Assembly (NCBI RefSeq): GCF_037055355.1
Contig: NZ_CP146350.1
Span: 2,441,001-2,505,000, forward strand
DNA from: Streptomyces sp. DG1A-41
Lineage (GTDB): Bacteria; Actinomycetota; Actinomycetes; Streptomycetales; Streptomycetaceae
Direction: 5' to 3'
Length of the DNA stretch: 64,000 bases
The notes below the pieces were generated by a model, which saw only the letters and a program-made list of their open reading frames with translations, did not search any database and was not told the DNA's origin. Of this stretch, positions 1 through 64,000 are shown piece after piece; within the stretch, counting starts at the first letter, position 1; each line of letters opens with the position of its first letter. Made by a program: the position numbers and the translations under genes.

Positions 1-585
1 GGACTAGCGGGTCCCCTTACCGAAAAATGGGGCAATCCCGTTTGCGCCCCTCTAAATGTTGTTTTTTCCGATGGATGGTCGTGGGTCTGTTATGCATTCT
101 TGGTAGGCTATTTCGGCCGATCCAAAATTGAGTCAGCCTTGCTGTCCTCTTTGGGGTTGGCTATCGGCGTGGTCACATACTATCTATTCAAGGACCTGAG
201 CCCCACCATCCCGGCCGGACTGGAATCTGGCGCCACCGGCGAGGTAAATTACTCTAGTATGCTTGCTTGGGGAATAGCAGCTTTCGTCCTTGGGGCACCC
301 GTCGGGCTCTTGGGCAACCTGGCGCGAATTCCACGTGTTGGCGGTCTCCCATTCCGACTGATTGTTCCGCTCGTAGCACTTTTCGAGACCTCCATGCAGC
401 TGGCTGCAGAGGCGGACGGGCAACGTGCGGTCGTTGGAATTACTTGGAATGTGATTCGGTTCATCGCGGGCGCTGTTGCTTTGGCTCTAGTAATTCACAC
501 CATCCGGAGTTGGTGGCACTCTCGGCGTACTCGTTCCGCGGAGACGGATGAGCACCGCGCCAGAAGGGACATTTCGTCCTTGTGA
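1..585 (+). CDS. Membrane protein of unknown function, 5' end outside window
   Basis: The reading frame is open from the first base of the window, so the start is not visible; a TTG at 100 is in frame but conserved-looking sequence (SDGWSWVCYAFLVGYFGRSK) continues upstream of it. The product has about four hydrophobic segments (around GLAIGVVTYYLF, MLAWGIAAFVLGAPVGLL, FRLIVPLVALFE and FIAGAVALALVI) and ends in a basic hydrophilic tail. It loosely recalls the DUF6518 family of small actinobacterial membrane proteins, but this is from memory. The DNA is visibly less G+C-rich than the chromosome further right, which fits an accessory origin and its position beside mobile-element remains. Function unknown. 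Confidence 0.6.
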   Translation, partial: GLAGPLTEKWGNPVCAPLNVVFSDGWSWVCYAFLVGYFGRSKIESALLSSLGLAIGVVTYYLFKDLSPTIPAGLESGATGEVNYSSMLAWGIAAFVLGAPVGLLGNLARIPRVGGLPFRLIVPLVALFETSMQLAAEADGQRAVVGITWNVIRFIAGAVALALVIHTIRSWWHSRRTRSAETDEHRARRDISSL

Positions 586-734
586 CCTTCTGAAGTCCAG
601 CCTCGATCCGTCAGCTGGGGCCGGTCGTTGATCGGCCCGGCGGATCGCCCGTGTCTCCCGGGGTGGTGCGGTCCCCTCCTCTTCGGTTCTCGTCGGGGCG
701 GGTGTCGGTCGGTCAGGTGATGGCTGGGGAGCGC

Positions 735-1101
735 ATCACGGCAGTGGTCGGCTTTGCGCTCGTAGCGTCGGTGGAGTCGGCGGCAGCCGGCGAGCCAGGC
801 CATGGTGCGTTCGATGGTCCAGCGGTGGCGGCCCAGCCGCTTGGAAGACTCGATGCCCTTGCGGGCGATGCGGTGGGTGATCCCGCGCTTGCGTAACCAT
901 CGGCGCAGGTGGTCGTAGTCGTAACCCTTGTCCGCGTGCAGCTTGGCGGGGCGCCGTCGGCGGGGTCCGCGGCGGGAGCGGATCGGCGGGATGCCGCAGA
1001 CGAGCGGTTCGAGGGCCTGGTTGTCGTGGAGGTTCGCGCCGGAGATGCCGATCGAGAGGGGCAGACCGGAGGGCTCAAAGATCCACTTGATCACCGAGCG
1101 G
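735..1101 (-). pseudogene. IS5-family transposase fragment, truncated at both ends
   Basis: The minus strand reads LSIGISGANLHDNQALEPL, then IPPIRSRRGPRRRRPAKLHADKGYDY-type sequence, then GRHRWTIERTMAWLAGCRRL and RYERKADH. This is the catalytic C-terminal half of IS5-group DDE transposases of Streptomyces (final Asp in HADKGYDY, Glu in the IERT motif). Family members normally continue after the KADH/KAEH motif with a short hydrophobic end; here the frame runs into unrelated sequence. The N-terminal half is missing and replaced at about 1101 by another gene fragment. The first 31 bases of the fragment are inverted relative to the family (see findings). Not functional. Confidence 0.8.
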
Positions 1102-1102
1102 A

Positions 1103-1336
1103 ACCACCGAGTGGCTGCACTGCCTCAGCCGCCTCTACAGCGGCGAGGAACTGCGTGCCCTGCCCAGAGGGTGGCCCACCACGGGCAAAGTCCTCTCCGA
1201 CCGGCTCAAGCGCCTCCAGCCGACCCTTGCCGCACGCGGTGTCCTCATCGACACCGGCCGCACCAGCGAAGGCCGCTACCTGGAAATGACCCGCCAGGGC
1301 ACCCCGCCCCCACACGAGCACCAGCGGCTGGTCTGA
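1103..1336 (+). pseudogene. C-terminal remnant of an integrative-element replication/primase-type protein
   Basis: An open frame with no start of its own reads TEWLHCLSRLYSGEELRALP, then WPTTGKVLSDRLKRLQPTLA, then RTSEGRYLEMTRQ and a stop at 1334-1336. Such a winged-helix-like end is characteristic of the large Rep or primase/helicase-type ATPases carried by actinomycete integrative elements, which sit directly upstream of xis and int. Only about 75 residues remain; the 5' part was lost at the junction with the transposase fragment. The family assignment rests on pattern memory and position, not on a search. The downstream order (hairpin, repeats, xis, int) supports it. Confidence 0.55.
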
Positions 1337-1370
1337 CCCGCGCTCGCGCGCCCAGACAGGCAGTAAGGGG

Positions 1371-1500
1371 CCGCTTCGCGGCGCGTCCTTTGGGCGGCGT
1401 TTCGCCGAACAGCAAGAGGAGCACGCCCCCGCCCGCGATGGTGCTCTTCTTGCTTGCCCCGGCGGCACCGCCGCCGCCCAAGGATCGCGCCGCGAAGCGG
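1371..1500. repeat. Large imperfect inverted repeat (about 55-bp arms) with nested hairpins
   Basis: The arms 1371-1424 and 1441-1500 are inverted copies. The outer 15 bases CCGCTTCGCGGCGCG match perfectly, then TCCTTTGGGCGGCG pairs with its inverse with one shift, and the inner AGCAAGAGGAGCAC pairs with GTGCTCTTCTTGCT with one mismatch across a 16-nt loop. Each outer arm also folds on itself (GCCGC-TTC-GCGGC and its complement), giving the GCGAAGC mini-hairpin on opposite strands. It lies between the rep-like remnant and the heptamer cluster. It may be a replication or transfer structure of the element, or a strong terminator. Confidence 0.75.
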
Positions 1501-1545
1501 CTCCTTCTTCACGCTCTGAGGCTCCACCGAACTACAACAGACACC

Positions 1546-1565
1546 CCCTCTTTGTCCTAAGAGGG
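1546..1565. terminator. Short hairpin CCCTCTT/AAGAGGG
   Basis: A perfect 7-bp stem with a 6-nt loop (1546-1552 and 1559-1565) sits just before the heptamer cluster. It could end leftover transcription from the rep-like gene or be part of the same origin-like module. No U-tract follows. Confidence 0.4.
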
Positions 1566-1572
1566 AAGACGC

Positions 1573-1767
1573 TGCGTCATCTGCGTCATGCAAGCCGAAA
1601 AGCGGTTCCTGACCTGCGACAACAGGCATGACGCAGACGGCGACCTCTGCGTCATCCTGCGTCATCTGCGTCACGCGATGACGCAGCCCATGACGCACCC
1701 CCTAGCCGCTGCGTCACGCAAAGCCGCAGGTCAGAAGCCTAGATGACGCTGATGACGCAATGACGCA
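1573..1767. repeat. Iteron-like cluster: 11 copies of TGACGCA/TGCGTCA
   Basis: Perfect heptamers start at 1573, 1582, 1629, 1648, 1658, 1667, 1679, 1691, 1710, 1753 and 1761, plus one TGACGCT at 1744. Copies occur in both orientations, often 9-12 bp apart, roughly one helical turn. The cluster ends 53 bp before the excisionase start. Dense short repeats beside rep/xis genes are typical binding arrays for a replication initiator, excisionase or regulator. Which protein binds is not known. Confidence 0.85.
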
Positions 1768-1819
1768 GAAATCCGCACCTCGGACACACGCGGCCAGGCC
1801 CTCCCCGCTTGGAGCCCCT

Positions 1820-2059
1820 ATGACACAGCCGACAGACCCCGACCCCCGCGCCCTCCTCCGAGGCGGCCTCCCCGACCGGTACCTCACCCCCGACGACATC
1901 GCCGAGATGCCCGAGGTGCCCCTAGAGACCGTCTACCAGTGGCGCAAGAAACGCACCGGCCCGCGCGGCTTTCGCATCGGCAAGCACCTTCGCTACGACC
2001 CCGCCGACGTACGGGCCTACGTCGACCAGCGCAAGCACGCCGAAACCGCCGCCGCCTAA
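1820..2059 (+). CDS. xis: Excisionase-like DNA-binding protein (Xis) of an integrative element
   Basis: This 79-residue protein has the MerR-type winged helix of actinomycete excisionases: LTPDDIAEMPEVPLETVYQW, then KKRTGPRGFRIGKHLRY and DPADVRAYVDQ. Xis bends DNA at the attachment site and steers the integrase toward excision. The ATG at 1820 is preferred because GGAG lies 5 bp upstream; an in-frame ATG at 1760 falls inside the repeat cluster and has no ribosome site. It appears intact, although its partner integrase is truncated, so it probably has no native job left unless it acts on another element. The heptamer array just upstream may be its own operator. Confidence 0.85.
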   Translation: MTQPTDPDPRALLRGGLPDRYLTPDDIAEMPEVPLETVYQWRKKRTGPRGFRIGKHLRYDPADVRAYVDQRKHAETAAA

Positions 2060-2077
2060 CCGAACACCCACCGCACA

Positions 2078-2109
2078 GCAGGGAGAGCCGCACGAGCGGC
2101 TCTCCCTGC
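2078..2109. terminator. Perfect 14-bp hairpin after xis
   Basis: GCAGGGAGAGCCGC (2078-2091) and its exact complement (2096-2109) are separated by ACGA. It begins 18 bp after the xis stop and lies just before the integrase truncation point. It is likely a transcription terminator. Confidence 0.75.
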
Positions 2110-2135
2110 CGCATGCCGAGAGGAATACTGCCTGA

Positions 2136-2873
2136 TGGCAGGCCACATCCAAGACCGCTGTACGAGCAGCGCTGCCGGAGCGATTCCGCGCGACGGTCGA
2201 CCTCGGAGGCGGATGCGGACTCCGGCAAGGGGAGATCTTCGGGTTGCCCATCGATGCAATCGGCTTCGACTCCGGATGGCTGCACATCGTGAACCAGGTG
2301 AAGGTGACGAAAGAGGGTCTCGTGTTCGCCCCACCGAAGCGGAACAAGATCCGCGACGTTCCCTTGCCGGACCGCGTGGCGCACGTCCTCAAGCAGCACA
2401 TGGAGGCGTTCCCCCCGGTAGAGATCACCCTGCCGTGGCTCCGGGTGGACGGTCCGCCTGTCACGAAGCGGCTGCTGTTCACCCGTCTCGACGGCGCGGG
2501 TGCGGTTCGGCGTACCGACTTCAACGACCGCGCGTGGAAGCCTGCTCTCGTGGCCGCTGGGGTGATCCCCGCGCCGAAGCCAGGAGAGCGTCACCAGGCT
2601 GCCCGCGAACACGGCATGCATGCTCTCAGGCACTTCTACGCCTCGGTCCTCCTGGACGCCGGCGAGAACGTCAAGGCGCTGAGCAACTACCTCGGACACA
2701 ACGATCCGGGGTTCACGCTCCGGGTCTACACGCACCTCATGCCGAGCAGCGACACACGGGCCCGGAAGGCCGTCGACGGCCTGTACGAGGGCACCGATGC
2801 GGCGCCGGACGGCCCAGGGTCGGTGAGACGGCATGGGGCCGACGGTCCACGACCGTCGACCCCAATCCGCTAA
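2136..2873 (+). pseudogene. int: Tyrosine integrase, N-terminal part deleted
   Basis: The frame follows a stop at 2133-2135 and reads AVRAALPERFRATVDLGGGC, GLRQGEIFGLPIDAI, then HALRHFYASVLL and LGHNDPGFTLRVYTHLM. These are the catalytic Arg I (GLRQGE), the HxxR box and the nucleophilic Tyr (VYTHL) of the phage-type integrases of Streptomyces integrative elements. Those proteins normally have about 170 further N-terminal residues for arm and core DNA binding; these are absent, and no start precedes the homology except an internal TTG at 2244. The C-terminus looks complete. The element therefore cannot move by itself. Confidence 0.85.
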
Positions 2874-2876
2874 ATC

Positions 2877-2891
2877 AGCAGGAAACCTGCT
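2877..2891. terminator. Hairpin between convergent int remnant and glnA2
   Basis: AGCAGG-AAA-CCTGCT forms a perfect 6-bp stem followed by TTTG on the plus strand. It lies between two convergent genes, so it may stop transcription from both sides. Confidence 0.5.
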
Positions 2892-2902
2892 TTGACCTGC
2901 GC

Positions 2903-4264
2903 CTAAAGCGCCGGAAGGTTCTTCCGCAGCTCGAACGCGGTCACCTCGGACCGGTACTCCTCCCACTCCTGCCGCTTGTTGCGCAGGAAGAAGTCGAAGA
3001 CGTGCTCGCCGAGGGTCTCGGCGACCAGGTCGCTGCGCTCCATCAGGGTCAGGGCCTCGCCCAGGTTCTGCGGGAGCGGCTCGATGCCCATCGCGCGGCG
3101 CTCCGCGTCGGAGAGGGCCCAGACGTCGTCCTCGGCGCCCGGCGGGAGCTCGTAGCCCTCCTCGATGCCCTTCAGACCGGCGGCCAGGAGGACGGCGTAG
3201 GACAGGTACGGGTTCGCGCCGGAGTCAAGGGAGCGGACCTCGACCCGGGCCGAACCCGTCTTGCCGGGCTTGTACATCGGGACGCGGACCAGCGCCGAGC
3301 GGTTGTTGTGGCCCCAGCAGATGTACGACGGGGCCTCGCCGCCCGCGCCCGCCGTGCGCTCCGCGCCGCCCCAGATGCGCTTGTAGGAGTTGACCCACTG
3401 GTTGGTGACGGCGGAGATCTCCGCCGCGTGCCGCAGCAGGCCCGCGATGAAGGAGCGGCCCACCTTCGACAGCTGGTACTCCGAGCCCGACTCGTAGAAG
3501 GCGTTGCGGTCGCCCTCGAAGAGCGACAGGTGCGTGTGCATGCCGCTGCCCGGGTGCTCCGAGAACGGCTTCGGCATGAATGTGGCCTGCACGCCCTGCT
3601 CCAGCGCCACCTGCTTCATGACCAGGCGGAACGTCATGATGTTGTCCGCCGTGGACAGCGCGTCGGCGTAGCGCAGGTCGATCTCCTGCTGGCCGGGCGC
3701 ACCCTCGTGGTGGGAGAACTCGACCGAGATGCCCATCGACTCCAGCATGGTGATCGCCTGGCGGCGGAAGTCCATACCGACGTTGGTCGGGGTGTGGTCG
3801 AAGTAGCCGGAGTTGTCGGCGGGCGTCGGACGGCTGCCGTCCAGCGGCCGGTCCTTCAGCAGGAAGAACTCGATCTCCGGGTGCGTGTAGAACGTGAAGC
3901 CCAGGTCGGAGGCGCGGGCCAGGGCGCGCTTGAGCACGTAGCGCGGGTCGGCGAAGGACGGCGAGCCGTCCGGCATGAGGATGTCGCAGAACATCCGGGC
4001 CGTGCCCGGGGCCTCCGCGCGCCAGGGCAGGATCTGGAAGGTCGACGGGTCCGGCTTGGCGATCATGTCGGACTCGTAGACCCGGGCGAAGCCCTCGATG
4101 GCGGAGCCGTCGAAGCCGATGCCCTCGTCGAAGGCCTGTTCCAGTTCGGCCGGGGCCACGGCGACGGACTTGAGGAAGCCCAGCACGTCCGTGAACCACA
4201 GGCGTACGAACCGGATGTCGCGCTCCTCCAACGTCCGGAGCACGAACTCCTGCTGCTTGTCCAT
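2903..4264 (-). CDS. glnA2: Glutamine synthetase-like gamma-glutamylpolyamine synthetase (GlnA2 type)
   Basis: The 453-residue product has the GS beta-grasp (about 15-100) and catalytic domain. Metal and substrate motifs are visible: HPEIEFF (Glu130, Glu132), HHEGAPGQQE (187-194), GSGMHTH (239-245), NSYKR (292-296) and RSLDSGANPY (344-353). The start MDKQQEFVLRTLEERDIRFV and the length match what I recall of S. coelicolor GlnA2 (SCO2241), which ligates glutamate to polyamines in their catabolism rather than making glutamine. An upstream ATG at 4279 is less likely because it abuts AAGG with no spacing, whereas GGGAAG precedes the chosen ATG. True GlnA is the alternative, but the N-terminus argues against it. 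Confidence 0.9.
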   Translation of the reverse strand: MDKQQEFVLRTLEERDIRFVRLWFTDVLGFLKSVAVAPAELEQAFDEGIGFDGSAIEGFARVYESDMIAKPDPSTFQILPWRAEAPGTARMFCDILMPDGSPSFADPRYVLKRALARASDLGFTFYTHPEIEFFLLKDRPLDGSRPTPADNSGYFDHTPTNVGMDFRRQAITMLESMGISVEFSHHEGAPGQQEIDLRYADALSTADNIMTFRLVMKQVALEQGVQATFMPKPFSEHPGSGMHTHLSLFEGDRNAFYESGSEYQLSKVGRSFIAGLLRHAAEISAVTNQWVNSYKRIWGGAERTAGAGGEAPSYICWGHNNRSALVRVPMYKPGKTGSARVEVRSLDSGANPYLSYAVLLAAGLKGIEEGYELPPGAEDDVWALSDAERRAMGIEPLPQNLGEALTLMERSDLVAETLGEHVFDFFLRNKRQEWEEYRSEVTAFELRKNLPAL

Positions 4265-4576
4265 CTTCCGCTTCCCCATCCTTGCTGGTCAGGCCGCCTG
4301 TCTTCCGTACCACGGGAGGCGGTCGGGCACCTGAGCATCCCACCACACCACCATTTCGTACGCGTTGCGCACCATGATCGCCCGGGCGGCCCGGGACCGA
4401 ACGCCTCACGTACGGCGGGTGAACTGCTCTTCCGCCCATAGTGCCTGCTCGCCCCGACATCCGTAACGGCCGGTCCGCTCAGCTGTCCCGCTCACTTAAT
4501 TTGCATTTCCTGTACAACTTTAAATGCCGTGCGCGGCGGCCGATTCCGGCGCGGCACCGGCCGACATCCGCGAGTG
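4265..4576. other. Gene-free stretch upstream of glnA2
   Basis: This 312-bp interval separates glnA2 from the nsrR-like pseudogene, both on the minus strand, and must hold the glnA2 promoter. An A+T-rich patch at 4496-4527 stands out; it carries the dyad GCATTT (4503-4508) and AAATGC (4522-4527) around TGTACA. I see no convincing -10/-35 pair or coding sequence. Confidence 0.5.
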
Positions 4577-5022
4577 TCAGACGTCCCCCGAGGGCCCCCT
4601 CGAGATCCCCAGCAGCAGCGCCCCGGTCGGCTCCGCCACGATGTCCGCCACCGTGATCGGATCCAGTGAGGCGAAGAACGCCTCCTGGGCCCGGCACAGG
4701 GCGCCGCGCAGGCGGCAGTCTGAGTTCAGGGACAGGGGGTGGGGCCCTCGCAGCCGACGACGTCGCCGTCGCCCTCGAAGGCGCGCACCACGGCACCCAC
4801 GGACGCCGTGCGGCCCCGCTCGGTGAGGGTGAGGCCGCCGCCGCGCCCGCGACGGGCGGCCAGCAGGCCCATGTGCCGGAGCTCGGCGACGACCTTCGCC
4901 AGGTGGGTGTACGGCACGCCCATGCCGGTGGCGACGTCCCGGGTCGTCGCGCTCGACCCACCGGCGACGGCGAGCCGCATCAGGACCCGCAGGGCCAGGT
5001 CGGTGGAGCGCAGCAGCCGCAT
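4577..5022 (-). pseudogene. nsrR: NsrR/Rrf2-family nitric-oxide-sensing repressor, frameshifted
   Basis: The first frame (from 5022) gives an Rrf2 winged helix: MRLLRSTDLALRVLMRLAVA, VPYTHLAKVVAELRHMGLL, RRGRGGGLTL, then CEGPTPCP and a stop. One extra base after this Pro would restore LNSDCRLRGALCRAQEAFFA, SLDPITVADIVAEPTGALLL and a natural stop at 4577-4579. The repaired protein of about 148 residues carries the three cysteines that bind the [4Fe-4S] cluster in NsrR (spacing C-x5-C-x5-C). The lesion separates cysteines two and three, so the product as read could not hold a normal cluster. The loss is within a CCC run, so sequencing error is possible. Confidence 0.8.
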
Positions 5023-5042
5023 GCCCGCAGCGTAGATAATCG

Positions 5043-5055
5043 GTATCTCGGATAC
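5043..5055. promoter_or_regulatory. Palindrome GTATC-TCG-GATAC upstream of nsrR-like gene
   Basis: This perfect 5-bp dyad lies 21-33 bp upstream of the start codon, in an A+T-rich patch that probably contains the promoter. Rrf2 regulators commonly repress themselves, so this is a candidate autoregulatory operator. It is inferred from position and symmetry only. Confidence 0.4.
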
Positions 5056-5218
5056 AAATAAGCCGGATCTCGGGTTCCGGCAGTCAGCGGAAGCTGTCGG
5101 GCACCTGTCGGTGCCGTATCGATTCGGCCCATTCCTGCGGCCGCTCTACGAGGGGCCCGGCCTCCCCCATTACGATCAGCCCACCCGACCGTCCCACTTT
5201 CCCCACGAAGGACACCCC

Positions 5219-5884
5219 ATGGGCTCCGCCAACAAGAGCAGCACGGCACGCAAGGCGCGGATAGAGGAGATGCGGCGCGCCGAGCAGGCCCGTGAGCGCC
5301 GCAACCGGATCCTCACCATCACGGCCAGCGTCGTGATCGTCTGCGGTCTCGTCGCCGGCGGTGTCGTGCTCGTGCGGTCCCAGTCCGACGGCGGCAGCGA
5401 CACGGCGGCGAGCGACTCCTCGGCCAAGGGGAAGTTCGTCACGGGCACGGACGGCGTGAAGACCTGGGAAGGCAAGCTGTCCCGCAACCACGTCACCAAG
5501 GCCGTGAAGTACGCCTCCGTGCCGCCGGTCGGCGGCGACCACAACCAGGTCTGGATGAACTGCAACGGCGACGTCTACACCAAGGAGCTCAACAACACCA
5601 ACGCCGTGCACTCGCTGGAGCACGGCGCGGTGTGGGTGACGTACAACGCCGACGCGAAGAAGGCCGACATCGACGCGCTGGCGGCGAAGGTGAAGAAGAC
5701 GCCGTACACGCTGATGAGCCCGCTGGACGACCAGAAGGACCCGATCATGCTCTCGGCGTGGGGGCACCAGCGCACGGTGACGGGCGCGAGTGACCCGAAC
5801 GTCGACAAGTTCTTCGAGAAGTTCGTCCAGGGCGAGCAGACCCCCGAGCCGGGCGCCGCCTGTACGAACGGGCTGTCGCAGTGA
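5219..5884 (+). CDS. DUF3105 membrane-anchored extracytoplasmic protein
   Basis: The 221-residue protein starts MGSANKSSTARKARIEEMRR, a basic cytoplasmic leader, followed by one membrane helix at about 35-58 (ILTITASVVIVCGLVAGGVV) and a soluble outer domain. DUF3105 signatures are clear: PPVGGDHNQVWMNCNGDVY, NNTNAVHSLEHGAVWVTY and SAWGHQRTV, with conserved His residues (GGDH, SLEHG). The in-frame GTG at 5111 is rejected: GAAGGA precedes the ATG at 5219. The stop overlaps the start of the next gene by four bases (GTGA), so the two are translationally coupled. The biochemical role of DUF3105 is unknown; fusions and neighbours elsewhere suggest metal or redox handling outside the membrane. Confidence 0.85.
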   Translation: MGSANKSSTARKARIEEMRRAEQARERRNRILTITASVVIVCGLVAGGVVLVRSQSDGGSDTAASDSSAKGKFVTGTDGVKTWEGKLSRNHVTKAVKYASVPPVGGDHNQVWMNCNGDVYTKELNNTNAVHSLEHGAVWVTYNADAKKADIDALAAKVKKTPYTLMSPLDDQKDPIMLSAWGHQRTVTGASDPNVDKFFEKFVQGEQTPEPGAACTNGLSQ

Positions 5885-6501
5885 GGCAGGTCGGTCTGAT
5901 CGCGGGGGCCGCGGCGACGGCGCTCGTCGCGGCCGGCGCGATCACCTACGCCGTCGCCGGGGACGACGGCGGCGGCCGGACCCCGTCCGCCGAGTCCGCG
6001 GACGCCGGGTTCGCGCGGGACATGGCGGTGCACCACCAGCAGGCCGTGGAGATGTCGTACATCGTGCGGGACCGCACGAAGGACGAGGAGGTGAGGCGTC
6101 TCGCCTACGACATCGCCCAGACGCAGGCCAACCAGCGCGGCATGATGCTCGGCTGGCTCGACCTGTGGGGGCTGCCCAAGGTGTCCTCCGAGCCGCCGAT
6201 GACCTGGATGGACATGGGCGACATGGCCTCCGGCAAGGACGGCGCGCTGATGCCGGGCATGGCGACCAACACGGAGCTGAAGAAGCTCGGCGAACTCAGC
6301 GGCAAGAAGGCGGAGATCTTCTACCTCCAGCTGATGACGGCCCATCACAAGGGCGGTGTCCACATGGCCCAGGGCTGTGTCGACGAGTGCACGGTGGGCG
6401 TGGAGAAGCGGCTCGCGCAGGGCATGGTGGACGCGCAGCGGTCGGAGATCGGCCTGATGGCGGACATGCTGAAGGAGCGGGGTGCCTCACCGCGCCCGTA
6501 G
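5881..6501 (+). CDS. DUF305 family His/Met-rich exported protein
   Basis: The 206-residue protein begins with an uncleaved anchor or signal (LIAGAAATALVAAGAITYAV). It then shows the paired DUF305 motifs FARDMAVHHQQAVEMS and QLMTAHHKGGVHMAQ. The His-His and Met residues lie on ferritin-like helices, and the family is thought to bind copper or similar metals; that function is inferred from residue content. It is encoded by a GTG that overlaps the DUF3105 stop, so both proteins are likely made together and act on the outer face of the membrane. This pairing recurs in actinobacteria. Confidence 0.85.
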   Translation: MRQVGLIAGAAATALVAAGAITYAVAGDDGGGRTPSAESADAGFARDMAVHHQQAVEMSYIVRDRTKDEEVRRLAYDIAQTQANQRGMMLGWLDLWGLPKVSSEPPMTWMDMGDMASGKDGALMPGMATNTELKKLGELSGKKAEIFYLQLMTAHHKGGVHMAQGCVDECTVGVEKRLAQGMVDAQRSEIGLMADMLKERGASPRP

Positions 6502-6597
6502 GGCGTAGGGCCCAAAACGCCTTGTCCTGCGACTCCTTGGGCTCTTCTTGGTCTCCGTAGAGCGCTTCTTGGGGTGCGCATTCCCCTGGCATGAACG

Positions 6598-6644
6598 GTT
6601 CGTCGCGAGAGTGGCGACCGTCGAGTGATCCACTCGCGTCGAAC
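6598..6644. promoter_or_regulatory. Two overlapping inverted repeats upstream of the sedolisin gene
   Basis: GTTCGTCGCGAG (6598-6609) and CTCGCGTCGAAC (6633-6644) pair with one mismatch. A second perfect dyad, CGAGTG-ATC-CACTCG (6622-6636), shares bases with the right arm, so the two structures exclude each other. They end 16 bp before the start codon. Either an operator or a switch in the 5' leader is possible. Confidence 0.5.
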
Positions 6645-6659
6645 CGCACAGGGGGTTCC

Positions 6660-8603
6660 ATGAGATCCAACCGCGCCAAGGTGCGCGCCGGGCTGAGCAT
6701 GGCGGCGACACTGCCGATGCTCGCCGGCGCGCTGGCGCTCGGCATACCCGCGGCGCAGGCCGCCGACCACCCGCTCCGCGACCTGCTCGCCGGGACCAAG
6801 CCCGCGTGGGCCACGGCCAGGGCCGACAAGGGCGCAGCCTCCGACGGCGCCCGGATGTCGGCCCGGGTCTATCTCCGGGGTCGCGACGCGGCCGGCCTCG
6901 CCGCGTACGCCAAGGCCGTCTCCGACCCGACGTCGGCCTCGTACGGCCAGTACCTGACCGCCAAGCAGGCGCAGGCCCGCTTCGGCGCGACCAAGGCCCA
7001 GGTGGCGGCCGTGAAGTCTTGGCTGACGGCGGCCGGCCTGAAGGTCACGGGCGTCACGGCGCACTACGTCTCCGTCACCGGTGACGTGGCCGCGGCGGAG
7101 AAGGCGTTCGGCGCCCCGCTGCACAACTTCGCCAAGGGCTCCAGGACCTACCGCGCCCCGGCGAACACCGCATCCGTGCCGGCGAGCCTGGCCGACGCCG
7201 TGCTGACCGTCACCGGCCTGGACAACGCCCCGCACATGGTCACGCACGACGACCGGCTCCCGCCGCCGGACACCGTGTTCCGCAACGCCGGGCCGTTCTC
7301 CTCGTACTACGGCTCGAACACCGCGAGCACGCTGCCGGAGGCGTACGGCACGAAGATCCCGTACGTGATCAAGGGCTACACGGGCAAGCAGCTGCGGGCC
7401 GCCTACGGCGCGGGCGCCCGCACCGGCAAGGGCGTCCGGGTCGCCATCACGGACGCGTACGCCTCGCCGACGATCGCCTACGACGCGGGCACCTACGCCG
7501 GCAAGCACGGCGACGCGGCCTGGAAGACCGGCCAGCTGCACCAGGTGCTGCCCAAGAAGTACACGGACACCAAGGGGTGCTCGGCCTCCGGCTGGTACGG
7601 CGAGGAGACCCTGGACGTCGAGGCAGTGCACGCGGTCGCGCCGGCCGCGGACGTCACCTATGTGGGTGCCGCCTCCTGCAACGACAGCGACCTGCTCGAC
7701 GCGCTCGGCAAGGTCGTCGACCACCACCTGGCCGACATCGTCTCCAACTCGTGGGGCGAGGTCGAGGCGGCGCAGACGCCCGACCTCGCGGCGGCCTACG
7801 ACCAGGTCTTCCAGCTGGGCGCGGTCGAGGGCATCGGCTTCTACTTCTCCTCCGGCGACGACGGCGACGAGGTCGCCGCCTCCGGGACGAAGCAGGTCGA
7901 CTCCCCGGCCGACTCGGCGTGGGTCACCGCCGTCGGCGGCACCTCGCTCGCCGTCGGCAAGGACAACACGTACCTGTGGGAGACCGGCTGGGGCACCGAC
8001 AAGGCGACCCTGTCGGCCGACGGCAAGAGCTGGACGGACTTCCCCGGCGCCTTCACCTCCGGCGCGGGCGGCGGCACCAGCAGGACCGTGGCGGAGCCCT
8101 CGTACCAGAAGGGCGTCGTGCCGGGCGCGCTGGCGAAGACCGACAGCGCGGACGGCAACCGCGTCGTCCCGGACATCGCGGCGATCGCCGACCCGAACAC
8201 CGGATTCCTGGTCGGCCAGACGCAGACCCTGCCCGACGGCAAGACGCAGGCGTACAGCGAGTACCGCATCGGCGGCACCTCGCTCGCCGCGCCGACCATC
8301 GCGGCCATCCAGGCGCTGGCCCAGGAGGCCCGCGGCGGCACACCGATCGGCTTCGCCAACCCGGCGATCTACGCGAAGGCCGGCTCGAAGGCCTACCACG
8401 ACGTCACCGACAACCCGACGGGCTCCGGCCTGGCCGTGGCCCGCGTCGACTTCGTCAACGGCTACGACGCGACGGGCGGCCTGACGACGTCCGTACGCAG
8501 CCTGGGCAAGGACAGCTCGCTCCAGGCCGTGAAGGGCTACGACGACGTCACGGGCGTGGGCACGCCCGCGAACGGTTACGTCGAGTCGTACCGGCGGCGC
8601 TGA
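6660..8603 (+). CDS. Secreted sedolisin (S53) serine-carboxyl protease
   Basis: The 647-residue preproprotein has a signal peptide (core MAATLPMLAGALALGIPAAQ, cleavage after AQA), a pro-kumamolisin activation domain (about 35-190) and the peptidase domain. Catalytic elements are visible: Glu and Asp in WYGEETLDVEAVHA, the oxyanion Asp region in IVSNSWGEVEA, and Ser in GGTSLAAPTIAA. The C-terminal GYDDVTGVGTPANGY resembles the calcium site that closes the fold. These enzymes digest protein at acidic pH outside the cell. The ATG at 6660 follows AGGGGG closely; an upstream ATG at 6591 would bury the signal peptide. A strong terminator follows the gene. Confidence 0.92.
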   Translation: MRSNRAKVRAGLSMAATLPMLAGALALGIPAAQAADHPLRDLLAGTKPAWATARADKGAASDGARMSARVYLRGRDAAGLAAYAKAVSDPTSASYGQYLTAKQAQARFGATKAQVAAVKSWLTAAGLKVTGVTAHYVSVTGDVAAAEKAFGAPLHNFAKGSRTYRAPANTASVPASLADAVLTVTGLDNAPHMVTHDDRLPPPDTVFRNAGPFSSYYGSNTASTLPEAYGTKIPYVIKGYTGKQLRAAYGAGARTGKGVRVAITDAYASPTIAYDAGTYAGKHGDAAWKTGQLHQVLPKKYTDTKGCSASGWYGEETLDVEAVHAVAPAADVTYVGAASCNDSDLLDALGKVVDHHLADIVSNSWGEVEAAQTPDLAAAYDQVFQLGAVEGIGFYFSSGDDGDEVAASGTKQVDSPADSAWVTAVGGTSLAVGKDNTYLWETGWGTDKATLSADGKSWTDFPGAFTSGAGGGTSRTVAEPSYQKGVVPGALAKTDSADGNRVVPDIAAIADPNTGFLVGQTQTLPDGKTQAYSEYRIGGTSLAAPTIAAIQALAQEARGGTPIGFANPAIYAKAGSKAYHDVTDNPTGSGLAVARVDFVNGYDATGGLTTSVRSLGKDSSLQAVKGYDDVTGVGTPANGYVESYRRR

Positions 8604-8633
8604 CGTCCGCCGACTGACCTCCGCAAGGGGAAC

Positions 8634-8663
8634 GGGGTGGTGTGGGGTGACCCACACCACCCC
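8634..8663 (+). terminator. 13-bp perfect hairpin with GTGA tetraloop
   Basis: GGGGTGGTGTGGG (8634-8646) pairs exactly with 8651-8663 across a GTGA loop, a GNRA-type tetraloop in RNA. It separates the sedolisin gene from nadE and is likely a terminator despite only a weak T-rich tail. Confidence 0.8.
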
Positions 8664-8682
8664 ATTGCGTCGCTCTGACGAT

Positions 8683-8688
8683 TACACT
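8683..8688 (+). promoter_or_regulatory. Candidate -10 box TACACT for leaderless nadE transcript
   Basis: TACACT lies six bases before the GTG start, and no Shine-Dalgarno sequence is present between them. This geometry places the transcription start at or next to the start codon, as in leaderless mRNAs that are common in Streptomyces. No good -35 box was found. Confidence 0.45.
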
Positions 8689-8694
8689 GGGCCC

Positions 8695-10473
8695 GTGCCT
8701 CAACTACGTTTCGCCCTGAACCAGATCGACTCGAGCGTCGGCGACCTCGCCCAGAACGCCGAGTCGATCGTCCGCTGGACCCGGCACTCCGCCGAGCAGG
8801 GAGCGCATCTCGTGGCGTTTCCCGAGATGGCGCTGACCGGGTACCCCGTCGAGGACCTGGCCCTCAGGCCGTCCTTCGTGGAGGCCTCCCGGGCGGCGCT
8901 GCGGAGCCTCGCCGGCCGCCTGGCCGACGAGGGCTTCGGCGAGCTGCCGGTGGTCGTCGGCTACCTCGACCGCTGCGCGACCGCCCAGCCGAAGTACGGC
9001 CAGCCGGCCGGCGCGCCGCAGAACGCGGGCGCGGTGCTGTACGGCGGCGAGGTGGTCCTGAACTTCGCCAAGCACCACCTGCCGAACTACGGCGTCTTCG
9101 ACGAGTTCCGCTACTTCGTGCCCGGCGACAGCATGCCGGTCCTGCGCGTGCACGGCGTGGACGTCGCCCTGGCCATCTGCGAGGACCTCTGGCAGGACGG
9201 CGGCCGTGTCCCCGCGGCGCGTTCGGCGCAGGCGGGCCTGCTGCTCTCGATCAACGCCTCCCCCTACGAGCGCAACAAGGACGACACGCGCCTGGAGCTG
9301 GTCCGCAAGCGGGCCCAGGAGGCCGGCTGCACCACGGCGTACCTGGCCATGATCGGCGGCCAGGACGAGCTGGTGTTCGACGGTGACTCGATCGTCGTGG
9401 ACAAGAACGGCGAGGTCGTGGCGCGGGCGCCGCAGTTCGCCGAGGGCTGCGTCGTCCTGGACCTGGACCTGCCGGCGGCGTCGGCGGACGCGCCGACGGC
9501 CCGCGACGGAGTCGCCGACGGACAGCGTGTGGACGACGGCCTGCGCATCGACCGGGTGGTGCTGTCGGAGGAGCCGCTGCCACCGTACGAACCTGAGCTC
9601 ACGGGTGGCTACGCGGACCGCCTGGACGACGACGAGGAGGTCTACTCCGCGCTGGTCGTTGGCCTGCGGGCGTACGTCGCGAAGAACGGCTTCACATCCG
9701 TCCTGATCGGCCTGTCGGGCGGAATCGACTCCTCGCTGGTCGCGGCGATCGCCTGCGACGCGGTGGGCGCGCAGAACGTGTACGGCGTGTCGATGCCGTC
9801 GAAGTACTCCTCGGACCACTCGAAGGACGACGCGGCGGAACTGGCCCGCCGCACCGGCCTGAACTACCGCACGGTCGCCATCGAGCCGATGTTCGACGCC
9901 TACATGGGCGCGCTGGGCCTGACGGGCCTGGCCGAGGAGAACCTCCAGTCACGCCTGCGGGGCACGCTGCTCATGGCCATCTCCAACCAGGAGGGCCACA
10001 TCGTCCTGGCCCCCGGCAACAAGTCGGAACTGGCGGTCGGCTACTCCACGCTCTACGGCGACTCGGTCGGTGCGTACGGCCCCATCAAGGACGTGTACAA
10101 GACGTCGATCTTCCGCCTGGCCGAGTGGCGCAACCGGGCCGCCCGCGAGCGCGGCCAGACCCCGCCGATCCCCGAGAACTCCCTCACCAAGCCCCCGAGC
10201 GCGGAACTCCGCCCCGGCCAGGTCGACACGGACTCGCTCCCCGACTACCCGGTGCTGGACGCGATCCTCGACCTGTACGTCGACCAGGACCGGGGCGCCG
10301 ACGAGATCGTCGCGGCCGGTTACGACCGGGCACTGGTCGCCAAGACCCTGCGCATGGTCGACACGGCCGAGTACAAGCGACGGCAGTACCCGCCGGGCAC
10401 GAAGATCTCGGCGAAGGGCTTCGGCAAGGACCGGCGACTGCCGATCACGAACGGGTGGCGGGAGTCGGTCTGA
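8695..10473 (+). CDS. nadE: Glutamine-dependent NAD+ synthase
   Basis: The 592-residue enzyme amidates nicotinic acid adenine dinucleotide to NAD using ammonia from glutamine. The N-terminal nitrilase-type glutaminase domain shows its Glu-Lys-Cys triad in FPEMALTGYP, KHHLPNYG and ICEDLWQDGG. The C-terminal synthetase has the PP-loop GLSGGIDSSLVAAI and later APGNKSELAVGYSTLYGD. The GTG at 8695 (MPQLRFALNQID) is chosen over the longer frame from 8647, since the upstream part would overlap the terminator hairpin. It stands alone between a terminator and a convergent regulator gene. Essential cofactor biosynthesis. Confidence 0.95.
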   Translation: MPQLRFALNQIDSSVGDLAQNAESIVRWTRHSAEQGAHLVAFPEMALTGYPVEDLALRPSFVEASRAALRSLAGRLADEGFGELPVVVGYLDRCATAQPKYGQPAGAPQNAGAVLYGGEVVLNFAKHHLPNYGVFDEFRYFVPGDSMPVLRVHGVDVALAICEDLWQDGGRVPAARSAQAGLLLSINASPYERNKDDTRLELVRKRAQEAGCTTAYLAMIGGQDELVFDGDSIVVDKNGEVVARAPQFAEGCVVLDLDLPAASADAPTARDGVADGQRVDDGLRIDRVVLSEEPLPPYEPELTGGYADRLDDDEEVYSALVVGLRAYVAKNGFTSVLIGLSGGIDSSLVAAIACDAVGAQNVYGVSMPSKYSSDHSKDDAAELARRTGLNYRTVAIEPMFDAYMGALGLTGLAEENLQSRLRGTLLMAISNQEGHIVLAPGNKSELAVGYSTLYGDSVGAYGPIKDVYKTSIFRLAEWRNRAARERGQTPPIPENSLTKPPSAELRPGQVDTDSLPDYPVLDAILDLYVDQDRGADEIVAAGYDRALVAKTLRMVDTAEYKRRQYPPGTKISAKGFGKDRRLPITNGWRESV

Positions 10474-10498
10474 CAGCCTTTCGCGCCGCCCGCGTCGG

Positions 10499-11038
10499 TC
10501 AGGCAGCGCCCCGTCTCCGTGCCCGATAGGCCGCTGCCTTGACCCGGTTGCCGCACTCCTCCATCCCGCACCACGTGCGCCGCGCGCCCCGTGAGCGGTC
10601 GAGGTAGATGCGGGTGCAGTCGGGGCGGCCGCACTCCTTGAGACTGGCTTGGGGGTCGGCGAGCACGGCGATGCCGCTTCGGGCCAGTTGGGAGAGTGCC
10701 GCGGGGAGGTCTCCCGACCGGTGCAGCCCCGCGTCGCTGAGCCTGACCGTGCACACCGGCCCGGCGGCCGCGTCGTTGACGACGTCGAGGCTGCCCGGGT
10801 CGAAGCGGCGGTCGAGCAGGCGGTCGCGAGCCAGTCGGTAGATCGCCTCTCGCAAGGACAGTGCGGACTCGAAGGCCGCCTCGTCCGCCGTCACCCGGTC
10901 CGGAAGCCCCTCACATGCGGCCACCCACCGTTCGAGGTCCGCGGGCGCGGCCAGGAGGTCCACGGGGTCGTCCCGGCGTGACAGGACGGTGCCGGCGAGG
11001 TCGAGCGCCGCGTTGCCGCTCACGAAGGTGAAGTCCAC
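10499..11038 (-). CDS. CGNR zinc-finger (ABATE domain) regulator-like protein
   Basis: The 179-residue protein has an N-terminal ABATE region (MDFTFVSGNAALDLAGTVLS) and a C-terminal CGNR zinc finger with CGRPDCTRIYLDRS, then WCGMEECGNRVKAAAYR. The four Cys should hold one zinc ion. Such proteins are regarded as stress-related DNA-binding regulators, but few have been studied. It starts at a GTG and is divergent from the HAD gene, with four GGTGAC copies in the 87-bp gap, so it may control itself and that neighbour. Confidence 0.85.
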   Translation of the reverse strand: MDFTFVSGNAALDLAGTVLSRRDDPVDLLAAPADLERWVAACEGLPDRVTADEAAFESALSLREAIYRLARDRLLDRRFDPGSLDVVNDAAAGPVCTVRLSDAGLHRSGDLPAALSQLARSGIAVLADPQASLKECGRPDCTRIYLDRSRGARRTWCGMEECGNRVKAAAYRARRRGAA

Positions 11039-11053
11039 GTCACCATCTTGACC

Positions 11054-11098
11054 GGTGACGGGCCCGGTGACAACATCGTCACCCCCTCAGGTGGTGAC
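11054..11098. promoter_or_regulatory. Four GGTGAC hexamers between divergent CGNR and HAD genes
   Basis: GGTGAC occurs at 11054, 11066 and 11093 and its complement GTCACC at 11078. The copies at 11066 and 11078 form a perfect dyad with a 6-bp spacer. The set fills the intergenic region and would overlap both promoters. Candidate operator for the CGNR protein. Confidence 0.55.
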
Positions 11099-11125
11099 AG
11101 CAGGGGCACGAAGGCGGGAGGCCGC

Positions 11126-11827
11126 GTGACCGGAATCCGCGACATCGAGGTCGTCGTCTTCGACGTCCTCGGCACACTCGTCGACGAGCCCAGGGGGCTT
11201 CGAGCGGCGATCCGCGAAGCCGTACCCGCGTCCGACGAGGCGGCTGTCGACGACCTGCTCAGCCTGTGGCAACAGCACTGCGAGCTCGAACAGCGACGCA
11301 TCCAGCAAGGACTCCGCGCATACGTCAGCACCGAGACCATCGACGCGGAGGCCGCGCGGCTCGCGGCCGACCGGGCCGGGCTCTCCGACCCCGCGACCAT
11401 CGCACGGTTGGCCACAGCGGGGCGGCGGCTGCCGCCCTGGCCCGACTCCGTTGCCGGTCTCCAGCGGCTCGCGCAGTGGTTCCCCGTGGTCGGGCTCTCC
11501 AACGCCAGTCGCACGGCGCTGCTGCACCTCAACGCACACGCCGGGCTGCGCTGGCACCAGGCCCTGTCCGCCGAAGCCGCCCAGGCGTACAAGCCGGCGC
11601 CGGAGGTGTACCGGCTCGCGGTCGATGCCGCCGGATGTGCGCCGGAACGCGTCCTCATGGTGGCCGCCCACGCCTGGGACCTCCGTGGAGCGCAGGCGGT
11701 CGGCATGCGGACCGCCTACGTCGAGCGGCCGGTCGGGAATCCGCCGACGAGCGCCGATGTCTTCGACTGGGGGTTCGACGGACTCGACGAACTGGTCGGA
11801 ATGCTGACAGGTGGTCAGATAGCGTGA
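11126..11827 (+). CDS. HAD-superfamily hydrolase, haloacid dehalogenase type II
   Basis: The 233-residue protein has the four HAD motifs: FDVLGTLVDE (nucleophile Asp), GLSNASRTAL (motif II), KPAPEVYRLA (Lys of motif III) and MVAAHAWDLRGAQAVGMRTA (motif IV). The FDV[FL]GTL form is that of L-2-haloacid dehalogenases; the true substrate may be a phosphate ester. A GTG at 11126 is chosen because GGGAGG lies 4 bp upstream and the motif-I strand begins directly after it; a longer frame from 11048 would run through the operator-like repeats. A methyltransferase follows after 25 bp. Confidence 0.85.
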   Translation: MTGIRDIEVVVFDVLGTLVDEPRGLRAAIREAVPASDEAAVDDLLSLWQQHCELEQRRIQQGLRAYVSTETIDAEAARLAADRAGLSDPATIARLATAGRRLPPWPDSVAGLQRLAQWFPVVGLSNASRTALLHLNAHAGLRWHQALSAEAAQAYKPAPEVYRLAVDAAGCAPERVLMVAAHAWDLRGAQAVGMRTAYVERPVGNPPTSADVFDWGFDGLDELVGMLTGGQIA

Positions 11828-11852
11828 AGCCGACACTGACAGGGGGCTGACC

Positions 11853-12419
11853 ATGACAGAGCGTGGCGTTCCGGATCGCGTGGTGGTCGCGGAGCGGCTC
11901 GCCGCCGAGGCGGGGTTCGAGAAGAGCTGTATCCCCGAGGTGGGCAGGCTGCTCAGGCTGGCCGCTGCGTCCAAGCCCGGTGGGGTCGTCGCCGAGAGCG
12001 GCACCGGCTCGGGTGTGGGCACCGCCTGGCTGCACAGTGGTCTGGGGGCCGGTGCGCGTCTCGTCACGGTGGAGCGTGACGAGGAGCTGGCGCGGCGGGC
12101 GGCCGGTGTCTTCGCGGACGACGAGCGCGTCCGTGTGCTGACCGGTGACTGGCGGCTGCTCGAGGAGCACGCCCCGTTCGACGTCTTCTTCTGTGACGGC
12201 GGAGGCAAGCGGGACGCCCCCGGACGGGTCGTCGAACTGCTGGCGCCCGGCGGTCTTCTCGTCCTGGACGACTTCACCCCGTCGGCCGACTGGCCGCCCC
12301 GGTTCGAGGGTGAGGTGGACGAGCTCCGGCTCTTCTACCTCACCCACCCGAGCCTGGACGCCACCGAAGTCCTCACCACACCCTCCAGTTCGGCGGTCGT
12401 CGCGGCACGTCGCGTCTGA
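11853..12419 (+). CDS. O-methyltransferase-like SAM-dependent methyltransferase
   Basis: The 188-residue protein has a class I fold: VVAESGTGSGVGTAWL (motif I), LVTVERDEELARRA (acidic end of strand 2), FDVFFCDGGGKRD and LLAPGGLLVLDDF. This resembles small COMT-like enzymes. The acceptor is unknown. AGGGGG precedes the ATG. It lies 25 bp after the HAD gene on the same strand and may be cotranscribed with it; its 3' end converges on the broken oxidoreductase gene 12 bp away. Confidence 0.85.
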   Translation: MTERGVPDRVVVAERLAAEAGFEKSCIPEVGRLLRLAAASKPGGVVAESGTGSGVGTAWLHSGLGAGARLVTVERDEELARRAAGVFADDERVRVLTGDWRLLEEHAPFDVFFCDGGGKRDAPGRVVELLAPGGLLVLDDFTPSADWPPRFEGEVDELRLFYLTHPSLDATEVLTTPSSSAVVAARRV

Positions 12420-12431
12420 CCGCGCTGTGCG

Positions 12432-13355
12432 TCAGGGCACGGGTACGACGATCTCGCCGCGCGCGTGACCGGTGGCGCTCTCCTCGTGCGCCGCGGCGAT
12501 GTCCCGCAGCGGGAACACCTGGTGCACGGGGACGGTGAGGCGGCCTTCGTCGGCGAGGGACACGGCGTAGGGCAGTCCTGACCAGCCGGGCTTCCCCACC
12601 CCGGAGCGGGAGAACCGTACTCCGTGCCGGGCGGCGTCGAAGTCGGCGGTCGTCACCACGCGGTGCGGGTCTCCGGCGATGGTCACCAGCTCGGCGAGGG
12701 AGCCCTTGCCCGCCGCGTCCAGGACCACGTCGACGCCCTGGTGAGCAAGCGGGGCGAGGCGGCTGGCCAGGCCGGGGCCGTAGGTGACCGGTGTGAGGCC
12801 GAGTCCGTCGAGGAAGGTGTGGTTGCGTTCGCTCGCGGTGCCGATCACGGTCAGCCCGCGGGCCCTGGCCAGTTGCGCGGTCATCGTGCCGGCGCCGCCT
12901 GCCGCGCCCTCGATCAGGAGGGTCATGCCCTCGGTGGTCCCAGGGCGCCCAGCACACGGGTGGCCGTCTCGACGTTGCCCGCGGCACCGACCGCCGCCTC
13001 GAACGACCAGGCCCGGGCTTGCGGGCCCATGCCTCCAGCACCGCGTACTCAGCCGAGGCCCCGCCCAGCCGGGCCGGGGGACGGGGCCGAACACCGCGTC
13101 TCCCACGGCGGTGCCCGTCGCCCCATCGCCCACCTCGCCGACGACTCCGGCGGCGTCCATGCCGGGGATGTGGGAGGGGGAGCTCAGGGAGGCCTTCTCC
13201 TTCAGCATCCCCGAGCGCAGGTATTAGTCGGCGGGGGCGACGCCCGTGACACGCACCGAGATGCGGACCCGCCCCGGCCCGGCGTGGGGCTCCTCGGCCT
13301 CCTCCGCGAAGAGGGCCTCGGGACCGCCCGAGCGGTGGTAGCGCGCAGCCGGCAC
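12432..13355 (-). pseudogene. Zinc-type quinone oxidoreductase/NADPH dehydrogenase with several lesions
   Basis: Starting from a GTG at 13355 (GGAGG six bases upstream), the frame reads AARYHRSGGPEALFAEEAEE, then HAGPGRVRISVRVTGVAPAD and an in-frame TAA at about 13225. It continues in the same frame YLRSGMLKEKASLSSPSHIP, GMDAAGVVGEVGDG and AVGDAVFGPV. The frame then shifts at least three times to recover GGASAEYAVLEAWARKP, WSFEAAVGAAGNVETATRVL and TEGMTLLIEGAAGGAGTMTA. The last frame runs to the normal end. The family is medium-chain NADP-dependent quinone oxidoreductase. With a stop and at least three indels it cannot be functional unless the sequence is wrong; the indels lie in short G/C runs. 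Confidence 0.85.
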
Positions 13356-13543
13356 TGACAACCTCCGTGTGTCCGGGAGTGGTTGAGGGTAAATCTCCTG
13401 GAACCGGTGTCGTCTTCCCCGTGCGCCGAAGTGAGAGACCGACCCGCCGGGCCCTCTCGGCTGCCGTACGTACGAAGCGGCGGTCCGCCAGTTCACACCC
13501 GCGGACCGCCGCCCGAGTCACCGCGCCGGCACACCGGCCTCGG

Positions 13544-14761
13544 TCAGCGGCGCACCGCTTCCGCCTCCTGCGGGACATGGCTCGCCACGACCCGCTCGCG
13601 CCCACCGGCCGGCGCACTGCGCCGGTCCACCGCGTACGCCAGCGACGCCACGCCGAGGCCGAGCACGGCCAGGGCAGCGCCCGCCAGGGCCGGGGAGGTG
13701 ACGCCGAAGCCCGCGGCCAGCGCGAGGCCGCCGATCCAGGCACCGCCGGCGTTGGCCAGGTTGAAGGCGGCCTGGTTGGCGGAGGAGGCCAGGGACGGAG
13801 CCGACGCGGCCTTGTCCATGACCATCAGCTGGAGCGGGGAGCCGGTGGCGAAGGCCGCCATGCCGAGCAGGATCACGGCGACGGCGGCGGTGAGTTCCGT
13901 GCGCATCAGCAGCGGGAACAGCGCCAGCACCGCCACCAGAGCGCTCAGGCCGCCGAACAGGGTGCCCCGCAGGGAGTGGTCGGCCAGGCGGCCGCCCAGC
14001 AGGTTGCCGGCGGTCGCGCCGACGCCGAACAGGGCCAGCAGCAGGGTCACGCTGGCGTCGGCGTAACCGGCGGCGTCCGTGAGCATGGGCGTGATGTAGC
14101 TGTAGGCCGCGAAGAGGGCGCCGAAGCCAGCGACCGTCGTGCCGAGCGACAGCCAGACCGGGACGGAGCGCAGGGCGGCCAGTTCGCCGCGCAGGCTCTT
14201 CGCGGTGGCGTGCTCGTGGTCGTGCGGGATCAGGAACGCGAGCGCGGCGATCGCCGCCAGGCCGATGGCGCTGACGCCGAGGAAGGTCGCCCGCCAGCCG
14301 AGCTGCTGGCCCATGAGGGTCGCGACGGGCACCCCCACGACGTTCGCGACCGTCAGGCCGAGGAACATCAGGGAGACCGAGCGCGCCTTGCGTTCGGGGG
14401 CGACCATGTTCGTCGCGACGACGGCGCCGACGCCGAAGAAGGCACCGTGCGGCAGACCGCTCAGGAAGCGGGCCGCCAACAGCCAGCCGTTGTCGGGCGC
14501 GAGGGCCGACAGCGCGTTGCCCGCGACGAACAGCCCCATCAGCCCGATCAGGACGGTGCGGCGGGACATCCGGGCGGTGACCGCGGCCAGCAGCGGGGCG
14601 CCGATGACGACGCCCAGCGCGTACGCCGACACCAGATGGCCGGCGCTGGGTATGGAGATGTTCAGGTCGTCCGCGACATCGGGCAGCAGCCCCATCATCA
14701 CGAACTCGGTCGTACCGATGCCGAAGGCGCCCACGGCGAGGGCGAGCAGGGCCAGGGGCAT
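13544..14761 (-). CDS. MFS efflux transporter (AraJ/CynX-like, 12 TM)
   Basis: The protein (about 405 residues from ATG 14761) has twelve hydrophobic segments. Drug/H+ antiporter signatures include FGIGTTEFVMMGLLPDVADD in helix 1, RMSRRTVLIGLMGLF (motif A) and RFLSGLPHGAFFGVGAV (motif C region). It most resembles AraJ/chloramphenicol-resistance type exporters; the substrate is unknown. The longer frame from a TTG at 14815 is rejected because AAAGG precedes the internal ATG and MPLALLALAVGAFG is the expected first helix. The 5' leader contains two ACTTCGT copies in direct order. Confidence 0.85.
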   Translation of the reverse strand: MPLALLALAVGAFGIGTTEFVMMGLLPDVADDLNISIPSAGHLVSAYALGVVIGAPLLAAVTARMSRRTVLIGLMGLFVAGNALSALAPDNGWLLAARFLSGLPHGAFFGVGAVVATNMVAPERKARSVSLMFLGLTVANVVGVPVATLMGQQLGWRATFLGVSAIGLAAIAALAFLIPHDHEHATAKSLRGELAALRSVPVWLSLGTTVAGFGALFAAYSYITPMLTDAAGYADASVTLLLALFGVGATAGNLLGGRLADHSLRGTLFGGLSALVAVLALFPLLMRTELTAAVAVILLGMAAFATGSPLQLMVMDKAASAPSLASSANQAAFNLANAGGAWIGGLALAAGFGVTSPALAGAALAVLGLGVASLAYAVDRRSAPAGGRERVVASHVPQEAEAVRR

Positions 14762-14917
14762 GAGGAGCCTTTCGAGACTTACGGGAGTTCGTACTTCGTG
14801 ACTTCGTATGTTCAAGTACGGAACAAAGTCTCTCAGGCCGACTATTCCGCGAGGTCTCCGAGAAGTGAAGCCGCGGTTGCCGACGTCTGCCCAATAGGCG
14901 CTGAGCTGCGGTTTTCC

Positions 14918-15955
14918 TCAGCCACTTGTGGTGACACTCACACGGGCCGCGACGGGCAGATGGTCGCTGCCCGTCTGCGGGAGGGTCCACGAGCTCTTCG
15001 GCTCCAGGCCCCTGACCATGATCTGGTCGATGCGCGCCATCGGGAACGACGCCGGCCAGCTGAACCCGGGGCCGTTGCCGGCGGCGCCCTGCGTGGAGCG
15101 CATCTGGGAGGTGACGGCGTTGAGCGCGCGGTCGTTCATCGTGCCGTTCAGGTCGCCGAGCAGTACGACGTCCTTCAGCGGCTCGTCGGCGATGGCCTCG
15201 CCCAGCGCGTCGGCGCTCTTGTCGCGCTGCCGGGCGGTGAACCCGGCCTCCATCTTCACGCGCACGGACGGCAGATGGGCGACGTACACCGCGACCTGCC
15301 CGTCCGGGGCGGTCACGGTGGCGCGCATCGCCCGCGTCCAGCCCAGCTTGATGTCGACGGACCGCACGCCGGTCAGCGGGTACTTGCTCCACAGCCCGAC
15401 GGTGCCCTCCACCGAGTGGTACGGGTACGTCGAGGCCAGCGCCCGCTCGTACGTCGGGACCGCGGCCGCCGTCAGCTCCTCCAGGGCCAGCACGTCCGCG
15501 CCGGAGGCGGCCACGTCACGGGCGGTGCCGGCCGGGTCGGGGTTGCCCGCGTTGACGTTGTGCGTGGCCACGGTGAGGTCACCGCCGGTGGCGGTCTTGT
15601 CGCTGAGCTGGCCGCCGAAGAGGTTCAGCCAGACCATCGCCGGCAGCACCACCGCGATCAGGGCGGTCGCTGACTTGCGGACCACGGCGAGGAGGAGCAG
15701 CACCGGGATGAGGAGACCGAGCCAGGGCAGGAACGTCTCGACGAGGCTGCCCAGGTTGCCGATCGTGTTCGGGATGCGCGAGTGCAGCACCATGACCACG
15801 GCCAGCAGCACCGCGCACATGGCCACGACCGTCCCGCGCCGCCAGATCCGCCGGTCGCCGAGCAGCCGGCCGAACAGGCGCCGAAGCCGGTTTCCCCGGG
15901 GCTCGTGCCCCGAGCCGCCGTTGTCCGTCTCCGTCATGTACGCCTGCTGCGCCAT
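14918..15955 (-). CDS. Membrane-anchored endonuclease/exonuclease/phosphatase family protein
   Basis: The 345-residue protein has three N-terminal membrane helices (VVAMCAVLLAVVMVLHS, FLPWLGLLIPVLLLLAVV and ALIAVVLPAMVWLNLF) and an outer EEP domain from about 125. Catalytic motifs are THNVNAGN, LALEELT, YVAHLPSVR, LLGDLNGTMND and GSDHLPV, the set for metal-dependent phosphodiester or phosphomonoester hydrolysis. The exact substrate (nucleic acid, lipid phosphate or sphingomyelin) cannot be told from sequence. ATG 15955 and ATG 15937 are both possible starts. Confidence 0.85.
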   Translation of the reverse strand: MAQQAYMTETDNGGSGHEPRGNRLRRLFGRLLGDRRIWRRGTVVAMCAVLLAVVMVLHSRIPNTIGNLGSLVETFLPWLGLLIPVLLLLAVVRKSATALIAVVLPAMVWLNLFGGQLSDKTATGGDLTVATHNVNAGNPDPAGTARDVAASGADVLALEELTAAAVPTYERALASTYPYHSVEGTVGLWSKYPLTGVRSVDIKLGWTRAMRATVTAPDGQVAVYVAHLPSVRVKMEAGFTARQRDKSADALGEAIADEPLKDVVLLGDLNGTMNDRALNAVTSQMRSTQGAAGNGPGFSWPASFPMARIDQIMVRGLEPKSSWTLPQTGSDHLPVAARVSVTTSG

Positions 15956-16131
15956 ACCGTCGCCTCACTGCCTGCCGTGCACACCATCGCCCCCGTGTCT
16001 ACGACCCTAGGGGATGATCCGTTCCGTTCCCGCCGTCCCTCGACGGCCGTACGGGGGCGAGGACGTTCGAGCCCGCGGGGCGGGTTCCGATCAGGCCCGG
16101 AGTAAGCGCCGTCTGTGACAGAACGCGCACA

Positions 16132-16767
16132 CTAGGACCGCTGAGCTGCGGAACTGACGGGTCGTAGGCCTTCGAGGAGGGTGTCGACGACCTGGGCGGC
16201 GAGGTCGTCGGGGAGGTCGGCGTCCGGGCGCAGGACGGAGCGGACGAGCACGGGGCCGATGAACATGTCGCTCAGAAGTTCGATGTCGACGTCCGTGCGC
16301 AGTTCGCCGTTCTCCTGCCCCCGGCGCAGGATCTCCAGGCCGAGCCGGCGGCGCGGTGCGAGGACGGTGGCCTCGTACGCCGCCCAGATTTTCGGGCTGC
16401 TCTTCATCTGGGCGTGCACGTTGGTCAGGATCGCCGACGAGCGCTTGGCCAGGCCGCGTCGGCGCGCCTGTTCCAGCAGGACCACGAGGTCGTCGCGCAT
16501 GGAAGTGCCGGGGAGCGGGGGGCCGGGGGGTTCGACGGCGCGCAGGACGTCGGCGAAGAGTTCCTCCTTGCCGCTCCAGCGGCGGTAGATGGTGGCCTTG
16601 CCGACGCCGGCGGTCCGGGCGACGCGCTCGATGGAAAGCTCCGCGAGGGGCACGCCGTCCTCCAGGAGCCTCATCACCCCCTCGACGATGGCGCGTTCGA
16701 CGGCCTCGCTTCTGGGGCGGCCCCTCGGGGGGCCGTCTGGCCGGGGATGCCGTTCGGCGAGGCTCAC
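16132..16767 (-). CDS. TetR-family repressor paired with the adjacent MFS exporter
   Basis: The 211-residue protein has an N-terminal helix-turn-helix (VMRLLEDGVPLAELSIERVA, then RTAGVGKATIYRRWSGKEEL) and a larger C-terminal ligand domain. It starts at a GTG with AAAGGA upstream. It lies 47 bp downstream of the MFS gene on the same strand, so the two probably form an operon. The palindrome at 18437-18455 upstream of the exporter is its most likely operator, giving drug-induced derepression of both genes. Confidence 0.88.
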   Translation of the reverse strand: MSLAERHPRPDGPPRGRPRSEAVERAIVEGVMRLLEDGVPLAELSIERVARTAGVGKATIYRRWSGKEELFADVLRAVEPPGPPLPGTSMRDDLVVLLEQARRRGLAKRSSAILTNVHAQMKSSPKIWAAYEATVLAPRRRLGLEILRRGQENGELRTDVDIELLSDMFIGPVLVRSVLRPDADLPDDLAAQVVDTLLEGLRPVSSAAQRS

Positions 16768-16814
16768 GTCGCTCTGTCCTTTCCTGGGCGGGATGGGATG
16801 ATTCTCGCGCAGGA

Positions 16815-18413
16815 CTACGACCGCGCGTCCGACAGTTCCCTCTCCTCCTCCGGCCGGGGCTCCGGCTGCCTGCCGGGCAGGAACAGCGCCACGACGACCG
16901 CGCCGATCAGTGCGACGCCCGCTCCCCACAGGGCGGTGACGTGCATCGCGTGCAGGAACGCGTCGTAGGCCGGGGTGACCAGGGCCTTGCCCTGCGGGCC
17001 CAGCTTCGCGGCGACGCCGAGGGTGGCCTCGATGGACTCGCCCGCGGTGTGCCGGACGGCCGGCGGCAGCGAGCCGAGCTTGTCCTCGACGCCCGTGCGG
17101 TACGCCGTGGACAGCACCGAGCCGAGAACGGCGATGCCGAGGGCGCCGCCGACCTGCCGGAAGGTGTTGCTGAGGGCGGAGGCCGAGCCGGCCTTCTCGC
17201 GGGGCAGCGCCTGCATGACGACGACGCTGACCGGCGTCATGATGTGCGCCATGCCGGTGCCCATCAGGAAGAAGATCACTTCCAGGATCCAGATGGGCGT
17301 GCCGGCGTCCAGCGTGGCGAAGGCGGCCAGCATCGCGGCGATGACCAGCATTCCGGCGGTCGTGGTGGCCTTGTTGCCGAAGCGGTCGACCAGCAGCCGG
17401 GCGCGCGGCGCGAAGATCATCTGGGCGGCGGCCAGCGGCAGCATCAGCAGACCGGTCTGGAGCGGCGAGTAGCCGCGCACGCTCTGCGTGTAGAAGACCG
17501 AGAAGAAGGTCACGCCCATCAGCGCGAAGAAGACCAGCGCGATGGCGGCGACGGCGGCCGAGAAGACCTTGTTCTGGAAGTACGTGACGTCGATGGACGG
17601 GTGGTCGGTGCGCTTCTCGAACACGACGAAGGCGACGAGCACGGCGAGCCCCGCGCCGATCGTCGACAGCACGGTGGCGTCGGTGAAGTCGGCGAGCTGG
17701 CCGCCCTTGATGATGCCGTAGACGAGCAGCACCAGACCGATGACCGACAGCACGACGCCGACCGGGTCGAGGCGACCGGGCTGCGGGTCGCGGGAGTCGG
17801 GCACCAGCCAGAGCATCAGCGCGAGCGCGAGCAGCACGATCGGCACGTTGACGAGGAAGACCGAGCCCCACCAGAAGTGGTCGAGGAGCACGCCGCCGGT
17901 GATCGGGCCGATGGCGATGGCGAGGCCGACGCCACCCGCCCAGATGCCGATGGCCTTCGGCTGCTCCTCGCGCTCGAAGACGTTCATGAGGACGGCGAGG
18001 GTGGCCGGCATGACGAACGCGGCGCCCAGGCCCATCACGGCGCGGAAGGCGATCAGCTCCCCCGGCGAGCCGGAGAAGGCGGCGAGCGCGGAGCCGGCGC
18101 CGAACACGGCCAGACCGCCGAGCAGTACCTTCTTGCGGCCCAGCCGGTCGCCGAGCAGACCGGCGCTGAACAGCAGGCCCGCGAAGACGAGGGTGTAGGC
18201 GTTGATCGCCCACTCCAGCTCGCCCTGCGTGGCCCCGAGGCCCGTCGGGGCGGGGGTGGAGATCGTCTTGATGGCGACGTTCAGGATCGAGTTGTCGAGG
18301 ACGACGATCAGCAGGCTGAGCATCAGCACGCCGAGGATCGCCCAGCGGCGCCGGTGCACCGCTTCCGGTATGCGAGGGCCGGTGGGGGCGACGCGGTCGG
18401 CAGGAGGAGACAT
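16815..18413 (-). CDS. MFS drug exporter, DHA2/EmrB-QacA type (14 TM)
   Basis: The 532-residue protein has about fourteen hydrophobic segments. Signatures include [18 protein letters not shown] in helix 1, [20 protein letters not shown] (motif A), [20 protein letters not shown] (motif B) and [20 protein letters not shown] (motif C). Family members expel dyes, antiseptics and antibiotics using the proton gradient. The start codon is 24 bp downstream of a 19-bp palindrome, and a TetR gene follows, so control by that repressor is very likely. Confidence 0.92.
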
Positions 18414-18436
18414 GCGCCGAGCGTAGAGGCATTTCG

Positions 18437-18455
18437 ATACGAGACCGTCTCGTAT
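18437..18455. promoter_or_regulatory. TetR-type operator ATACGAGAC-C-GTCTCGTAT
   Basis: This perfect 9-1-9 palindrome lies 24 bp upstream of the MFS exporter start, and a further TTCG on both sides extends the symmetry with one base offset. Length and symmetry fit TetR/QacR-type operators. It is probably bound by the repressor encoded at 16132-16767. Confidence 0.8.
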
Positions 18456-18613
18456 TCGAAGACTTTTACCGAGCCCTTACGTGCGCTGTGTTTCACGGCA
18501 CCGGCTGGAACTCACGGGGGCTCCCCTAGCCCTCGATGACACGAGGTGCCACCATGGACGTGGTCCGGGGACGCCGTCAGGGCGCCTCGAGATGACGTGT
18601 GAGGAGCCGTGCA

Positions 18614-19489
18614 ATGACGCAGCTTCCGGCTGCCCAGAGTGCTCAGAAGAAGTCCTCCGACAGCGGCAAGACGCTGTACGGGGGCAAGGGCACCCGCCGC
18701 ATCACCGTGCGGGACATCGCCGCCGCCAAGGAGCGCGGCGAGAAGTGGCCCATGCTCACCGCCTACGACGCCATGACCGCGTCCGTCTTCGACGAGGCCG
18801 GGATTCCGGTCATGCTCGTCGGCGACTCGGCGGGCAACTGCCACCTCGGGTACGAGTCGACCGTGCCCGTCACCCTCGACGAGATGACCATGCTGTCGGC
18901 GGCGGTCGTACGGGGCACCTCGCGCGCCCTGATCGTCGGCGACCTGCCCTTCGGCTCCTACCAGGAGGGCCCGGTGCAGGCGCTGCGCTCGGCGACCCGG
19001 CTGGTGAAGGAGGCGGGCGTACAGGCCGTGAAGCTGGAGGGGGGCGAGCGGTCGCACGAGCAGATCCGGCTGCTCGTCGAGTCCGGCATCCCGGTCATGG
19101 CGCACATCGGCCTGACCCCGCAGTCCGTCAACTCGATGGGCTATCGCGTGCAGGGGCGGGGCGAGGAGGCGGCCCAGCAGTTGCTGCGGGACGCGAAGGC
19201 CGTGCAGGACGCGGGTGCGTTCGCCGTGGTGCTGGAGCTGGTTCCGGCGGAGCTGGCGGCCGAGGTGACGCGGGTGCTGCACATCCCGACCGTCGGCATC
19301 GGGGCCGGCCCGGAGACCGACGCGCAGGTGCTGGTCTGGACCGACATGCTGGGGCTGACCGGTGGGCGCGTCCCGAAGTTCGTGAAGCAGTACGCGAATC
19401 TGCGTGAGGTCATGGGGAACGCGGCGAAGGCGTTCGCCGAGGATGTCGTGGGCGGAACGTTCCCACAGGAGGAGCACTCCGTCCACTAG
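18614..19489 (+). CDS. panB: 3-methyl-2-oxobutanoate hydroxymethyltransferase
   Basis: The 291-residue enzyme makes ketopantoate from 2-oxoisovalerate and methylene-tetrahydrofolate, the first step of pantothenate synthesis. Conserved segments are MLTAYDAMTASVFDEAGIPV, VGDSAGNCHLGYEST, LPFGSYQ, AVKLEGG, MAHIGLTPQSVNSMGYRVQG and VPTVGIGAGPETDAQVLVW-type sequence (here IPTVGIGAGP). The ATG at 18614 has GAGGAG seven bases upstream and is preferred to a start at 18599. It is followed by a strong hairpin, so it is probably a single-gene unit. Confidence 0.95.
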   Translation: MTQLPAAQSAQKKSSDSGKTLYGGKGTRRITVRDIAAAKERGEKWPMLTAYDAMTASVFDEAGIPVMLVGDSAGNCHLGYESTVPVTLDEMTMLSAAVVRGTSRALIVGDLPFGSYQEGPVQALRSATRLVKEAGVQAVKLEGGERSHEQIRLLVESGIPVMAHIGLTPQSVNSMGYRVQGRGEEAAQQLLRDAKAVQDAGAFAVVLELVPAELAAEVTRVLHIPTVGIGAGPETDAQVLVWTDMLGLTGGRVPKFVKQYANLREVMGNAAKAFAEDVVGGTFPQEEHSVH

Positions 19490-19507
19490 AGCCATAGCGG
19501 TACCACG

Positions 19508-19543
19508 GACAGCCCGTCGATCATCCCCCGTCGACGGGCTGTC
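19508..19543 (+). terminator. 13-bp perfect hairpin after panB
   Basis: GACAGCCCGTCGA (19508-19520) and TCGACGGGCTGTC (19531-19543) pair exactly across a 10-nt loop, 18 bp after the panB stop. Likely terminator. Confidence 0.8.
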
Positions 19544-19569
19544 CCCTTGCCGGGACCACCGACCAGGGC

Positions 19570-19618
19570 TGTCGGTGGTCTGTCGGTGATTTGTCGGTGG
19601 GCCCTGACACCGTCAGGG
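19570..19618 (+). promoter_or_regulatory. Three helically phased TGTCGGTG repeats plus a palindrome over the RBS of the ABC exporter
   Basis: TGTCGGTG begins at 19570, 19581 and 19592, exactly 11 bp apart. Directly after it CCCTGAC-ACC-GTCAGGG (19602-19618) forms a perfect dyad that includes the ribosome-binding sequence CAGGG and ends two bases before the ATG. The phased repeats look like a cooperative activator or repressor site; the dyad could also mask the ribosome site in RNA. Confidence 0.6.
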
Positions 19619-19620
19619 AC

Positions 19621-20640
19621 ATGACGCGAATCGACAAGAACACCGGCGGCGCCGCTGTGACCGTGCGGGGGCTGGTGAAGCACTACGGCGAGACCAAGGC
19701 GCTGGACGGGGTCGACCTGGATGTGCGGGAGGGCACCGTCATGGGGGTGCTCGGGCCGAACGGGGCCGGGAAGACGACCCTCGTACGGATCCTGTCCACA
19801 CTGCTCGCTCCCGACACGGGCCAGGCCACCGTCGCCGGCTACGACGTCGTACGGCAGCCCCGGCAGCTGCGGCGGGTGATCGGGCTCACGGGGCAGTACG
19901 CCTCCGTGGACGAGAAGCTCTCGGGCTGGGAGAACCTGTACATGATCGGGCGGCTGCTCGACCTGCCCCGCAAGGACGCCCGCGGCCGGGCCGACGAGTT
20001 GCTGGAGCGCTTTTCGCTGACCGAGGCGGCCAAGCGGCCGGCGGCGACGTACTCCGGGGGCATGCGGCGGCGGCTGGACCTGGCCGCGTCGATGATCGGA
20101 CGGCCGGCCGTGCTCTTCCTGGACGAGCCGACCACCGGGCTCGACCCGCGCACCCGCAACGAGGTGTGGGACGAGGTGAAGCGCATGGTCGGTGACGGGG
20201 TCACCGTGCTGCTCACCACCCAGTACATGGAGGAGGCCGAACAACTCGCCTCCGAGCTGACGGTCGTCGACCGCGGCCAGGTCATCGCGGGCGGTGCCAT
20301 CGAGGAGCTGAAGGCGAAGGTCGGCGGCCGGGCGCTGCGGATCCGCCCGGCTGATCCGACGCATCTGCGGCCCCTCGCCGCCGCGTTGGACGAGCTGGGG
20401 ATCACCGGGCTCGCCACCACGACCGTGGACACCGACCGGGGTGACGTCCTCGTGCCGATCCTCAGCGACGAGCAGCTGACCGCTGTCGTCGGCGCGGTCA
20501 CCTCTCGCGGCATCACCGTCTCCTCCATCACCACCGAACTGCCCAGCCTGGACGAGGTGTTCCTGTCCCTCACCGGCCACCGCGCCAGTGCCCCGCAGGA
20601 CGCCGTACCCGCCGAAGACCTTCAGGAGGCCGCCGTATGA
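19621..20640 (+). CDS. ABC exporter ATPase, daunorubicin-resistance DrrA type
   Basis: The 339-residue ATPase has Walker A GPNGAGKTT, Q-loop GLTGQYASVDEKLSGWENLY, signature YSGGMRRRLDLA, Walker B LFLDEPTTGLDPRTR and switch region TTQYMEEAEQLA. The C-terminal extension with GITVSSITTELPSLDEVFL is typical of DrrA-like exporters of antibiotics or lipids. The ATG at 19621 follows CAGGGAC; a start at 19591 would lie in the repeat region. Its stop overlaps the permease start by four bases, so both are coupled. Confidence 0.92.
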   Translation: MTRIDKNTGGAAVTVRGLVKHYGETKALDGVDLDVREGTVMGVLGPNGAGKTTLVRILSTLLAPDTGQATVAGYDVVRQPRQLRRVIGLTGQYASVDEKLSGWENLYMIGRLLDLPRKDARGRADELLERFSLTEAAKRPAATYSGGMRRRLDLAASMIGRPAVLFLDEPTTGLDPRTRNEVWDEVKRMVGDGVTVLLTTQYMEEAEQLASELTVVDRGQVIAGGAIEELKAKVGGRALRIRPADPTHLRPLAAALDELGITGLATTTVDTDRGDVLVPILSDEQLTAVVGAVTSRGITVSSITTELPSLDEVFLSLTGHRASAPQDAVPAEDLQEAAV

Positions 20641-21452
20641 GCGCCGTCACCCTCAACGACGCCGGGACGGACGCCCGTATCCCGCTGCGCGGCCACCTGC
20701 GCCACACCGGGGCCCTGATCCGCCGCAACCTGCTGTGGATCCGCAAGGACCCGGAGTCGATGGCCGACGCACTGCTGATGCCGGTCATCTTCACCCTGCT
20801 GTTCGTGTTCGTCTTCGGCGGCTCGATCGGGCAGGCGCTGGGCGGCGGGCAGGACCAGTACGTGCAGTACGTGATCCCGGGCATGATCGCGATGATGAGC
20901 ATGACGCTGTCCCAGGGCGTCGGCACCGGCTTCAGCCAGGACTTCAACTCCGGTGTCATGGACCGCTTCCGGTCCCTGCCGATCGGGCGCGGTTCGGTGC
21001 TGTTCGCGAAGATCTCGGTGGAGCTGCTGCGGATGCTGTTCGCGACCGCCGTGCTGATGATCGTGGCCGTCGCGGTCGGGTTCGAGATCACGAACTGGCC
21101 GGGGCTGTTCGCGACCGTGGCCCTGTCCACGGCGTTCGCCTCATCGATCATGTGGGTGTTCCTCACCCTGGGCGTGATCCTGAAGAACGCGCAGTCCGTG
21201 CAGGCGATGGGCTTCCTGGTGCTGTTCCCGCTCCAGTTCGGCTCGTCGATCTTCGCGCCGACGACGTCGATGCCGGGCTGGCTGCGGGCGTTCACCGACT
21301 ACAACCCGCTGTCGACGCTGGCGGACGCCGCGCGCGGTCTGATGGTGGGCGGGCCGGTCGCGCACGACCTGTGGGTGACGCTCGGCTGGTCGGTGGCGAT
21401 CACCGCGGTGATGGCGCCCGTCGCGATCCACAAGTTCCGCACGAAGAGCTGA
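20637..21452 (+). CDS. ABC-2 type permease, DrrB-like
   Basis: The 271-residue membrane protein has six hydrophobic helices. DrrB-like signatures include RRNLLWIRKDPESMADALLM and PVIFTLLFVFVFGGSIGQAL, then YVQYVIPGMIAMMSMTLSQG and MDRFRSLPIGRGSVL. The start overlaps the ATPase stop (ATGA). Together they form a two-gene exporter; substrate unknown. Phased repeats upstream of the ATPase suggest dedicated control. Confidence 0.92.
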   Translation: MSAVTLNDAGTDARIPLRGHLRHTGALIRRNLLWIRKDPESMADALLMPVIFTLLFVFVFGGSIGQALGGGQDQYVQYVIPGMIAMMSMTLSQGVGTGFSQDFNSGVMDRFRSLPIGRGSVLFAKISVELLRMLFATAVLMIVAVAVGFEITNWPGLFATVALSTAFASSIMWVFLTLGVILKNAQSVQAMGFLVLFPLQFGSSIFAPTTSMPGWLRAFTDYNPLSTLADAARGLMVGGPVAHDLWVTLGWSVAITAVMAPVAIHKFRTKS

Positions 21453-21472
21453 CCGGGCAGAACGGGTCGGCG

Positions 21473-24400
21473 TCAGAGCAGGGCGGTGGCCTCCTCGGGG
21501 GAGAGGCCGCCGCCCTCCGCGTACGCGGACTCGTACGCCGGGTCGCCGAGCACCGCCCGCGCGCGCCGCTCCGCCTGCTCGCGTGCCTCGCGCTCCTGCC
21601 GCGCGGCGACGTGCCCGGACGGCAGCAGGGCGTCGGCGGCGCCGAGGCAGCGGGCCGCGTCCCGGGCCCGCTGCCCGCCGTCGAGGCCGGCCAGGGACCC
21701 GGCGGCGATGGTCAGGTACACCGCGCGCATATGGGGTGCGATGGCCGCCGAGAGCGGGTCGGCGGCCCGCTCCAGTGCCCTGCGGATCAGGTCCAGGCAC
21801 GCCTCGTGGCGCCCCTCCATGGCGTCCAGCCAGGCCTCCGCGCCGAGGATGAACGCGTCGAAGACGATGAAGTGGGCGATACGGAAGTCCCCGCGCAGCC
21901 GCCGCAGTTGCTCGCGCGCCTCGGGGATGCGGCCCGTCATGCCGAGCCAGCCGGCCAGGAAGAGGCGGGCGGCCGGCATGGCCTCGCTGTGCGAGTCCTC
22001 GCGCTGTGCGATCACCTCGCGCAGCAGCCGCTCGCCGCGCTCGCCCTCGCCCGCCTCCAGCAGCGCGCTGCCCAGCCGGGCGGCGAGGACGGCCGCCTGG
22101 GCGCGGGCGCCCAGGCGTTCGGCGTGCGCGATGGCCGCCTCGAAGTCGGCGGCGGCCAGGGCGTAGTCGCCCTTGCGTTCATGGGCCTCGGCGCGCGCCG
22201 AGAGGGCCTCGGCGGTGCCCCAGGCGTCCCCGAGGCTCCGGTAGATCTCCAGCGACTCGTCGGCGTCACGGGCGGCGTCGCCCGCCCAGTCGGTGCGGTT
22301 GGCCAGGAAGTTGGCCCGCATCTGGAGACCGGAAGCCAGCTCCCATGCGAAGCCGGGGGTCTCCCGGCAGGTGCGGATGGACGCGTCGATGATGACGCGC
22401 AGCCGGTCCATGTCGCCGGTCAGCATCACGGCGAAGAACCAGAGCAGGCCGGGAAGCCGGCAGTTCTGGGGCAGGCCGGGCTGGTAGGTCCGCGAGATGG
22501 TCCGCAGCTTCTGCTGGGAGCGCGGGTTCTGCCAGGCGTCCAGTTCGGTGTCCATACAGGCGAGATGGGCCAGGTGGACACCGCGCCGGGCCTCCCACAG
22601 GACCTCCCCGGTCATCGGGGGCGGGGCGTCGGTGCAGCGCTGCCACACCGGGGCGGCGGGGCGGACGGGCTCGGTGAAGGGGTCGGGGCCCAGCGCCATG
22701 ACCTCGCGGCACCAGTTGCGGGCCTCGATGCGCAGGTCGCGCATCTGCCAGTACCAGACGAGGGACAGTGTCAGGCACAGCGCCTCCTGCTCGTCGCGCA
22801 GGGCGACGGCGTGCCGCAGGGCGGTGCGCAGGTTCTCGTACTCCCGCTCCAGCCTGCGGATCGCGGCGAGCTGGCCCGGGCCGCGCAGCAACGGGTCGGT
22901 GGTGCGGGCGAGTTCACGGAAGTACGTCAGGTGGGCGCGCTCGGCGTCGGCGCGCTGCCCGGACTCGTCCAGCCGTTCGGCGGCGTACTCGGCGACGGTC
23001 TCCAGCAGCCGGTAGCGCATCTCGCCGTCGCCCGACTCGCCGGGCGGTGTGGCCACGACCAGGGAGCGGTCGACGAGCGAGCCGAGTGCCTCCAGGGCGA
23101 CCGGCCCGCAGACGGCTTCGGCGGCGGGCAGGTCGCAGCCGCCCGCGAACACCGACAGCCGCCGCAGGACGTCCCGTTCGTCCTCGTCGAGCAGGTCCCA
23201 GGACCAGTCGACGACGGCTCTGAGGGTCTGCTGGCGGGGCAGGACGGTACGGCTGCCGGAGGTGAGGAGACGGAAGCGGTCGTCGAGCCGGTCGGCGATC
23301 TGGCGTGGTGTCAGCATCCGCAGCCGGGCGGCGGCAAGTTCGATGGCCAGCGGCAGACCGTCGAGGCGCCTGCAGATCTCCGCGCACGCCTCGGGGTCGT
23401 CCTCGATCCGGAAGCCGGGCCGGGCCGCCGCGCCCCGGTCGGCGAGCAGCCGCAGCGCGACCGGCTCCGGCAGCGGCTCCACGGGCCGCAGCAACTCCCC
23501 GGGCACGCCGAGGGGTTCGCGGCTGGTGGCGAGGACGGTCAGGCCGGGGCAGCGCTCCAGCAGTTCCTCGGCGAGCCGGGCGGCGGCGTCGGCGACGTGC
23601 TCGCAGTTGTCGAGGATCAGCAGCATGCGGGGCCTGGAGCAGTGCTCGGCGAGCCGCTCGACGGGGTCGTCGAGCCGGTCGGGGACGGCGGCCCGGATGC
23701 CCTCGGCGCCGGCGCCGTACAGCACGGTCTCGCGGGCGCCGACGGCGGTGAGCACGGCCTCCGGTACGGCGGCGGGGTCGTCGACCGGGGCGAGCTCGGC
23801 CAGCCAGACGCCGCCCGGCATGGCGTGCCGTAAGGTCTCGGCGGCCTCCTGCGACAGCCGTGTCTTCCCGGCCCCGCCGGGTCCGAGCAGTGTCACCAGC
23901 CGGGCGGTGGTGAGGTCGGCCCGGATGGTCTCGATGTCGCTCTCGCGGCCGATGAAGGAGGTGAGCCGGGCGCGCAGGTTGCCGACGCCCGAGGCGTCCG
24001 CGGCGGGCGCCGACACCGGGCTGTCGTCGCCCGGTTTCAGCAACTCCGCGTGCAGGGAGCGCAGTTCCGGCCCCGGGTCGGCCCCGAGCCGGTCGGCGAG
24101 CAGCCGCCGCACGTCCTCGTAGGCGTCCAGCGCCTCAGCCGTGCGGCCGGCGTCGCGCAGGGCGCGCAGGCGCAGGGTCTGGAGGGGCTCGTCCAGGGGG
24201 TGGCTGTCGCACAGGGCGGTCAGTTCCGGCAGGGACTGCTCGGCCTGGCCGAGGGCGAGGGCGGCGCTGTGGCGGGCGCGCAGCACGTCCAGGCGGCGGG
24301 TGTCCCTGCGGGCCGCCTCGGCGGCGCGGTCGGGGAGGTCGGCGAGGGCCGGTCCGCGCCACACGGCGAGGGCGTCGTCCAGGACCACGGCCGCCTTGGC

Positions 24401-24757
24401 GGGGTCGCCGTCGGCCAGGGCCCGCAGCCCCTCACCGGCCAGCCGCTCGAAGCGGTGCAGGTCGACATCGTCGGGCGCGGCCGTGAGCCGGTACCCGCCC
24501 TCGGCGGAGGCGACCGCGTCCGCCCCGAGCGCCCGCCGCAACCGCCCGATCAGCGCCTGGAGCGCCCCCGGGGCGTCGGCGGGCGGATCACCGCCCCACA
24601 CCTCGTCGACGAGCAGCCCAACGGGCACGGTACGGCCGGCCCGCAGGGCCAGCACGGTCAGCAGCGCACGCAGCCGCGCCCCGCCCACCGGAACGACCGT
24701 GCCGTCGGTGCGGAGCGCCTGCGTGGTGCCGAGGATGCGGTAGCGCACGGGATCCAT
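21473..24757 (-). CDS. Large SARP/AfsR-like transcriptional regulator
   Basis: The 1094-residue protein has an N-terminal OmpR-type winged helix (about 1-95, RYRILGTTQALRTDG to ALIGRLRRALG), a BTAD helical domain (about 100-250, VDLHRFERLAGEGLRALADG onward) and an NB-ARC/STAND ATPase core. The core shows Walker A GPGGAGKTRLSQEAA near 290, Walker B MLLILDNCEHVADAA near 380 and VLATSREPLGVPGE. The C-terminal 450 residues are helical TPR-like repeats. Such proteins activate secondary metabolism or central pathways in Streptomyces after nucleotide-dependent assembly. No adjacent biosynthetic cluster is visible; the convergent ABC exporter is 20 bp away. Confidence 0.93.
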   Translation of the reverse strand: MDPVRYRILGTTQALRTDGTVVPVGGARLRALLTVLALRAGRTVPVGLLVDEVWGGDPPADAPGALQALIGRLRRALGADAVASAEGGYRLTAAPDDVDLHRFERLAGEGLRALADGDPAKAAVVLDDALAVWRGPALADLPDRAAEAARRDTRRLDVLRARHSAALALGQAEQSLPELTALCDSHPLDEPLQTLRLRALRDAGRTAEALDAYEDVRRLLADRLGADPGPELRSLHAELLKPGDDSPVSAPAADASGVGNLRARLTSFIGRESDIETIRADLTTARLVTLLGPGGAGKTRLSQEAAETLRHAMPGGVWLAELAPVDDPAAVPEAVLTAVGARETVLYGAGAEGIRAAVPDRLDDPVERLAEHCSRPRMLLILDNCEHVADAAARLAEELLERCPGLTVLATSREPLGVPGELLRPVEPLPEPVALRLLADRGAAARPGFRIEDDPEACAEICRRLDGLPLAIELAAARLRMLTPRQIADRLDDRFRLLTSGSRTVLPRQQTLRAVVDWSWDLLDEDERDVLRRLSVFAGGCDLPAAEAVCGPVALEALGSLVDRSLVVATPPGESGDGEMRYRLLETVAEYAAERLDESGQRADAERAHLTYFRELARTTDPLLRGPGQLAAIRRLEREYENLRTALRHAVALRDEQEALCLTLSLVWYWQMRDLRIEARNWCREVMALGPDPFTEPVRPAAPVWQRCTDAPPPMTGEVLWEARRGVHLAHLACMDTELDAWQNPRSQQKLRTISRTYQPGLPQNCRLPGLLWFFAVMLTGDMDRLRVIIDASIRTCRETPGFAWELASGLQMRANFLANRTDWAGDAARDADESLEIYRSLGDAWGTAEALSARAEAHERKGDYALAAADFEAAIAHAERLGARAQAAVLAARLGSALLEAGEGERGERLLREVIAQREDSHSEAMPAARLFLAGWLGMTGRIPEAREQLRRLRGDFRIAHFIVFDAFILGAEAWLDAMEGRHEACLDLIRRALERAADPLSAAIAPHMRAVYLTIAAGSLAGLDGGQRARDAARCLGAADALLPSGHVAARQEREAREQAERRARAVLGDPAYESAYAEGGGLSPEEATALL

Positions 24758-24917
24758 TGTCTCCGGTGGTACGAGGGCGGGTCACGGCGTTCGGCAGCGC
24801 GGCGGGCGCCGGGGCCGGTGTGTGGCCGCGAATGGCCATGGGTGCCGGGTCACGAGGCCCGGTGACCGGTCACGCCGCCGGGAGCCGGGAGGAGGGGGCG
24901 ATGGCGACGGCCGACCG

Positions 24918-25013
24918 GAAACCACCGGGCAGGTCACGGCAACCGCAGACGACAGCCAGCCCGAAACCACGCCGAAACCACCGGGCAGGCCGCGACAGCC
25001 GCAGACGACAGCC
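24918..25013. repeat. Imperfect 56-bp tandem duplication
   Basis: The block beginning GAAACCACCGGGCAGG at 24918 recurs at 24974, each followed by a near-identical segment ending CCGCAGACGACAGCC. It lies in the 294-bp gap between the start of the SARP gene and the end of the DUF6578-like gene. I see no convincing gene in this gap. It may be a regulator array or a simple duplication. Confidence 0.6.
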
Positions 25014-25051
25014 GACACGGCCTTCCGCCCTGCGGTCCGGCGGGCCGGTGC

Positions 25052-25783
25052 TCAGGCATGTCGGCGGAGCCCGCTGGTACCGGCCCGGCCGTGGCTCCTC
25101 GGCGGAGCCGCGACCGTGCTCAGCGTCTCCAGCAGGTCCGTCAGGGCGGCCGCCGTGATGTCCTCCGTCTCGGCGCCGGGCTCGGCACCCCGGTGGATGC
25201 CCCGGGCCTCACGGACGGCGTGCGAGAGCCGCGAGTCCGTGCCCGGGACCTCCAGGGTCACCACCACCCCCGACTCCCTGCGCCGCAGTGCCCGGCCGCC
25301 GGACCCCTGCTCCACCTCGCCGTCGGCGAACCACTCGGGGCACCGCTCCACCCTCCGCAGCCGCCGCTTCCCCGCGACCGGCTCCCAGGAGCGCGAGCCG
25401 GGCGCGCTCTCGGCGTATGTCTGGATCAGCACCTGCACGGCCCGCACCCGCCCGCTGGCCGGGGGCCACCTCGCACCGTGCCGCTCGACGGACAGCAGCC
25501 CGACCGACCGGGCCCGGTCCCCCGGTTTCGGCCGCCGGTCCTCCTCGTCGTCGGGGTCCCCGCCGAGGGCGACCGTGAGGCCCGTATCCTCGCGCAGGAT
25601 CCGGACGCCGCCCACGTCCTCGACCGGTCCCGAGACCTTCGTGAGCTGGTCGTGCCAGCCGCCGCCGAACACACCGTCCGCGTCCAGGAGCAGCAGCGGC
25701 CAGCTCACCTCGTCCCCCACCGAGAACGGTGTGCCGCAGCACTCCATCTGCCAGTCCTCGTAGATCACGTGCCAGAGCCCCAT
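25052..25783 (-). CDS. DUF6578-like conserved actinobacterial protein
   Basis: The 243-residue protein starts MGLWHVIYEDWQMECCGTPF and continues SVGDEVSWPLLLLDADGVFG, a conserved opening I associate with DUF6578 in Streptomyces. The paired cysteines and the charged, soluble composition give no enzyme clue. GGGAGGG lies just before the ATG at 25783. The gene is divergent from the M50 protease gene. Function unknown; family name from memory. Confidence 0.75.
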   Translation of the reverse strand: MGLWHVIYEDWQMECCGTPFSVGDEVSWPLLLLDADGVFGGGWHDQLTKVSGPVEDVGGVRILREDTGLTVALGGDPDDEEDRRPKPGDRARSVGLLSVERHGARWPPASGRVRAVQVLIQTYAESAPGSRSWEPVAGKRRLRRVERCPEWFADGEVEQGSGGRALRRRESGVVVTLEVPGTDSRLSHAVREARGIHRGAEPGAETEDITAAALTDLLETLSTVAAPPRSHGRAGTSGLRRHA

Positions 25784-25895
25784 GCCCCCACCCTCCCGGA
25801 ACCGACCGCCCCGCGCGAGACGTTTTCCCCCTGCGCCCGGTACCGTCGGGCCGTCCCATCGCGTGTTCGAGAGTGCCGAGAGTGCAGGGAGTCCC

Positions 25896-26696
25896 ATGAC
25901 CACCGCCACCAGCCGCCACAGCGAGCGGCGGATCAGTCCCGTCTTCGTCGGGATTCTGGCCGTGACGGCGGTCACGGGATGGGCGACCTGGACCGGGTTC
26001 GCGCAGCAGCCCGGGGTCGCCGTGTTCCTCTTCGTGACGGCGGCCTGGATCGTCTCGCTCTGCCTGCACGAGTACGCGCACGCGCGCACCGCCCTGCACA
26101 GCGGCGACATCTCGGTCGGCGCGAAGGGGTACCTCACGCTCAACCCGCTGAAGTACACGCACGCGCTGCTCAGCATCGTCCTCCCGGTGATCTTCGTGAT
26201 CATGGGCGGGATCGGGCTGCCCGGCGGGGCGGTGTTCATCGAGCGGGGGCGGATCCGGGGCCGCTGGAAGCACAGTCTGATCTCGGCCGCCGGTCCGCTG
26301 ACGAACGTGCTGTTCGCCATCGTCTGCACGGCCCCGTTCTGGCTGGACGCGCTGGACGGCGTGCCGAGCGACTTCCGGTTCGCCCTGGCCTTCCTCGCGC
26401 TGCTCCAGGTGACGGCGGCACTGCTGAACTCCCTGCCGGTGCCGGGCCTGGACGGCTACGGCGTCATCGAGCCCTGGCTGTCGTACAGCATCCGGCGGCA
26501 GGTGGAGCCGTTCGCGCCGTTCGGCCTGCTGTTCGTGTTCGCGCTGCTGTGGCTGCCGGCGGTCAACGGCGTGTTCTTCGACGTGGTCGACTCGGTCCTG
26601 AAGTCCCTCGGGATCAGCGACTTCGAGACCTACTGCGGTCAGGCGCTGTACCGCTTCTGGCAGGGCTCGAACGAGTTCTGCTCGGCCGCTCCCTGA
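25896..26696 (+). CDS. Site-2-protease-like M50 membrane metalloprotease
   Basis: The 266-residue protein has about six membrane helices. The zinc motif HEYAH sits in CLHEYAHARTALHSGD, and the distal ligand motif is NSLPVPGLDGYGVIEPW, close to the classical N-P-D-G form. GAKGYLTLNPLKYTH matches the loop found in this branch. Such enzymes cut transmembrane regulators, but the short bacterial branch without a PDZ domain is poorly understood. The ATG at 25896 has GGGAG upstream. The next gene on the opposite strand ends 4 bp away. Confidence 0.88.
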   Translation: MTTATSRHSERRISPVFVGILAVTAVTGWATWTGFAQQPGVAVFLFVTAAWIVSLCLHEYAHARTALHSGDISVGAKGYLTLNPLKYTHALLSIVLPVIFVIMGGIGLPGGAVFIERGRIRGRWKHSLISAAGPLTNVLFAIVCTAPFWLDALDGVPSDFRFALAFLALLQVTAALLNSLPVPGLDGYGVIEPWLSYSIRRQVEPFAPFGLLFVFALLWLPAVNGVFFDVVDSVLKSLGISDFETYCGQALYRFWQGSNEFCSAAP

Positions 26697-26700
26697 AGGA

Positions 26701-26880
26701 TCAGCCCGTGACGGACTTCTGCTGCTTGGCGCGCTTCACGTAGTACCAGCACATGTTGGACGACAGGCCCGCCAGCAGCACCCAGACGACCCCCAGCCAG
26801 CTGCCCTCCATGAAGGAGACCACGGCCGCGGCCACGGCGAGGACGCAGACGATCAGGGCATAGAGGGCGAGGCGGGGCAT
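26701..26880 (-). CDS. Small two-helix membrane protein
   Basis: The 59-residue product from ATG 26880 has two hydrophobic segments (LALYALIVCVLAVAAAVVSF and WLGVVWVLLAGLSSNMCWYY) and a basic tail KRAKQQKSVTG. AGGAG lies eight bases upstream of this ATG; a longer frame from 26940 would add a Cys-rich leader without a ribosome site. No known domain. Conserved-looking in character but function unknown. Confidence 0.65.
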   Translation of the reverse strand: MPRLALYALIVCVLAVAAAVVSFMEGSWLGVVWVLLAGLSSNMCWYYVKRAKQQKSVTG

Positions 26881-26944
26881 CTGGTCGGCTCCTGTCGGGG
26901 GACACTGCGGGCACTGCTGGTGCCGTCCAGTGTCCCCCATGCCG

Positions 26945-27664
26945 TCATACGTCCGTGACGCGGAGCCCCGCGTGCGCCTTGTACCGGCGGTTCACGGAGA
27001 TCAGGTTCGCCACCAGCGACTCCACCTGGTGGGCGTTGCGCAGCCGCCCGGCGAAGATGCCGCGCATGCCGGGGATGCGCCCGGCGAGGGCCTGCACGAT
27101 CTCGACGTCGGCACGGACCTCTCCGAGCACCATCACGTCCGTGTCGATCTCGTCGATCTCCGGGTCCTGGAGCAGCACGGCCGACAGGTGGTGGAAGGCG
27201 GCCGTGACCCGGGAGTCCGGCAGCAGGGCGGCGGCCTGTTCGGCGGCGCTGCCCTCCTCGGGCTTGAGCGCGTAGGCGCCCTTCTTGTCGAAGCCGAGCG
27301 GGTTGACGCAGTCGACGACGAGCTTGCCGGCCAGCTCCTCGCGCAGGGATTCGAGGGTCTTGCCGTGGCCGTCCCACGGCACGGCGACGATCACGATGTC
27401 GCTGCGGCGCGCGGTCTCGGCGTTGTCGGCGCCCTCGACGCCGTGCCCGAGTTCCTCCGCGGCGGCCTGGGCACGGTCGGCCGCCCGCGAGCCGATGATC
27501 ACCTTCTGCCCGGCCTTGGCGAGCCGGTAGGCGAGGCCCTTGCCCTGCGGCCCGGTCCCGCCGAGCACTCCGACGACGAGTCCGGAGACGTCGGGCAGGT
27601 CCCAGGGGTCCTTGGCGGGGGCCTTCCGGGCGTTGTCGGTGGCAGCACTGTCGGTAGAGGTCAT
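26945..27664 (-). CDS. npdG: NADPH-dependent F420 reductase (F420H2:NADP oxidoreductase)
   Basis: The 239-residue enzyme moves hydride between NADPH and coenzyme F420. It shows the dinucleotide fold VVGVLGGTGPQGKGLAYRLA, then KVIIGSRAADRAQAAAEELG (Ser-Arg for the 2'-phosphate), SDIVIVAVPWDGHGKTL and VVDCVNPLGFDKKGAYALK. The C-terminal LRNAHQVESLVANLISVNRR is typical of the family. It supplies reduced F420 for reductases in secondary metabolism and redox stress. It seems to be a single gene, between a small membrane protein and the sialidase on the same strand. Confidence 0.93.
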   Translation of the reverse strand: MTSTDSAATDNARKAPAKDPWDLPDVSGLVVGVLGGTGPQGKGLAYRLAKAGQKVIIGSRAADRAQAAAEELGHGVEGADNAETARRSDIVIVAVPWDGHGKTLESLREELAGKLVVDCVNPLGFDKKGAYALKPEEGSAAEQAAALLPDSRVTAAFHHLSAVLLQDPEIDEIDTDVMVLGEVRADVEIVQALAGRIPGMRGIFAGRLRNAHQVESLVANLISVNRRYKAHAGLRVTDV

Positions 27665-27697
27665 GGCCCAGACTCTACGTCCGCCGCCGCCATCGGC

Positions 27698-28807
27698 TCA
27701 GGTCAGCTCCGTCACGGGCACCCGGCGGAAGGTGATGGTCTCGTAGGCGCTGAAGTCGCCGGTCTCGTACAGCAGTCCCACGGTGTCCGCGTCGACGCGC
27801 ACGAGGTCGGAGTACGCGGCGGGCAGGCCGTCCACGGTGTGGGCCGGGCGCCAGGTGGTGCCGCCGTCGGTGGAGGCGCGGATCGTCATCAGGGCGCGGA
27901 AGCCCGGGTCGGCGGGGCCGGAGTACAGCAGCACGTCGGGGTCGCGGAGTTGGAGGACGCTCGCCTGGCACACGGGAGCGGGCAGGCCCGCCTGTGGACG
28001 GAAGGGTTTCACCAGGGTCTGGCCGCCGTCGGCCGAGTGGGCGTCGGCCCGGGTGCCGGGCGACGGGGAATCGTTGCGGGTGTTGACGTACACGCGGCCG
28101 TCGGGGAGTTCGGCGGCGGTGGTCTCGTTGGCGTTGATGTAGCCGTCGGTGTTGTCGTCGACGTAGCCGATCCGCCAGGTCGCGCCCCGGTCGTCGCTGA
28201 GCAGGCAGTGGCCGCCGTTGTATCTGCCCTCCGTGCCGCTGTCCGTGCCGGTGGGCGGCAGGGAGTGGTTGGCGGGGACGACGATCCGGCCCGTGCTCAG
28301 CTGGAGGGCATGGCCGGGGGTGGTGGCGTACCAGCGCCAGTGCGGCTCCTTGGTCTCCTGGGTGATCTCCTTGGGCGCGGACCAGGTGAGGCCGTCGTCG
28401 TCGCTGTGCTGCACCCACACGCGGCGCCCGTCCGCCGCGCTCACCTTGCCGCGCCGGATGGCGTCCTCGGTGGCGAGGGCGGCGTTGCGTACGTGCACGA
28501 GGAGGACGCGGCCGTTGTCGAGGACGACGGGGGCGGGGTTGCCGGCGAGGGCGTCGCCGTTCTTCGCGGCCACCAGGAGCGGGCTCCAGGTGCGGCCGCC
28601 GTCCGTGGAGCGTTTGAGTACGACGTCGATGTTCCCGAAGTCGTCCCGGGAGCCGACACGGCCTTCACAGAAGGCGAGCAGGGTGCCGATGGGGGTTCCC
28701 CCGCTCGAGCGGAGCCGAGAGTGGGGGACGGTGGCGACGACGGCGGGGATGCGGAAGCTGGCGTATCCCTCCCGGCCGGCGCGGAAGGGGACGCTGGTCT
28801 CGGTCAT
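27698..28807 (-). CDS. Exo-alpha-sialidase (GH33-like)
   Basis: The 369-residue protein forms a six-bladed propeller. It has the FRIP motif (YASFRIPAVVATVP) and five Asp boxes: STDGGRTWS, SDDDGLTWS, SDDRGATWR, SADGGQTLV and STDGGTTWR. Catalytic Glu in NANETTAAE and Tyr in LPAAYSDLV are plausible. No signal peptide is seen, so it is either intracellular or exported another way. Near residue 30 it carries the in-frame insertion HSRLRSSGGTP encoded by a Streptomyces repeat element (see repeat entry), which breaks the first blade strand and may alter folding. Confidence 0.85.
   Translation of the reverse strand: MTETSVPFRAGREGYASFRIPAVVATVPHSRLRSSGGTPIGTLLAFCEGRVGSRDDFGNIDVVLKRSTDGGRTWSPLLVAAKNGDALAGNPAPVVLDNGRVLLVHVRNAALATEDAIRRGKVSAADGRRVWVQHSDDDGLTWSAPKEITQETKEPHWRWYATTPGHALQLSTGRIVVPANHSLPPTGTDSGTEGRYNGGHCLLSDDRGATWRIGYVDDNTDGYINANETTAAELPDGRVYVNTRNDSPSPGTRADAHSADGGQTLVKPFRPQAGLPAPVCQASVLQLRDPDVLLYSGPADPGFRALMTIRASTDGGTTWRPAHTVDGLPAAYSDLVRVDADTVGLLYETGDFSAYETITFRRVPVTELT
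28691..28728 (-). repeat. Streptomyces interspersed repeat (SRLRSS element), copy 1, in sialidase
   Basis: On the minus strand the core CTCTCGGCTCCGCTCGAGC is flanked by CCCCCA-type and GGGGGA-type runs that pair with one another. It sits in frame inside the sialidase gene and encodes SRLRSS. A second copy with the same core lies at 45346-45390. Near-identical elements are, to my knowledge, scattered widely in Streptomyces genes. Confidence 0.8.
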
Positions 28808-28925
28808 CGGCGGGTTCCTCCGGGCGTTCGACGACGGTACGGATGACCGGTCTCTCTGCCCAAGCCGGGCGAATCCGTGGTGAATTCCACGTCACGAGTG
28901 ACCGGTCGGGGCAGGATGCGGTCGT

Positions 28926-29528
28926 ATGGATGCCGTACGGGTCGCGCTGCTGCGGGAAGTGCTCTGCGGGACGCAGTGGCTGGGCGCCACGCGGCGGTTC
29001 GCCGGTGCGCTGCGCGGGTCGGTGGTGTCGCACGGCGGCGGGCTGCTGCTCGTCGGCACGCCGGAGTTCGAGCCGTGGCACCTGGCGGCGCACCTGGTGG
29101 ACGAGGCCGCGTGGTCGGGCACGCCGGAGCTGGCCCCGACGCTGGTACGGCATGACGCGCGCCCCTCGGATCCGGCGCATCTGGCGGTCGGTCTCGGGCG
29201 GCTGGAGGCGGCCCGGCGGGGCGAGACGCTGCTGGTGGTGTCCCCCGACGGGCCCGCCGCGCCCCTCCTTGAACGGGTGTCCGACGCCCGGCGCGCCGGG
29301 GCGACGGTGCTGTCCCTCGGCCCCGGTGAGGGCGAGCTGCCGGCGATGGCCCACGAGGCCCTGGCCGTCCCCGACGGCTCGGAGCTGGACCTGGACACCG
29401 TCCAGCACCTGGTCAGCGCGGCGGCCGGGGAGAACGCCCTGCCGACGCCACGCGGCCGCCGCCGCTTCCGGGACCGGGTGGCGAGACTGGCGGAACACCT
29501 GACGGCCCCTCCGCCGGCGCGCTGGTAG
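28926..29528 (+). CDS. Conserved protein with SIS-like alternating fold, function unknown
   Basis: The 200-residue protein reads MDAVRVALLREVLCGTQWLG, later GGGLLLVGTPEFEPWHLAAH and TLLVVSPDGPAAPLLERVSD, then ARRAGATVLSLGPGEGELPA and MAHEALAVP. The alternating strand/helix pattern resembles a sugar-isomerase (SIS) domain or its relatives, but no catalytic signature is clear. It is divergent from the sialidase gene, which might hint at a role in sugar processing; that is speculation. Confidence 0.65.
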   Translation: MDAVRVALLREVLCGTQWLGATRRFAGALRGSVVSHGGGLLLVGTPEFEPWHLAAHLVDEAAWSGTPELAPTLVRHDARPSDPAHLAVGLGRLEAARRGETLLVVSPDGPAAPLLERVSDARRAGATVLSLGPGEGELPAMAHEALAVPDGSELDLDTVQHLVSAAAGENALPTPRGRRRFRDRVARLAEHLTAPPPARW

Positions 29529-29573
29529 GGCCGGTGGTGCGGCTGCGCGAGTCGCGCAGCCGCCGGGATGCGC

Positions 29574-29804
29574 CTATTCGTCGTTCCGGCCGCCCGCCGG
29601 GGCGTCGTGCCACTTGGGGTCGTTCTCCCACTGGAGGTTGCGTGCGCGGGCGGTCTCCATCGCGTGTTCGGCTTCCGGGCGGGAGGCGTACGGCCCGAAC
29701 CGGTCCTTGCCCGGGCACTCCGGCCCCTCCTCGACCTTCTTGTGCTCCAGGCAGTAGTACCACTCGCCCGGCTTGCCGACCGTCCGCTTCTTGAACAGGG
29801 CCAT
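29574..29804 (-). CDS. Small conserved actinobacterial protein
   Basis: The 76-residue protein starts [20 protein letters not shown] and continues [20 protein letters not shown] and [20 protein letters not shown]. Two Cys, many aromatic residues and a pattern reminiscent of SPOR-like small domains are visible. AGGAG lies upstream of the ATG. It is divergent from map with 58 bp between starts. Function unknown. Confidence 0.75.
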
Positions 29805-29849
29805 GTCCAGCTCCTCTCGCCACCGTCATGTTCCCCCATGGCCGCTGGT

Positions 29850-29855
29850 TAGACT
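29850..29855 (+). promoter_or_regulatory. Candidate -10 box TAGACT for leaderless map transcript
   Basis: TAGACT is followed by seven bases and then the ATG of map, with no ribosome-binding sequence. This spacing is expected when transcription begins at the start codon. Confidence 0.5.
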
Positions 29856-29862
29856 CGCTGGC

Positions 29863-30720
29863 ATGTCTGGCCAGTCGCTGCTCGTACCGGGGGAGCTGTC
29901 CCCCACCCGTCCCGTGCCCGGAAACATCCGTCGCCCCGAGTACGTCGGCAAGCCCGCGCCGACGCCCTACACCGGACCGGAGGTGCAGACGCCCGAGACG
30001 ATCGACGCGATGCGGGTCGCCGGCCGGATCGCCGCCCGGGCGATGGCGGAGGCCGCGAAGCTGATCGCCCCGGGGGTGACCACGGACGAGCTGGACAGGG
30101 TGGCGCACGAGTACATGTGCGACCACGGCGCCTACCCCTCGACGCTCGGCTACCGGGGCTTCCCGAAGTCGCTGTGCACCTCGGTCAACGAGGTCATCTG
30201 CCACGGCATCCCGGACTCGACCATCCTGCGCGACGGCGACATCGTCAACCTCGACGTGACGGCGTACATCGGCGGTGTGCACGGCGACAACAACGCGACC
30301 TACCTGGTCGGTGACGTCGGCGAGGAGTCGCGGCTGCTGGTGGAGCGGACCCGGGAGTCCCTCGACCGGGCGATCAAGGCGGTCAAGCCGGGCCGGCAGA
30401 TCAACATCATCGGCCGGGTCATCGAGTCGTACGCCAAGCGCTTCGGCTACGGGGTGGTCCGGGACTTCACCGGCCACGGCATCAACAGCTCGTTCCACTC
30501 GGGCCTGATCATCCCGCACTACGACAGCCCGCACGCGACGACGGTCATCCAGCCCGGGATGACGTTCACGATCGAGCCGATGCTGACGCTCGGGACGCAC
30601 GAGTACGACATGTGGGACGACGGCTGGACGGTCGTGACGAAGGACCGGAAGCGGACGGCCCAGTTCGAGCACACGCTGGTGGTGACGGAGACGGGCGCGG
30701 AGATCCTGACGTTGCCCTGA
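29863..30720 (+). CDS. map: Methionine aminopeptidase type I
   Basis: The 285-residue enzyme removes initiator Met from new proteins. Metal-binding residues lie in [20 protein letters not shown] (two Asp), [11 protein letters not shown] (His), [11 protein letters not shown] (Glu) and [11 protein letters not shown] (Glu). Substrate His is in [12 protein letters not shown]. The N-terminal 40 residues ([20 protein letters not shown] onward) match the longer actinobacterial form with a PxxP-like extension. Start choice is supported by the TAGACT box. A clear terminator follows. Confidence 0.95.
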
Positions 30721-30733
30721 TCATGATCACCCG

Positions 30734-30756
30734 AGCCCGCCCGGCCAGGGCGGGCT
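30734..30756 (+). terminator. Rho-independent terminator after map
   Basis: AGCCCGCCC (30734-30742) pairs with GGGCGGGCT (30748-30756) across GGCCA, followed by TTCTCTT. It begins 14 bp after the map stop. Confidence 0.8.
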
Positions 30757-30802
30757 TTCTCTTGTACGCTTTTACCGACAGGGCGTCGGCAAATCCATTG
30801 AC

Positions 30803-30821
30803 TTAGGTATGCCTTACCCAG
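30803..30821. promoter_or_regulatory. Iron box (DmdR1/IdeR-like) before heme oxygenase
   Basis: TTAGGTATGCCTTACCCAG matches the actinobacterial iron-box consensus (TTAGGTTAGGCTAACCTAA) at 13 of 19 positions, with a complete left half. It overlaps TTGACT, a possible -35. Iron-loaded DmdR would block transcription here. Confidence 0.65.
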
Positions 30822-30832
30822 AGGATGGGCCC

Positions 30833-31480
30833 ATGGAATCCTTCTCGACCCTCATTCGGACCGCTTCCCGCGAGCAGCACGAGGAGGTCAGGGGCTCGAC
30901 GTTCATGAGCGACCTGCTGGGGCACAAACTGGGGGTCGACGCGTTCGCCCGCTACACGGAGCAGCTGTGGTTCGTGTACGGGGCACTGGAGTCCGGGGCG
31001 GAGCGCCTGGCCGGGGACCCGGTGGCCGGCCCCTTCCTCCGCCCGGAACTGTTCCGGATGGCCTCGCTGGAACAGGACCTGGAGTACCTGCGCGGCCCCG
31101 ACTGGCGATCGGGCGTCAGCGCGCTGCCCGCCACCCTGGAGTACGCGCGGCGGATCTCCGACTGCGCCCGTACCTGGCCGGCCGGCTACGTCGCCCACCA
31201 CTACACCCGCTACCTCGGCGACCTCTCCGGCGGGCAGATCATCCGCGACACGGCCGAGAGGACGTGGGGTTTCCCGAAGAAGGGCGACGGGGTCCGCTTC
31301 TACGTGTTCGCACAGATCCCCAACCCGGCCGCCTTCAAGCGGGGTTACTGGGAGCTGCTGGACGCGGTGCCCGGTGACGAGCTGGAGCGGCAGCGGATCG
31401 TGTCCGAGTGCAAGCGGGCGTACGCGCTGAACAACGCGGTGTTCCAGGCGCTGGGCGAGGAGTTCCCGCTGTCGGCGTGA
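30833..31480 (+). CDS. Heme oxygenase
   Basis: The 215-residue enzyme opens heme to biliverdin, CO and iron. The proximal His lies in ASREQHEEVRGSTFMSDLL and the distal glycine helix in HHYTRYLGDLSGGQIIRDTA; the fold is the canonical HO family (HmuO-like). ATG 30833 is preferred; an ATG at 30809 lies inside the iron box. It is probably derepressed in iron starvation to recover iron from heme. An EfeU remnant 0.9 kb downstream hints at a once larger iron region. Confidence 0.92.
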   Translation: MESFSTLIRTASREQHEEVRGSTFMSDLLGHKLGVDAFARYTEQLWFVYGALESGAERLAGDPVAGPFLRPELFRMASLEQDLEYLRGPDWRSGVSALPATLEYARRISDCARTWPAGYVAHHYTRYLGDLSGGQIIRDTAERTWGFPKKGDGVRFYVFAQIPNPAAFKRGYWELLDAVPGDELERQRIVSECKRAYALNNAVFQALGEEFPLSA

Positions 31481-31591
31481 GCGGCCCCGGAAACCCGCTG
31501 CCGCCCATCAGCCGATTGGTCACGCCCAGAGGTCGCCGTTCGGTACCGCGTACACACGCTGTTCCACCCGCACGGACGCGCACCACCCGGG

Positions 31592-32236
31592 TCAGCGTTC
31601 GAGGCGGACCCGGCCGCCGACCTCGGTCCACCCGCCCGGCTGGGGCGCGGTCAGGATCTGGGAGCCCGCGCCCTGGGTGATGTTGAGGGCCCGGCCGAGC
31701 CGGTCGGTGAGCAGCAGGGCCGCCGCCCCGGTCGCCTCGTCCTCGTCGATCCCGTCGCCGCGTCCGGGGAAGGCCCGGGCGCGCACCCGTCCGGCGGGCT
31801 CGTCCTCCCACGCCCAGGCGTACACCCACTCCCCCGGCGGCGGCACGGCCAGGTCGTCGACCTCGGCGGCGCTGCCGTACTGCCGCAGGGTGCGCTGCGG
31901 CACCCACTCCGCCCGCGCCTCGATCCAGCAGAACTCCCCGTCCTGCCGGGCACCGACCACCCCGGCGGGCGTGACCAGCTCGGGCACGTCGAGCAGCCAG
32001 GCCGTCCCGACACAGGGGTGCCCGGCGAAAGGCAACCTCAGGGTGGGCGTGTAGATGTCGATCACCCCGCGCTCGGGATCATCCACGAACACGGTCTCAC
32101 TGAACCCGAGTTTCGCGGCGAACGCCTGCCGCTCACTCCGCTCGGGCAGTACCGAACCCTCACGCACGACACCGAGTTCGTTGCCGTATCCACCGTTCGG
32201 CCCGCAGAAGACGCGGAGCACGTCGTAGTCAGTCAC
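31592..32236 (-). CDS. PhzF-family epimerase/isomerase-like protein, short form
   Basis: The 214-residue protein has PhzF features: RVFCGPNGGYGNELGVV at the start, LGFSETVFV, LRLPFAGHPCVGTAWLL and the closing DEDEATGAAALLLTDRLGR (cf. EDPxTGSA). PhzF proteins are normally about 280 residues of two similar halves; here parts of both halves are shorter. The usual start motif GNP is GNE, which may affect the catalytic Glu position. A GTG start at 32236 is used since the frame upstream runs through the efeU remnant. Confidence 0.75.
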   Translation of the reverse strand: MTDYDVLRVFCGPNGGYGNELGVVREGSVLPERSERQAFAAKLGFSETVFVDDPERGVIDIYTPTLRLPFAGHPCVGTAWLLDVPELVTPAGVVGARQDGEFCWIEARAEWVPQRTLRQYGSAAEVDDLAVPPPGEWVYAWAWEDEPAGRVRARAFPGRGDGIDEDEATGAAALLLTDRLGRALNITQGAGSQILTAPQPGGWTEVGGRVRLER

Positions 32237-32339
32237 GGGGGCATTCAAACACCGCCCGGGCGGCCAGGTGGCCCCAGGCGGCCGGACCGCCGGGAAGAGA
32301 CATCCCAGGCGCGACCTTCGACCTTCCCTTGACCGCTCC

Positions 32340-32603
32340 ATGAGGGCGTACGGCTTCCACGACCTCCAGGAGGCGGACTTCCTGCCCGGCCTCAACGACA
32401 AGGCCTTCGACATCTCCAGCGCGATTCCTCCGGACAGCTGGTACGGCACGCTGCTCACGGGCGTGTTCGACTTCCAGCCGGACCCGACCGTCCTCCAAGT
32501 CGTGGTGTGGCTGCTGTATTTGATCCCGGCCCTGGCGCTGTTCCTGGCACCGGCGGGTTTCGGACAGCGCCGGACGGCAACAACACCGGCCGGGGACAGC
32601 TGA
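32340..32603 (+). pseudogene. efeU: C-terminal remnant of ferrous-iron permease EfeU (FTR1 family)
   Basis: The frame reads AYGFHDLQEADFLPGLNDKA, FDISSAIPPDSWYGTLLTGV, FDFQPDPTVLQVVVWLLYLI and PALALFLAPAGFG. This is the last part of the Fe2+ permease EfeU, including its final membrane helix. The other roughly 200 residues, with the REXXE iron motifs, are missing, and no efeO or efeB follows. It shares its upstream region with the PhzF gene on the other strand. Non-functional remnant. Confidence 0.75.
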
Positions 32604-32791
32604 GGCCGGAGCGCTGCGCAACTCGGCGCGACGAGGTGCCGCTGCGCCCACCCGTGCCGCCCCTAGCAGCACGATTGCCCGCAGCTGGGGCGGCTGCGAC
32701 GGCCCGACCTCCACAGCGCACCCACCCCCGCCCAGCCGCCGGAGGCACCCGGTAGGGTTCGCCTCCGGAAAGGGGAAGGTGAAGGAACCCG

Positions 32792-33793
32792 ATGAACAGG
32801 GATCGCGACCCTCGAACACTCCGCAGGTCCGCCCGGAGCGCCCTCATAGCGGCCTCGGTGACCGCTTTGTCGTTGACGGCGAGCGGATGCGTCGTGGTGC
32901 ACGGCGAACGGGAGATCCTCCCGTCCACCACCCGCGCCGAAGCCGCCAAGGCTCTCCAGGAGTTCACGACCGCGTACAACGAGGCCGACAAGGCCTACGA
33001 CGCCTCCCTGGACGCCGACCTCACCACCGGCGCCCTGGCCGACATCGACTCGGCCCGCCTGAAAGCCGGGAAGACGAACAACCCGGACGGCAACCCGAAC
33101 CACACGCCCCTGAAGCTGACGGACACGAAGTACACGATCCCCAAGAAGGCCGGCTGGCCCCGCTGGTTCCTCGTCGACGCGGCCGGCAACAAGGGCGGCA
33201 CCGCCCGCTGGCTGCTCGTGTTCACCCGCAGCAGCCTGGACGACCCCTTCCAGGTGGCGTATCTCACCCTCGTCGCACCGGGCAGGGTCCCGGAGTTCAA
33301 GAAGGACGCGGACGGCTGGGCCGAGTCCGTCCCCGTGAACTCGACCGGCCTGGCCGCCGCCCCCGGCGACCTGAGCCAGGACTACACGGCCTACCTCAAG
33401 AACGGCGGAGACGGCTTCGCGGACGGCTTTCACACCAGCCAGTGGCGCGCTCTGCGCGCGAAGAACTCCAAGAAGCCGGGCCTGGTCACCCAGTACATCG
33501 ACGAACCGCTGACGAACGGCGACTACCAGCCCCTCGCCCTGCGCACGGCGGACGGCGGCGCACTGGTGTTCTTCACCACACGGCACTACGAGAAGCAGAC
33601 GGCCTACGCGGGCACGTCGTTCCCCATCCCCAACAAGGACGTTCTCGCGCTGACGACCGGCGAGGTCAAGCAGTCCCTCATGATGGAGTTCGTCTCCAAC
33701 GAGGTGGCGCTGGACCCGCCGAAGGGCAGCGGCGACCAGAAGGTGACGATCCTCGGCCGGATCCAGGGAATGACCTCGGCACGAGGCTCGTAA
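32792..33793 (+). CDS. Predicted lipoprotein of unknown function
   Basis: The 333-residue protein has a type II signal peptide (ALIAASVTALSLTASGC, lipidated Cys33) and a soluble outer domain. Segments such as ILPSTTRAEAAKALQEFTTA, WPRWFLVDAAGNKGGTARWL and LVFTRSSLDDPFQVAYLTLV are conserved-looking; I associate this type with the DUF8094 group, tentatively. AAGGTGAAGGA precedes the ATG. It is likely held on the outer membrane face. No operon partner is evident. Confidence 0.8.
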   Translation: MNRDRDPRTLRRSARSALIAASVTALSLTASGCVVVHGEREILPSTTRAEAAKALQEFTTAYNEADKAYDASLDADLTTGALADIDSARLKAGKTNNPDGNPNHTPLKLTDTKYTIPKKAGWPRWFLVDAAGNKGGTARWLLVFTRSSLDDPFQVAYLTLVAPGRVPEFKKDADGWAESVPVNSTGLAAAPGDLSQDYTAYLKNGGDGFADGFHTSQWRALRAKNSKKPGLVTQYIDEPLTNGDYQPLALRTADGGALVFFTTRHYEKQTAYAGTSFPIPNKDVLALTTGEVKQSLMMEFVSNEVALDPPKGSGDQKVTILGRIQGMTSARGS

Positions 33794-33816
33794 GGACAGG
33801 CCAACGCCGGGTCGGC

Positions 33817-34551
33817 TCAGTGCCGCAGCGGCCAGGCCGCCCCGGCATGGTCGGCTTCCTCACCGGCGTACCGGGCACAGGCCTCGGTCAGGGTCTCCAG
33901 CAGGGTCAGCGGATCCGGCAGCGGATGCTCGGGCCCGCGCACCCAGCGCACGGTCTGGTCCTCACCGGGCAGCCGCGCCGGCGGTACGAGGACGTAGGAG
34001 CCGCGGCAGTGCCACCGCAGCCCGGGGTGCTCGTCCATCGTCTCGGGGTGGCAGTCCAGTTCGCAGGGCCACCACTCGTCCTCGTCCTCGGGCGTCCCGC
34101 GGGTGAGGGTGAAGAACAGCATGCGGCCGTCGTCGCTCTCGGCGACGGGCCCGACCTCGACACCGCCGGCGAGCAAACGCTCCAACGCACTGCGACCGGC
34201 ATCCAGGGGCACGTCGAGGACGTCGTGCACCATGCCGGTCGCGGTGATGAAGTTGGCCTGCGGCTGATGGTGGGCCCAGCGTTCGATCTGGGCGCGGTCG
34301 GTGGTCGACTGCGTCTGCCAGGCGAAGGACACCGGGTGCCGGGCCGGGGTGGGACAGCCGACGCGGTCGCAGGAGCAGCGGTAGCCGGCCGGGTGGGCAG
34401 CGGGCGCGAGCGGCAGTCCAGCGCCGGCGGCGGCGAGCAGCAGGTCCTCACGGCCGCCGTCACCGGCGGTCTCCTTCGCCCGGCGCCCGGCGCGCAGCCA
34501 CTGGGTGAGTTTGCCCTGCAGTCCGGTCCGGCCGCCGTACTCCGCGCTCAT
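33817..34551 (-). CDS. Bifunctional DNA primase/polymerase-like (prim-pol) domain protein
   Basis: The 244-residue protein shows the opening found in Streptomyces prim-pol domains: LLLAAAGAGLPLAPAAHPAG, YRCSCDRVGCPTPARHPVSF, WQTQSTTDRAQIERWAHHQP, then NFITATGMVHDVLDVPLDAG. In true prim-pol proteins the last motif supplies catalytic Asp residues (usually DVLD-P/A). Here it stands alone without a helicase domain, as in a common chromosomal paralogue in this genus. It is unclear whether it retains polymerase activity. The cysteine set C-x-C-x4-C may bind zinc. Confidence 0.8.
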   Translation of the reverse strand: MSAEYGGRTGLQGKLTQWLRAGRRAKETAGDGGREDLLLAAAGAGLPLAPAAHPAGYRCSCDRVGCPTPARHPVSFAWQTQSTTDRAQIERWAHHQPQANFITATGMVHDVLDVPLDAGRSALERLLAGGVEVGPVAESDDGRMLFFTLTRGTPEDEDEWWPCELDCHPETMDEHPGLRWHCRGSYVLVPPARLPGEDQTVRWVRGPEHPLPDPLTLLETLTEACARYAGEEADHAGAAWPLRH

Positions 34552-34761
34552 CTATCCCCTCGCCTCGCTGTCGTGCGGAACAGCATGCCTCATGGTCCCA
34601 TCTTCCCGCGCGCCGGGGGGCCAGTGCCCACATCCGGGGCAGGAGGGCCGAGACATGGACCGGTGGGGCGAGGCATATGCCCGTGGGGCGAGACGTACTC
34701 CGCACCGTGATCGGGTGTCATTGCCCGCTTTGCCGTGACATGGCGTCCTACCGTGGTCGCC

Positions 34762-35658
34762 ATGGTCACAAGGATCGCGCTGACGGGCCTCGCCTCCGCG
34801 GTTTCGGTGGTCTCGCTGACCCTCTCGGGACCGGTCGGCGCCACCCCGGCCCTCCCTGCGGGCACCCGTCCGCTGGAGGCCCGCACCCGCCCGCTGGAGT
34901 GGGGCACCGGCCCTCTGACGGTGGCTGCGCTCCCCCGGATCACCTACGTCGCCCACCGCGGCGGCGCCCGCGAGGTCCCCGAGAACAGCATGACGGGGCT
35001 GATGGCCGCCTACGTGCGCGGTACGGCGCAGGTGCTGGACTTCGACACACGGCTGCTGCGCGACGGGACGCTCGTGGTGTTCCACGACGAGACGCTGAAC
35101 CGCACCACCTACCTGGGCGGCGAGGTGCGCGGCCTCGACGCCCGGGAGTGGCAGGGCGTCCGGCTGCGCCCGAAGGACGCGCTGCCCGGCAGCTGGCGGT
35201 CGGAACGGCCGCCGACGGTCGCCGAGGTGCTGGATCGTCTCGGCGGGCGGATCGTGCTGATGCTGGAGGCGAAGGACCCGCGGAGCCTCGACCGGCTGGC
35301 CGGGCTGATCCGGGCCCGCGGCCTGACCCGCTCGGTGTTCGTGAACTCCAACGACCCGGAGGTGGCCCGGCGCGCCCATCGCCTGGGCCTGCTCGCCCAG
35401 TTGTGGCGCTCGGCGCGACAACTGCGCACGGACCGCCCGGAGCGCTGGCGGTCGTACGTGGACCTGCTGGACGTGGACCACCGGGCGCGTGACGCGGATC
35501 TCGTACGGGCGGTGAACTCCGGGATCCGGCGGGTGTGGGCGCACACCGTGCTGACGGACGCGCAGCGGGACCGGGTGCTGGCGCTGGGCTGCGACGGGGT
35601 GATCACGGACGCGCCGGGGCGCCTCGCGCGGGCGGCTCAGCGAGGCGCGAGTCCGTGA
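34762..35658 (+). CDS. Glycerophosphodiester phosphodiesterase, exported
   Basis: The 298-residue protein has a signal peptide (LASAVSVVSLTLSGPVGA) and a GDPD barrel. Catalytic motifs are THYVAHRGG-like YVAHRGGAREVPENSM (His, Arg, Glu), DFDTRLLRDGTLVVFHDETL (Asp, His) and LMLEAKDP (Glu, Lys). It splits glycerol-3-phosphate from phospholipid head-group diesters or teichoic acids. ATG 34762 is chosen so the signal peptide begins properly. Its 3' end overlaps the convergent tetR gene by 22 bp. Confidence 0.88.
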   Translation: MVTRIALTGLASAVSVVSLTLSGPVGATPALPAGTRPLEARTRPLEWGTGPLTVAALPRITYVAHRGGAREVPENSMTGLMAAYVRGTAQVLDFDTRLLRDGTLVVFHDETLNRTTYLGGEVRGLDAREWQGVRLRPKDALPGSWRSERPPTVAEVLDRLGGRIVLMLEAKDPRSLDRLAGLIRARGLTRSVFVNSNDPEVARRAHRLGLLAQLWRSARQLRTDRPERWRSYVDLLDVDHRARDADLVRAVNSGIRRVWAHTVLTDAQRDRVLALGCDGVITDAPGRLARAAQRGASP

Positions 35659-36287
35659 AGGGCGTACTCGACGAGGGTGTCGGTGTACTCGTAGGAGATC
35701 GGGCCCGTGTGCTGGAGCCAGCGCTGGGCCAGCGGGGAGACGAAGAGCTCCAGGGCGATGCGCGGGTCGACGTCGGGCCGCACCTGCCCGGCGTCCTGCG
35801 CGGCGCGCAGCCGGCCGACGTAGAGGTCGAGTGAGGGCTGCATGAGCTTGGCGACGAGCTCGCGACCGAGTTGCTCGTTGACGACGCCCTCGGCGGCCAG
35901 CGCGCGGGACGGTGCCTCGAACCTCGGGTCGCGCAGCTGGTCCACGGTGGCGCGCAGGACGTTCTTGACGTCGGCTGCGAGGTCGCCGGTGTCGGGGAAG
36001 GCGTAAGGCACCGGACCCGCTTCCCGCAGGGACTGCTCGCCCAGGTCCAGGAACGCCTCCATCAGCACGTCCGCCTTCGACGACCACCAGCGGTAGATCG
36101 TCTGCTTCCCGACACCGGCGCGGGCGGCGATGCCCTCGATGGTGGTCTTCGGATAGCCGACCTCCACGACGAGCGCGAGGGCGGCGTCGTAGATGGCGCG
36201 GCGGGACTTCTCGCTGCGCCGGGTGGAGTCGGGGGCGGGCTTGGCGTGGGCGGACTGGGCGGACTGGGCGGACTTCTGTGCGGCCAT
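35637..36287 (-). CDS. TetR-family transcriptional regulator
   Basis: The 216-residue protein has a DNA-binding domain (RRAIYDAALALVVEVGYPKT, then TIEGIAARAGVGKQTIYRWW) and a TetR_C-type ligand domain (about 90-216). The N-terminus is Ala/Ser-rich and irregular (MAAQKSAQSAQSAHAKPAPD). It is divergent from the DUF6243 gene; the palindrome at 36349-36363 between them is its likely operator. Convergent overlap with the GDPD gene may add antisense control. Confidence 0.88.
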   Translation of the reverse strand: MAAQKSAQSAQSAHAKPAPDSTRRSEKSRRAIYDAALALVVEVGYPKTTIEGIAARAGVGKQTIYRWWSSKADVLMEAFLDLGEQSLREAGPVPYAFPDTGDLAADVKNVLRATVDQLRDPRFEAPSRALAAEGVVNEQLGRELVAKLMQPSLDLYVGRLRAAQDAGQVRPDVDPRIALELFVSPLAQRWLQHTGPISYEYTDTLVEYALHGLAPR

Positions 36288-36348
36288 GACTCGAATTTAT
36301 CAGGTTGACAAGACGGAGCGTCTCGCGGACAGTGGAACAGCCAGGCGT

Positions 36349-36363
36349 GAGACGAAACGTCTC
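36349..36363. promoter_or_regulatory. Palindrome GAGACG-AAA-CGTCTC between tetR and DUF6243 gene
   Basis: This perfect 6-3-6 dyad lies 62 bp from the tetR start and 33 bp from the DUF6243 start. A related half-site, GCGTCTCGCGGAC, lies at 36318-36330. It probably serves as an autoregulatory TetR operator. Confidence 0.6.
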
Positions 36364-36396
36364 GTCGCGTAGAAGAAGCCAGGGAGGGAGCCCGAC

Positions 36397-36606
36397 ATGA
36401 CCCGAGGCGGAGCCGGAAACCTGCTGGGTGTCGGCGGATCGCGCCAGAAGCTCGGCCGCGAGGCGCTGCGCGGCGGCGGCCGGGGCGGCCGGATCGGCGG
36501 CGGCCTCGATCCGCAGGCCCAGAAGCGCCAGTTGCTGCGCAAGCTCCAGGAGAAACGGCAGCAGCAGGAACGACAGGAGGGCCGCACGACCGACAAGTCG
36601 TCGTGA
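36397..36606 (+). CDS. DUF6243 small basic protein
   Basis: The 69-residue protein reads MTRGGAGNLLGVGGSRQKLG, REALRGGGRGGRIGGGLDPQ and AQKRQLLRKLQEKRQQQERQ. A Gly-rich, disordered first half and a basic helix at the end define the DUF6243 family of Streptomyces. It may bind nucleic acid, judged only by charge. GGGAGGG precedes the ATG and a TetR-type operator precedes that. Confidence 0.85.
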   Translation: MTRGGAGNLLGVGGSRQKLGREALRGGGRGGRIGGGLDPQAQKRQLLRKLQEKRQQQERQEGRTTDKSS

Positions 36607-36723
36607 GCATCCCCCGCCCGGGGGAGGCCGTCCCCCCGCGGGCGGGATCCTCCCGGGGCGTCCGGCGGATGGACTGAACGCGGTTGTGACACCGCGACCG
36701 ACGGACACCCGGGAGGACTCACG

Positions 36724-36968
36724 ATGCGCGTGTGGACGAGACGACGGCTGCTCACCTCCGCGGCGACGGCCGTCTCGGCGGCGGGTCTCGCCGCGACGAC
36801 GACCACGACTCCCGGGTCCTCTGGAGCCCGGGAGGCAACCACAACATCGAGATCGCGAACCTGTCCCCCGCCGACCGGGCGTCGGCGGAGGAGGCGCTGT
36901 TCCGCTGGACCGGTCAGGGTGCCGGGGGCCAGGTGTCGCCCCAGTCCGCGTCCCGTGCCGCCTTGTAG
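36724..36968 (+). pseudogene. Remnant of a Tat-exported protein, frameshifted and cut short
   Basis: GGGAGGA and an ATG at 36724 start a clear Tat signal (WTRRRLLTSAATAVSAAGLA). After that the frame becomes nonsense, while one base shift gives DHDSRVLWSPGGNHNIEIAN and LSPADRASAEEALFRWTGQG before a stop at 36966-36968. The join looks like a gene with its middle deleted. Its 3' end overlaps the convergent Rsm22-type gene by about 55 bp. I cannot name the parent family. Confidence 0.6.
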
Positions 36969-37900
36969 AGATCGCCGTGGCGTTTGGTGACGGTGGTGCG
37001 GCGCAGGGACGGTTCGGTCTCGCACAGGTCGAGGAGGACCTGGCCCTTGCGGATCTGCGGGCGCCTCACCACCCGGGAGGGTGCCGGGGCGACGGGGAAG
37101 CGGGCGGCGGCGACGTAGCTGAACTTCTCGTCCTCGTAGGCGAGGGAGCCGCCCTTGACCTGACGGTGCAGGGAGGAACGGCTGACCCGGGCGGAGAAGT
37201 GGCACCAGTCCGTGCCCGGCGCGATGGGGCAGGCGGCGCTGTGCGGGCACGGGGCGGCCACGTGGAAGCCGGCGTCGACCAGCCGGTCGCGGGCCTCGAT
37301 GACGCGGGCGTAGCCGTCGGGGGTGCCGGGTTCGACGATCACCACGGCCCGGGCCGCGGACGCGGCGGCGTCGACGAGGGCGGTGCGGTCGGGGGCGGTC
37401 AGCTCGTTGAGGACGTAGGAGACGGTGACGAGATCAGTGCTCTCGAGGGTGAGCGCCGCTCCGATCCGAGAGCGCTGCCACCGTACGTCCCGCAGGGCCG
37501 GGTCGGCCGCGGCGATCTCCCGGCCGAGGGCGAGCGCGGGCTCGGCCCAGTCGAGCACGGTGACGGGCCGCTGTCCGCCCCAGGTCGCGCTCACGGCCCA
37601 GGCGGCGGCACCGGTTCCGCCACCGACGTCGGTGTGCCCACCCGGCACCCACCCGGGCACGGCCTCCGCGAACGCCTCCAGCGCGGAGCGGACCGCCTCG
37701 AAGGTCGCGGGCATGCGGTAAGCGGCGTAGGCGGCGACATCGGCCCGGTCGCGGAGGATGGGAGCGTCGGTCGGGGTGGCCCCGCGGTAGCTGGCGATCA
37801 GCCGCTCGACCGCCTGCGCGGCCTGCCGGGGCGGCAGCCCGTCGAGCAGACCGGCGAGGGCGGCGCGGAGGGTCTCGGCCGGGGGTGCGGGGGCGTTCAC
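36914..37900 (-). CDS. Rsm22-family methyltransferase-like ribosome assembly protein
   Basis: The 328-residue protein shows TDAPILRDRADVAAYAAYRM, VGGGTGAAAWAVSATWGGQR (SAM motif I), TDLVTVSYVLNELTAPDRTA and VVIVEPGTPDGYARVIEARD. The cysteine set CPHSAACP and DWCHFSARVSRS, which binds a metal or Fe-S cluster in the mitochondrial homologue, is intact. It likely acts in small-subunit maturation; the modification itself is unproven. GTG start at 37900. Confidence 0.85.
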   Translation of the reverse strand: MNAPAPPAETLRAALAGLLDGLPPRQAAQAVERLIASYRGATPTDAPILRDRADVAAYAAYRMPATFEAVRSALEAFAEAVPGWVPGGHTDVGGGTGAAAWAVSATWGGQRPVTVLDWAEPALALGREIAAADPALRDVRWQRSRIGAALTLESTDLVTVSYVLNELTAPDRTALVDAAASAARAVVIVEPGTPDGYARVIEARDRLVDAGFHVAAPCPHSAACPIAPGTDWCHFSARVSRSSLHRQVKGGSLAYEDEKFSYVAAARFPVAPAPSRVVRRPQIRKGQVLLDLCETEPSLRRTTVTKRHGDLYKAARDADWGDTWPPAP

Positions 37901-38122
37901 CCGGCGATTCTACGAGGACCCCGAGCCCGGAGACTCATCCGTCCAACCGGTCGGACTGTGCACAGTGCGGTCGGCATGACGCTGGAGGCCAATTGGCGCT
38001 GACCAGGGCCAACCGGTTGGATGACGTCTCGTCGGCCTTTTACTGGCCTGAGCGTCCTGACGCACGGCGCCGCTCATCTCAAGGACAGCGGCTCGCGCGA
38101 CGTCAAACTCGGCGGGCGGGCT

Positions 38123-38144
38123 GGGCCCGCGCAAGCGCGGGCCC
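38123..38144 (-). terminator. 10-bp GC hairpin after the RCC1-type gene
   Basis: GGGCCCGCGC (38123-38132) pairs with GCGCGGGCCC (38135-38144), leaving a minimal loop. It begins 8 bp beyond the stop codon of the minus-strand RCC1-type gene. The rest of the 250-bp gap holds the 12-bp palindrome CCAACCGGTTGG (38009-38020) and no gene. Confidence 0.75.
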
Positions 38145-38152
38145 CACGCTCG

Positions 38153-40030
38153 TCACTTGGGGCACTGGCGGATGGGGTTGAGGTTGTTCACGTAGCGGGC
38201 GGTGACCCAGCCACGCGGGTTCTGGGCGAGTTTGTACCAGACGTTGTTACCGCCCACGGGTTCTCCGGTGGCCTTGCACTGGATGGCGATGGTCTGGCCG
38301 GCTCGGAGGGTGCCGACTGCCTCGGAGTCAGACCTGGGCGACTGGCGCACGGTCAGTTTGTGCTTGGCAGTGACCTTGCCCTTGCCGGGGTCCTTGCCGC
38401 CTCCTCCTCCTCCTCCGCCTCCTCCGCCGCCGTTGCAGCCGCAGTCGTCGTCGGCGTCGACGAGGGTGGCGGTTGCCGGGTTGGACAGGGACGGTACGCA
38501 CTCGGGGTCGCCGTTGTAGTGGGCGGTGAGCGTGTGTCTGCCCACGGGCAGGTCGTCGATGGTGAGGGCGGCCTGCGCGGTGGTGTCGCTGGCGCGCGTC
38601 AGGGTGCGGGTGCCGCGGATGGTGGTGCCTTCCCGGAAGGTGACGGTGCCGGTGGGGGATGCGACAGGGCAGGTGACGGTGGCCGTGAACGTGACGGGGG
38701 CGGGGAAGGTGGCCTGCGTCGGGTTCGCTGTCAGGCGCGTCGTGGTCGGTTCGGTCTCCACGGGCAACGCCAAGCTGTCATACGGCGTTGCGGTGACCCT
38801 GCCGATCGGGATGTTGCCCGGGATCTGCACCAGCCCAGGCGGGTTGCGGCTTTCGGTGGGGGTGTCACGGCCGAGTTGGCCGGTACTGTTGTCTCCCCAG
38901 GAGAATACTTGCCCAGTGACTGTCGCAGCCAGGCTGTTGCCCCCGCCTGGCATGCCGCCTGCGGCGATGTCCTTGACTCGCGTACCGTCGGGCAGTGACA
39001 CCAGCCGGGGACAGTCGGCGGCTTTGTTGTGACCCGCAAATTTGCTGACGCAGCTGTCCGGGTCGTCCTGGCCGGGTCCCACCTGGCCTTCATCGTCGAG
39101 GCCCCAGCCGAACACGTGTCCGTCGTTAGTAATCGCGAGGCTGTGCACAGCAAGGGGACTCACGTCGATGTCGAGGACCTTGTACTGGAGCGGGATCAGT
39201 ACGGGTCTTGGCGGGTACTGGATGCCGTCGGGTCCTCCAGTGCCGCGACCCACCTGGCCTTGGCTGTTGTCGCCCCAGGCGAATACGATCCCGTCCTCGG
39301 TCAGGGCGAGCGCGTGGGTTGAACCGGCGGCGACTTTGAAGATGCCGCCTCTGAAATCGGAGACCGCCGCCTTGAGGGGTGTGGTGCTGTAGGGCCCCGT
39401 GAGATCGGGGTTGTTGAGCAGTCCGAAACGATTGGCCCCCCAGGCGTACACGTCTCCAGACCATGTCACGGCCAGGCTGTACCCCTTGTCGGGCGCCTCG
39501 CCCTGAGCACCATCAATCGCGACCATCTTGGGGTTGCCTGGGATCTGCACCTCCACTGGGGTTTGACTCGGGGTCAGTGTGCCGTTGCCGAGCTGGCCGG
39601 ACGCGTTGGCCCCCCAGGCCATCACCTCGCCGGTCGATGTGAGCGCCAGGTGATGCCTGCCTCCGTCCGCAATGGCCGTGATCTCCGTTCCCTGAGAGAA
39701 CGGAACCTCTGCCCAGTTCTTGGTGGGAGGGTCCAGCACCAGCACTTTGCCGGTGGTGGTCAACGCCAGGTAGCCATCGATGTCTTTGATGATCACGCCG
39801 GGCGGGAACGGCACCGGGACTGGCCTGGGGCCAAAACTGGAGCCCCAGGCGAAAAGTCTGTCGACGGGCGCAGCACGTTCCGACGACTTGTCGGCTGGTA
39901 CGCGTGCCCCGGCCGGGCCTGCCGCGCCCGCCATGACGGCCGCAGCCGCCACCGCGGCGACCACACACCGCAGCCACGTCCGGGTCCTGCCGCGCGGGTA
40001 CCCTGGTCTGTGACGATTCCTTGGATGCAC
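38153..40030 (-). CDS. Secreted RCC1-repeat protein with Ig-like and SH3 domains
   Basis: The 625-residue protein has a signal peptide (VVAAVAAAAVMAGAAGPAGA), then a seven-bladed RCC1 propeller (about 60-390) with repeated units like VMAWGANASGQLGNGTLTPS, VFAWGDNSQGQVGRGTGGPD and VFSWGDNSTGQLGRDTPTES. Next come an Ig-like (Big_3_5) domain (about 400-490; FREGTTIRGTRTLT), a 12-Gly linker and an SH3-type end (KHKLTVRQSPRSDSEAVGTL, GWVTARYVN). GTG 40030 has GGAAGGG upstream and places the basic n-region correctly. Its G+C content is visibly lower than that of neighbours, suggesting transfer. It may bind wall polymers or partner proteins outside the cell. Confidence 0.85.
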   Translation of the reverse strand: MHPRNRHRPGYPRGRTRTWLRCVVAAVAAAAVMAGAAGPAGARVPADKSSERAAPVDRLFAWGSSFGPRPVPVPFPPGVIIKDIDGYLALTTTGKVLVLDPPTKNWAEVPFSQGTEITAIADGGRHHLALTSTGEVMAWGANASGQLGNGTLTPSQTPVEVQIPGNPKMVAIDGAQGEAPDKGYSLAVTWSGDVYAWGANRFGLLNNPDLTGPYSTTPLKAAVSDFRGGIFKVAAGSTHALALTEDGIVFAWGDNSQGQVGRGTGGPDGIQYPPRPVLIPLQYKVLDIDVSPLAVHSLAITNDGHVFGWGLDDEGQVGPGQDDPDSCVSKFAGHNKAADCPRLVSLPDGTRVKDIAAGGMPGGGNSLAATVTGQVFSWGDNSTGQLGRDTPTESRNPPGLVQIPGNIPIGRVTATPYDSLALPVETEPTTTRLTANPTQATFPAPVTFTATVTCPVASPTGTVTFREGTTIRGTRTLTRASDTTAQAALTIDDLPVGRHTLTAHYNGDPECVPSLSNPATATLVDADDDCGCNGGGGGGGGGGGGKDPGKGKVTAKHKLTVRQSPRSDSEAVGTLRAGQTIAIQCKATGEPVGGNNVWYKLAQNPRGWVTARYVNNLNPIRQCPK

Positions 40031-40274
40031 GATGAGCCCTTCCGTGTGCAGGCTTGGCAGGCGGCTGGCTGAGCACCTGCGGTCCACCGCCCCGGTTGAC
40101 CGTTCGTCAGGGCATTTCTCCAGAGCGCCGTTGCCGGTCGTTGGGTATCAGCGGATCCACCCTGTGCAGAAGACGATCAAGGCGCATCCCGGGCTACTCC
40201 GGCAGTGACGAGCAAGGTCATCTGAGAAGCCGCATCCCAACCGATCTTGGATCGTGCGAATCGACCAGGGTTCC

Positions 40275-40385
40275 TAGGGGGATCTTCCGCCAGTAGCGGC
40301 ACGTAGGCGATGCCGGCCTCCTCGCAGGCGGCCAGGACGGCCAGCGCCTCGAAGCGTTCGGCGACGGATTCGCCCTGGGGTGGCG
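40275..40385 (-). pseudogene. Possible aldo/keto reductase fragment
   Basis: The minus strand reads ESVAERFEALAVLAACEEAG and IAYVPLLAEDPP, resembling the segment of aldo/keto reductases where a helix leads into the IAxxPxxPL strand. Only about 35 residues are recognisable, next to a truncated LuxR gene. The 245 bp between here and the RCC1-type gene start hold nothing I can recognise. Weak call. Confidence 0.35.
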
Positions 40386-40393
40386 GCTCGATG

Positions 40394-40922
40394 CCCGCCC
40401 GGCAGGCCGCCCGCGACCGGCTGGGAAGCAGCGGCACTCCGCAGATCCGCAAGCTCTACAGCCCCGCTGTGCTGGCTGACGAGCGTAGCCGCGAGCACCT
40501 GAGCGAGCTTGTCGGCAGGGGCGCCCAGGTGCGGATCGCCGCCACCGCTCTCCCCCACGAGACGATCGTCATCGACCGCCGGTTCGCAATCCTCGCCGGC
40601 TTGAACGCCCCCGAAGGCCGTGAGTACACCATGACCACCGCGTCCAGTCTGGTCGGCGGGACATACGCGCTGTTCGAAGCCGCCTGGGAAAGCCACCGAT
40701 CTCACAGCGTTCCCGCACGGCGACCAGCCCCGGCTCGATGCCGAGAGCCGGACCGTCCTGCGGGCGCTCGGATCAGGCACCACCGACGAGACAGCCGCAC
40801 GGGAGCTCGGCATGTCCCTGCGAACCCACCGTCGCCGGGTCGCCGAACTGCTCAACGCCCTCGACGCGGGTTCGCGGCACCAAGCGGGGATGCGCGCGGG
40901 CGAGCTGGGCCTGCACGGCTGA
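40394..40922 (+). pseudogene. LuxR-family regulator, truncated and frameshifted
   Basis: The first frame reads IRKLYSPAVLADERSREHLS, ELVGRGAQVRIAATALPHET, IVIDRRFAILAGLNAPEGRE and GGTYALFEAAWES. This is the phospholipase-D-like regulatory domain of a Streptomyces regulator family. After AAWES one base is missing; the next frame then gives ATDLTAFPHGDQPRLDAESR and the helix-turn-helix LGSGTTDETAARELGMSLRT-HRRRVAELLNAL to a stop at 40920-40922. The N-terminal half before about 40394 is missing as well. The 5' truncation shows it is a real remnant even if the frameshift is an error. Confidence 0.75.
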
Positions 40923-40972
40923 GGCGTCGGACCAGCGCCCATCTCGCGCCCGGCACATCATCGCTCCACCTC

Positions 40973-42103
40973 TCACATCCCCCGCACCGCCCTGGCCACC
41001 CGCGACCCCGCCGCCGCCCTCGGCGCGCTGTCCGGGCGACGGCGACGGGGATGGACCGCGTTGGTGAGGAGGATCAGGAACGTGTCCGTCGCCGGGTCGA
41101 GGACGAGGGACGTGCCCGTGAAGCCCGTGTGGCCCGCCGCGCCGCGCCCCGCCAGGTCGCCCATGAACCACGGCTGGTCGAGGGAGAAGCCCAGGCCCGG
41201 TGGGGTGAAGAGGAGCTCGACGAAGTCGGGGCCGAGGATGCGGGCGGGGCCGTAGGAGCCGCCGGCGAGGAGGGTGCGGCAGAACACGGCGAGATCCCGG
41301 CCGGTGGAGAACAGGCCCGCGTGGCCCGCCACGCCGCCCAGCGCCCAGGCGTTCTCGTCGTGCACCTCGCCCCGCAGCATCCCCCGGTCCGCCTTGGCCC
41401 ACGGCCGCCGCTGGTCCTCCGTCGCCGCCGCCCCGGGGCAGGGCCCGAACCCCGTCGCCGTCATGCCCAGCGGCCGGGTGATGCCGTCGCGGAAGAGGAC
41501 GTCGAGCGTGCGGCCGGTGATGCGTTCCAGGACGTGCTGGAGGAGGAGCATGTTCAGGTCGGAGTAGCAGTACGTGCCCGGTGTCCCGACCGGCGCCTCC
41601 GCACGCAGCGCCGCCAACCGCTCGGCGTCGTCGGCGCAGTCGTAGAGCGGGAGTTCAGGCCGCAGCCCGGAGGTGTGGGTGAGCAGCTGCCGTACGGTGA
41701 TGCCATGGCGGGCGGCCGCTGTGAAGTCGGGCAGGTACGCGCCCAGGCGCGCGTCGATGCCCAGGGTGCCGCGCTCGATCTGCTGAACGGCGGCAACGGC
41801 TGTGAACAATTTGGTCAGGGATGCCAGGTCGAAGGGTGTGCCGACGGTCATCGGGACCCGGTCCTCGGCAGGCAGTTCGACGCCGGCGTCGGTGTCCTCG
41901 TCGTAGGCCGTGTACCGCACGGCCCAGCCCGCCGCCTCCTCCACGGCGATCACCGGTCCGCGTCCGACGACCACGACCGCGCCCGGCGCCCAGGGGCGCT
42001 GCCCGGTGGTGAGGGCGTGGACCTCCCGGACGAGATGACGCAGTTCCCCGGGGTCGAGTCCGGCCCGTTCCGGCGTGCCGTCGCGCAGTCTTGGTGCGCT
42101 CAG
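40973..42103 (-). CDS. Serine hydrolase (beta-lactamase/class C PBP-like)
   Basis: The protein of about 376 residues has the class C motifs: SLTK in TPFDLASLTKLFTAVAAVQQ, YSD in GTYCYSDLNMLLLQH and HTG in AAGHTGFTGTSLVLDP. It is probably an esterase or D-amino-peptidase of cell-wall material. No ATG/GTG start precedes the conserved PGAVVVVGRGP segment. A CTG at 42103 overlaps the stop of the upstream MFS gene (CTGA) with GGAGGG nine bases ahead and would give a sensible N-terminus; a GTG further upstream inside the MFS gene is the alternative. Likely cotranscribed with the MFS gene. Confidence 0.82.
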   Translation of the reverse strand: MSAPRLRDGTPERAGLDPGELRHLVREVHALTTGQRPWAPGAVVVVGRGPVIAVEEAAGWAVRYTAYDEDTDAGVELPAEDRVPMTVGTPFDLASLTKLFTAVAAVQQIERGTLGIDARLGAYLPDFTAAARHGITVRQLLTHTSGLRPELPLYDCADDAERLAALRAEAPVGTPGTYCYSDLNMLLLQHVLERITGRTLDVLFRDGITRPLGMTATGFGPCPGAAATEDQRRPWAKADRGMLRGEVHDENAWALGGVAGHAGLFSTGRDLAVFCRTLLAGGSYGPARILGPDFVELLFTPPGLGFSLDQPWFMGDLAGRGAAGHTGFTGTSLVLDPATDTFLILLTNAVHPRRRRPDSAPRAAAGSRVARAVRGM

Positions 42104-43443
42104 CTCCCTGCTCCCTCCACGCTCGCGCGCCCGCTGTCCGTCTTCTCGTCCGTCTTCCGGTCCGTCTTCTCGTCCGCCTTCCCGGGTCGGCACATTCCCA
42201 CGAAGCAGGCCAGTGCCACCAGGGCGGCGGCCAGTTGGACGACGGCCATCGGGACGGCCGTGTCCTCCCCGGCGACGCCCACGAGCGGCGACGCGATCGC
42301 GCCGATGAGGAACGACGACGTGCCGAGCAGGGCGGACGCCGAGCCGGCGGCGTGCTTGGTGCGCATCAGGGCGAGCGCCTGGGTGTTGGGCAGGGTGATG
42401 CCCATCGCGGACATCAGGACGAACAGCGCGACGGCGACGGGCGCGAGACCGACCTCGCCGAACACGCCCAGGGACATCAGCAGCAGCGCGGTCGCGGCGG
42501 TGATGACGATCGTCAGGCCGACCCCCAGCACCCGGTCCAGGCTGACCCGGCCGACCAGCACCTTGCCGTTGATCTGGCCGACGAGGACCAGCCCGACCGA
42601 GTTGGCGCCGAACAGCAGGCTGAACGTCTGCGGGGAGGCGCCGTAGATCTCCTGGATGACGAACGGGGATGCCGAGATGTAGGCGAACAGGGCGGCGAAG
42701 GCGAAGCCGCCGGTGAGGGTGTAGCCGGCGAAGGAGCGGTCGGCGAGCAGTCCGCGCATCGCGCGCAGGGCCTCGCCGACGCCGCCGCTGTGGCGCTGAG
42801 CGGGCGGCAGGGTCTCGGGCAGCTTCGTCCAGACCAGGGCCCCGATGAGGATGCCGATGACCGTGAGGACGACGAACACGCCCCGCCAGTCCGTCACGCG
42901 CAGGATCTGCCCGCCGATCAGCGGCGCCACGATCGGGGCGACCCCGGAGATCAGCATGAGGGTGGAGAAGAAGCGGGCCATGGCCATGCCGTCGTACAGG
43001 TCGCGGACGACGGCCCGGGCGATGACGATGGCGGCCGCGCCCGCGAGGCCCTGCGCCAGCCGGAAGGCGACGAGGAGTTCGACGGTGGGCGCGAGCGCGC
43101 ACAGGACGGTGGCGACGACGAAGACGCCGAGTCCGGCGAGCAGCGGGCGACGGCGGCCCCACCGGTCGCTCATCGGCCCGACCACGAGCTGGCCGAGCGC
43201 CATGCCCGCCAGGCAGGTGGTGAGGGTGAGCTGGACGGTCGCGGCGGGCGAGTGCAGGGAACGGGTGACCTCCGGCAGGGCCGGGAGGTACATGTCCATC
43301 GCCAGCGGAGGTACGGCGGTCAGGCTTCCGAGGAGGAAGGTGACCAGGAGCCCGGTGCGGCGGTGCGGTGTGAGGTCGGGCCGCTGCGTCCCGGCAGCGG
43401 CCCCTTGCGCGGTGTTCGATATGGACGCCCCACCCTCGGGCAT
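42100..43443 (-). CDS. Bcr/CflA-family MFS multidrug exporter
   Basis: The 447-residue protein has twelve membrane helices. Family signatures are VPPLAMDMYLPALPEVTRSL in helix 1, GQLVVGPMSDRWGRRRPLLA (motif A), AFRLAQGLAGAAAIVIARAV (motif B) and SGVAPIVAPLIGGQILRV (motif C). The C-terminus is a charged DEKTDRKTDEKTDS tail. ATG 43443 has GGGAGGGA upstream and is preferred to a start at 43473. It is divergent from the Gfo/Idh gene across a tandem-repeat region and overlaps the serine hydrolase downstream. Substrate unknown. Confidence 0.9.
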   Translation of the reverse strand: MPEGGASISNTAQGAAAGTQRPDLTPHRRTGLLVTFLLGSLTAVPPLAMDMYLPALPEVTRSLHSPAATVQLTLTTCLAGMALGQLVVGPMSDRWGRRRPLLAGLGVFVVATVLCALAPTVELLVAFRLAQGLAGAAAIVIARAVVRDLYDGMAMARFFSTLMLISGVAPIVAPLIGGQILRVTDWRGVFVVLTVIGILIGALVWTKLPETLPPAQRHSGGVGEALRAMRGLLADRSFAGYTLTGGFAFAALFAYISASPFVIQEIYGASPQTFSLLFGANSVGLVLVGQINGKVLVGRVSLDRVLGVGLTIVITAATALLLMSLGVFGEVGLAPVAVALFVLMSAMGITLPNTQALALMRTKHAAGSASALLGTSSFLIGAIASPLVGVAGEDTAVPMAVVQLAAALVALACFVGMCRPGKADEKTDRKTDEKTDSGRASVEGAGS

Positions 43444-43486
43444 GAGTCCCTCCCTTTTCGAGTCGATCGCCACCTATGCTCTCAGC

Positions 43487-43558
43487 TCGTACGGACTGCT
43501 CGGGTCTTACGGACTGCTCGGGTCTTACGGACTGCTCGGGTCGTACGGACTGCTCGGG
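43487..43558. repeat. Four tandem 18-bp repeats in a divergent promoter region
   Basis: The unit TCKTACGGACTGCTCGGG occurs at 43487, 43505, 43523 and 43541 with only one variable base (G or T). It fills most of the 140 bp between the MFS and Gfo/Idh starts. In frame it would encode a repeated hexapeptide, but no start with a ribosome site precedes it. It may be a multi-copy operator or a slippage-prone array. Confidence 0.85.
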
Positions 43559-43583
43559 GTCACGAGGTGAAGGCGGGGCGGGA

Positions 43584-44618
43584 ATGACGGCGGACACGGT
43601 GCGGTGGGGGATCCTGGCGACCGGAGGGATCGCGGGGGCGTTCACCGCGGACCTGATCGACCTGCCGGACGCGGAGGTCGTGGCGGTGGCGTCCCGGTCC
43701 GAGGCGTCGGCGAGGACGTTCGCGGAGCGGTTCGGGATCCCGCGGGCGTACGGCGACTGGAACGCGCTCGCGCGGGACGAGGACATCGATGTCGTCTACG
43801 TCGCCACTCCGCACACGGCGCACCGGACCGCCGCCGGCCTGTGCCTGGCGGCCGGGCGGAACGTGCTGTGCGAGAAGCCGTTCACGCTGAACGTGCGCGA
43901 GGCGGCGGAACTCGTCGCGCTGGCGCGGGAGCACGGGCGCTTCCTGATGGAGGCGATGTGGATGTACTGCAATCCGCTGGTGCGGCGGCTGAAGTCGCTC
44001 GTCGACGACGGCGCGATCGGCGAAGTGCGCACGGTCCAGGCGGATTTCGGGCTGGCCGGGCCCTTCCCGCCCTCGCACCGGCTGCGGAATCCGGAGCTGG
44101 GCGGGGGCGCGCTGCTCGATCTCGGCGTGTATCCGGTGTCGTTCGCGCAGTTGCTGCTCGGGGAGCCGTCGGACATCGCTGCGAGAGCGGTGCTCTCCGA
44201 GGAGGGCGTCGACCTCCAGACGGGAGCACTGCTCTCCTGGGGGAGCGGCGCTCTCGCCTCGGTGCACTGCTCCATCGTCGGCGGTACGGCGACCTCCGCC
44301 TCGGTCACCGGCGCGAAGGGCCGTATCGACATCCCGCACGGCTTCTTCTTCCCGGACCGCTTCGTGCTGCACCGGGACGGCCGCGACCCCGAGGAGTTCA
44401 CGGCCGACCCGGCGGACGGGCCCCGCAACAGCCTCCGTCACGAGGCGGCCGAGGTGATGCGCGCGCTGCGCGCCGGTGAGACCGAGTCCCCGCTCGTCCC
44501 GCTCGACGGGACGCTCGCCGTGATGCGGACGCTCGACGCGATCCGGGATCGCGTCGGCGTCCGCTACCCGGGCGAGACCCCGGACGAGGACCTCACGGCC
44601 GAGCTCACGCCGGCTTGA
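43584..44618 (+). CDS. Gfo/Idh/MocA-family oxidoreductase
   Basis: The 344-residue enzyme has an NAD(P) fold (RWGILATGGIAGAFTADLID), the DVVYVATPHTAHR strand, the family marker NVLCEKPFTLN and a C-terminal substrate domain with GGGALLDLGVYPVSFAQLLL. Such enzymes oxidise or reduce sugars, inositols or trans-dihydrodiols. GGCGGGGCGGG precedes the ATG at 43584. A longer frame through the tandem repeats is rejected. The 3' end overlaps the convergent phoD remnant by 14 bp. Confidence 0.9.
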   Translation: MTADTVRWGILATGGIAGAFTADLIDLPDAEVVAVASRSEASARTFAERFGIPRAYGDWNALARDEDIDVVYVATPHTAHRTAAGLCLAAGRNVLCEKPFTLNVREAAELVALAREHGRFLMEAMWMYCNPLVRRLKSLVDDGAIGEVRTVQADFGLAGPFPPSHRLRNPELGGGALLDLGVYPVSFAQLLLGEPSDIAARAVLSEEGVDLQTGALLSWGSGALASVHCSIVGGTATSASVTGAKGRIDIPHGFFFPDRFVLHRDGRDPEEFTADPADGPRNSLRHEAAEVMRALRAGETESPLVPLDGTLAVMRTLDAIRDRVGVRYPGETPDEDLTAELTPA

Positions 44619-45602
44619 GCCCCTGCTCTCCCACCTCCGTCACGAAGGACGCGGCCGTCGTGACCGGCGCCCCCTGCCGGGTCACGTACGGCACGGCCTT
44701 GAAGTCTGCCCGCGCCGACTCCCGTCCCAGGGCGACCGTGACGTAGCCGCGCCGCCCGTTGAAGAACTTCAGGTGCGGATTGGCGGACATGTAGGTGTCC
44801 CAGGTGGCGGGCTTGTCGGCGCCGTCCCGGCCGCTGGAGATCGACGTCGCCACGATCTCGGTGCCGAGGGTGGCGGAGTTCTGGTCGTCGAAGTCGTCCT
44901 TGATGTCGAAGGCGTACGCCGCGTGCACGTCGCCGCTGAGCACCATGAGGTTCTCGACGCCGGCGGCCTTCGCGCCGTCGAGGACGCGCCGGCGTGAGTC
45001 GCTGTAGCCGTCCCAGGCGTCCATCGACACCCGCGACGGGCTGGTCGCGTCCATGTGCCGCCGGGCGAACAGGACCTGCTGCGGTACGACGTTCCACAGC
45101 GCCCGCGAGGAGCGCCAGCCGTCGAGGAGCCACCGTTCCTGCGTCGCGCCGGTCATGGTGCGTGCCGGGTCGTCGGACTCGGGTCCGGGGACGTGCGCCC
45201 TGTCGCCGTAGGCCTGGTCGGAGCGGTACTGGCGGGTGTCGAGAACGTCGAACTGGGCGAGCCGGCCCAGTGCAGGCGGCGGTAGAGGCGCATGTCGGGT
45301 CCGGCCGGGCGCTGTGGGAGGCGCAGCGGCTGGTTCTCCCAGTAGTGGGGGTCCCCCCTGCTCGAGCGAAGCCGAGAGCTTGGGGGAGGGTCGCCGGAGG
45401 CGACGCCCAGCGTGAACGGGTTCTCGGTGATCCGCGCGGCGTCGAGTTCGGCGGCGGCCGCGACTCCCGGGGACGGCAGGTTGGTCGCGAAGGCCGGCGC
45501 GGCGGCGGCGCCGGTGGCGGTGAGGAAGCGGCGGCGGCCGATGTGCCGGGCGTCCGCGCGGAGTTCGGGGGCGTGCTGCGACGGGTGTGCTGCGGGTGTC
45601 AT
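44605..45602 (-). pseudogene. phoD: PhoD-type alkaline phosphatase with internal deletion and frameshift
   Basis: From ATG 45602 (GGGGAGGA upstream) the frame gives a Tat signal (HIGRRRFLTATGAAAAPAFA) and the PhoD opening ENPFTLGVASGDP. It then jumps through the repeat-encoded SRLRSS segment straight to YWENQPLRLPQRPAGPDMRL. PhoD proteins have roughly 200-250 residues here, including metal ligands, so a large part was lost. One missing G in a GGG run (expected TGG GGC CGG) shifts the frame; the next one resumes RLAQFDVLDTRQYRSDQAYG, MVLSGDVHAAYAFDIKDDFD and the normal end. The deletion proves real inactivation. Confidence 0.85.
45346..45390 (-). repeat. Streptomyces interspersed repeat (SRLRSS element), copy 2, in phoD
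   Basis: On the minus strand the core CTCTCGGCTTCGCTCGAGC is flanked by TCCCCCAAG and AGGGGGGA runs that can pair. It shares its core with the copy at 28691-28728 and sits exactly at the junction of the phoD deletion. Confidence 0.8.
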
Positions 45603-45678
45603 CCGGTCCTCCCCTGGCGAATGGCTGCACGGGGCATCGGAGTGGCCGGCAACGACACCTGATCGACACCCACACAGC

Positions 45679-45700
45679 ACTCGCGTGACGGACGGATGAG
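45679..45700 (-). promoter_or_regulatory. PHO-box-like direct repeat upstream of phoD
   Basis: On the minus strand CTCATCCGTCC and GTCACGCGAGT follow each other with TCA spaced exactly 11 bp, the geometry of Streptomyces PhoP direct-repeat units (GTTCACC-like). Match to the consensus is partial. It lies 77 bp before the phoD start. Confidence 0.4.
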
Positions 45701-45736
45701 TTCCGCATGGCGGGCCCTCCCGTACGCTGCGGGCCC

Positions 45737-46531
45737 ATGAATGCCATGGAAACGGACAGGCAGAGGGACGAGCGGACGAGTGGGCGGCCGAGGGTCGCGG
45801 TGGTGACCGGGGCGGGATCCGGTATCGGGCGCGCGGTCGTCGTGGAACTGCTCCGCGCCGGCTGGTCGGTGGCGCTGGCGGGGCGGCGCGCCGGGACACT
45901 GGAGGAGACGGCGGCCCTGGCGCCCGAGGGCGCGGCTCTCGCCGTACGGACGGACGTCTCACGGCCCGAGGACGTGACCGCCCTGTTCGCCGCCACCGTC
46001 GAGCGCTTCGGGCGGGTCGACCTGCTGTTCAACAACGCGGGCACGTTCGGGCCCGGCGGTGTGCCGGTCGAGGAGCTGCCCTACGACGCGTGGCGGCACG
46101 TGGTGGACACCAACCTCAACGGGGCGTTCCTGTGCGCGCAGGCGGCGTACCGGCAGATGAAGGAGCAGGAGCCGCAGGGCGGGCGGATCATCAACAACGG
46201 CTCGATCTCCGCACACTCGCCGCGTCCGCACTCGGTGGCCTACACCGCGACCAAGCACGCTCTGACCGGCCTGACCAAGTCACTGTCGCTGGACGGGCGG
46301 CCGTACGGCATCGCCGTCGGGCAGATCGACATCGGCAACGCGGCGACGGACATGACGGCCGGTATGCAGACGGGAGCGCTTCAGGCGAACGGCGAGGTCG
46401 CCCCGGAACCGGTGATGGACGTCGCCGACGTGGCCCGCACGGTGCGGCACATGGCGGAGCTGCCGCTGGAGGCGAATGTGCAGTTCGCGACCGTACTGGC
46501 CACGGCGATGCCGTACATCGGGCGCGGCTGA
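45737..46531 (+). CDS. Short-chain dehydrogenase/reductase
   Basis: The 264-residue enzyme has the SDR cofactor motif [33 protein letters not shown], and the Ser-Tyr-Lys set in [28 protein letters not shown]. The C-terminal [18 protein letters not shown] is typical of classical SDRs. Substrate unknown. TACGCT lies nine bases before the ATG with no clear ribosome site, so the mRNA may be nearly leaderless. Divergent from the phoD remnant. Confidence 0.92.
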
Positions 46532-46688
46532 CGCCCGGGCCGCGCACTCGTCAACTCATCAACCTACACAAACGGAATCGAAACATCCGCACCATTGCGG
46601 CCGGTCGGACGTTTATGCTCAACTCGCCTACACGAAAGCTTCACAGTTGGAGCAGAGAGCTTCCGTCGGCCACATCCAGGGGGGTGCG

Positions 46689-46774
46689 GCGGCAGTCGTT
46701 CCACGGCACCGGGTGGGGGTGGACCCCGCGTGGGACCGCGGGGTGCGCACCGGTACGCGTGGAACGACTGCCGC
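46689..46774. terminator. Long nested hairpin between convergent genes
   Basis: GCGGCAGTCGTTCCACG (46689-46705) pairs exactly with 46758-46774. Inside, ACCCCGCG (46723-46730) pairs with CGCGGGGT (46737-46744), and CACCGG-type arms add further pairing. It lies between the SDR and D,D-carboxypeptidase genes, which converge, so a bidirectional terminator is likely. The remaining gap (46532-46812) holds no gene I can support. Confidence 0.75.
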
Positions 46775-46812
46775 TTACGTCAAGGGCCCGGATGCCGTAC
46801 GGCCGGTGGACG

Positions 46813-47952
46813 TCATTCGCGGTGCCGTCCCTTCGCACGTCCGGGCGCCCTGCGTCGGCGCCATGCCCAGGCCCCGCCCGCCAGGAGCGCGACCGCGGTC
46901 CCGGCGCCTTCCACCAGTCGCCCCGCCGAGGGTCCGCGCGCGGCCGCACCGGCGGCGGACCCGCGCGCGGGTGACGCCCCCGTCCCCCGCCCCTCGCTCA
47001 CCGGCTCGACCAGCGTGCCCACCGCCCGTGCCGACGCACCGTGCGCGAAACCCCAGTCGAGCAGGGCGGCGGCCTCCTCGTAGACGGCGTTGACGCTGTT
47101 GCCGGGGTGCATGACGGTCACGAGGAGGGTGCGCCCGGCCCGCGCGGCGGCTCCGGTGAAGGTGTTGCCGGCGCCGGACGTGTAGCCGTTCTTCACACCG
47201 ATCAGCCCCGGATACGCCCGCAGGCCCCACTCCCCGCCCAGCAGCCGGTCGGTGTTCTGGATCTGGAACGTCTTCCCGCCCCCGGCCGGGAAGTCGGCCG
47301 TTCTCGTACGGCAGTGGGCGCGGAAGCCGGGGTCGCGCAGCCCGTACCGGGCGAAGAGCGTCAGGTCGTACGCCGAGGACAGCTGCCCCGGGTGGTCGAA
47401 GCCGTCCGGGCTGACCACGTGAGTGTCCAGGGCCTGAAGGTCCCGCGCCTTGGCCCGCATCTCGGCGACGGTCCTGGTCACACCGCCGTTCATCTGGGCG
47501 AGGACGTGCACGGCGTCGTTCCCCGAGCGCAGGAAGACGCCCTGCCAGAGCTGGTCGACGGTGTAGGTGGTCCCGGCCCGGATGCCGACGAGGCTGGAGC
47601 CCGCCGGGATTCCGGCCAGGTCGGCGGCGGTGACGGTGTGCCGGCTGCGGGGCGGGAACCTGTCGAGCAGCGTGTCTGCGAACAGCATCTTCAGCGTGGA
47701 CGCGGGCGGCAGCCGCCGGTGCGCCCGGTAGGCGGCCAGCACCTCGCCGCTGTCCTGATCGGCGACCAGCCAGGACCGGGCGGTGAGCCTGCCGGGCAGT
47801 CCGGTGGTGCTGCCCACCTGCACCGCGTCGCCGGCGAGGCGGTCACCGCCGAGCACGGGGCCGGCGGCCCGGGCCGGTGCCGCGGCGGCCACCGGGGCGG
47901 CCACGGCCAGGGCGAGCACGGAACGTCTGGACAGCCGGGCTGAGTCACGCAT
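46813..47952 (-). CDS. D-alanyl-D-alanine carboxypeptidase (class A low-mass PBP), membrane anchored
   Basis: The 379-residue protein starts at ATG 47952 with a signal (SARLSRRSVLALAVAAPVAA). The S11 motifs are LPPASTLKMLFADTLLDRFP (SxxK), FLRSGNDAVHVLAQ (SxN) and GLIGVKNGYTSGAGNTFTGA (KxG as KNG). A C-terminal Pro/Gly linker leads to a membrane anchor (AVALLAGGAWAWRRRR). It trims D-Ala from peptidoglycan stem peptides outside the membrane. Confidence 0.9.
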   Translation of the reverse strand: MRDSARLSRRSVLALAVAAPVAAAAPARAAGPVLGGDRLAGDAVQVGSTTGLPGRLTARSWLVADQDSGEVLAAYRAHRRLPPASTLKMLFADTLLDRFPPRSRHTVTAADLAGIPAGSSLVGIRAGTTYTVDQLWQGVFLRSGNDAVHVLAQMNGGVTRTVAEMRAKARDLQALDTHVVSPDGFDHPGQLSSAYDLTLFARYGLRDPGFRAHCRTRTADFPAGGGKTFQIQNTDRLLGGEWGLRAYPGLIGVKNGYTSGAGNTFTGAAARAGRTLLVTVMHPGNSVNAVYEEAAALLDWGFAHGASARAVGTLVEPVSEGRGTGASPARGSAAGAAARGPSAGRLVEGAGTAVALLAGGAWAWRRRRAPGRAKGRHRE

Positions 47953-48026
47953 CCCGCGACGGTACGAAGCGGAACCGCGCCGGCGTGCACGCAACGTTCA
48001 AAGACTGGCCCAAGGTCCCGCAATGA

Positions 48027-49013
48027 TCACCGCCCGAGCAGCCGGTCGACCTCGGCCAGCTGCGCGTCGGTCAGCGCCCCCTTCCCCAGCGCCGCCGCGT
48101 TCTCCTCCGCCTGGGCGACCGAACGGAAGCCCGGGATGGGAATCGTGCGCGAGCTGCGCGCCCACACCCAGGCCAGGGCTCCCTGACCGAGCGTGCGGCC
48201 CTCGCTGGTGAGGACGTCCCTGAGCGAGTCGACGCGGGCGAGCCACTCCGGGTCGGCGCCGGATCCGTCAGCGAAACCCTGGAGCCAGGCCGGCGGCCTG
48301 CTGCGGATGTCCCCGGCCTCCAACGGCTGCCCGCCCCGGCGTTTGCCGGTGAGCAGCCCCATGGCGAGCGGACTGCGGTTGATGCTCGCGAGGCCCGCCT
48401 CCTCGCACAGCCGGATCATCTCGGGCGCGTCCTGGAGGACGTTGAGAGTGTGCTGGACGGCGGCGCAGCGCGGCCCCTCGGCGAACACGGCGGCGCGTGC
48501 GGGGTCGTCGGTGCTCCACGCGTAGGCCCGTATCAGCCCCTCACGGACCAGCTCCTCGCACGCGTCCCGGACCAGGGCGGCCTGCTCGGTGTCCGCGTCG
48601 GAGAGATGGAACTGGTAGAGATCGACGTAGTCGGTGCCGAGCCGGTCCAGGGACGCGGTCAGGGCGCGGCGCAGGTAGGCCGGGGAGGCGTCGCCGCCGG
48701 TGAGGGTCCGGGTGTCCTCGTCGAACACGTTGCCCCACTTCGTGGCGACGACGACATCGGCCCTGCGCTTGCCGAGGGCCCGGCCCAGCACGCGTTCGCT
48801 GTGTCCGGCGCCGTAGGTGTCGGCGGTGTCGAAGAAGGTGATGCCCAGGTCGAGGGCGCGCCGCACCGCCCGTACCGACTCCTCGTCGTCCACCCTGCCC
48901 CAGCCGAGCGGCCGCCCGTCGGCGTCCTGCCATTCGCCGCCGATGGCCCAGCAGCCGAACCCGAGGGCGCTCACTTCGATGCCGCTGTCTCCCAGCGGCC
49001 GTGTGGTCTCCAT
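48027..49013 (-). CDS. Aldo/keto reductase
   Basis: The 328-residue barrel enzyme has the tetrad Asp and Tyr (FFDTADTYGAGHSERVL), Lys (VVVATKWGNVF) and His (YVDLYQFHLSD). The NADPH site is RTIPIPGFRSVAQAEENAAAL. It resembles the YajO/general stress AKR group (WAIGGEWQDADGRPLGWGRV near the start). ATG 49013. Broad-range carbonyl reduction is likely; physiological substrate unknown. Confidence 0.9.
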   Translation of the reverse strand: METTRPLGDSGIEVSALGFGCWAIGGEWQDADGRPLGWGRVDDEESVRAVRRALDLGITFFDTADTYGAGHSERVLGRALGKRRADVVVATKWGNVFDEDTRTLTGGDASPAYLRRALTASLDRLGTDYVDLYQFHLSDADTEQAALVRDACEELVREGLIRAYAWSTDDPARAAVFAEGPRCAAVQHTLNVLQDAPEMIRLCEEAGLASINRSPLAMGLLTGKRRGGQPLEAGDIRSRPPAWLQGFADGSGADPEWLARVDSLRDVLTSEGRTLGQGALAWVWARSSRTIPIPGFRSVAQAEENAAALGKGALTDAQLAEVDRLLGR

Positions 49014-49071
49014 GCCCGGGAGGCTAGGAGTTGGAGTGCACGCGAAGACAAGGCCACGGTGGGGGTGGGTT

Positions 49072-49398
49072 TCAGGCCTGCCCGGTCTCGAAGCGGGTGA
49101 TCCGGCCCTCGTCGTCCACGGTGAAGCTCCACCGGGTGCGCATCTCGCCCCAGGTGTCGTTGCTGTAGCGGGCGATGAGGGCCCGGCCGCCGTTGGACTC
49201 GTTGTCGACCTTCAGGTGACCGTGGGAGGAGAAGATCTCCCGGTCGACCCAGTCGGCGAGGTCGCGGTCCGAGCCGTCGTCCGCCATGGTCGCGCCCGGC
49301 GCGAGGAGTGCCATGAAGGCCTCGCGGTCGTGGTTGTTCACGGCGGTCACGAAGGCGCGGACGGCCGGATCGCTGAGGCGCGTGGTCTGAATCGTCAT
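49072..49398 (-). CDS. SnoaL/NTF2-like small protein
   Basis: The 108-residue protein reads LSDPAVRAFVTAVNNHDREA, FMALLAPGATMADDGSDRDL and VDDEGRITRFETGQA. This is the cone-shaped NTF2-like fold typical of small isomerases, polyketide cyclases or binding proteins. No catalytic residue can be assigned with confidence. It lies 58 bp upstream of the AKR gene on the same strand and may be cotranscribed. Confidence 0.82.
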   Translation of the reverse strand: MTIQTTRLSDPAVRAFVTAVNNHDREAFMALLAPGATMADDGSDRDLADWVDREIFSSHGHLKVDNESNGGRALIARYSNDTWGEMRTRWSFTVDDEGRITRFETGQA

Positions 49399-49559
49399 GC
49401 CGGTCAGCCTCGTACCGGCCGCCCGACCACGCCACCCGTGCCACCCGAACGGCGTCCCGGGCGGGTCCGCGGGGTGTCAGGAGTGCGACGGTGGAAACGC
49501 GACGGGCAGTGTTCCTCTGTTCCTGCTGTCTGTTCCTACTGTCTGCTCCGGGAGACGAC

Positions 49560-50117
49560 GTGAGGCGTTACGACCGACGTGATCTGGGCCTGCTGCTGCT
49601 CCGGCTGGGGGCGGGCGGTGTGCTGGCCGCGCACGGCACGCAGAAGCTGTTCGGCTGGTTCGGCGGGCACGGCATCGAGGGGACCGGCCAGTTCATGGAG
49701 TCCGTCGGCTACGCCCCCGGCAAGGCGAGCGCGACGGCGGCGGGCCTCGCGGAGACCGGCGGCGGCGCGCTGCTGGCCCTGGGCCTCGCCACACCCGCGG
49801 CCGGTGCAGCGGCGGCCGGTGCGATGGCCGGTGCGGCCGCGGTGCACACGCCGAACGGCTTCTTCAACCAGAGCGGCGGCTACGAGTACGCGGCGACGCT
49901 GGGCCTCACGGCCGCCGGCCTGGCCGTCACCGGCCCGGGAAGGCTCTCCCTGGACCACGCGCTCGGGCACGCGGTGAACCGGGGCTGGATGATCCCGGCG
50001 GCGTTCGCGGCGACGGCGGCGGGGACGGCGCTGGTCGTGGGGGCGCGTGCCCGGCGGCTGCGGGAGGCGAAGGAGGGCGAGCAGGACCCGCTGTTCGAAG
50101 AGGAGTACATGGAGTAG
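49560..50117 (+). CDS. DoxX-family membrane protein
   Basis: The 185-residue protein has four membrane helices and the DoxX opening RRDLGLLLLRLGAGGVLAAH-GTQKLFGWFGGHGIEGTGQF. Later VHTPNGFFNQSGGYEYAATL is typical. GTG 49560 has GGAGA upstream; an ATG at 49491 would add an unlikely Cys-rich leader. Relatives take part in thiol/redox stress at the membrane. It may be cotranscribed with the MazG-like gene 56 bp downstream. Confidence 0.88.
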   Translation: MRRYDRRDLGLLLLRLGAGGVLAAHGTQKLFGWFGGHGIEGTGQFMESVGYAPGKASATAAGLAETGGGALLALGLATPAAGAAAAGAMAGAAAVHTPNGFFNQSGGYEYAATLGLTAAGLAVTGPGRLSLDHALGHAVNRGWMIPAAFAATAAGTALVVGARARRLREAKEGEQDPLFEEEYME

Positions 50118-50173
50118 AGCGGGAGCGGAAGGGGCGGGGGGCGCTGTCGTACCCGCGTGGCAGGCTGCCCTCC

Positions 50174-50542
50174 ATGAGCGATCACACGCCGCCCGCGCCC
50201 GAGTTGTGGGCCACCATCGACACGCTGTGGGAGTGGCTGGACTCCCACCGCCCGATCGAGGGCCGCGAGGGCATGCTGCTGCGCATCCTGAAGCTGTCCG
50301 AGGAGGTCGGGGAGGTCGCCGAGGCGGTGATCGGCGCGACCGGCCAGAACCCGCGCAAGGGCGTGACACACACCTGGGACGACGTGCAGTCGGAGCTGTG
50401 CGACGTCGTCATCACGGCACTGGTGGCGCTGCGGACCCTGACGCCTCAGGCGCGGGAGGTCTTCGCCCGGCACCTGGAGCGGGTGGCACAACGGTCCACG
50501 GCGCAATCGGCACAAGCGGACGTGCCGAGTCCGTCGCTCTGA
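50174..50542 (+). CDS. MazG-like nucleotide pyrophosphohydrolase
   Basis: The 122-residue protein has the MazG metal motif as LRILKLSEEVGEVAEAVIGA (EExxE) and QSELCDVVITALVAL (ExxD). Compact all-alpha NTP pyrophosphatases of this size remove non-canonical nucleotides or act as regulators. ATG 50174 is well placed. It follows the DoxX gene and is followed by the NRPS fragment. Confidence 0.88.
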   Translation: MSDHTPPAPELWATIDTLWEWLDSHRPIEGREGMLLRILKLSEEVGEVAEAVIGATGQNPRKGVTHTWDDVQSELCDVVITALVALRTLTPQAREVFARHLERVAQRSTAQSAQADVPSPSL

Positions 50543-50557
50543 TCAACGGATAACGCA

Positions 50558-51301
50558 CAAGAGCCCGTTCACCCGCGGAACAGCCCTGGACCACTTCTGG
50601 CGCACGGAACTCGAAGGATCCCCCTACCCCCGCCCCTCCCCTACGACCACCCGCACCCGGGCAAGCTCTCCGGCCGGGGCGCCCTGCACACCTGGACCAT
50701 TACCGACGACACACCCGCCCGCCTGGCCGGCACGGCAGCCCGCCTGGGCACCACGGCCTACACGGTCCTGGCGGCCACGTTCGCCACGTGGCTGGCCGAC
50801 CTGTGCGGCGAACGAGGCGACATCGTCCTGGCGGCCTCCAGCGCGAACCGCGTCCCCCGCGACCGCTCCGAGATCGTCGGCATCCTGGGCGACGCCGTAC
50901 TCCTACGGGCCCGGCTGTCCGAAGCGGAAACGTTCCCCGATCTGGTGTCCCAACTGCGCACCACCCTCTTCACGGCCCTCGACCACCAGGAACTCCCCCT
51001 GACGGACGTGGTGTCCCTCGTCTCGCCCGAGCTGAAGGACGCCCTGTTCCCCACGGTCCTGTTCACGGTGATCACGACAGAGCCCCCGTCCCTGAACCTC
51101 CAGGAGGTCTTAACCACCATCCGCGCCCTCCCCGTCCAGGGCGTGGCCCGCAACGAGCTCTACGTCGTGATCGCCCCGCAGGCCGACACGATCACGGTCA
51201 CGTTCAAGTACTCGACGGACCTGTTCACCCACGAGACGGTCGAGGCGTGGGCCGGGTCCTTCACCCAGGCACTGAGGTCCGCGGTGGACTCCGGGTCCTG
51301 A
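50558..51301 (+). pseudogene. Nonribosomal peptide synthetase condensation-domain fragment
   Basis: The frame reads TALDHFWRTELEGSP, then after a shift in C-runs LPYDHPHPGKLSGRGALHTW, TTAYTVLAATFATWLADLCG, ASSANRVPRDRSEIVGILGD and FTALDHQELPLTDVVSLVSP. It ends STDLFTHETVEAWAGSF and a stop. These are the C-terminal half motifs of NRPS condensation domains; HQELP and the LGD/VLLRAR segment are clear. The HHxxxDG half and all other domains are missing. No biosynthetic neighbours remain. It is a relic of a larger synthetase or a lost free-standing C domain. Confidence 0.8.
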
Positions 51302-51309
51302 TGCTGCCG

Positions 51310-52071
51310 TCACAGCGCGTCCAGCGCGCTCACCTTCCACCCGTCGCCGGTGCGGTCCATCGTCATCCGCACCCGGTTCAGGTCCACGCGGGACCCCGAG
51401 ACCTGCGTGCTCTGGGTGACCTGGTTGACGAAGAGCAGGACCACGACCTTGTCGGGGGAGGCCGAGACGACGGAGCCGGGGGCTGCGACCCTCGCCTTCA
51501 CCACGCCGTGGTACTTCTCGGCCGTCGGGGCGACCACGGTCTTCGTGGTCTTGCCGTACTCGTCGCGGAAGCCGCCGGTCAGGTGGGCGCGGGCCTTCGA
51601 GAAGTCCTTGTCCAGGTGGCGGTAGTCGTAGGACAGGACGATCGGGGCCGCTTTCCGGGCGGCCGCGAGCGCCTCGGTCCGGGCCGTCTCCGTCAGGCGG
51701 CCGTCGCGGTACTGCCATCCCAGGGCGGCGAGCGCGGCCAGGCCGATGACGAGCAGGGCGGCCAGGACCAGGGTGAGCAGCCTCCGACGGCCGCCCGGGC
51801 CGGGATCGCCCTGTTCTCGTGGCCCGTCCTCCTCGAAGGACTCCGGCGACGGCTCCGGCGGGTCGTCCCAGCCGTCCTTCGGGGCCTCGATGAGGACGGT
51901 GCGTCCGGCGAGCGGCCGCTCGGCCCGGCGCGGGGACTCCTCGTCGCCGGCCGTCGCCGCGCCCGCTTCGCGGTGGCCGCGCTCCGCGCGCTTCGCCGCC
52001 GCGCGGGCGGCCGCCGTGATGGTGCGGCGGGTGCCGGGACCGGGGGCGCGGCCGGTGGTCGTCTTCGGCAT
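51310..52071 (-). CDS. Mce-associated membrane protein
   Basis: The 253-residue protein has a long basic/acidic cytoplasmic region (about 1-95), one membrane helix (RLLTLVLAALLVIGLAALAA) and an outer domain with IVLSYDYRHLDKDFSKARAH, TGGFRDEYGKTTKTVVAPTA and VVVLLFVNQVTQSTQVSG. This is the Mas (Mce-associated, NTF2-like outer domain) family found at the end of mce operons. It probably stabilises the transporter. Last gene of the operon. Confidence 0.85.
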   Translation of the reverse strand: MPKTTTGRAPGPGTRRTITAAARAAAKRAERGHREAGAATAGDEESPRRAERPLAGRTVLIEAPKDGWDDPPEPSPESFEEDGPREQGDPGPGGRRRLLTLVLAALLVIGLAALAALGWQYRDGRLTETARTEALAAARKAAPIVLSYDYRHLDKDFSKARAHLTGGFRDEYGKTTKTVVAPTAEKYHGVVKARVAAPGSVVSASPDKVVVLLFVNQVTQSTQVSGSRVDLNRVRMTMDRTGDGWKVSALDAL

Positions 52072-52119
52072 GGTGGTACTCCTCGTCGGTGCTTGTCGGT
52101 CGGCGGATCGGCCCGTGGA

Positions 52120-52608
52120 TCAGCCGACGAACTCGACGTCGGACGTCAGCCAGCGGCCGTCCTTGTGCACGAGGTCGAGCTGGAGCCGGTACGTGCGCGC
52201 CTCTCCCTCGGGCACGGCGGTGTTGGTCACCTTGCTGTCGGCGACCACCAGCACACGGGCCGAGTCGTCGTCGGAGCGGACGATGCCCGCCTCCAGGACC
52301 TGGCCTTCCGACACGGACTTGTTCTGGGCCACCAGCTTCGTCAGCTGGTCCGTCTGCGCGGTGAACTGCTTCTTGAAGTCGCCGGTCGCGCCCGCCAGGA
52401 CGTTCGCGCTGTCGCGGTCGTAGTGCCGGTAGTCGAGGGAGGTGAAGTTCAGTGCCGACTGGCGGGCCGCGGCCAGGATGCCCTGGCGTCGTTGGTCCGC
52501 CTCGCGCTGTTGGTAGACGCCGAAAGCCAGCCAGAGGGACAGCGCTGTGGTGATGACGGTCGCCGCCACGAGTCCTGCCGTCATCGCTCCGGGGCGCACC
52601 GGCCTCAT
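52120..52608 (-). CDS. Mce-associated membrane protein, smaller paralogue
   Basis: The 162-residue protein (ATG 52608, overlapping the mceF stop as ATGA) has one helix (MTAGLVAATVITTALSLWLA) and an outer domain with SALNFTSLDYRHYDRDSANV, LAGATGDFKKQFTAQTDQLT and ALVVADSKVTNT-like sequence (VLVVADSKVTN). It has the same architecture as the next gene, so the two are paralogues that may act as a pair. Confidence 0.85.
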   Translation of the reverse strand: MRPVRPGAMTAGLVAATVITTALSLWLAFGVYQQREADQRRQGILAAARQSALNFTSLDYRHYDRDSANVLAGATGDFKKQFTAQTDQLTKLVAQNKSVSEGQVLEAGIVRSDDDSARVLVVADSKVTNTAVPEGEARTYRLQLDLVHKDGRWLTSDVEFVG

Positions 52609-53882
52609 GCCATGGGGCCAACGAGCAGCCATTGCCACGACTCCTTTCCGAACGCGGCCTGCTGGCCGCCCGTCGAGCCGATCTCGACGTTCTTTCCGTC
52701 CGGGCCGGTGGTGGTGCCGGTCTCCGGGTCGTACGGGGTGACGTACGTCGCCTGGTTCGCGCCGCCGTCGGCTCTCGACGCGCCCGGGGCGTTCTGCGCG
52801 CCCCGTACCGACGACTCGCTGCCGCGCGGGAGCGAGCAGCGGGCGCCGGTGTTCGCCTCGCGGGTGCTGGTGTCCGCGGGGTCGCGGCGTGCCGTGCCGT
52901 ACCCCTGGGTGCAGGCCGGCGGGTCGTCGGCGTTCAGCACCAGGCCGAAGTGGGTGGTGCCGTCGCCCGGGACGACGGTGTAGCTGCCCGCGACCGTCAG
53001 CGGGAAGGTGACCAGGGCCTGCTCCACCCCGGGGAGGCGGGCCAGCGTGACCTGGCCGCCGCTGATCAGGTTGGCCAGCAGGACCGACAGCTCCGGCCCG
53101 GTCGACTTCAGCAGCGAGTTCAGCTCCTGCGCCGCCGGCCTCGCGTTGCCGATCAGCTTGCGCAGGTCCCCGTCGCTGGCCTTCAACTGGGCCGAGAGCG
53201 CCGCCAGATCACGCGCGAACGACTTGATCGACGACCCCTGGTCGGCCTGCGTCTTCAGGACCTTCCGTGAGTCCTCGATCAGGCCGATCGTCTCCGGCAG
53301 CGCCTCGGACGCCGACTCGACCAGGGTGTTGCCCGAGTCCACCAGGCGGCCCAGGTTCGGGCCGGTGCCGGCGAAGGCCTTGCCCAACTCGTCGACCGTG
53401 ACCCGTAGGTCGTCCTTGCCGACCGAGTTCACCAGGCGGTCCAGGCTGAGGACCATGTCCGTCGTCGGCAGCGGCACCCGCGTGCTCTCGCGCGGGATCG
53501 TGCTGCCGTTCAGCAGGTACGGGCCGTTCGAGGTGCGGGGCTGGAGGTCGACGTACTGCTCGCCCACCGCCGAACGGTTCGCCACCACGGCCAGCGTGTC
53601 CGCCGGGATGCGCGGCGCCCCGTCCTTGATGTCGAGCGCGACCGAGACCCCGTCCGAGCCGGTCAGACGCAGTGCGCCGACCTTGCCCACGGGCACCCCT
53701 CGATACGTGACCTCGGCACCGGCGAAGACGCCCCCGGAGTCGGCGAAGTCGGCCCGCACGGTGTAGCCGCGGTCCAGGACCTCGTCCACCAGGCCCGTGT
53801 ACTCGGCGCCGACGTACGACACACCCAGGGCGGTGATGGTGGCGAAGGCGATCAGTTGCGCCTTGACCGTACGCGTGATCAC
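52605..53882 (-). CDS. mceF: MceF subunit of the lipid importer
   Basis: The 425-residue protein starts at a GTG that overlaps the mceE stop (GTGA). It has one N-terminal helix (QLIAFATITALGVSYVG) and an MlaD/MCE domain (about 35-115; VRADFADSGGVFAGAEVTYR, GVPVGKVGALRLTGSDG). A helical needle region follows, and a Cys-containing C-terminal tail with ACTQGY and GARCSLP. MCE hexamers form a tunnel for lipids between the membrane and outside. Its gene order at the end of the six supports the F assignment. Confidence 0.88.
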   Translation of the reverse strand: MITRTVKAQLIAFATITALGVSYVGAEYTGLVDEVLDRGYTVRADFADSGGVFAGAEVTYRGVPVGKVGALRLTGSDGVSVALDIKDGAPRIPADTLAVVANRSAVGEQYVDLQPRTSNGPYLLNGSTIPRESTRVPLPTTDMVLSLDRLVNSVGKDDLRVTVDELGKAFAGTGPNLGRLVDSGNTLVESASEALPETIGLIEDSRKVLKTQADQGSSIKSFARDLAALSAQLKASDGDLRKLIGNARPAAQELNSLLKSTGPELSVLLANLISGGQVTLARLPGVEQALVTFPLTVAGSYTVVPGDGTTHFGLVLNADDPPACTQGYGTARRDPADTSTREANTGARCSLPRGSESSVRGAQNAPGASRADGGANQATYVTPYDPETGTTTGPDGKNVEIGSTGGQQAAFGKESWQWLLVGPMA

Positions 53883-55198
53883 GGCTGGACCCCCTTCAGC
53901 ATCAGCTCGGCGAGTTCGAGGTTGATCCCCTCGGGCCAGTCGCCCCCGGTGCGGTGGCCGCTGGAGCCGTAGCCGGCGGTGCACACGGGTGGGCACAGCG
54001 GGTCGTCGCCGCCCGAGGGGGCTGACGGGGCCGACGGGGCCGACGGCACGCCCGGGCTGCTCGGCAGCGCGGAGGGCGTCGGCACACCCGGCACGTCCGG
54101 CACGTCCGGCACGTCCGGGAGGTCCGGTACGTCCGGCAGGCCCGGGGGCTCGGGAAGCCCGGGTCCCCGGGTGCCCCCGCTCCCGCCGCCCGGCTCGTCC
54201 GTCAGGTTGCCGTAGATCCCGGCCAGATCGAGGTCCGCCGTGACGTGCAGGTTGACGTAGTCACCCTTGATGGCGTCCACCACGTTGCGCGGGAACGGGT
54301 ACGTCGTCAGCAGCTCAAGGGAGTTGGGCAGGTCGCTGCCCGCCTTGTTGAGCTGTTGCAGGATCGGCCGCAGCTGCTTGAGGTTGGCGACCGTGTCGTC
54401 GTGCGAGGCGTTGATCACCTTGGTGCCGGTCTTGCCGAGCTTGGACAGGGCGGTGAGCATCCTCGTGAGGTCGCGGCGCTGGTCGGCCAGGATCTTCAGG
54501 GCGGGCGGCATCGTGTCGACGGCCTCGGCGATCGTCGTCTTCTCCTTGGCCAGCCGTTTGGCCAGCCGGTCCACGGCCTTCAGCGCGCGGACGATGTCCT
54601 GGCGCTGGTCGTCCAGGCCGCCGATGAAGGTGTCGAGCTCCTTGAGCAGGGACCTGACCCGGTTCTCCCGGCCCTCCAGGGCCTTGTTCAGCTCCGTGGT
54701 GATCGTCTTGAGCTGGGCCACGCCGCCGCCGTTGAGCAGGGCGGACAGCGCGGACAGCACCTCCTCGACCTCCGGGTTGCGGCCGCTGCGGGACAGGGGG
54801 ATCACATCACCGTCGCCGAGCCGGCCGACCGGCGTGCCCTCCAGCGGCCTGGACAGCGCCACGTACTTCTCGCCGAGCATGCTGGTCTGCCGCAGCTCGG
54901 CGATGGCGTTGGCGGGCAGCTTCACCGAGTCGGCGACCCGGAGGCGGACCCGCGCGTGCCAGCCGTTCAGCTCCACCTTCTCCACCGCGCCCACGGTGAC
55001 GTTGTTGACCTTGACCGCCGACTGCGGAACCAGGTCGAGGACGTCGCGGAACTCGACGGTGACGTGGTAGGCGTGGCCGTCGGCGGCGGCTCCGCCGGGG
55101 AGCGGGACGTCGTACCAGCCGTTGAACTCGCAGCCGGACAGCAGCAGCGTTCCGACGGCCGCCCACGCGACGGCCCCGCCCTTGCGCAGTGGTCTCAT
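53879..55198 (-). CDS. mceE: MceE lipoprotein subunit (LprK-like)
   Basis: The 439-residue protein has a lipoprotein signal (AVAWAAVGTLLLSGC), as expected for the E subunit. The MCE domain covers about 45-125 (YHVTVEFRDVLDLVPQSAVK, VNNVTVGAVEKVELNGWHAR). After the helical region comes a Pro-rich tail of repeated VPD units (LPDVPDLPDVPDVPDVPGVP) and a Cys-containing end DDPLCPPVCTAGYG. The ATG at 55198 overlaps the mceD stop. Membership in one operon is shown by overlaps on both sides. Confidence 0.9.
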   Translation of the reverse strand: MRPLRKGGAVAWAAVGTLLLSGCEFNGWYDVPLPGGAAADGHAYHVTVEFRDVLDLVPQSAVKVNNVTVGAVEKVELNGWHARVRLRVADSVKLPANAIAELRQTSMLGEKYVALSRPLEGTPVGRLGDGDVIPLSRSGRNPEVEEVLSALSALLNGGGVAQLKTITTELNKALEGRENRVRSLLKELDTFIGGLDDQRQDIVRALKAVDRLAKRLAKEKTTIAEAVDTMPPALKILADQRRDLTRMLTALSKLGKTGTKVINASHDDTVANLKQLRPILQQLNKAGSDLPNSLELLTTYPFPRNVVDAIKGDYVNLHVTADLDLAGIYGNLTDEPGGGSGGTRGPGLPEPPGLPDVPDLPDVPDVPDVPGVPTPSALPSSPGVPSAPSAPSAPSGGDDPLCPPVCTAGYGSSGHRTGGDWPEGINLELAELMLKGVQP

Positions 55199-56310
55199 GC
55201 CCTCGCCCCCAGGATTCCGCCGAGGGTGCGGTCGACCGTGCCGGTGACCGCGGTGCCCTGGGGCACTTCGGGCAGGGAGTCGAAGAGGTCCCTCAGGTCC
55301 TTGCAGTCGGTCTTCTCGCCGGTCGTCTTCAGGATCGAGCACAGCAGCGACGCCGGATCCTGCGGATGGTCGGGGTTGTTGCGGGTGTCGAGGGTGCCCG
55401 CGGAGGGGTTGTAGGCGTTGTGCAGGTTCGACATGCCCGTCGGCGCGACCTCCAGCAGCTCCTCCAGCGCGGCGCGTTGGGTGACGAGCACCTTGGTCAC
55501 CTTGCTCAGGCCCTCCACGTTCGAGGTCAGCGACTTCTTGTTCTTCTTCACGAAGGCGGACACGTCACCGAGCGCCGTGCCGAGGTTCTTCAGCGCCGCC
55601 GCCAGGTCCTCGCGCTCGCCCGCGAGTTGCTCGGCGACCTTGGCGAGGCTGGTGTTGAACGACCGCACGCTCTTGTCGTCCGCCGCCAGCGCCGCCGTGA
55701 ACACCTGGAGGTTGCGGACCGTGCCGAACAGGTCCGTGCGGCCGTCGGAGAGAGTCGTGACCGCCTCCGAGAGGTCCTCGACCATCTGGTGGACGTTCTT
55801 CCCCTGGCCGTCGAGGTTGTCGGCGCTGACGCCGAGCAGCCGTGACAGGGCACCGTCCTTGTTGGCGCCCTTGGGGCCGAGCGCCTCGGCCGTGGTGTGC
55901 AGGCTGTCGAAGACGCGGTCCAGTTCGACCGGTACGGCCGTGCGCGACTCGGGGATCTCGTCCCCGTCCCGCAGCACCGGACCGCTCCGGTACACCGGCA
56001 GCAGTTGCACGTAGCGGTCGCTGACCACGGAGGAGTTGATGATCGCGGCCTGCGCGTCCGCCGGGACCTTGCGGCCGGAGTCGTACTCCAGCTCCACCCG
56101 CACCCGGCCGCCCTCCGGCGTGATCTTCTTGACCTCGCCGATCCGCACGCCCAGCACACGGACGTCCGAGCCGGGGTAGATGCCGACGGTGCGGGGGAAG
56201 TACGCCGTGACGCGGACCGGCTCGGTCCGCGGCCACAGGACGTAGGCGAGCGCGGCGACCAGGGCCAGGGCGGTCAGCAGGGCCAGGGGCTTCGTCGGGC
56301 GGTTGTTCAC
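55195..56310 (-). CDS. mceD: MceD subunit of the lipid importer
   Basis: The 371-residue protein has one helix (LALLTALALVAALAYVLW), an MCE domain (about 30-105; VTAYFPRTVGIYPGSDVRVL, GVRIGEVKKITPEGGRVRVE) and a long helical part (KNVHQMVEDLSEAVTTLSDG). It ends with two Cys (LLCSIL, KTDCKDL). A GTG at 56310 overlaps the mceC stop. Shorter than mycobacterial MceD, which has a long Pro-rich tail. Confidence 0.88.
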   Translation of the reverse strand: MNNRPTKPLALLTALALVAALAYVLWPRTEPVRVTAYFPRTVGIYPGSDVRVLGVRIGEVKKITPEGGRVRVELEYDSGRKVPADAQAAIINSSVVSDRYVQLLPVYRSGPVLRDGDEIPESRTAVPVELDRVFDSLHTTAEALGPKGANKDGALSRLLGVSADNLDGQGKNVHQMVEDLSEAVTTLSDGRTDLFGTVRNLQVFTAALAADDKSVRSFNTSLAKVAEQLAGEREDLAAALKNLGTALGDVSAFVKKNKKSLTSNVEGLSKVTKVLVTQRAALEELLEVAPTGMSNLHNAYNPSAGTLDTRNNPDHPQDPASLLCSILKTTGEKTDCKDLRDLFDSLPEVPQGTAVTGTVDRTLGGILGARA

Positions 56311-57467
56311 TGCGCGCCTCCCGTTCGCGGCACGACCGGGGCGGCGACCAGGTTCTGGACGTAGGAGTCGAACCAGCGGCCATTGCCCAGGGTGTTGGTG
56401 AAGACCCGCACGTAGGGGGCCAGGAGCTTGATGCTCCGGTCCAGGCTGGATTGGTTGCGTTCGAGCATCTTCACCACGGTGTTGAGGCCCTTGAGCGCGG
56501 GCCCGATCTCCTTCTCGTTGTCCTGGACCAGGCCGGAGAGCTGGATGCCGAGCGCGGCGGAGGTCTTCAACAGCTTGTGGATCGCCGCACGCCGCTTGCT
56601 GATCTCCTGGAACAGCTTGTCGCCGTCCTTGACCAGGGCGGTGAAGTCGCCCGACCGGTCGGCGAGTACTCCCGTCACGCCGTTCGCATGGTCGAGGAGC
56701 TCCCTGAGGGCCTTGTCGCGCGAGGCCACCGTCCGGGAGATCTCGGACAGGCCCTTGATGGACGCCCGTACTTCGGAGGGGGAGTCCTCGAAGGTCGTCG
56801 AGATGGTGTCCAGGGCCTTCGCCAGCCGGTCGGTGTCGACCTGCTCCGTCGTGGTGGTGAGATCGCTGAACGCCTGCACGACGTCGTAGGCGGGGACGGT
56901 CCGCTTCAGCGGGATCTCGCTGCCGGGCTCCAGCCGGCCCCGCCCCTCGGGGTGCAGGGCGAGGTACTTCGCGCCGAGGATCGTCTTGACCCGGATCGAC
57001 GCGCCGGTGTCGGTGCCGAACTCCGGCTCTCCCTTGATCTTGAAGGTGACCTTGACGTGGTCGCCGTCCAGGTCGACCTCCTCGACCTTGCCGACCTTGA
57101 CCCCGGCGATCCGCACCTCGTCGCCCGGCTTGAGACCGCCCGCCTCCGCGAAGGCGGCGCTGTACCTCTCGCCGTCGCCGATCACCGGCAGGCGGTCGGC
57201 GTTGAACGCGGCCACGGTCAGCAGCGCGAGGACGGTGAGTCCGACGGCGCCGATGACGACGGGGTTGCGCTCGCGGAAGGGGCCCAGGTGCGGGCGGCGG
57301 ACGCGGGGAAGCCGTATGCGGGGCGGCTCGACGCGCACCTTCATCAGCGGTTGCCGGCGGGGCCGGCGGCGCGGCAGGAGCCGCACCTTCGGCAGCCGTA
57401 CTCTCGGCAGCCTCGGCGGCTCGACGCGCACGTGGAACATCGGCTCGGGGCGGCGCTTACGGCTCAT
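56307..57467 (-). CDS. mceC: MceC subunit of the lipid importer
   Basis: The 386-residue protein has an unusually long, Arg/Pro-rich cytoplasmic leader of about 70 residues (VRVEPPRLPRVRLPKVRLLP and a near copy VRVEPPRIRLPRVRRP), then one helix and the MCE domain (YSAAFAEAGGLKPGDEVRIA, GVKVGKVEEVDLDGDHVKVT). ATG 57467 overlaps the mceB stop. The duplicated basic leader is not usual for MCE proteins and may contact membrane lipid heads or the ATPase. Confidence 0.88.
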   Translation of the reverse strand: MSRKRRPEPMFHVRVEPPRLPRVRLPKVRLLPRRRPRRQPLMKVRVEPPRIRLPRVRRPHLGPFRERNPVVIGAVGLTVLALLTVAAFNADRLPVIGDGERYSAAFAEAGGLKPGDEVRIAGVKVGKVEEVDLDGDHVKVTFKIKGEPEFGTDTGASIRVKTILGAKYLALHPEGRGRLEPGSEIPLKRTVPAYDVVQAFSDLTTTTEQVDTDRLAKALDTISTTFEDSPSEVRASIKGLSEISRTVASRDKALRELLDHANGVTGVLADRSGDFTALVKDGDKLFQEISKRRAAIHKLLKTSAALGIQLSGLVQDNEKEIGPALKGLNTVVKMLERNQSSLDRSIKLLAPYVRVFTNTLGNGRWFDSYVQNLVAAPVVPRTGGAQ

Positions 57468-58501
57468 GCTCCACACCTCGCCCTCGCCACGTGCATCTCG
57501 GGCGTGAGCACCTGCTTCGTCTTCGGCAGCACGATCCGGCCGTCGAAGTCGCACAGGTAGAAGTTGAACCACGAGCCGTAGGACGCCGTCCCCGTCAGCT
57601 CGTTGAGCTTGTTCGGCAGCCGCTTCAGCACGCCCTCCACGGTCTTCTCGTTGTCGTTCAGCGTCCCGGTGAGCTCGGTCAGTTCCGCGATGTCGTCCTT
57701 GAGCGGCGGACGCGCGTCCTTCAGCAGGCCCGAGGTGGCCTCCGTCAGATCGCCGATGCTCACCAGCGACTCCCCGATGGGCTTGCGGTCGGCGGACAGG
57801 CCCGAGATGAGCCGGCGCAGCTGCTTGAGCAGTCCGGAGAAGCGGGCGCCTCGCTTGTCGAGCGTCTCCAGCACGGTGTTGAGGTTGTCGATCACGGAGC
57901 CGATCAGCTTGTCGCGGCCGGCCAGCGTCGTGGTGAGCGACGCCGTGTGCGTGAGCAGGCTGTTGACGGTGCCGCCCTCGCCCTGGAGGGTCTTGATGAT
58001 CTCGGTGGCGAGCTGGTTGACGTCCTTCGGGCTGAGCGCGGCGAACAGCGGCTTGAAGCCGTTCAGCAGCGCGTTCAGGTCGAGGGCGGGCTGGGTGCGC
58101 GCGAGCGGGATCGTGCCGCCGGGGCGCATCCGGGTGCCGTCGCCGACGCCCTCGGTCAGCGCGACGTACCGCTGCCCGACCAGGTTGCGGTAGCGGATGA
58201 CGGCACCCGTGCTGGTGAGCAGGGGCCGGTCCTGGCTGACCGTGAAGGTGACCTCGGCCAGCGTCCGGTCCTTGATCCGGATGCCCTCGACCTCGCCGAC
58301 CCGCACTCCGGCCACCCGGATGTCGTCGCCCTCCTCCAGGCCGGTGACGTCGCTGAAGACCGCGCGGTACTCGTGCTCGGGGGTGAAGGAGATGTTCACG
58401 ATCGTGGCGGCGAGCAGGGCCGTCGCCAGCACCGTCACCAGCGCGAAGAGACTGAACTTGATCATCGGAGCGGCGGTCTGCCGGGCTCCCGTGGTGCTCA
58501 T
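57464..58501 (-). CDS. mceB: MceB subunit of the lipid importer
   Basis: The 345-residue protein has one helix (KFSLFALVTVLATALLAATI), the MCE domain (about 40-120; YRAVFSDVTGLEEGDDIRVA, GVRVGEVEGIRIKDRTLAEV) and the MceB-typical middle DLNALLNGFKPLFAALSPKD. The C-terminus has the FYLCDFDGRIVLP and VARARCGA cysteines. It overlaps genes on both sides by four bases. Confidence 0.9.
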   Translation of the reverse strand: MSTTGARQTAAPMIKFSLFALVTVLATALLAATIVNISFTPEHEYRAVFSDVTGLEEGDDIRVAGVRVGEVEGIRIKDRTLAEVTFTVSQDRPLLTSTGAVIRYRNLVGQRYVALTEGVGDGTRMRPGGTIPLARTQPALDLNALLNGFKPLFAALSPKDVNQLATEIIKTLQGEGGTVNSLLTHTASLTTTLAGRDKLIGSVIDNLNTVLETLDKRGARFSGLLKQLRRLISGLSADRKPIGESLVSIGDLTEATSGLLKDARPPLKDDIAELTELTGTLNDNEKTVEGVLKRLPNKLNELTGTASYGSWFNFYLCDFDGRIVLPKTKQVLTPEMHVARARCGA

Positions 58502-59739
58502 GCGACGCTCACCGCCGTCCCGCGCGCCATCGGCCCGAACAGCAGCGTCGCGACCGGCGGCACCTCGTCCGCGGGCACGCCCAGCACCGGCGCCACGAGC
58601 GAGCCGACGGCCCGCTGCTCGGCCCGGGTGGCGGAGACGCCGAGCGGGCCGCCCGAGGTCGCACCCGCCTTCTTGGAACCGTCGTCGAGGTGGGTGCCGG
58701 GCGCCGGCACCACAGGGTGCGGCAGGCCACGGCAGTTGGGTCCCGACCGCTCGCCGTAGCGCGGTTCCTCACCCGGTTGGTACGCGCCCTGCGCGCGTAC
58801 GACCTCCAGCGTGATGTGCATCTTGCCGCCCCGGAACGCCTCCTCGGACGCCTTCTCCTGCCGGACCAGGCCGGCCAGCAGGCAGGGGTACTGGGGGGAG
58901 TAGCGGGCGAACAGCTCCAGCGTGGGGCGGGAGACCTGGCCGAGGGTGATCAACCGGTCGCCGTTGGCGTCGAGGAAGTCCTCGGCGGTGCCCGCGACGG
59001 TGGCCGTGCTCTTCAGCGCCGCCGCCAGCCGGTCCTTCTGCTCGACGATCGTGCGGCTGGTGGTGACGGTGTTGCGCAGGATCTCCATCAGGTCGGGCGC
59101 CGCGTCGCCGTACATCTCGGCGACGTCGGCGAAGCGTGCGATGTCCTCTTTCAAGGACGGCAGGTGCGGGTTGAGGCGGCGCAGGTAGGCCTCCAGTCGC
59201 GTGAGGTTGTCGCCGATCCGCTCGCCGCGGCCGTCGAGGGCGGTGGCGAACGCGGAGAGCGTGGCGTTGAGCTTGCCGGGCTGCACGGTCCGCAGCAGCG
59301 GCAGCAGGTCGTTCATCAGCTGCTGGAGCTCGATGCCGACACGGGTGCGGTCCTGGGTGATGACGTCACCGGCCCTGATGGGCCGGGCGGACGAGCGGGC
59401 GGGCGCGACCAGGTCGACGTACTTCTCGCCGAACAGCGTCTTGGGCAGCAGGCGCGCGTGCACGTCGGAGGGGATGTGGGCGACGTGCTCCGGCTTGAGC
59501 GCGATGTCGAGCGTCGCCTTCGTCCCGTCGGCGTGCACCTCGCGCACCTCGCCGACCAGCAGCCCGCGCAGCTTGACGTCGGCCCGTGGATCGAGCTGGT
59601 TGCCGAGGCTGTCGGCCTCCAGTGTGATCCGCACGACCGGCGTGAACACCTGCTGGTAGACGGCGACGGACAGGGACAGCAGCAACGCGAGCACGGCGAT
59701 GAAGACGACACCGTACAACCGCAGTCTCAACACCTTCAT
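58498..59739 (-). CDS. mceA: MceA subunit of the lipid importer
   Basis: The 413-residue protein has one helix (YGVVFIAVLALLLSLSVAVY) and the MCE domain (about 35-115; VVRITLEADSLGNQLDPRAD, VKLRGLLVGEVREVHADGTK), then helices with LMNDLLPLLRTVQPGKLNAT. The ATG at 59739 gives a short basic leader MKVLRLRLYG; it lies 8 bp after the yrbE1B stop. A longer frame from 59955 overlaps yrbE1B and is rejected. Confidence 0.9.
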   Translation of the reverse strand: MKVLRLRLYGVVFIAVLALLLSLSVAVYQQVFTPVVRITLEADSLGNQLDPRADVKLRGLLVGEVREVHADGTKATLDIALKPEHVAHIPSDVHARLLPKTLFGEKYVDLVAPARSSARPIRAGDVITQDRTRVGIELQQLMNDLLPLLRTVQPGKLNATLSAFATALDGRGERIGDNLTRLEAYLRRLNPHLPSLKEDIARFADVAEMYGDAAPDLMEILRNTVTTSRTIVEQKDRLAAALKSTATVAGTAEDFLDANGDRLITLGQVSRPTLELFARYSPQYPCLLAGLVRQEKASEEAFRGGKMHITLEVVRAQGAYQPGEEPRYGERSGPNCRGLPHPVVPAPGTHLDDGSKKAGATSGGPLGVSATRAEQRAVGSLVAPVLGVPADEVPPVATLLFGPMARGTAVSVA

Positions 59740-59747
59740 ACGGCGGC

Positions 59748-60563
59748 TCACCCCGCGATCCGAACGGTCGTGCTGGCGCCCCAGATCGCCAGCGACAGGA
59801 AGAAGTCCAGGACGTTGATGGCCACGATCGAGGTCCGCACCGCGCGGCCCACCGCGACGCCGACGCCCGCCGGGCCGCCGCTCGCGTAGTAGCCGTAGAA
59901 GCAGTGCACCAGGATGATCAGGACGGCGAAGACCAGCACCTTCCCGAAGGACCACAGGACGTCCGCCGGTGGCAGGTACTGCTGGAAGTAGTGGTCGTAG
60001 GTGCCCGTGGACTGCCCGTAGTAGCCGGTGGTGATGGTGCGGGCGGCCAGGTACGAGGACAGCAGGCCGATCACGTACAGCGGGATCACCGCGACGAACC
60101 CGGCGATCATGCGGGTCGTCACCAGGAACGGCAGCGAGGGCACGCCCATCACTTCGAGCGCGTCGGTCTCCTCGCTGATCCGCATCGCGCCGAGCTGGGC
60201 GGTGAACCCGGCGCCGACGGTCGCTGAGAGCGCGAGCCCGGCCACCAGCGGGGCGATCTCACGGGTGTTGAAGTACGCCGAGAGGAACGCCACGAAATTG
60301 GAGGTGCCGAGCTGGTTGAGCGCGGCGTACCCCTGCAACCCCACTTCCGTGCCGGTGAAGAACGACAGGAAGGCGATCACGCCGACCGTGCCGCCTACCA
60401 CGGCGAGCGCGCCCCGGCCGAAGCTCACCTCGGCGAGCAGCCGCAGGATCTCCTTCTTGTAGCGGCGCAGAGTGCGCCCTGTCCACGCCAACGAGCGGCC
60501 GTAGAAGGTGAGTTGGGTGCCCAGCGCCTCGAGGGACTTCAGTGGGCGGTCGATGAGTCTCAT
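59748..60563 (-). CDS. yrbE1B: YrbE1B/MlaE-type permease of the mce operon
   Basis: The 271-residue protein has five or six membrane helices and the MlaE family core FNTREIAPLVAGLALSATVG, AGFTAQLGAMRISEETDALE, VMGVPSLPFLVTTRMIAGFV. The EE-DAL(E) loop is the presumed contact with the ATPase. It pairs with the permease upstream, three bases away, to form the membrane core under the MCE tunnel. Confidence 0.92.
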   Translation of the reverse strand: MRLIDRPLKSLEALGTQLTFYGRSLAWTGRTLRRYKKEILRLLAEVSFGRGALAVVGGTVGVIAFLSFFTGTEVGLQGYAALNQLGTSNFVAFLSAYFNTREIAPLVAGLALSATVGAGFTAQLGAMRISEETDALEVMGVPSLPFLVTTRMIAGFVAVIPLYVIGLLSSYLAARTITTGYYGQSTGTYDHYFQQYLPPADVLWSFGKVLVFAVLIILVHCFYGYYASGGPAGVGVAVGRAVRTSIVAINVLDFFLSLAIWGASTTVRIAG

Positions 60564-60566
60564 CGG

Positions 60567-61337
60567 CTAACCCCTCTGGGGGACGACCTGGAAGTACACC
60601 GCGGTCATCACGAAGTTGGTCACGAACAGCAACATGAAGGTGATCACCACCGACTGGTTCACCGCGTCGCCCACCCCCTTGGGTCCGCCCTTCGCGGTCA
60701 GCCCCTTGTAGGAGGCGACGATCCCGGCGATCGCGCCGAACACCAGCGCCTTGACCTCGGCCGCCCACAGGTCGGAGAGCTGGGCGAGGGTGGTGAAGGA
60801 GGCCAGGTAGGCGCCCGGAGTGCCGTTCTGGAGGACGACGTTGAAGAAGTAGCCGCCCGCCACGCCGACCACCGACACCAGGCCGTTGAGCAGCACCGCC
60901 ACCAGCATCGACGCCAGCACGCGGGGGACGACCAGCCGGTGGATGGGGTCGATGCCCAGCACCTGCATCGCGTCGATCTCGTCGCGGATCTTCCGTGCCC
61001 CGAGGTCGGCGCAGATCGCCGTGCCGCCGGCGCCCGCGATCAGCAGCGCGGTGACGATCGGCGAGGCCTCGCGCAGCACGGCGAGCACGGAGGCGGCCCC
61101 GGAGAAGGACTGGGCGCCGAGCTGCCGGGTCAGGCTGCCGATCTGGAGCGCGATGACCGCCCCGAACGGGATGGAGACCAGGGCCGTCGGCAGGATGGTG
61201 ACGCTCGCGACGAACCAGGTCTGCTGGATGAACTCCCGTGCCTGGAAGGGCCGTCGGGGGATCGTCCGGACGACGTCCAGCGCCATCGCGAAGAGGCTGC
61301 CCGAATGCCGCAGCGCTCCGACCGGTGACAGGCTCAT
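60567..61337 (-). CDS. yrbE1A: YrbE1A/MlaE-type permease of the mce operon
   Basis: The 256-residue protein has the same MlaE core: VLREASPIVTALLIAGAGGT, AICADLGARKIRDEIDAMQV, LGIDPIHRLVVPRVLASMLV. It lies between the ATPase (4-bp overlap) and the second permease. With YrbE1B it makes the heterodimeric channel. Confidence 0.92.
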   Translation of the reverse strand: MSLSPVGALRHSGSLFAMALDVVRTIPRRPFQAREFIQQTWFVASVTILPTALVSIPFGAVIALQIGSLTRQLGAQSFSGAASVLAVLREASPIVTALLIAGAGGTAICADLGARKIRDEIDAMQVLGIDPIHRLVVPRVLASMLVAVLLNGLVSVVGVAGGYFFNVVLQNGTPGAYLASFTTLAQLSDLWAAEVKALVFGAIAGIVASYKGLTAKGGPKGVGDAVNQSVVITFMLLFVTNFVMTAVYFQVVPQRG

Positions 61338-62281
61338 GCGCCGGCCACCGCCTTCTGGTGGAGCTGGTCCTCGCGCCGTGCGATCGCCTGCCAGCGGGGC
61401 GGCCGGGTGATGCCCGGTCCCGGCAGCAGGCGGGGAGTCAGAGCCTGGCTGCCGGGAGACTGTGTGCTCTCGCCGTCGTCGCCGAGGGCGGCGAGCTCCT
61501 GCTCGACCTGGGCTGCGTCCTTCTCCTCCGCCATGCCGATCGGGCCCTGCATCCGGCCGTTCAGGAACTGCCGTACGACGGGCTCGTCACTGGTCAGCAG
61601 CTCTTCGCGCGGCCCGAACATCACGAGCTCGCGGCGGAACAGCAGCCCGATGTTGTCCGGCACCTGGCGGGCCGAGGCGATGTCGTGGGTGACGATCAGG
61701 AAGGTCGCGTCGATCTGGGCGTTGAGGTCGACGATGAGCTGGTTGAGGTAGGCGACGCGGACCGGGTCGAGGCCGGAGTCGGGCTCGTCGAACAGGATGA
61801 TCTCCGGGTCGAGCACCAGGGCCCGGGCCAGCCCGGCCCTCTTCCGCATCCCGCCGGAGATCTCGCCTGGCAGCTTCTCCTCGGCGCCGATCAGCCCGAC
61901 CATGTCCATCTTCTCCAGCACGATGCGCCGGATCTCGCTCTCGGACTTGCGGGTGTGCTCGCGCAGGGGGAAGGCGATGTTGTCGTACAGGTTCATCGAG
62001 CCGAACAGCGCCCCGTCCTGGAACAGCACGCCGAAGAGCTTGCGCACCTCGTACAGGTCGTGCTCGCGGAGCTTGGTGATGTCCCGGCCCTGGATCGTGA
62101 TGGAGCCGCGCTCCGGCTTGAGCAGGCCGACGAGCGTCTTGAGGAACACCGACTTGCCCGTGCCCGAGGGCCCGAGCATGACCGATACCTCCCCGGCGGG
62201 CAGCGTCAGCGAGACGTCCTGCCAGATGACCTGGTGACCGAAGGACTTGGTCAGCCCTTCCACACAGATCTCGACACCCAT
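61334..62281 (-). CDS. MceG/MlaF-type ATPase of the mce operon
   Basis: The 315-residue ATPase has Walker A MLGPSGTGKSVFLKTLVGLL, Q-loop FGVLFQDGALFGSMNLYDNI, signature LPGEISGGMRKRAGLARALV and Walker B EIILFDEPDSGLDPVRVAYL. The C-terminal 60 residues past NGRMQGPIGM are an extension often seen in MceG. ATG 62281 is preferred to GTG 62290 since AAGGG has better spacing. In mycobacteria the ATPase gene lies apart; here it leads the operon. Confidence 0.93.
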   Translation of the reverse strand: MGVEICVEGLTKSFGHQVIWQDVSLTLPAGEVSVMLGPSGTGKSVFLKTLVGLLKPERGSITIQGRDITKLREHDLYEVRKLFGVLFQDGALFGSMNLYDNIAFPLREHTRKSESEIRRIVLEKMDMVGLIGAEEKLPGEISGGMRKRAGLARALVLDPEIILFDEPDSGLDPVRVAYLNQLIVDLNAQIDATFLIVTHDIASARQVPDNIGLLFRRELVMFGPREELLTSDEPVVRQFLNGRMQGPIGMAEEKDAAQVEQELAALGDDGESTQSPGSQALTPRLLPGPGITRPPRWQAIARREDQLHQKAVAGA

Positions 62282-62379
62282 CCGGTCCACCCTTCAGACG
62301 TGCAGCAGCTCCGACATCTGCTCTACGGGGAGGGGCGGGGCGTCCGTCGCTCGAGTGGCGGATTTTTTTCGAGCGGGTT

Positions 62380-62454
62380 TCCGGACGCTTCGGGCGGGCT
62401 TTCGGACGTTACGGGCGAGTTCCGGGCGCTACGGGCGGGTTTCGGGCGCTACGG
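62380..62454. repeat. About 3.5 copies of a 20-bp repeat upstream of the mce operon
   Basis: Units of the type TTCGGGCGCTACGGGCGGGT begin near 62380, 62400, 62420 and 62440 with a few substitutions, and the last overlaps the stop codon of the sigma gene. A run of seven T lies just to the left (62363-62369). The array occupies the space where the mce promoter or leader should be. Confidence 0.65.
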
Positions 62455-63573
62455 AAGCGGGCGCCCCGTGGGCTCGGGGAGCGAGGAGGACGGTGTGGCG
62501 GGACCCTCCGGAGCATCCGGGACCGCCGGGACCGCCGGGACCGCCGTGTCCGTCGGCACGGCGGAGGGCTCCGCCGGCAGGTCGGGGACAGCGGGCTTCG
62601 GGACGTCGGGCACCTGCGGGACCTCGGGCGCGGACACCACGGGCAGCGGCACCAACGGAACCTCCGGAACGTCCGGGACATCCGGAACACCCGGGACATC
62701 CGGGACCTCCGGCAGCGACGGGACGGACAGCGGGAGGAACGATTCACCCCCACCGGCCGGGGAGCCGGCCGCTCCGCGGTCGGCTGCCGCCGCCGTGGGC
62801 TCGTACCCGCGAGGCGCACCTCCCCCGCCACGGCCGTCCGGCCGCAACGTCTCCGCGCCCGGCGAGACGACAGCGGGCCGAGGCTCCGGACCGCCCCCGC
62901 CTCCGCCGCCGTCGAGGGCGTACGGCAGCACGAGCCCTGCCACCGCCAGGGACGCCGCCGTCGAGGCGACCGCCACGGACTGCGCCCTGCCGACTCCGCG
63001 CGGCCGTCCCCACCCGATCAGGAACAGCGCGACCCCGAAGGTGGCCGCCAGCGACTGCCGCAGCGTCCGCCGTGCCCGGGCCAGCAGCGATTCGACGGTC
63101 CGGTAGCTCAGCCCCATCCGGACGGCGACCTGCCCGACGTCGAGGTCCTCCGACTTCAGCCGCAGCGCCTCGGCCTGCCGCGCGGGCAGCTCACCACTGC
63201 GAACGGCCAGCCACTTCGCCTCGGCCCGGTCGCACACCACCTCCTCGACGGGCACCGGACCAGGGGCGATGAGCGTCGGGCTGGTGCGGACCTCGGCCTC
63301 GCGGTTGACCTGCCGGTAGCGGTCGACGCACAGCCGCATCGTCACCGTCGTCAGCCAGGCCGCCAGCCGCTCGTCGTCGAGGTCGGGGCGCTCCGCGGCG
63401 CGCAGCATCGCCTCGTGCACCGCGTCCTCGGCGTCCTCCGCACTCATCGACCTGCGCCGGGCCACCTTGAGCAAATGCTCGCGGTGGCTCCACATGCGCC
63501 GCCAACGGTCGTCGGCGGCGCACCTCTCCGCAGGTGTCTCTGCGGGCATGTCCGCAGGCATGTCCGTCGCCAT
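62449..63573 (-). CDS. ECF-like RNA polymerase sigma factor with a membrane segment and outer Pro-rich tail
   Basis: The 374-residue protein has sigma region 2 (about 28-95; HREHLLKVARRRSMSAEDAE, AWLTTVTMRLCVDRYRQVNR) and region 4 (about 125-180; LPARQAEALRLKSEDLDVGQ, VAVRMGLSYRTVESLLARAR). Next comes a hydrophobic stretch (AASLAVAGLVLPYAL) and about 150 residues of Gly- and Pro-rich tail with EVPDVPGVPDVPDVPEVPLV. ATG 63573 has GAAGGGG upstream. It would be tethered to the membrane. It may control the mce operon 167 bp downstream, but that is inference. Confidence 0.85.
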   Translation of the reverse strand: MATDMPADMPAETPAERCAADDRWRRMWSHREHLLKVARRRSMSAEDAEDAVHEAMLRAAERPDLDDERLAAWLTTVTMRLCVDRYRQVNREAEVRTSPTLIAPGPVPVEEVVCDRAEAKWLAVRSGELPARQAEALRLKSEDLDVGQVAVRMGLSYRTVESLLARARRTLRQSLAATFGVALFLIGWGRPRGVGRAQSVAVASTAASLAVAGLVLPYALDGGGGGGGPEPRPAVVSPGAETLRPDGRGGGGAPRGYEPTAAAADRGAAGSPAGGGESFLPLSVPSLPEVPDVPGVPDVPDVPEVPLVPLPVVSAPEVPQVPDVPKPAVPDLPAEPSAVPTDTAVPAVPAVPDAPEGPATPSSSLPEPTGRPLP

Positions 63574-63629
63574 GAGGGCCCCTTCGCGCTCACCCACCGG
63601 TCTCGTGCTGTCCGGCGGGTGGGGCGACA

Positions 63630-64000
63630 TTACCGCCGAGTATCGGCGGTTGTGGAGGGGGAGGCGGTCATCGAGTCCGCGCTGTTACTGGTCAGAGGGG
63701 CGCCGCCGGGCAGCAGGCCGTCGCCGGGGAGCTCGATGTCCGGGTCCGGGACGGGTAGTTGCGGCTCGTCCGGCTCCGACGGCTCGGTGGCCGGACGGGA
63801 CGGGGTGGGAGCCGGTGTGGCGGGGGGCGACGAGGGGCGGGACGGGGTGGCGGCCGGACGGTCGGAGGGGGTGGGTGCGGCTTTCTCCGGCTTCGAGGGC
63901 GACCGTGAGGGCTCGGGGCGCGCGGGGGAGGACCCGGCGGAGCGGTCCGGCACCACCCGGTGCCCTTCCAGGAAGTACGCGTACCAGGCCCGGACCGTGC
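63630..64000 (-). CDS. Hypothetical protein with Pro/Ser-rich tail, 5' end outside window
   Basis: The frame is open to the right edge and reads TVRAWYAYFLEGHRVVPDRS at the visible start, then about 90 residues rich in Pro, Ser and Thr and ending STTADTRR. WYAYFLEG suggests a folded domain ends where the window does; the tail is likely outside the membrane or a wall-spanning linker. It precedes the sigma factor gene by 56 bp on the same strand. Cannot be named. Confidence 0.65.
   Translation of the reverse strand, partial: TVRAWYAYFLEGHRVVPDRSAGSSPARPEPSRSPSKPEKAAPTPSDRPAATPSRPSSPPATPAPTPSRPATEPSEPDEPQLPVPDPDIELPGDGLLPGGAPLTSNSADSMTASPSTTADTRR
63632..63650. terminator. Hairpin ACCGCCGA-GTA-TCGGCGGT at the end of the last gene
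   Basis: A perfect 8-bp stem begins in the stop codon of the 63630-64000 gene, read on the minus strand. It may weaken transcription into the sigma gene rather than stop it. Confidence 0.4.

Follow-up and report, generated by a model that had tools for sequence, protein, structure and literature searches.

A putatively membrane-anchored ECF sigma factor linked to an mce lipid-transport operon in Streptomyces by a shared promoter-like motif

The gene for an ECF-type sigma factor with a predicted C-terminal membrane anchor lies just upstream of an mce operon in the window analysed here, a stretch of 64,000 nucleotides from Streptomyces sp. DG1A-41, and very probably encodes the factor that drives this operon. 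This reading rests on a bipartite promoter-like motif that precedes both the mce operon and a lytic transglycosylase gene, and that co-occurs strictly with this mce lineage and with close relatives of the sigma factor. For the model as a whole, in which a membrane-tethered sigma factor would, once released, read the motif promoters of the mce operon and the transglycosylase gene while its outer tail acts as a stalk or spacer, we estimate a probability of about 0.82. The earlier note had connected the sigma factor with the transporter through similar proline-rich tails of the sigma factor and MceE; the connection itself is strongly supported, mainly by the shared motif, but sensing of the transporter through a partner common to both tails gained no specific support. 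A putatively membrane-anchored ECF sigma factor that is probably dedicated to an mce operon would be new, while the kind of factor as such is already known.

Results

Sigma factor, mce operon and lytic transglycosylase gene

The features of the locus are compiled in Table 1. The open reading frame of the sigma factor extends from 62449 to 63630, with a likely start at 63573 (MATDMP) preceded by GAAGGGG, and was matched in all 67 named loci of nearly full length. The product carries regions 2 and 4 only, as is characteristic of ECF factors; Sigma70_r2 (PF04542) and Sigma70_r4_2 (PF08281) both exceeded the Pfam cut-offs, and TIGR02937 was likewise matched above its cut-off. A transmembrane segment is suggested by hydropathy (mean Kyte-Doolittle value 1.86 over 98 loci), by a net charge of +2.1 in the preceding loop and by a separate helix at this position in the AlphaFold model, which is of low confidence (mean pLDDT 55.8). 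Hydropathy and charge would place the tail outside the membrane; it is unstructured in the same low-confidence model, and no Pfam match to a carbohydrate-binding module was obtained at the C-terminus. Also, no recognisable anti-sigma or zinc-finger domain was found in the protein by Pfam at an E-value of 0.001. Apparently, this ECF factor is held at the membrane and lacks the zinc-finger anti-sigma domain that is usual in such proteins.

In keeping with the actinobacterial mce layout, the operon encodes an ATPase, then a pair of MlaE permeases and then the series of six Mce proteins, with MceB, MceC and MceD named from their order and mutual similarity, not from Pfam; the two Mas-type genes gave no Pfam match. 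The ORF of MceE spans 53879-55342 on the minus strand and encodes 439 aa from the likely start, which is lipobox-like and suggests that the MceE tail lies outside the membrane; the AlphaFold model was uninformative (mean pLDDT 31.5). As the earlier note had claimed, GLPDVPDLPDVPDVPDVPGVP is present in MceE and LPEVPDVPGVPDVPDVPEVP in the sigma factor. The MceE array is not located at the end of the protein, as had been proposed, but forms an internal linker followed by CPPVC, which is invariant among 23 aligned close relatives, and by a C-terminal helix segment, LAELMLKG.

The sigma gene is preceded by the lytic transglycosylase (SLT) gene, and a second motif copy is located at 64738-64768. 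The SLT_2 catalytic domain was matched above its cut-off (PF13406, 33.3 bits versus 24.3), while MltB models matched the protein only below theirs. Among the ORFs of at least 150 aa in this region, only the sigma-mce block and the SLT gene recur widely (67 loci), and the sigma factor is the sole regulator among them; at 13 of these 67 fully flanked loci no SLT gene was seen. A conserved element 5' of the sigma gene was considered as an mce-type promoter and rejected, being different, sigma70-like and overlapping the SLT stop codon. Loose matches to this element occurred at 63 of 69 loci with an SLT gene match and at 23 of 31 without.

Table 1. Features of the sigma-mce locus (positions refer to the window)
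Feature	Position	Strand	Basis or remark
Two Mas-type (mce-associated) genes	51310..52638	(-)	Position and pairing as for Mas genes in PMC1810536
mceA to mceF	52605..59745	(-)	MceA, MceE and MceF by PF02470 and PF11887
Lipoprotein MceE; triplet linker in its interior, then CPPVC and a helix segment at the C-terminus	53879..55198	(-)	MlaD and Mce4_CUP1 domains; TIGR00996 above cut-off
MceE triplet array	54081..54139	(-)	
YrbEB, MlaE permease	59748..60563	(-)	PF02405
YrbEA, MlaE permease	60567..61337	(-)	PF02405
mce-linked ABC ATPase, Mkl/MlaF type	61334..62290	(-)	PF00005; of the NCBIfam models MlaF scored best, below cut-off
Promoter-like motif CGACGGACGCCCCGCCCCTCCCCGTAGAGCA, 5' of the mce operon	62319..62349	(-)	Two conserved blocks
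ECF-type sigma factor with putative C-terminal membrane anchor and tail	62452..63573	(-)	374 aa from the likely start
Predicted outer tail of the sigma factor	62452..62922	(-)	Triplet array core 62657-62715
Likely transmembrane segment of the sigma factor, residues 199-217	62923..62979	(-)	Hydropathy, charge, AlphaFold model
Sigma70-like element TCCACA-N18-TAATGT, 5' of the sigma gene	63627..63656	(-)	Overlaps SLT stop codon; putative promoter
Lytic transglycosylase (SLT_2) gene, 3' part	63630..64000	(-)	Runs past the window to about 64703

A promoter-like motif accompanies the sigma-linked mce lineage

The motif, CGACGGA-N15-CGTAGAGCA, occurs 5' of the mce operon and 5' of the SLT gene. Across 94 distinct instances its two blocks are conserved and the spacer is less so, and its median distance to the first aligned ATPase codon is 32 bases. 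With the same 15-base spacing, it was present 5' of the mce ATPase at all 80 named Streptomyces loci (the best 80 of 140). Carriers of the locus include S. cyaneus and S. coeruleorubidus. Among 121 Streptomyces genomes, the 21 with the motif were exactly those with the sigma-linked mce lineage, a comparison made with the mce lineage and not with the sigma factor directly; in all 21 the sigma gene adjoins mce, in one of them cut down to its tail part by the end of the contig. In a sample of 150 genomes of the family, in which absence of the sigma factor was tested directly, the 13 motif-bearing genomes were exactly the 13 with a close sigma factor (E-values of about 5e-75 or better), and the matches in the next-ranked genomes reached 4e-25 at best. 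The reversed motif was matched in none of the genus genomes and once in the family sample. The position of the motif before mce and SLT genes, together with its strict co-occurrence with the mce lineage and a close sigma factor, makes it very probable that the sigma factor drives mce.

The motif was retained at the mce promoter where sigma and mce genes are rearranged (G151, G278), and 7 of 59 SLT genes of the named loci lack it, as written, within 400 bases. In G113, a variant with CGTAGAGAG occurs 5' of an SLT gene about 220 kb away. A gene for a secreted-looking BNR-like protein follows a motif copy 6.7 Mb from mce in G141; BNR-like genes with the motif are also found near the sigma gene in G164 and G278, and in G225, where the mce motif is about 13 kb away. 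Other copies precede nothing that could be named (two in G034 and one each in G113, G123 at a contig end, G151, G278 and locus L255). Matches of 27 bases, with a spacer one base shorter, were rejected as coding-like background, as one and the same site turns up whether or not a genome has the sigma-linked mce lineage.

Tandem triplet arrays in the sigma factor and MceE

Both tails carry tandem V/L-P-D/E/G triplets. The strict pattern V-P-[DE]-V-P-[DEG]-V-P, allowing any codons, was matched five times in 8,991,014 bases, twice in MceE and three times in the sigma gene; the rest of the genome gave no match and the reversed pattern none at all, indicating that the likeness exceeds chance. A looser V/L pattern gave 17 matches in the genome (reversed, 6), nine of them in the two genes and eight in other places. 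Two of these eight belong to a single ORF (375 aa from stop to stop, LPDLPDLPDFPDLPDLPGLP) whose start resembles a signal peptide, and at the locus of this exported-looking protein with an LPD array no motif match was found; the remaining six, judged by eye, were apparently lone chance matches or in wrong frames. Among the 12 proteins of the sigma-mce block, runs of at least three triplets were restricted to the sigma factor (longest 9) and MceE (7), and MceD of relatives showed short runs of three or four in 40 of 80 cases (best 80 of 140). Valine is encoded by GTG/GTA in the MceE array versus GTC/GTT in the sigma array, so that a recent DNA duplication is not the source.

Tail statistics were obtained for 92 of 102 locus entries, among which some species may be counted twice; in five the tail boundary was not found, and five others contained only one of the two genes within the stretch analysed. 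When each tail was compared with 50 composition shuffles, its tandem triplets outnumbered those of every shuffle at 90 of 92 loci for the sigma factor and at 88 of 92 for MceE, and the mean tandem counts were 8.99 and 5.66, respectively, compared with 0.33 for the SLT tail at these loci. In the MceE linker, several prolines do not vary among the 23 close relatives, and the few invariant prolines of the sigma factor adjoin its array.

The co-occurrence of the tails across genomes proposed in the earlier note was borne out: runs of at least three triplets were present in MceE of 79 of 80 sigma-linked operons (our own and 79 named ones) and in none of 32 mce operons (8 + 24) of the other Streptomyces lineage, two of which are incomplete at the tail due to contig ends; the clade-B operon G097, also at a contig end, was left out. 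The contrast, however, lies between two mce lineages and perhaps reflects a single event. The acidic-residue contents of the two tails correlated significantly across species (Spearman 0.49 and 0.66 for two measures), but under independent contrasts, based on the 68 of the 92 loci for which all five marker genes were available and on a thinned set of 60, the values fell to r = 0.01 and 0.17 and were not significant; a subset of 45 with SLT gave r = 0.25 (p = 0.09). Pairwise coevolution of the tails was therefore rejected. One of five sigma paralogues without nearby mce genes or motif has a similar tail, with a run of seven triplets, mostly with T/A replacing D. With the correlation lost and arrays found in this paralogue and in the unrelated exported-looking protein, the proposed common partner gained no specific support.

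Discussion

Actinobacterial ECF sigma factors with a C-terminal transmembrane fusion are known from ECF52 (SCO4117 of S. coelicolor), ECF48 and ECF53, for which activation by proteolysis has been proposed, and ECF52 also has an outer proline-rich extension (PMC8999054, PMC5826349). As far as these sources describe it, ECF52 shares with the mce-linked factor the C-terminal transmembrane region and the outer proline-rich extension, which we judged by hydropathy and composition only, but the present factor differs in having no detected zinc-finger domain or carbohydrate-binding module and, compared by description with all three groups, in that an mce operon, preceded by a dedicated promoter motif, is linked to it. 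A model for release is provided by IutY (ECF243) of Pseudomonas putida, a sigma-anti-sigma fusion that is similarly held at the membrane as a single protein and freed by intramembrane proteolysis (PMC8999054); unlike the present factor, it acts in iron signalling and has a true anti-sigma part. The operon itself resembles the Streptomyces mce6 operons of Casali and Riley (2007; PMC1810536), in which an Mkl-type ATPase lies upstream of yrbE and mce genes, and where Mas genes are mostly paired near mce genes, as is the Mas-type pair here. In that paper, 'sigma factor' occurs twice only, once in the title of a reference and once in a legend on domains. At 8 loci of the other sampled Streptomyces mce lineage, those whose upstream region was included, no sigma gene was present, and none of its 32 operons examined has a triplet array in MceE.

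Could the tails be meaningless low-complexity drift of GC-rich genomes? Proline-rich C-terminal regions are common among Mce proteins (PMC1810536), and lengths and residues of the tails do drift, but the tandem register beat every composition shuffle in nearly all loci and several linker prolines of MceE are invariant (in the sigma factor only few, beside the array), which renders drift unlikely. We also doubt, somewhat more strongly, that the sigma tail mimics the MceE linker and competes with it for a wall component or Mce-associated protein that both bind, so that the sigma factor would report transporter assembly or occupancy, and unassembled or starved transporters would free it to induce importer and wall hydrolase. 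The confinement of the MceE array to the sigma-linked lineage and the common style of both arrays, unlike the SLT tail, would fit such mimicry; the phylogenetically corrected correlations, the arrays in a paralogue and in an unrelated protein, and the shorter arrays in half of the MceD proteins (best 80 of 140) speak against it. In addition, the distal portal of the mycobacterial Mce1 structure is formed in part by MceE C-termini (PMC9882608), and the two tails may therefore not meet. Apart from the co-occurrence of the tails, there is no support for a partner that both would bind.

The motif might instead be the site of another regulator, with the sigma factor a merely linked passenger: as we infer the reader of the motif, a factor encoded in another place could take this role. 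Against this, the two blocks of fixed spacing just 5' of start codons resemble -35 and -10 elements, motif and sigma factor co-occur strictly in the 150 family genomes, and the conserved block contains no further regulator, leaving this explanation very improbable.

In the reading we prefer, that of a membrane-tethered sigma factor dedicated to mce, the protein would be made steadily and held by its C-terminal helix, with the proline-rich triplet tail outside. Release or unmasking, probably via proteolysis at the membrane, as suggested by analogy only, would allow the freed factor to guide RNA polymerase to the motif promoters and to drive both the neighbouring mce operon for lipid transport and the lytic transglycosylase, which might open up the wall to accommodate the Mce transporter. 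In some species, a secreted-looking BNR-repeat protein would be driven as well, and sigma levels would also rise through transcription that reads on from the SLT promoter. For the sigma tail, the likeliest role is that of a stiff, acidic spacer or sensor stalk spanning the wall, which would have reached the style of the MceE linker independently.

To our knowledge, little is known of the control signals of mce lipid transporters outside mycobacteria. A dedicated sigma factor with a recognisable promoter would make an mce regulon readable from sequence, and, as the factor has no detected zinc-finger anti-sigma domain, its mode of restraint becomes a testable question. Such a factor would also connect lipid transport with the cleavage of peptidoglycan, in bacteria that are easily worked with.

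Layout of the locus and the two mce lineages

The genes of the locus are transcribed from the minus strand in the order lytic transglycosylase (SLT) gene, sigma gene, mce-type ATPase gene, two permease genes, MceA-F and two Mas-type genes. The 80 best named loci, out of 140 relatives, were all from Streptomyces, and conservation of the neighbourhood was scored on the 67 of these 80 named loci with nearly full flanks, which mostly stop short of the genes downstream of mce. The sigma factor and the mce genes from the ATPase through MceE were matched in all 67 loci, with 62 also matching MceF and 54 the SLT gene; overlapping frames aside, no other ORF of at least 150 aa from the neighbourhood in strain DG1A-41 recurred in more than 10 of them. 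The tandem repeat, past the stop codon of sigma and ahead of the mce motif, lies in a region that was dissimilar in most of 19 aligned relatives. In two loci (L095 and L236), the sequence upstream of sigma partly repeats the start of sigma and includes N bases, probably an assembly error.

Features of the sigma-mce locus (positions in the window)
Feature	Position	Strand	Remark
Lytic transglycosylase gene	63630-64703, part beyond window	-	SLT_2 domain match
Sigma gene	62452-63573	-	
Tandem repeat	62373-62454		unit of ~20 bases, ~4 copies
Promoter-like motif	62319-62349	-	before mce ATPase gene
MceE gene	53879-55198	-	
MceE triplet array	54081-54139		

The MceD of the window was matched in 53 of 121 genus genomes: 21 carry a copy of at least 71% identity (clade A) and 33 one of at most 50% (clade B), G006 having both. 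Sigma adjoins mce in all 21 clade A genomes, once seen as a tail fragment alone at a contig end. Eight clade B loci could be read for about 4 kb upstream, and none has sigma there; in one of them (L110) a weak match falls in another kind of protein.

A promoter-like motif co-occurs with the sigma factor

The block CGACGGA-N15-CGTAGA before the ATPase gene was kept in 20/20 aligned loci and also precedes the SLT gene; the genome of DG1A-41 holds the motif at these two places and three more matches at other spacings. For the sample searches, the motif was extended by GCA at fixed spacing. In the genus sample it occurs in 21 of 121 genomes, and these are precisely the ones of clade A. In the family sample it occurs in 13 of 150, the very genomes whose sigma match is about E 5e-75 or better; six others with weak sigma matches alone (E 5e-21 to 4e-25) had no motif. 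The reversed extended motif gave no match in the genus sample and one in the family sample. Among the best 80 of 140 relatives, the motif stands before the ATPase gene in 80/80 named loci, always with a spacer of 15 bases; 59 of these loci have an SLT match, and in 52 the motif stands before that gene as well. In 94 distinct mce instances and 60 before SLT, both blocks hardly vary and the spacer varies more, and we infer that the blocks resemble -35 and -10 elements more than the site of a repressor.

The motif was also found away from its usual places. In G113, which has no SLT gene at the mce locus, a variant (CGTAGAGAG replacing CGTAGAGCA) precedes an SLT orthologue about 220 kb away. Where sigma and mce are rearranged (G151 and G278) the motif is still at mce, and where they lie on different contigs (G164) each carries it. 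In four genomes (G141, G164, G225 and G278) the motif precedes a secreted-looking protein with BNR-like repeats (loci L161, L166, L221 and L223; ~606 aa in the last two); two of the four proteins were scanned, with Pfam matches close to the cut-offs, of which one exceeded its cut-off and the others fell short. In G164 and G278 this copy is a neighbour of sigma, in G225 it is about 13 kb away from the motif of mce, and only in G141 is it far from mce (6.7 Mb). Near the rearranged mce operon of G278 (L157), two sigma genes of the same family lie close together with a motif-bearing BNR-like gene between them. Further copies precede no nameable gene: two in G034 and one each in G113, G123 (at a contig end), G151, G278 and locus L255.

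Triplet arrays in MceE and sigma

VPD-type tails, as described in the earlier note, are present in both MceE and sigma. Searched with strict codons for V-P-[DE]-V-P-[DEG]-V-P, the 8,991,014-base genome gave five matches, two in MceE, three in sigma and no others; the reversed pattern gave no match. The two arrays are about 8.5 kb apart. A looser pattern matched 17 times (reversed, six), nine of them in sigma and MceE. Of the eight elsewhere, two belong to a single additional ORF whose start resembles a signal peptide, and the remaining six appear, by eye, to be single chance matches or wrong frames. This ORF (375 aa stop to stop; L059/L060) carries LPDLPDLPDFPDLPDLPGLP at ~5693111-5693169 of the genome, the sole other real-looking array among the looser matches. 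Contrary to the earlier note, the array does not end MceE: CPPVC and LAELMLKG come after it and are invariant across 23 aligned close relatives.

Runs of at least three triplets occurred in 79/80 clade A MceE proteins (own and 79 named) and in 0/32 of clade B, two of these being incomplete. The MceE array and sigma thus occur strictly together, but over what may be a single evolutionary event. Shorter runs of three or four triplets were found in 40/80 clade A MceD proteins; the triplet style of these operons therefore reaches MceD too.

The tail statistics used 92/102 entries. Mean tandem [VLIA]P-x-[VLIA]P counts were 8.99 for sigma and 5.66 for MceE tails (shuffled controls, 0.79 and 0.22), and 0.33 for the last 150 residues of SLT proteins. 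Acidic content of the sigma and MceE tails correlated across 68 loci (Spearman 0.49 and 0.66 by two measures), and the correlation was lost under independent contrasts (r 0.01, p 0.92, and 0.17, p 0.17; r -0.06 and 0.11 in a thinned set of 60). For the 45 loci with SLT, r was 0.25 (p 0.09) for sigma-MceE, 0.17 (p 0.28) for sigma-SLT and 0.32 (p 0.03) for MceE-SLT. Five sigma paralogues with neither mce nor motif in the stretches fetched have triplet runs of seven (one), three (three) and two (one). Given these results, the common partner suggested for the two tails may exist but is unsupported. DG1A-41 encodes another member of this sigma family (L037, 7327216-7328220 of the genome), which has a proline-rich tail; it is not near mce, and the stretch analysed has no motif.

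Topology and synthesis of the sigma factor

Of the sigma domains, only regions 2 and 4 are present. Across 98 loci, the sequence shows first a segment of weak hydrophobicity (mean 1.09), then a loop with positive charge and after it a clearer transmembrane segment (mean 1.86). The tail, without structure in a weak model, has fewer basic than acidic residues (5.6 vs 9.5 per 100), suggesting that it lies outside the membrane; it would lie inside instead if both hydrophobic segments cross. A loose sigma70-like pattern (TCCACA-N18-TAATGT in DG1A-41) was found upstream of the sigma gene in 86/100 loci; of the 31 that lack an SLT match, 23 have it. This suggests that sigma is made steadily and controlled after translation.

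Relation to known systems

C-terminal membrane fusions are described for ECF48, ECF52 and ECF53; besides its proline-rich outer part, ECF52 has a zinc finger and a carbohydrate-binding module (PMC8999054, PMC5826349), and the present sigma lacks these two. In PMC1810536, which describes the Streptomyces mce operons, "sigma factor" occurs only twice, once in the title of a reference and once in a domain legend. A paper on Streptomyces mce genes, Clark et al. 2013, is cited by PMC5702194. No report of the sigma-mce pair or the motif was found in the literature searched, including passages of PMC13118837 and PMC5702194, and within it both appear to be new. Of the earlier proposal, regulation of mce by the sigma factor has gained ground, whereas sensing through the tails has lost it.
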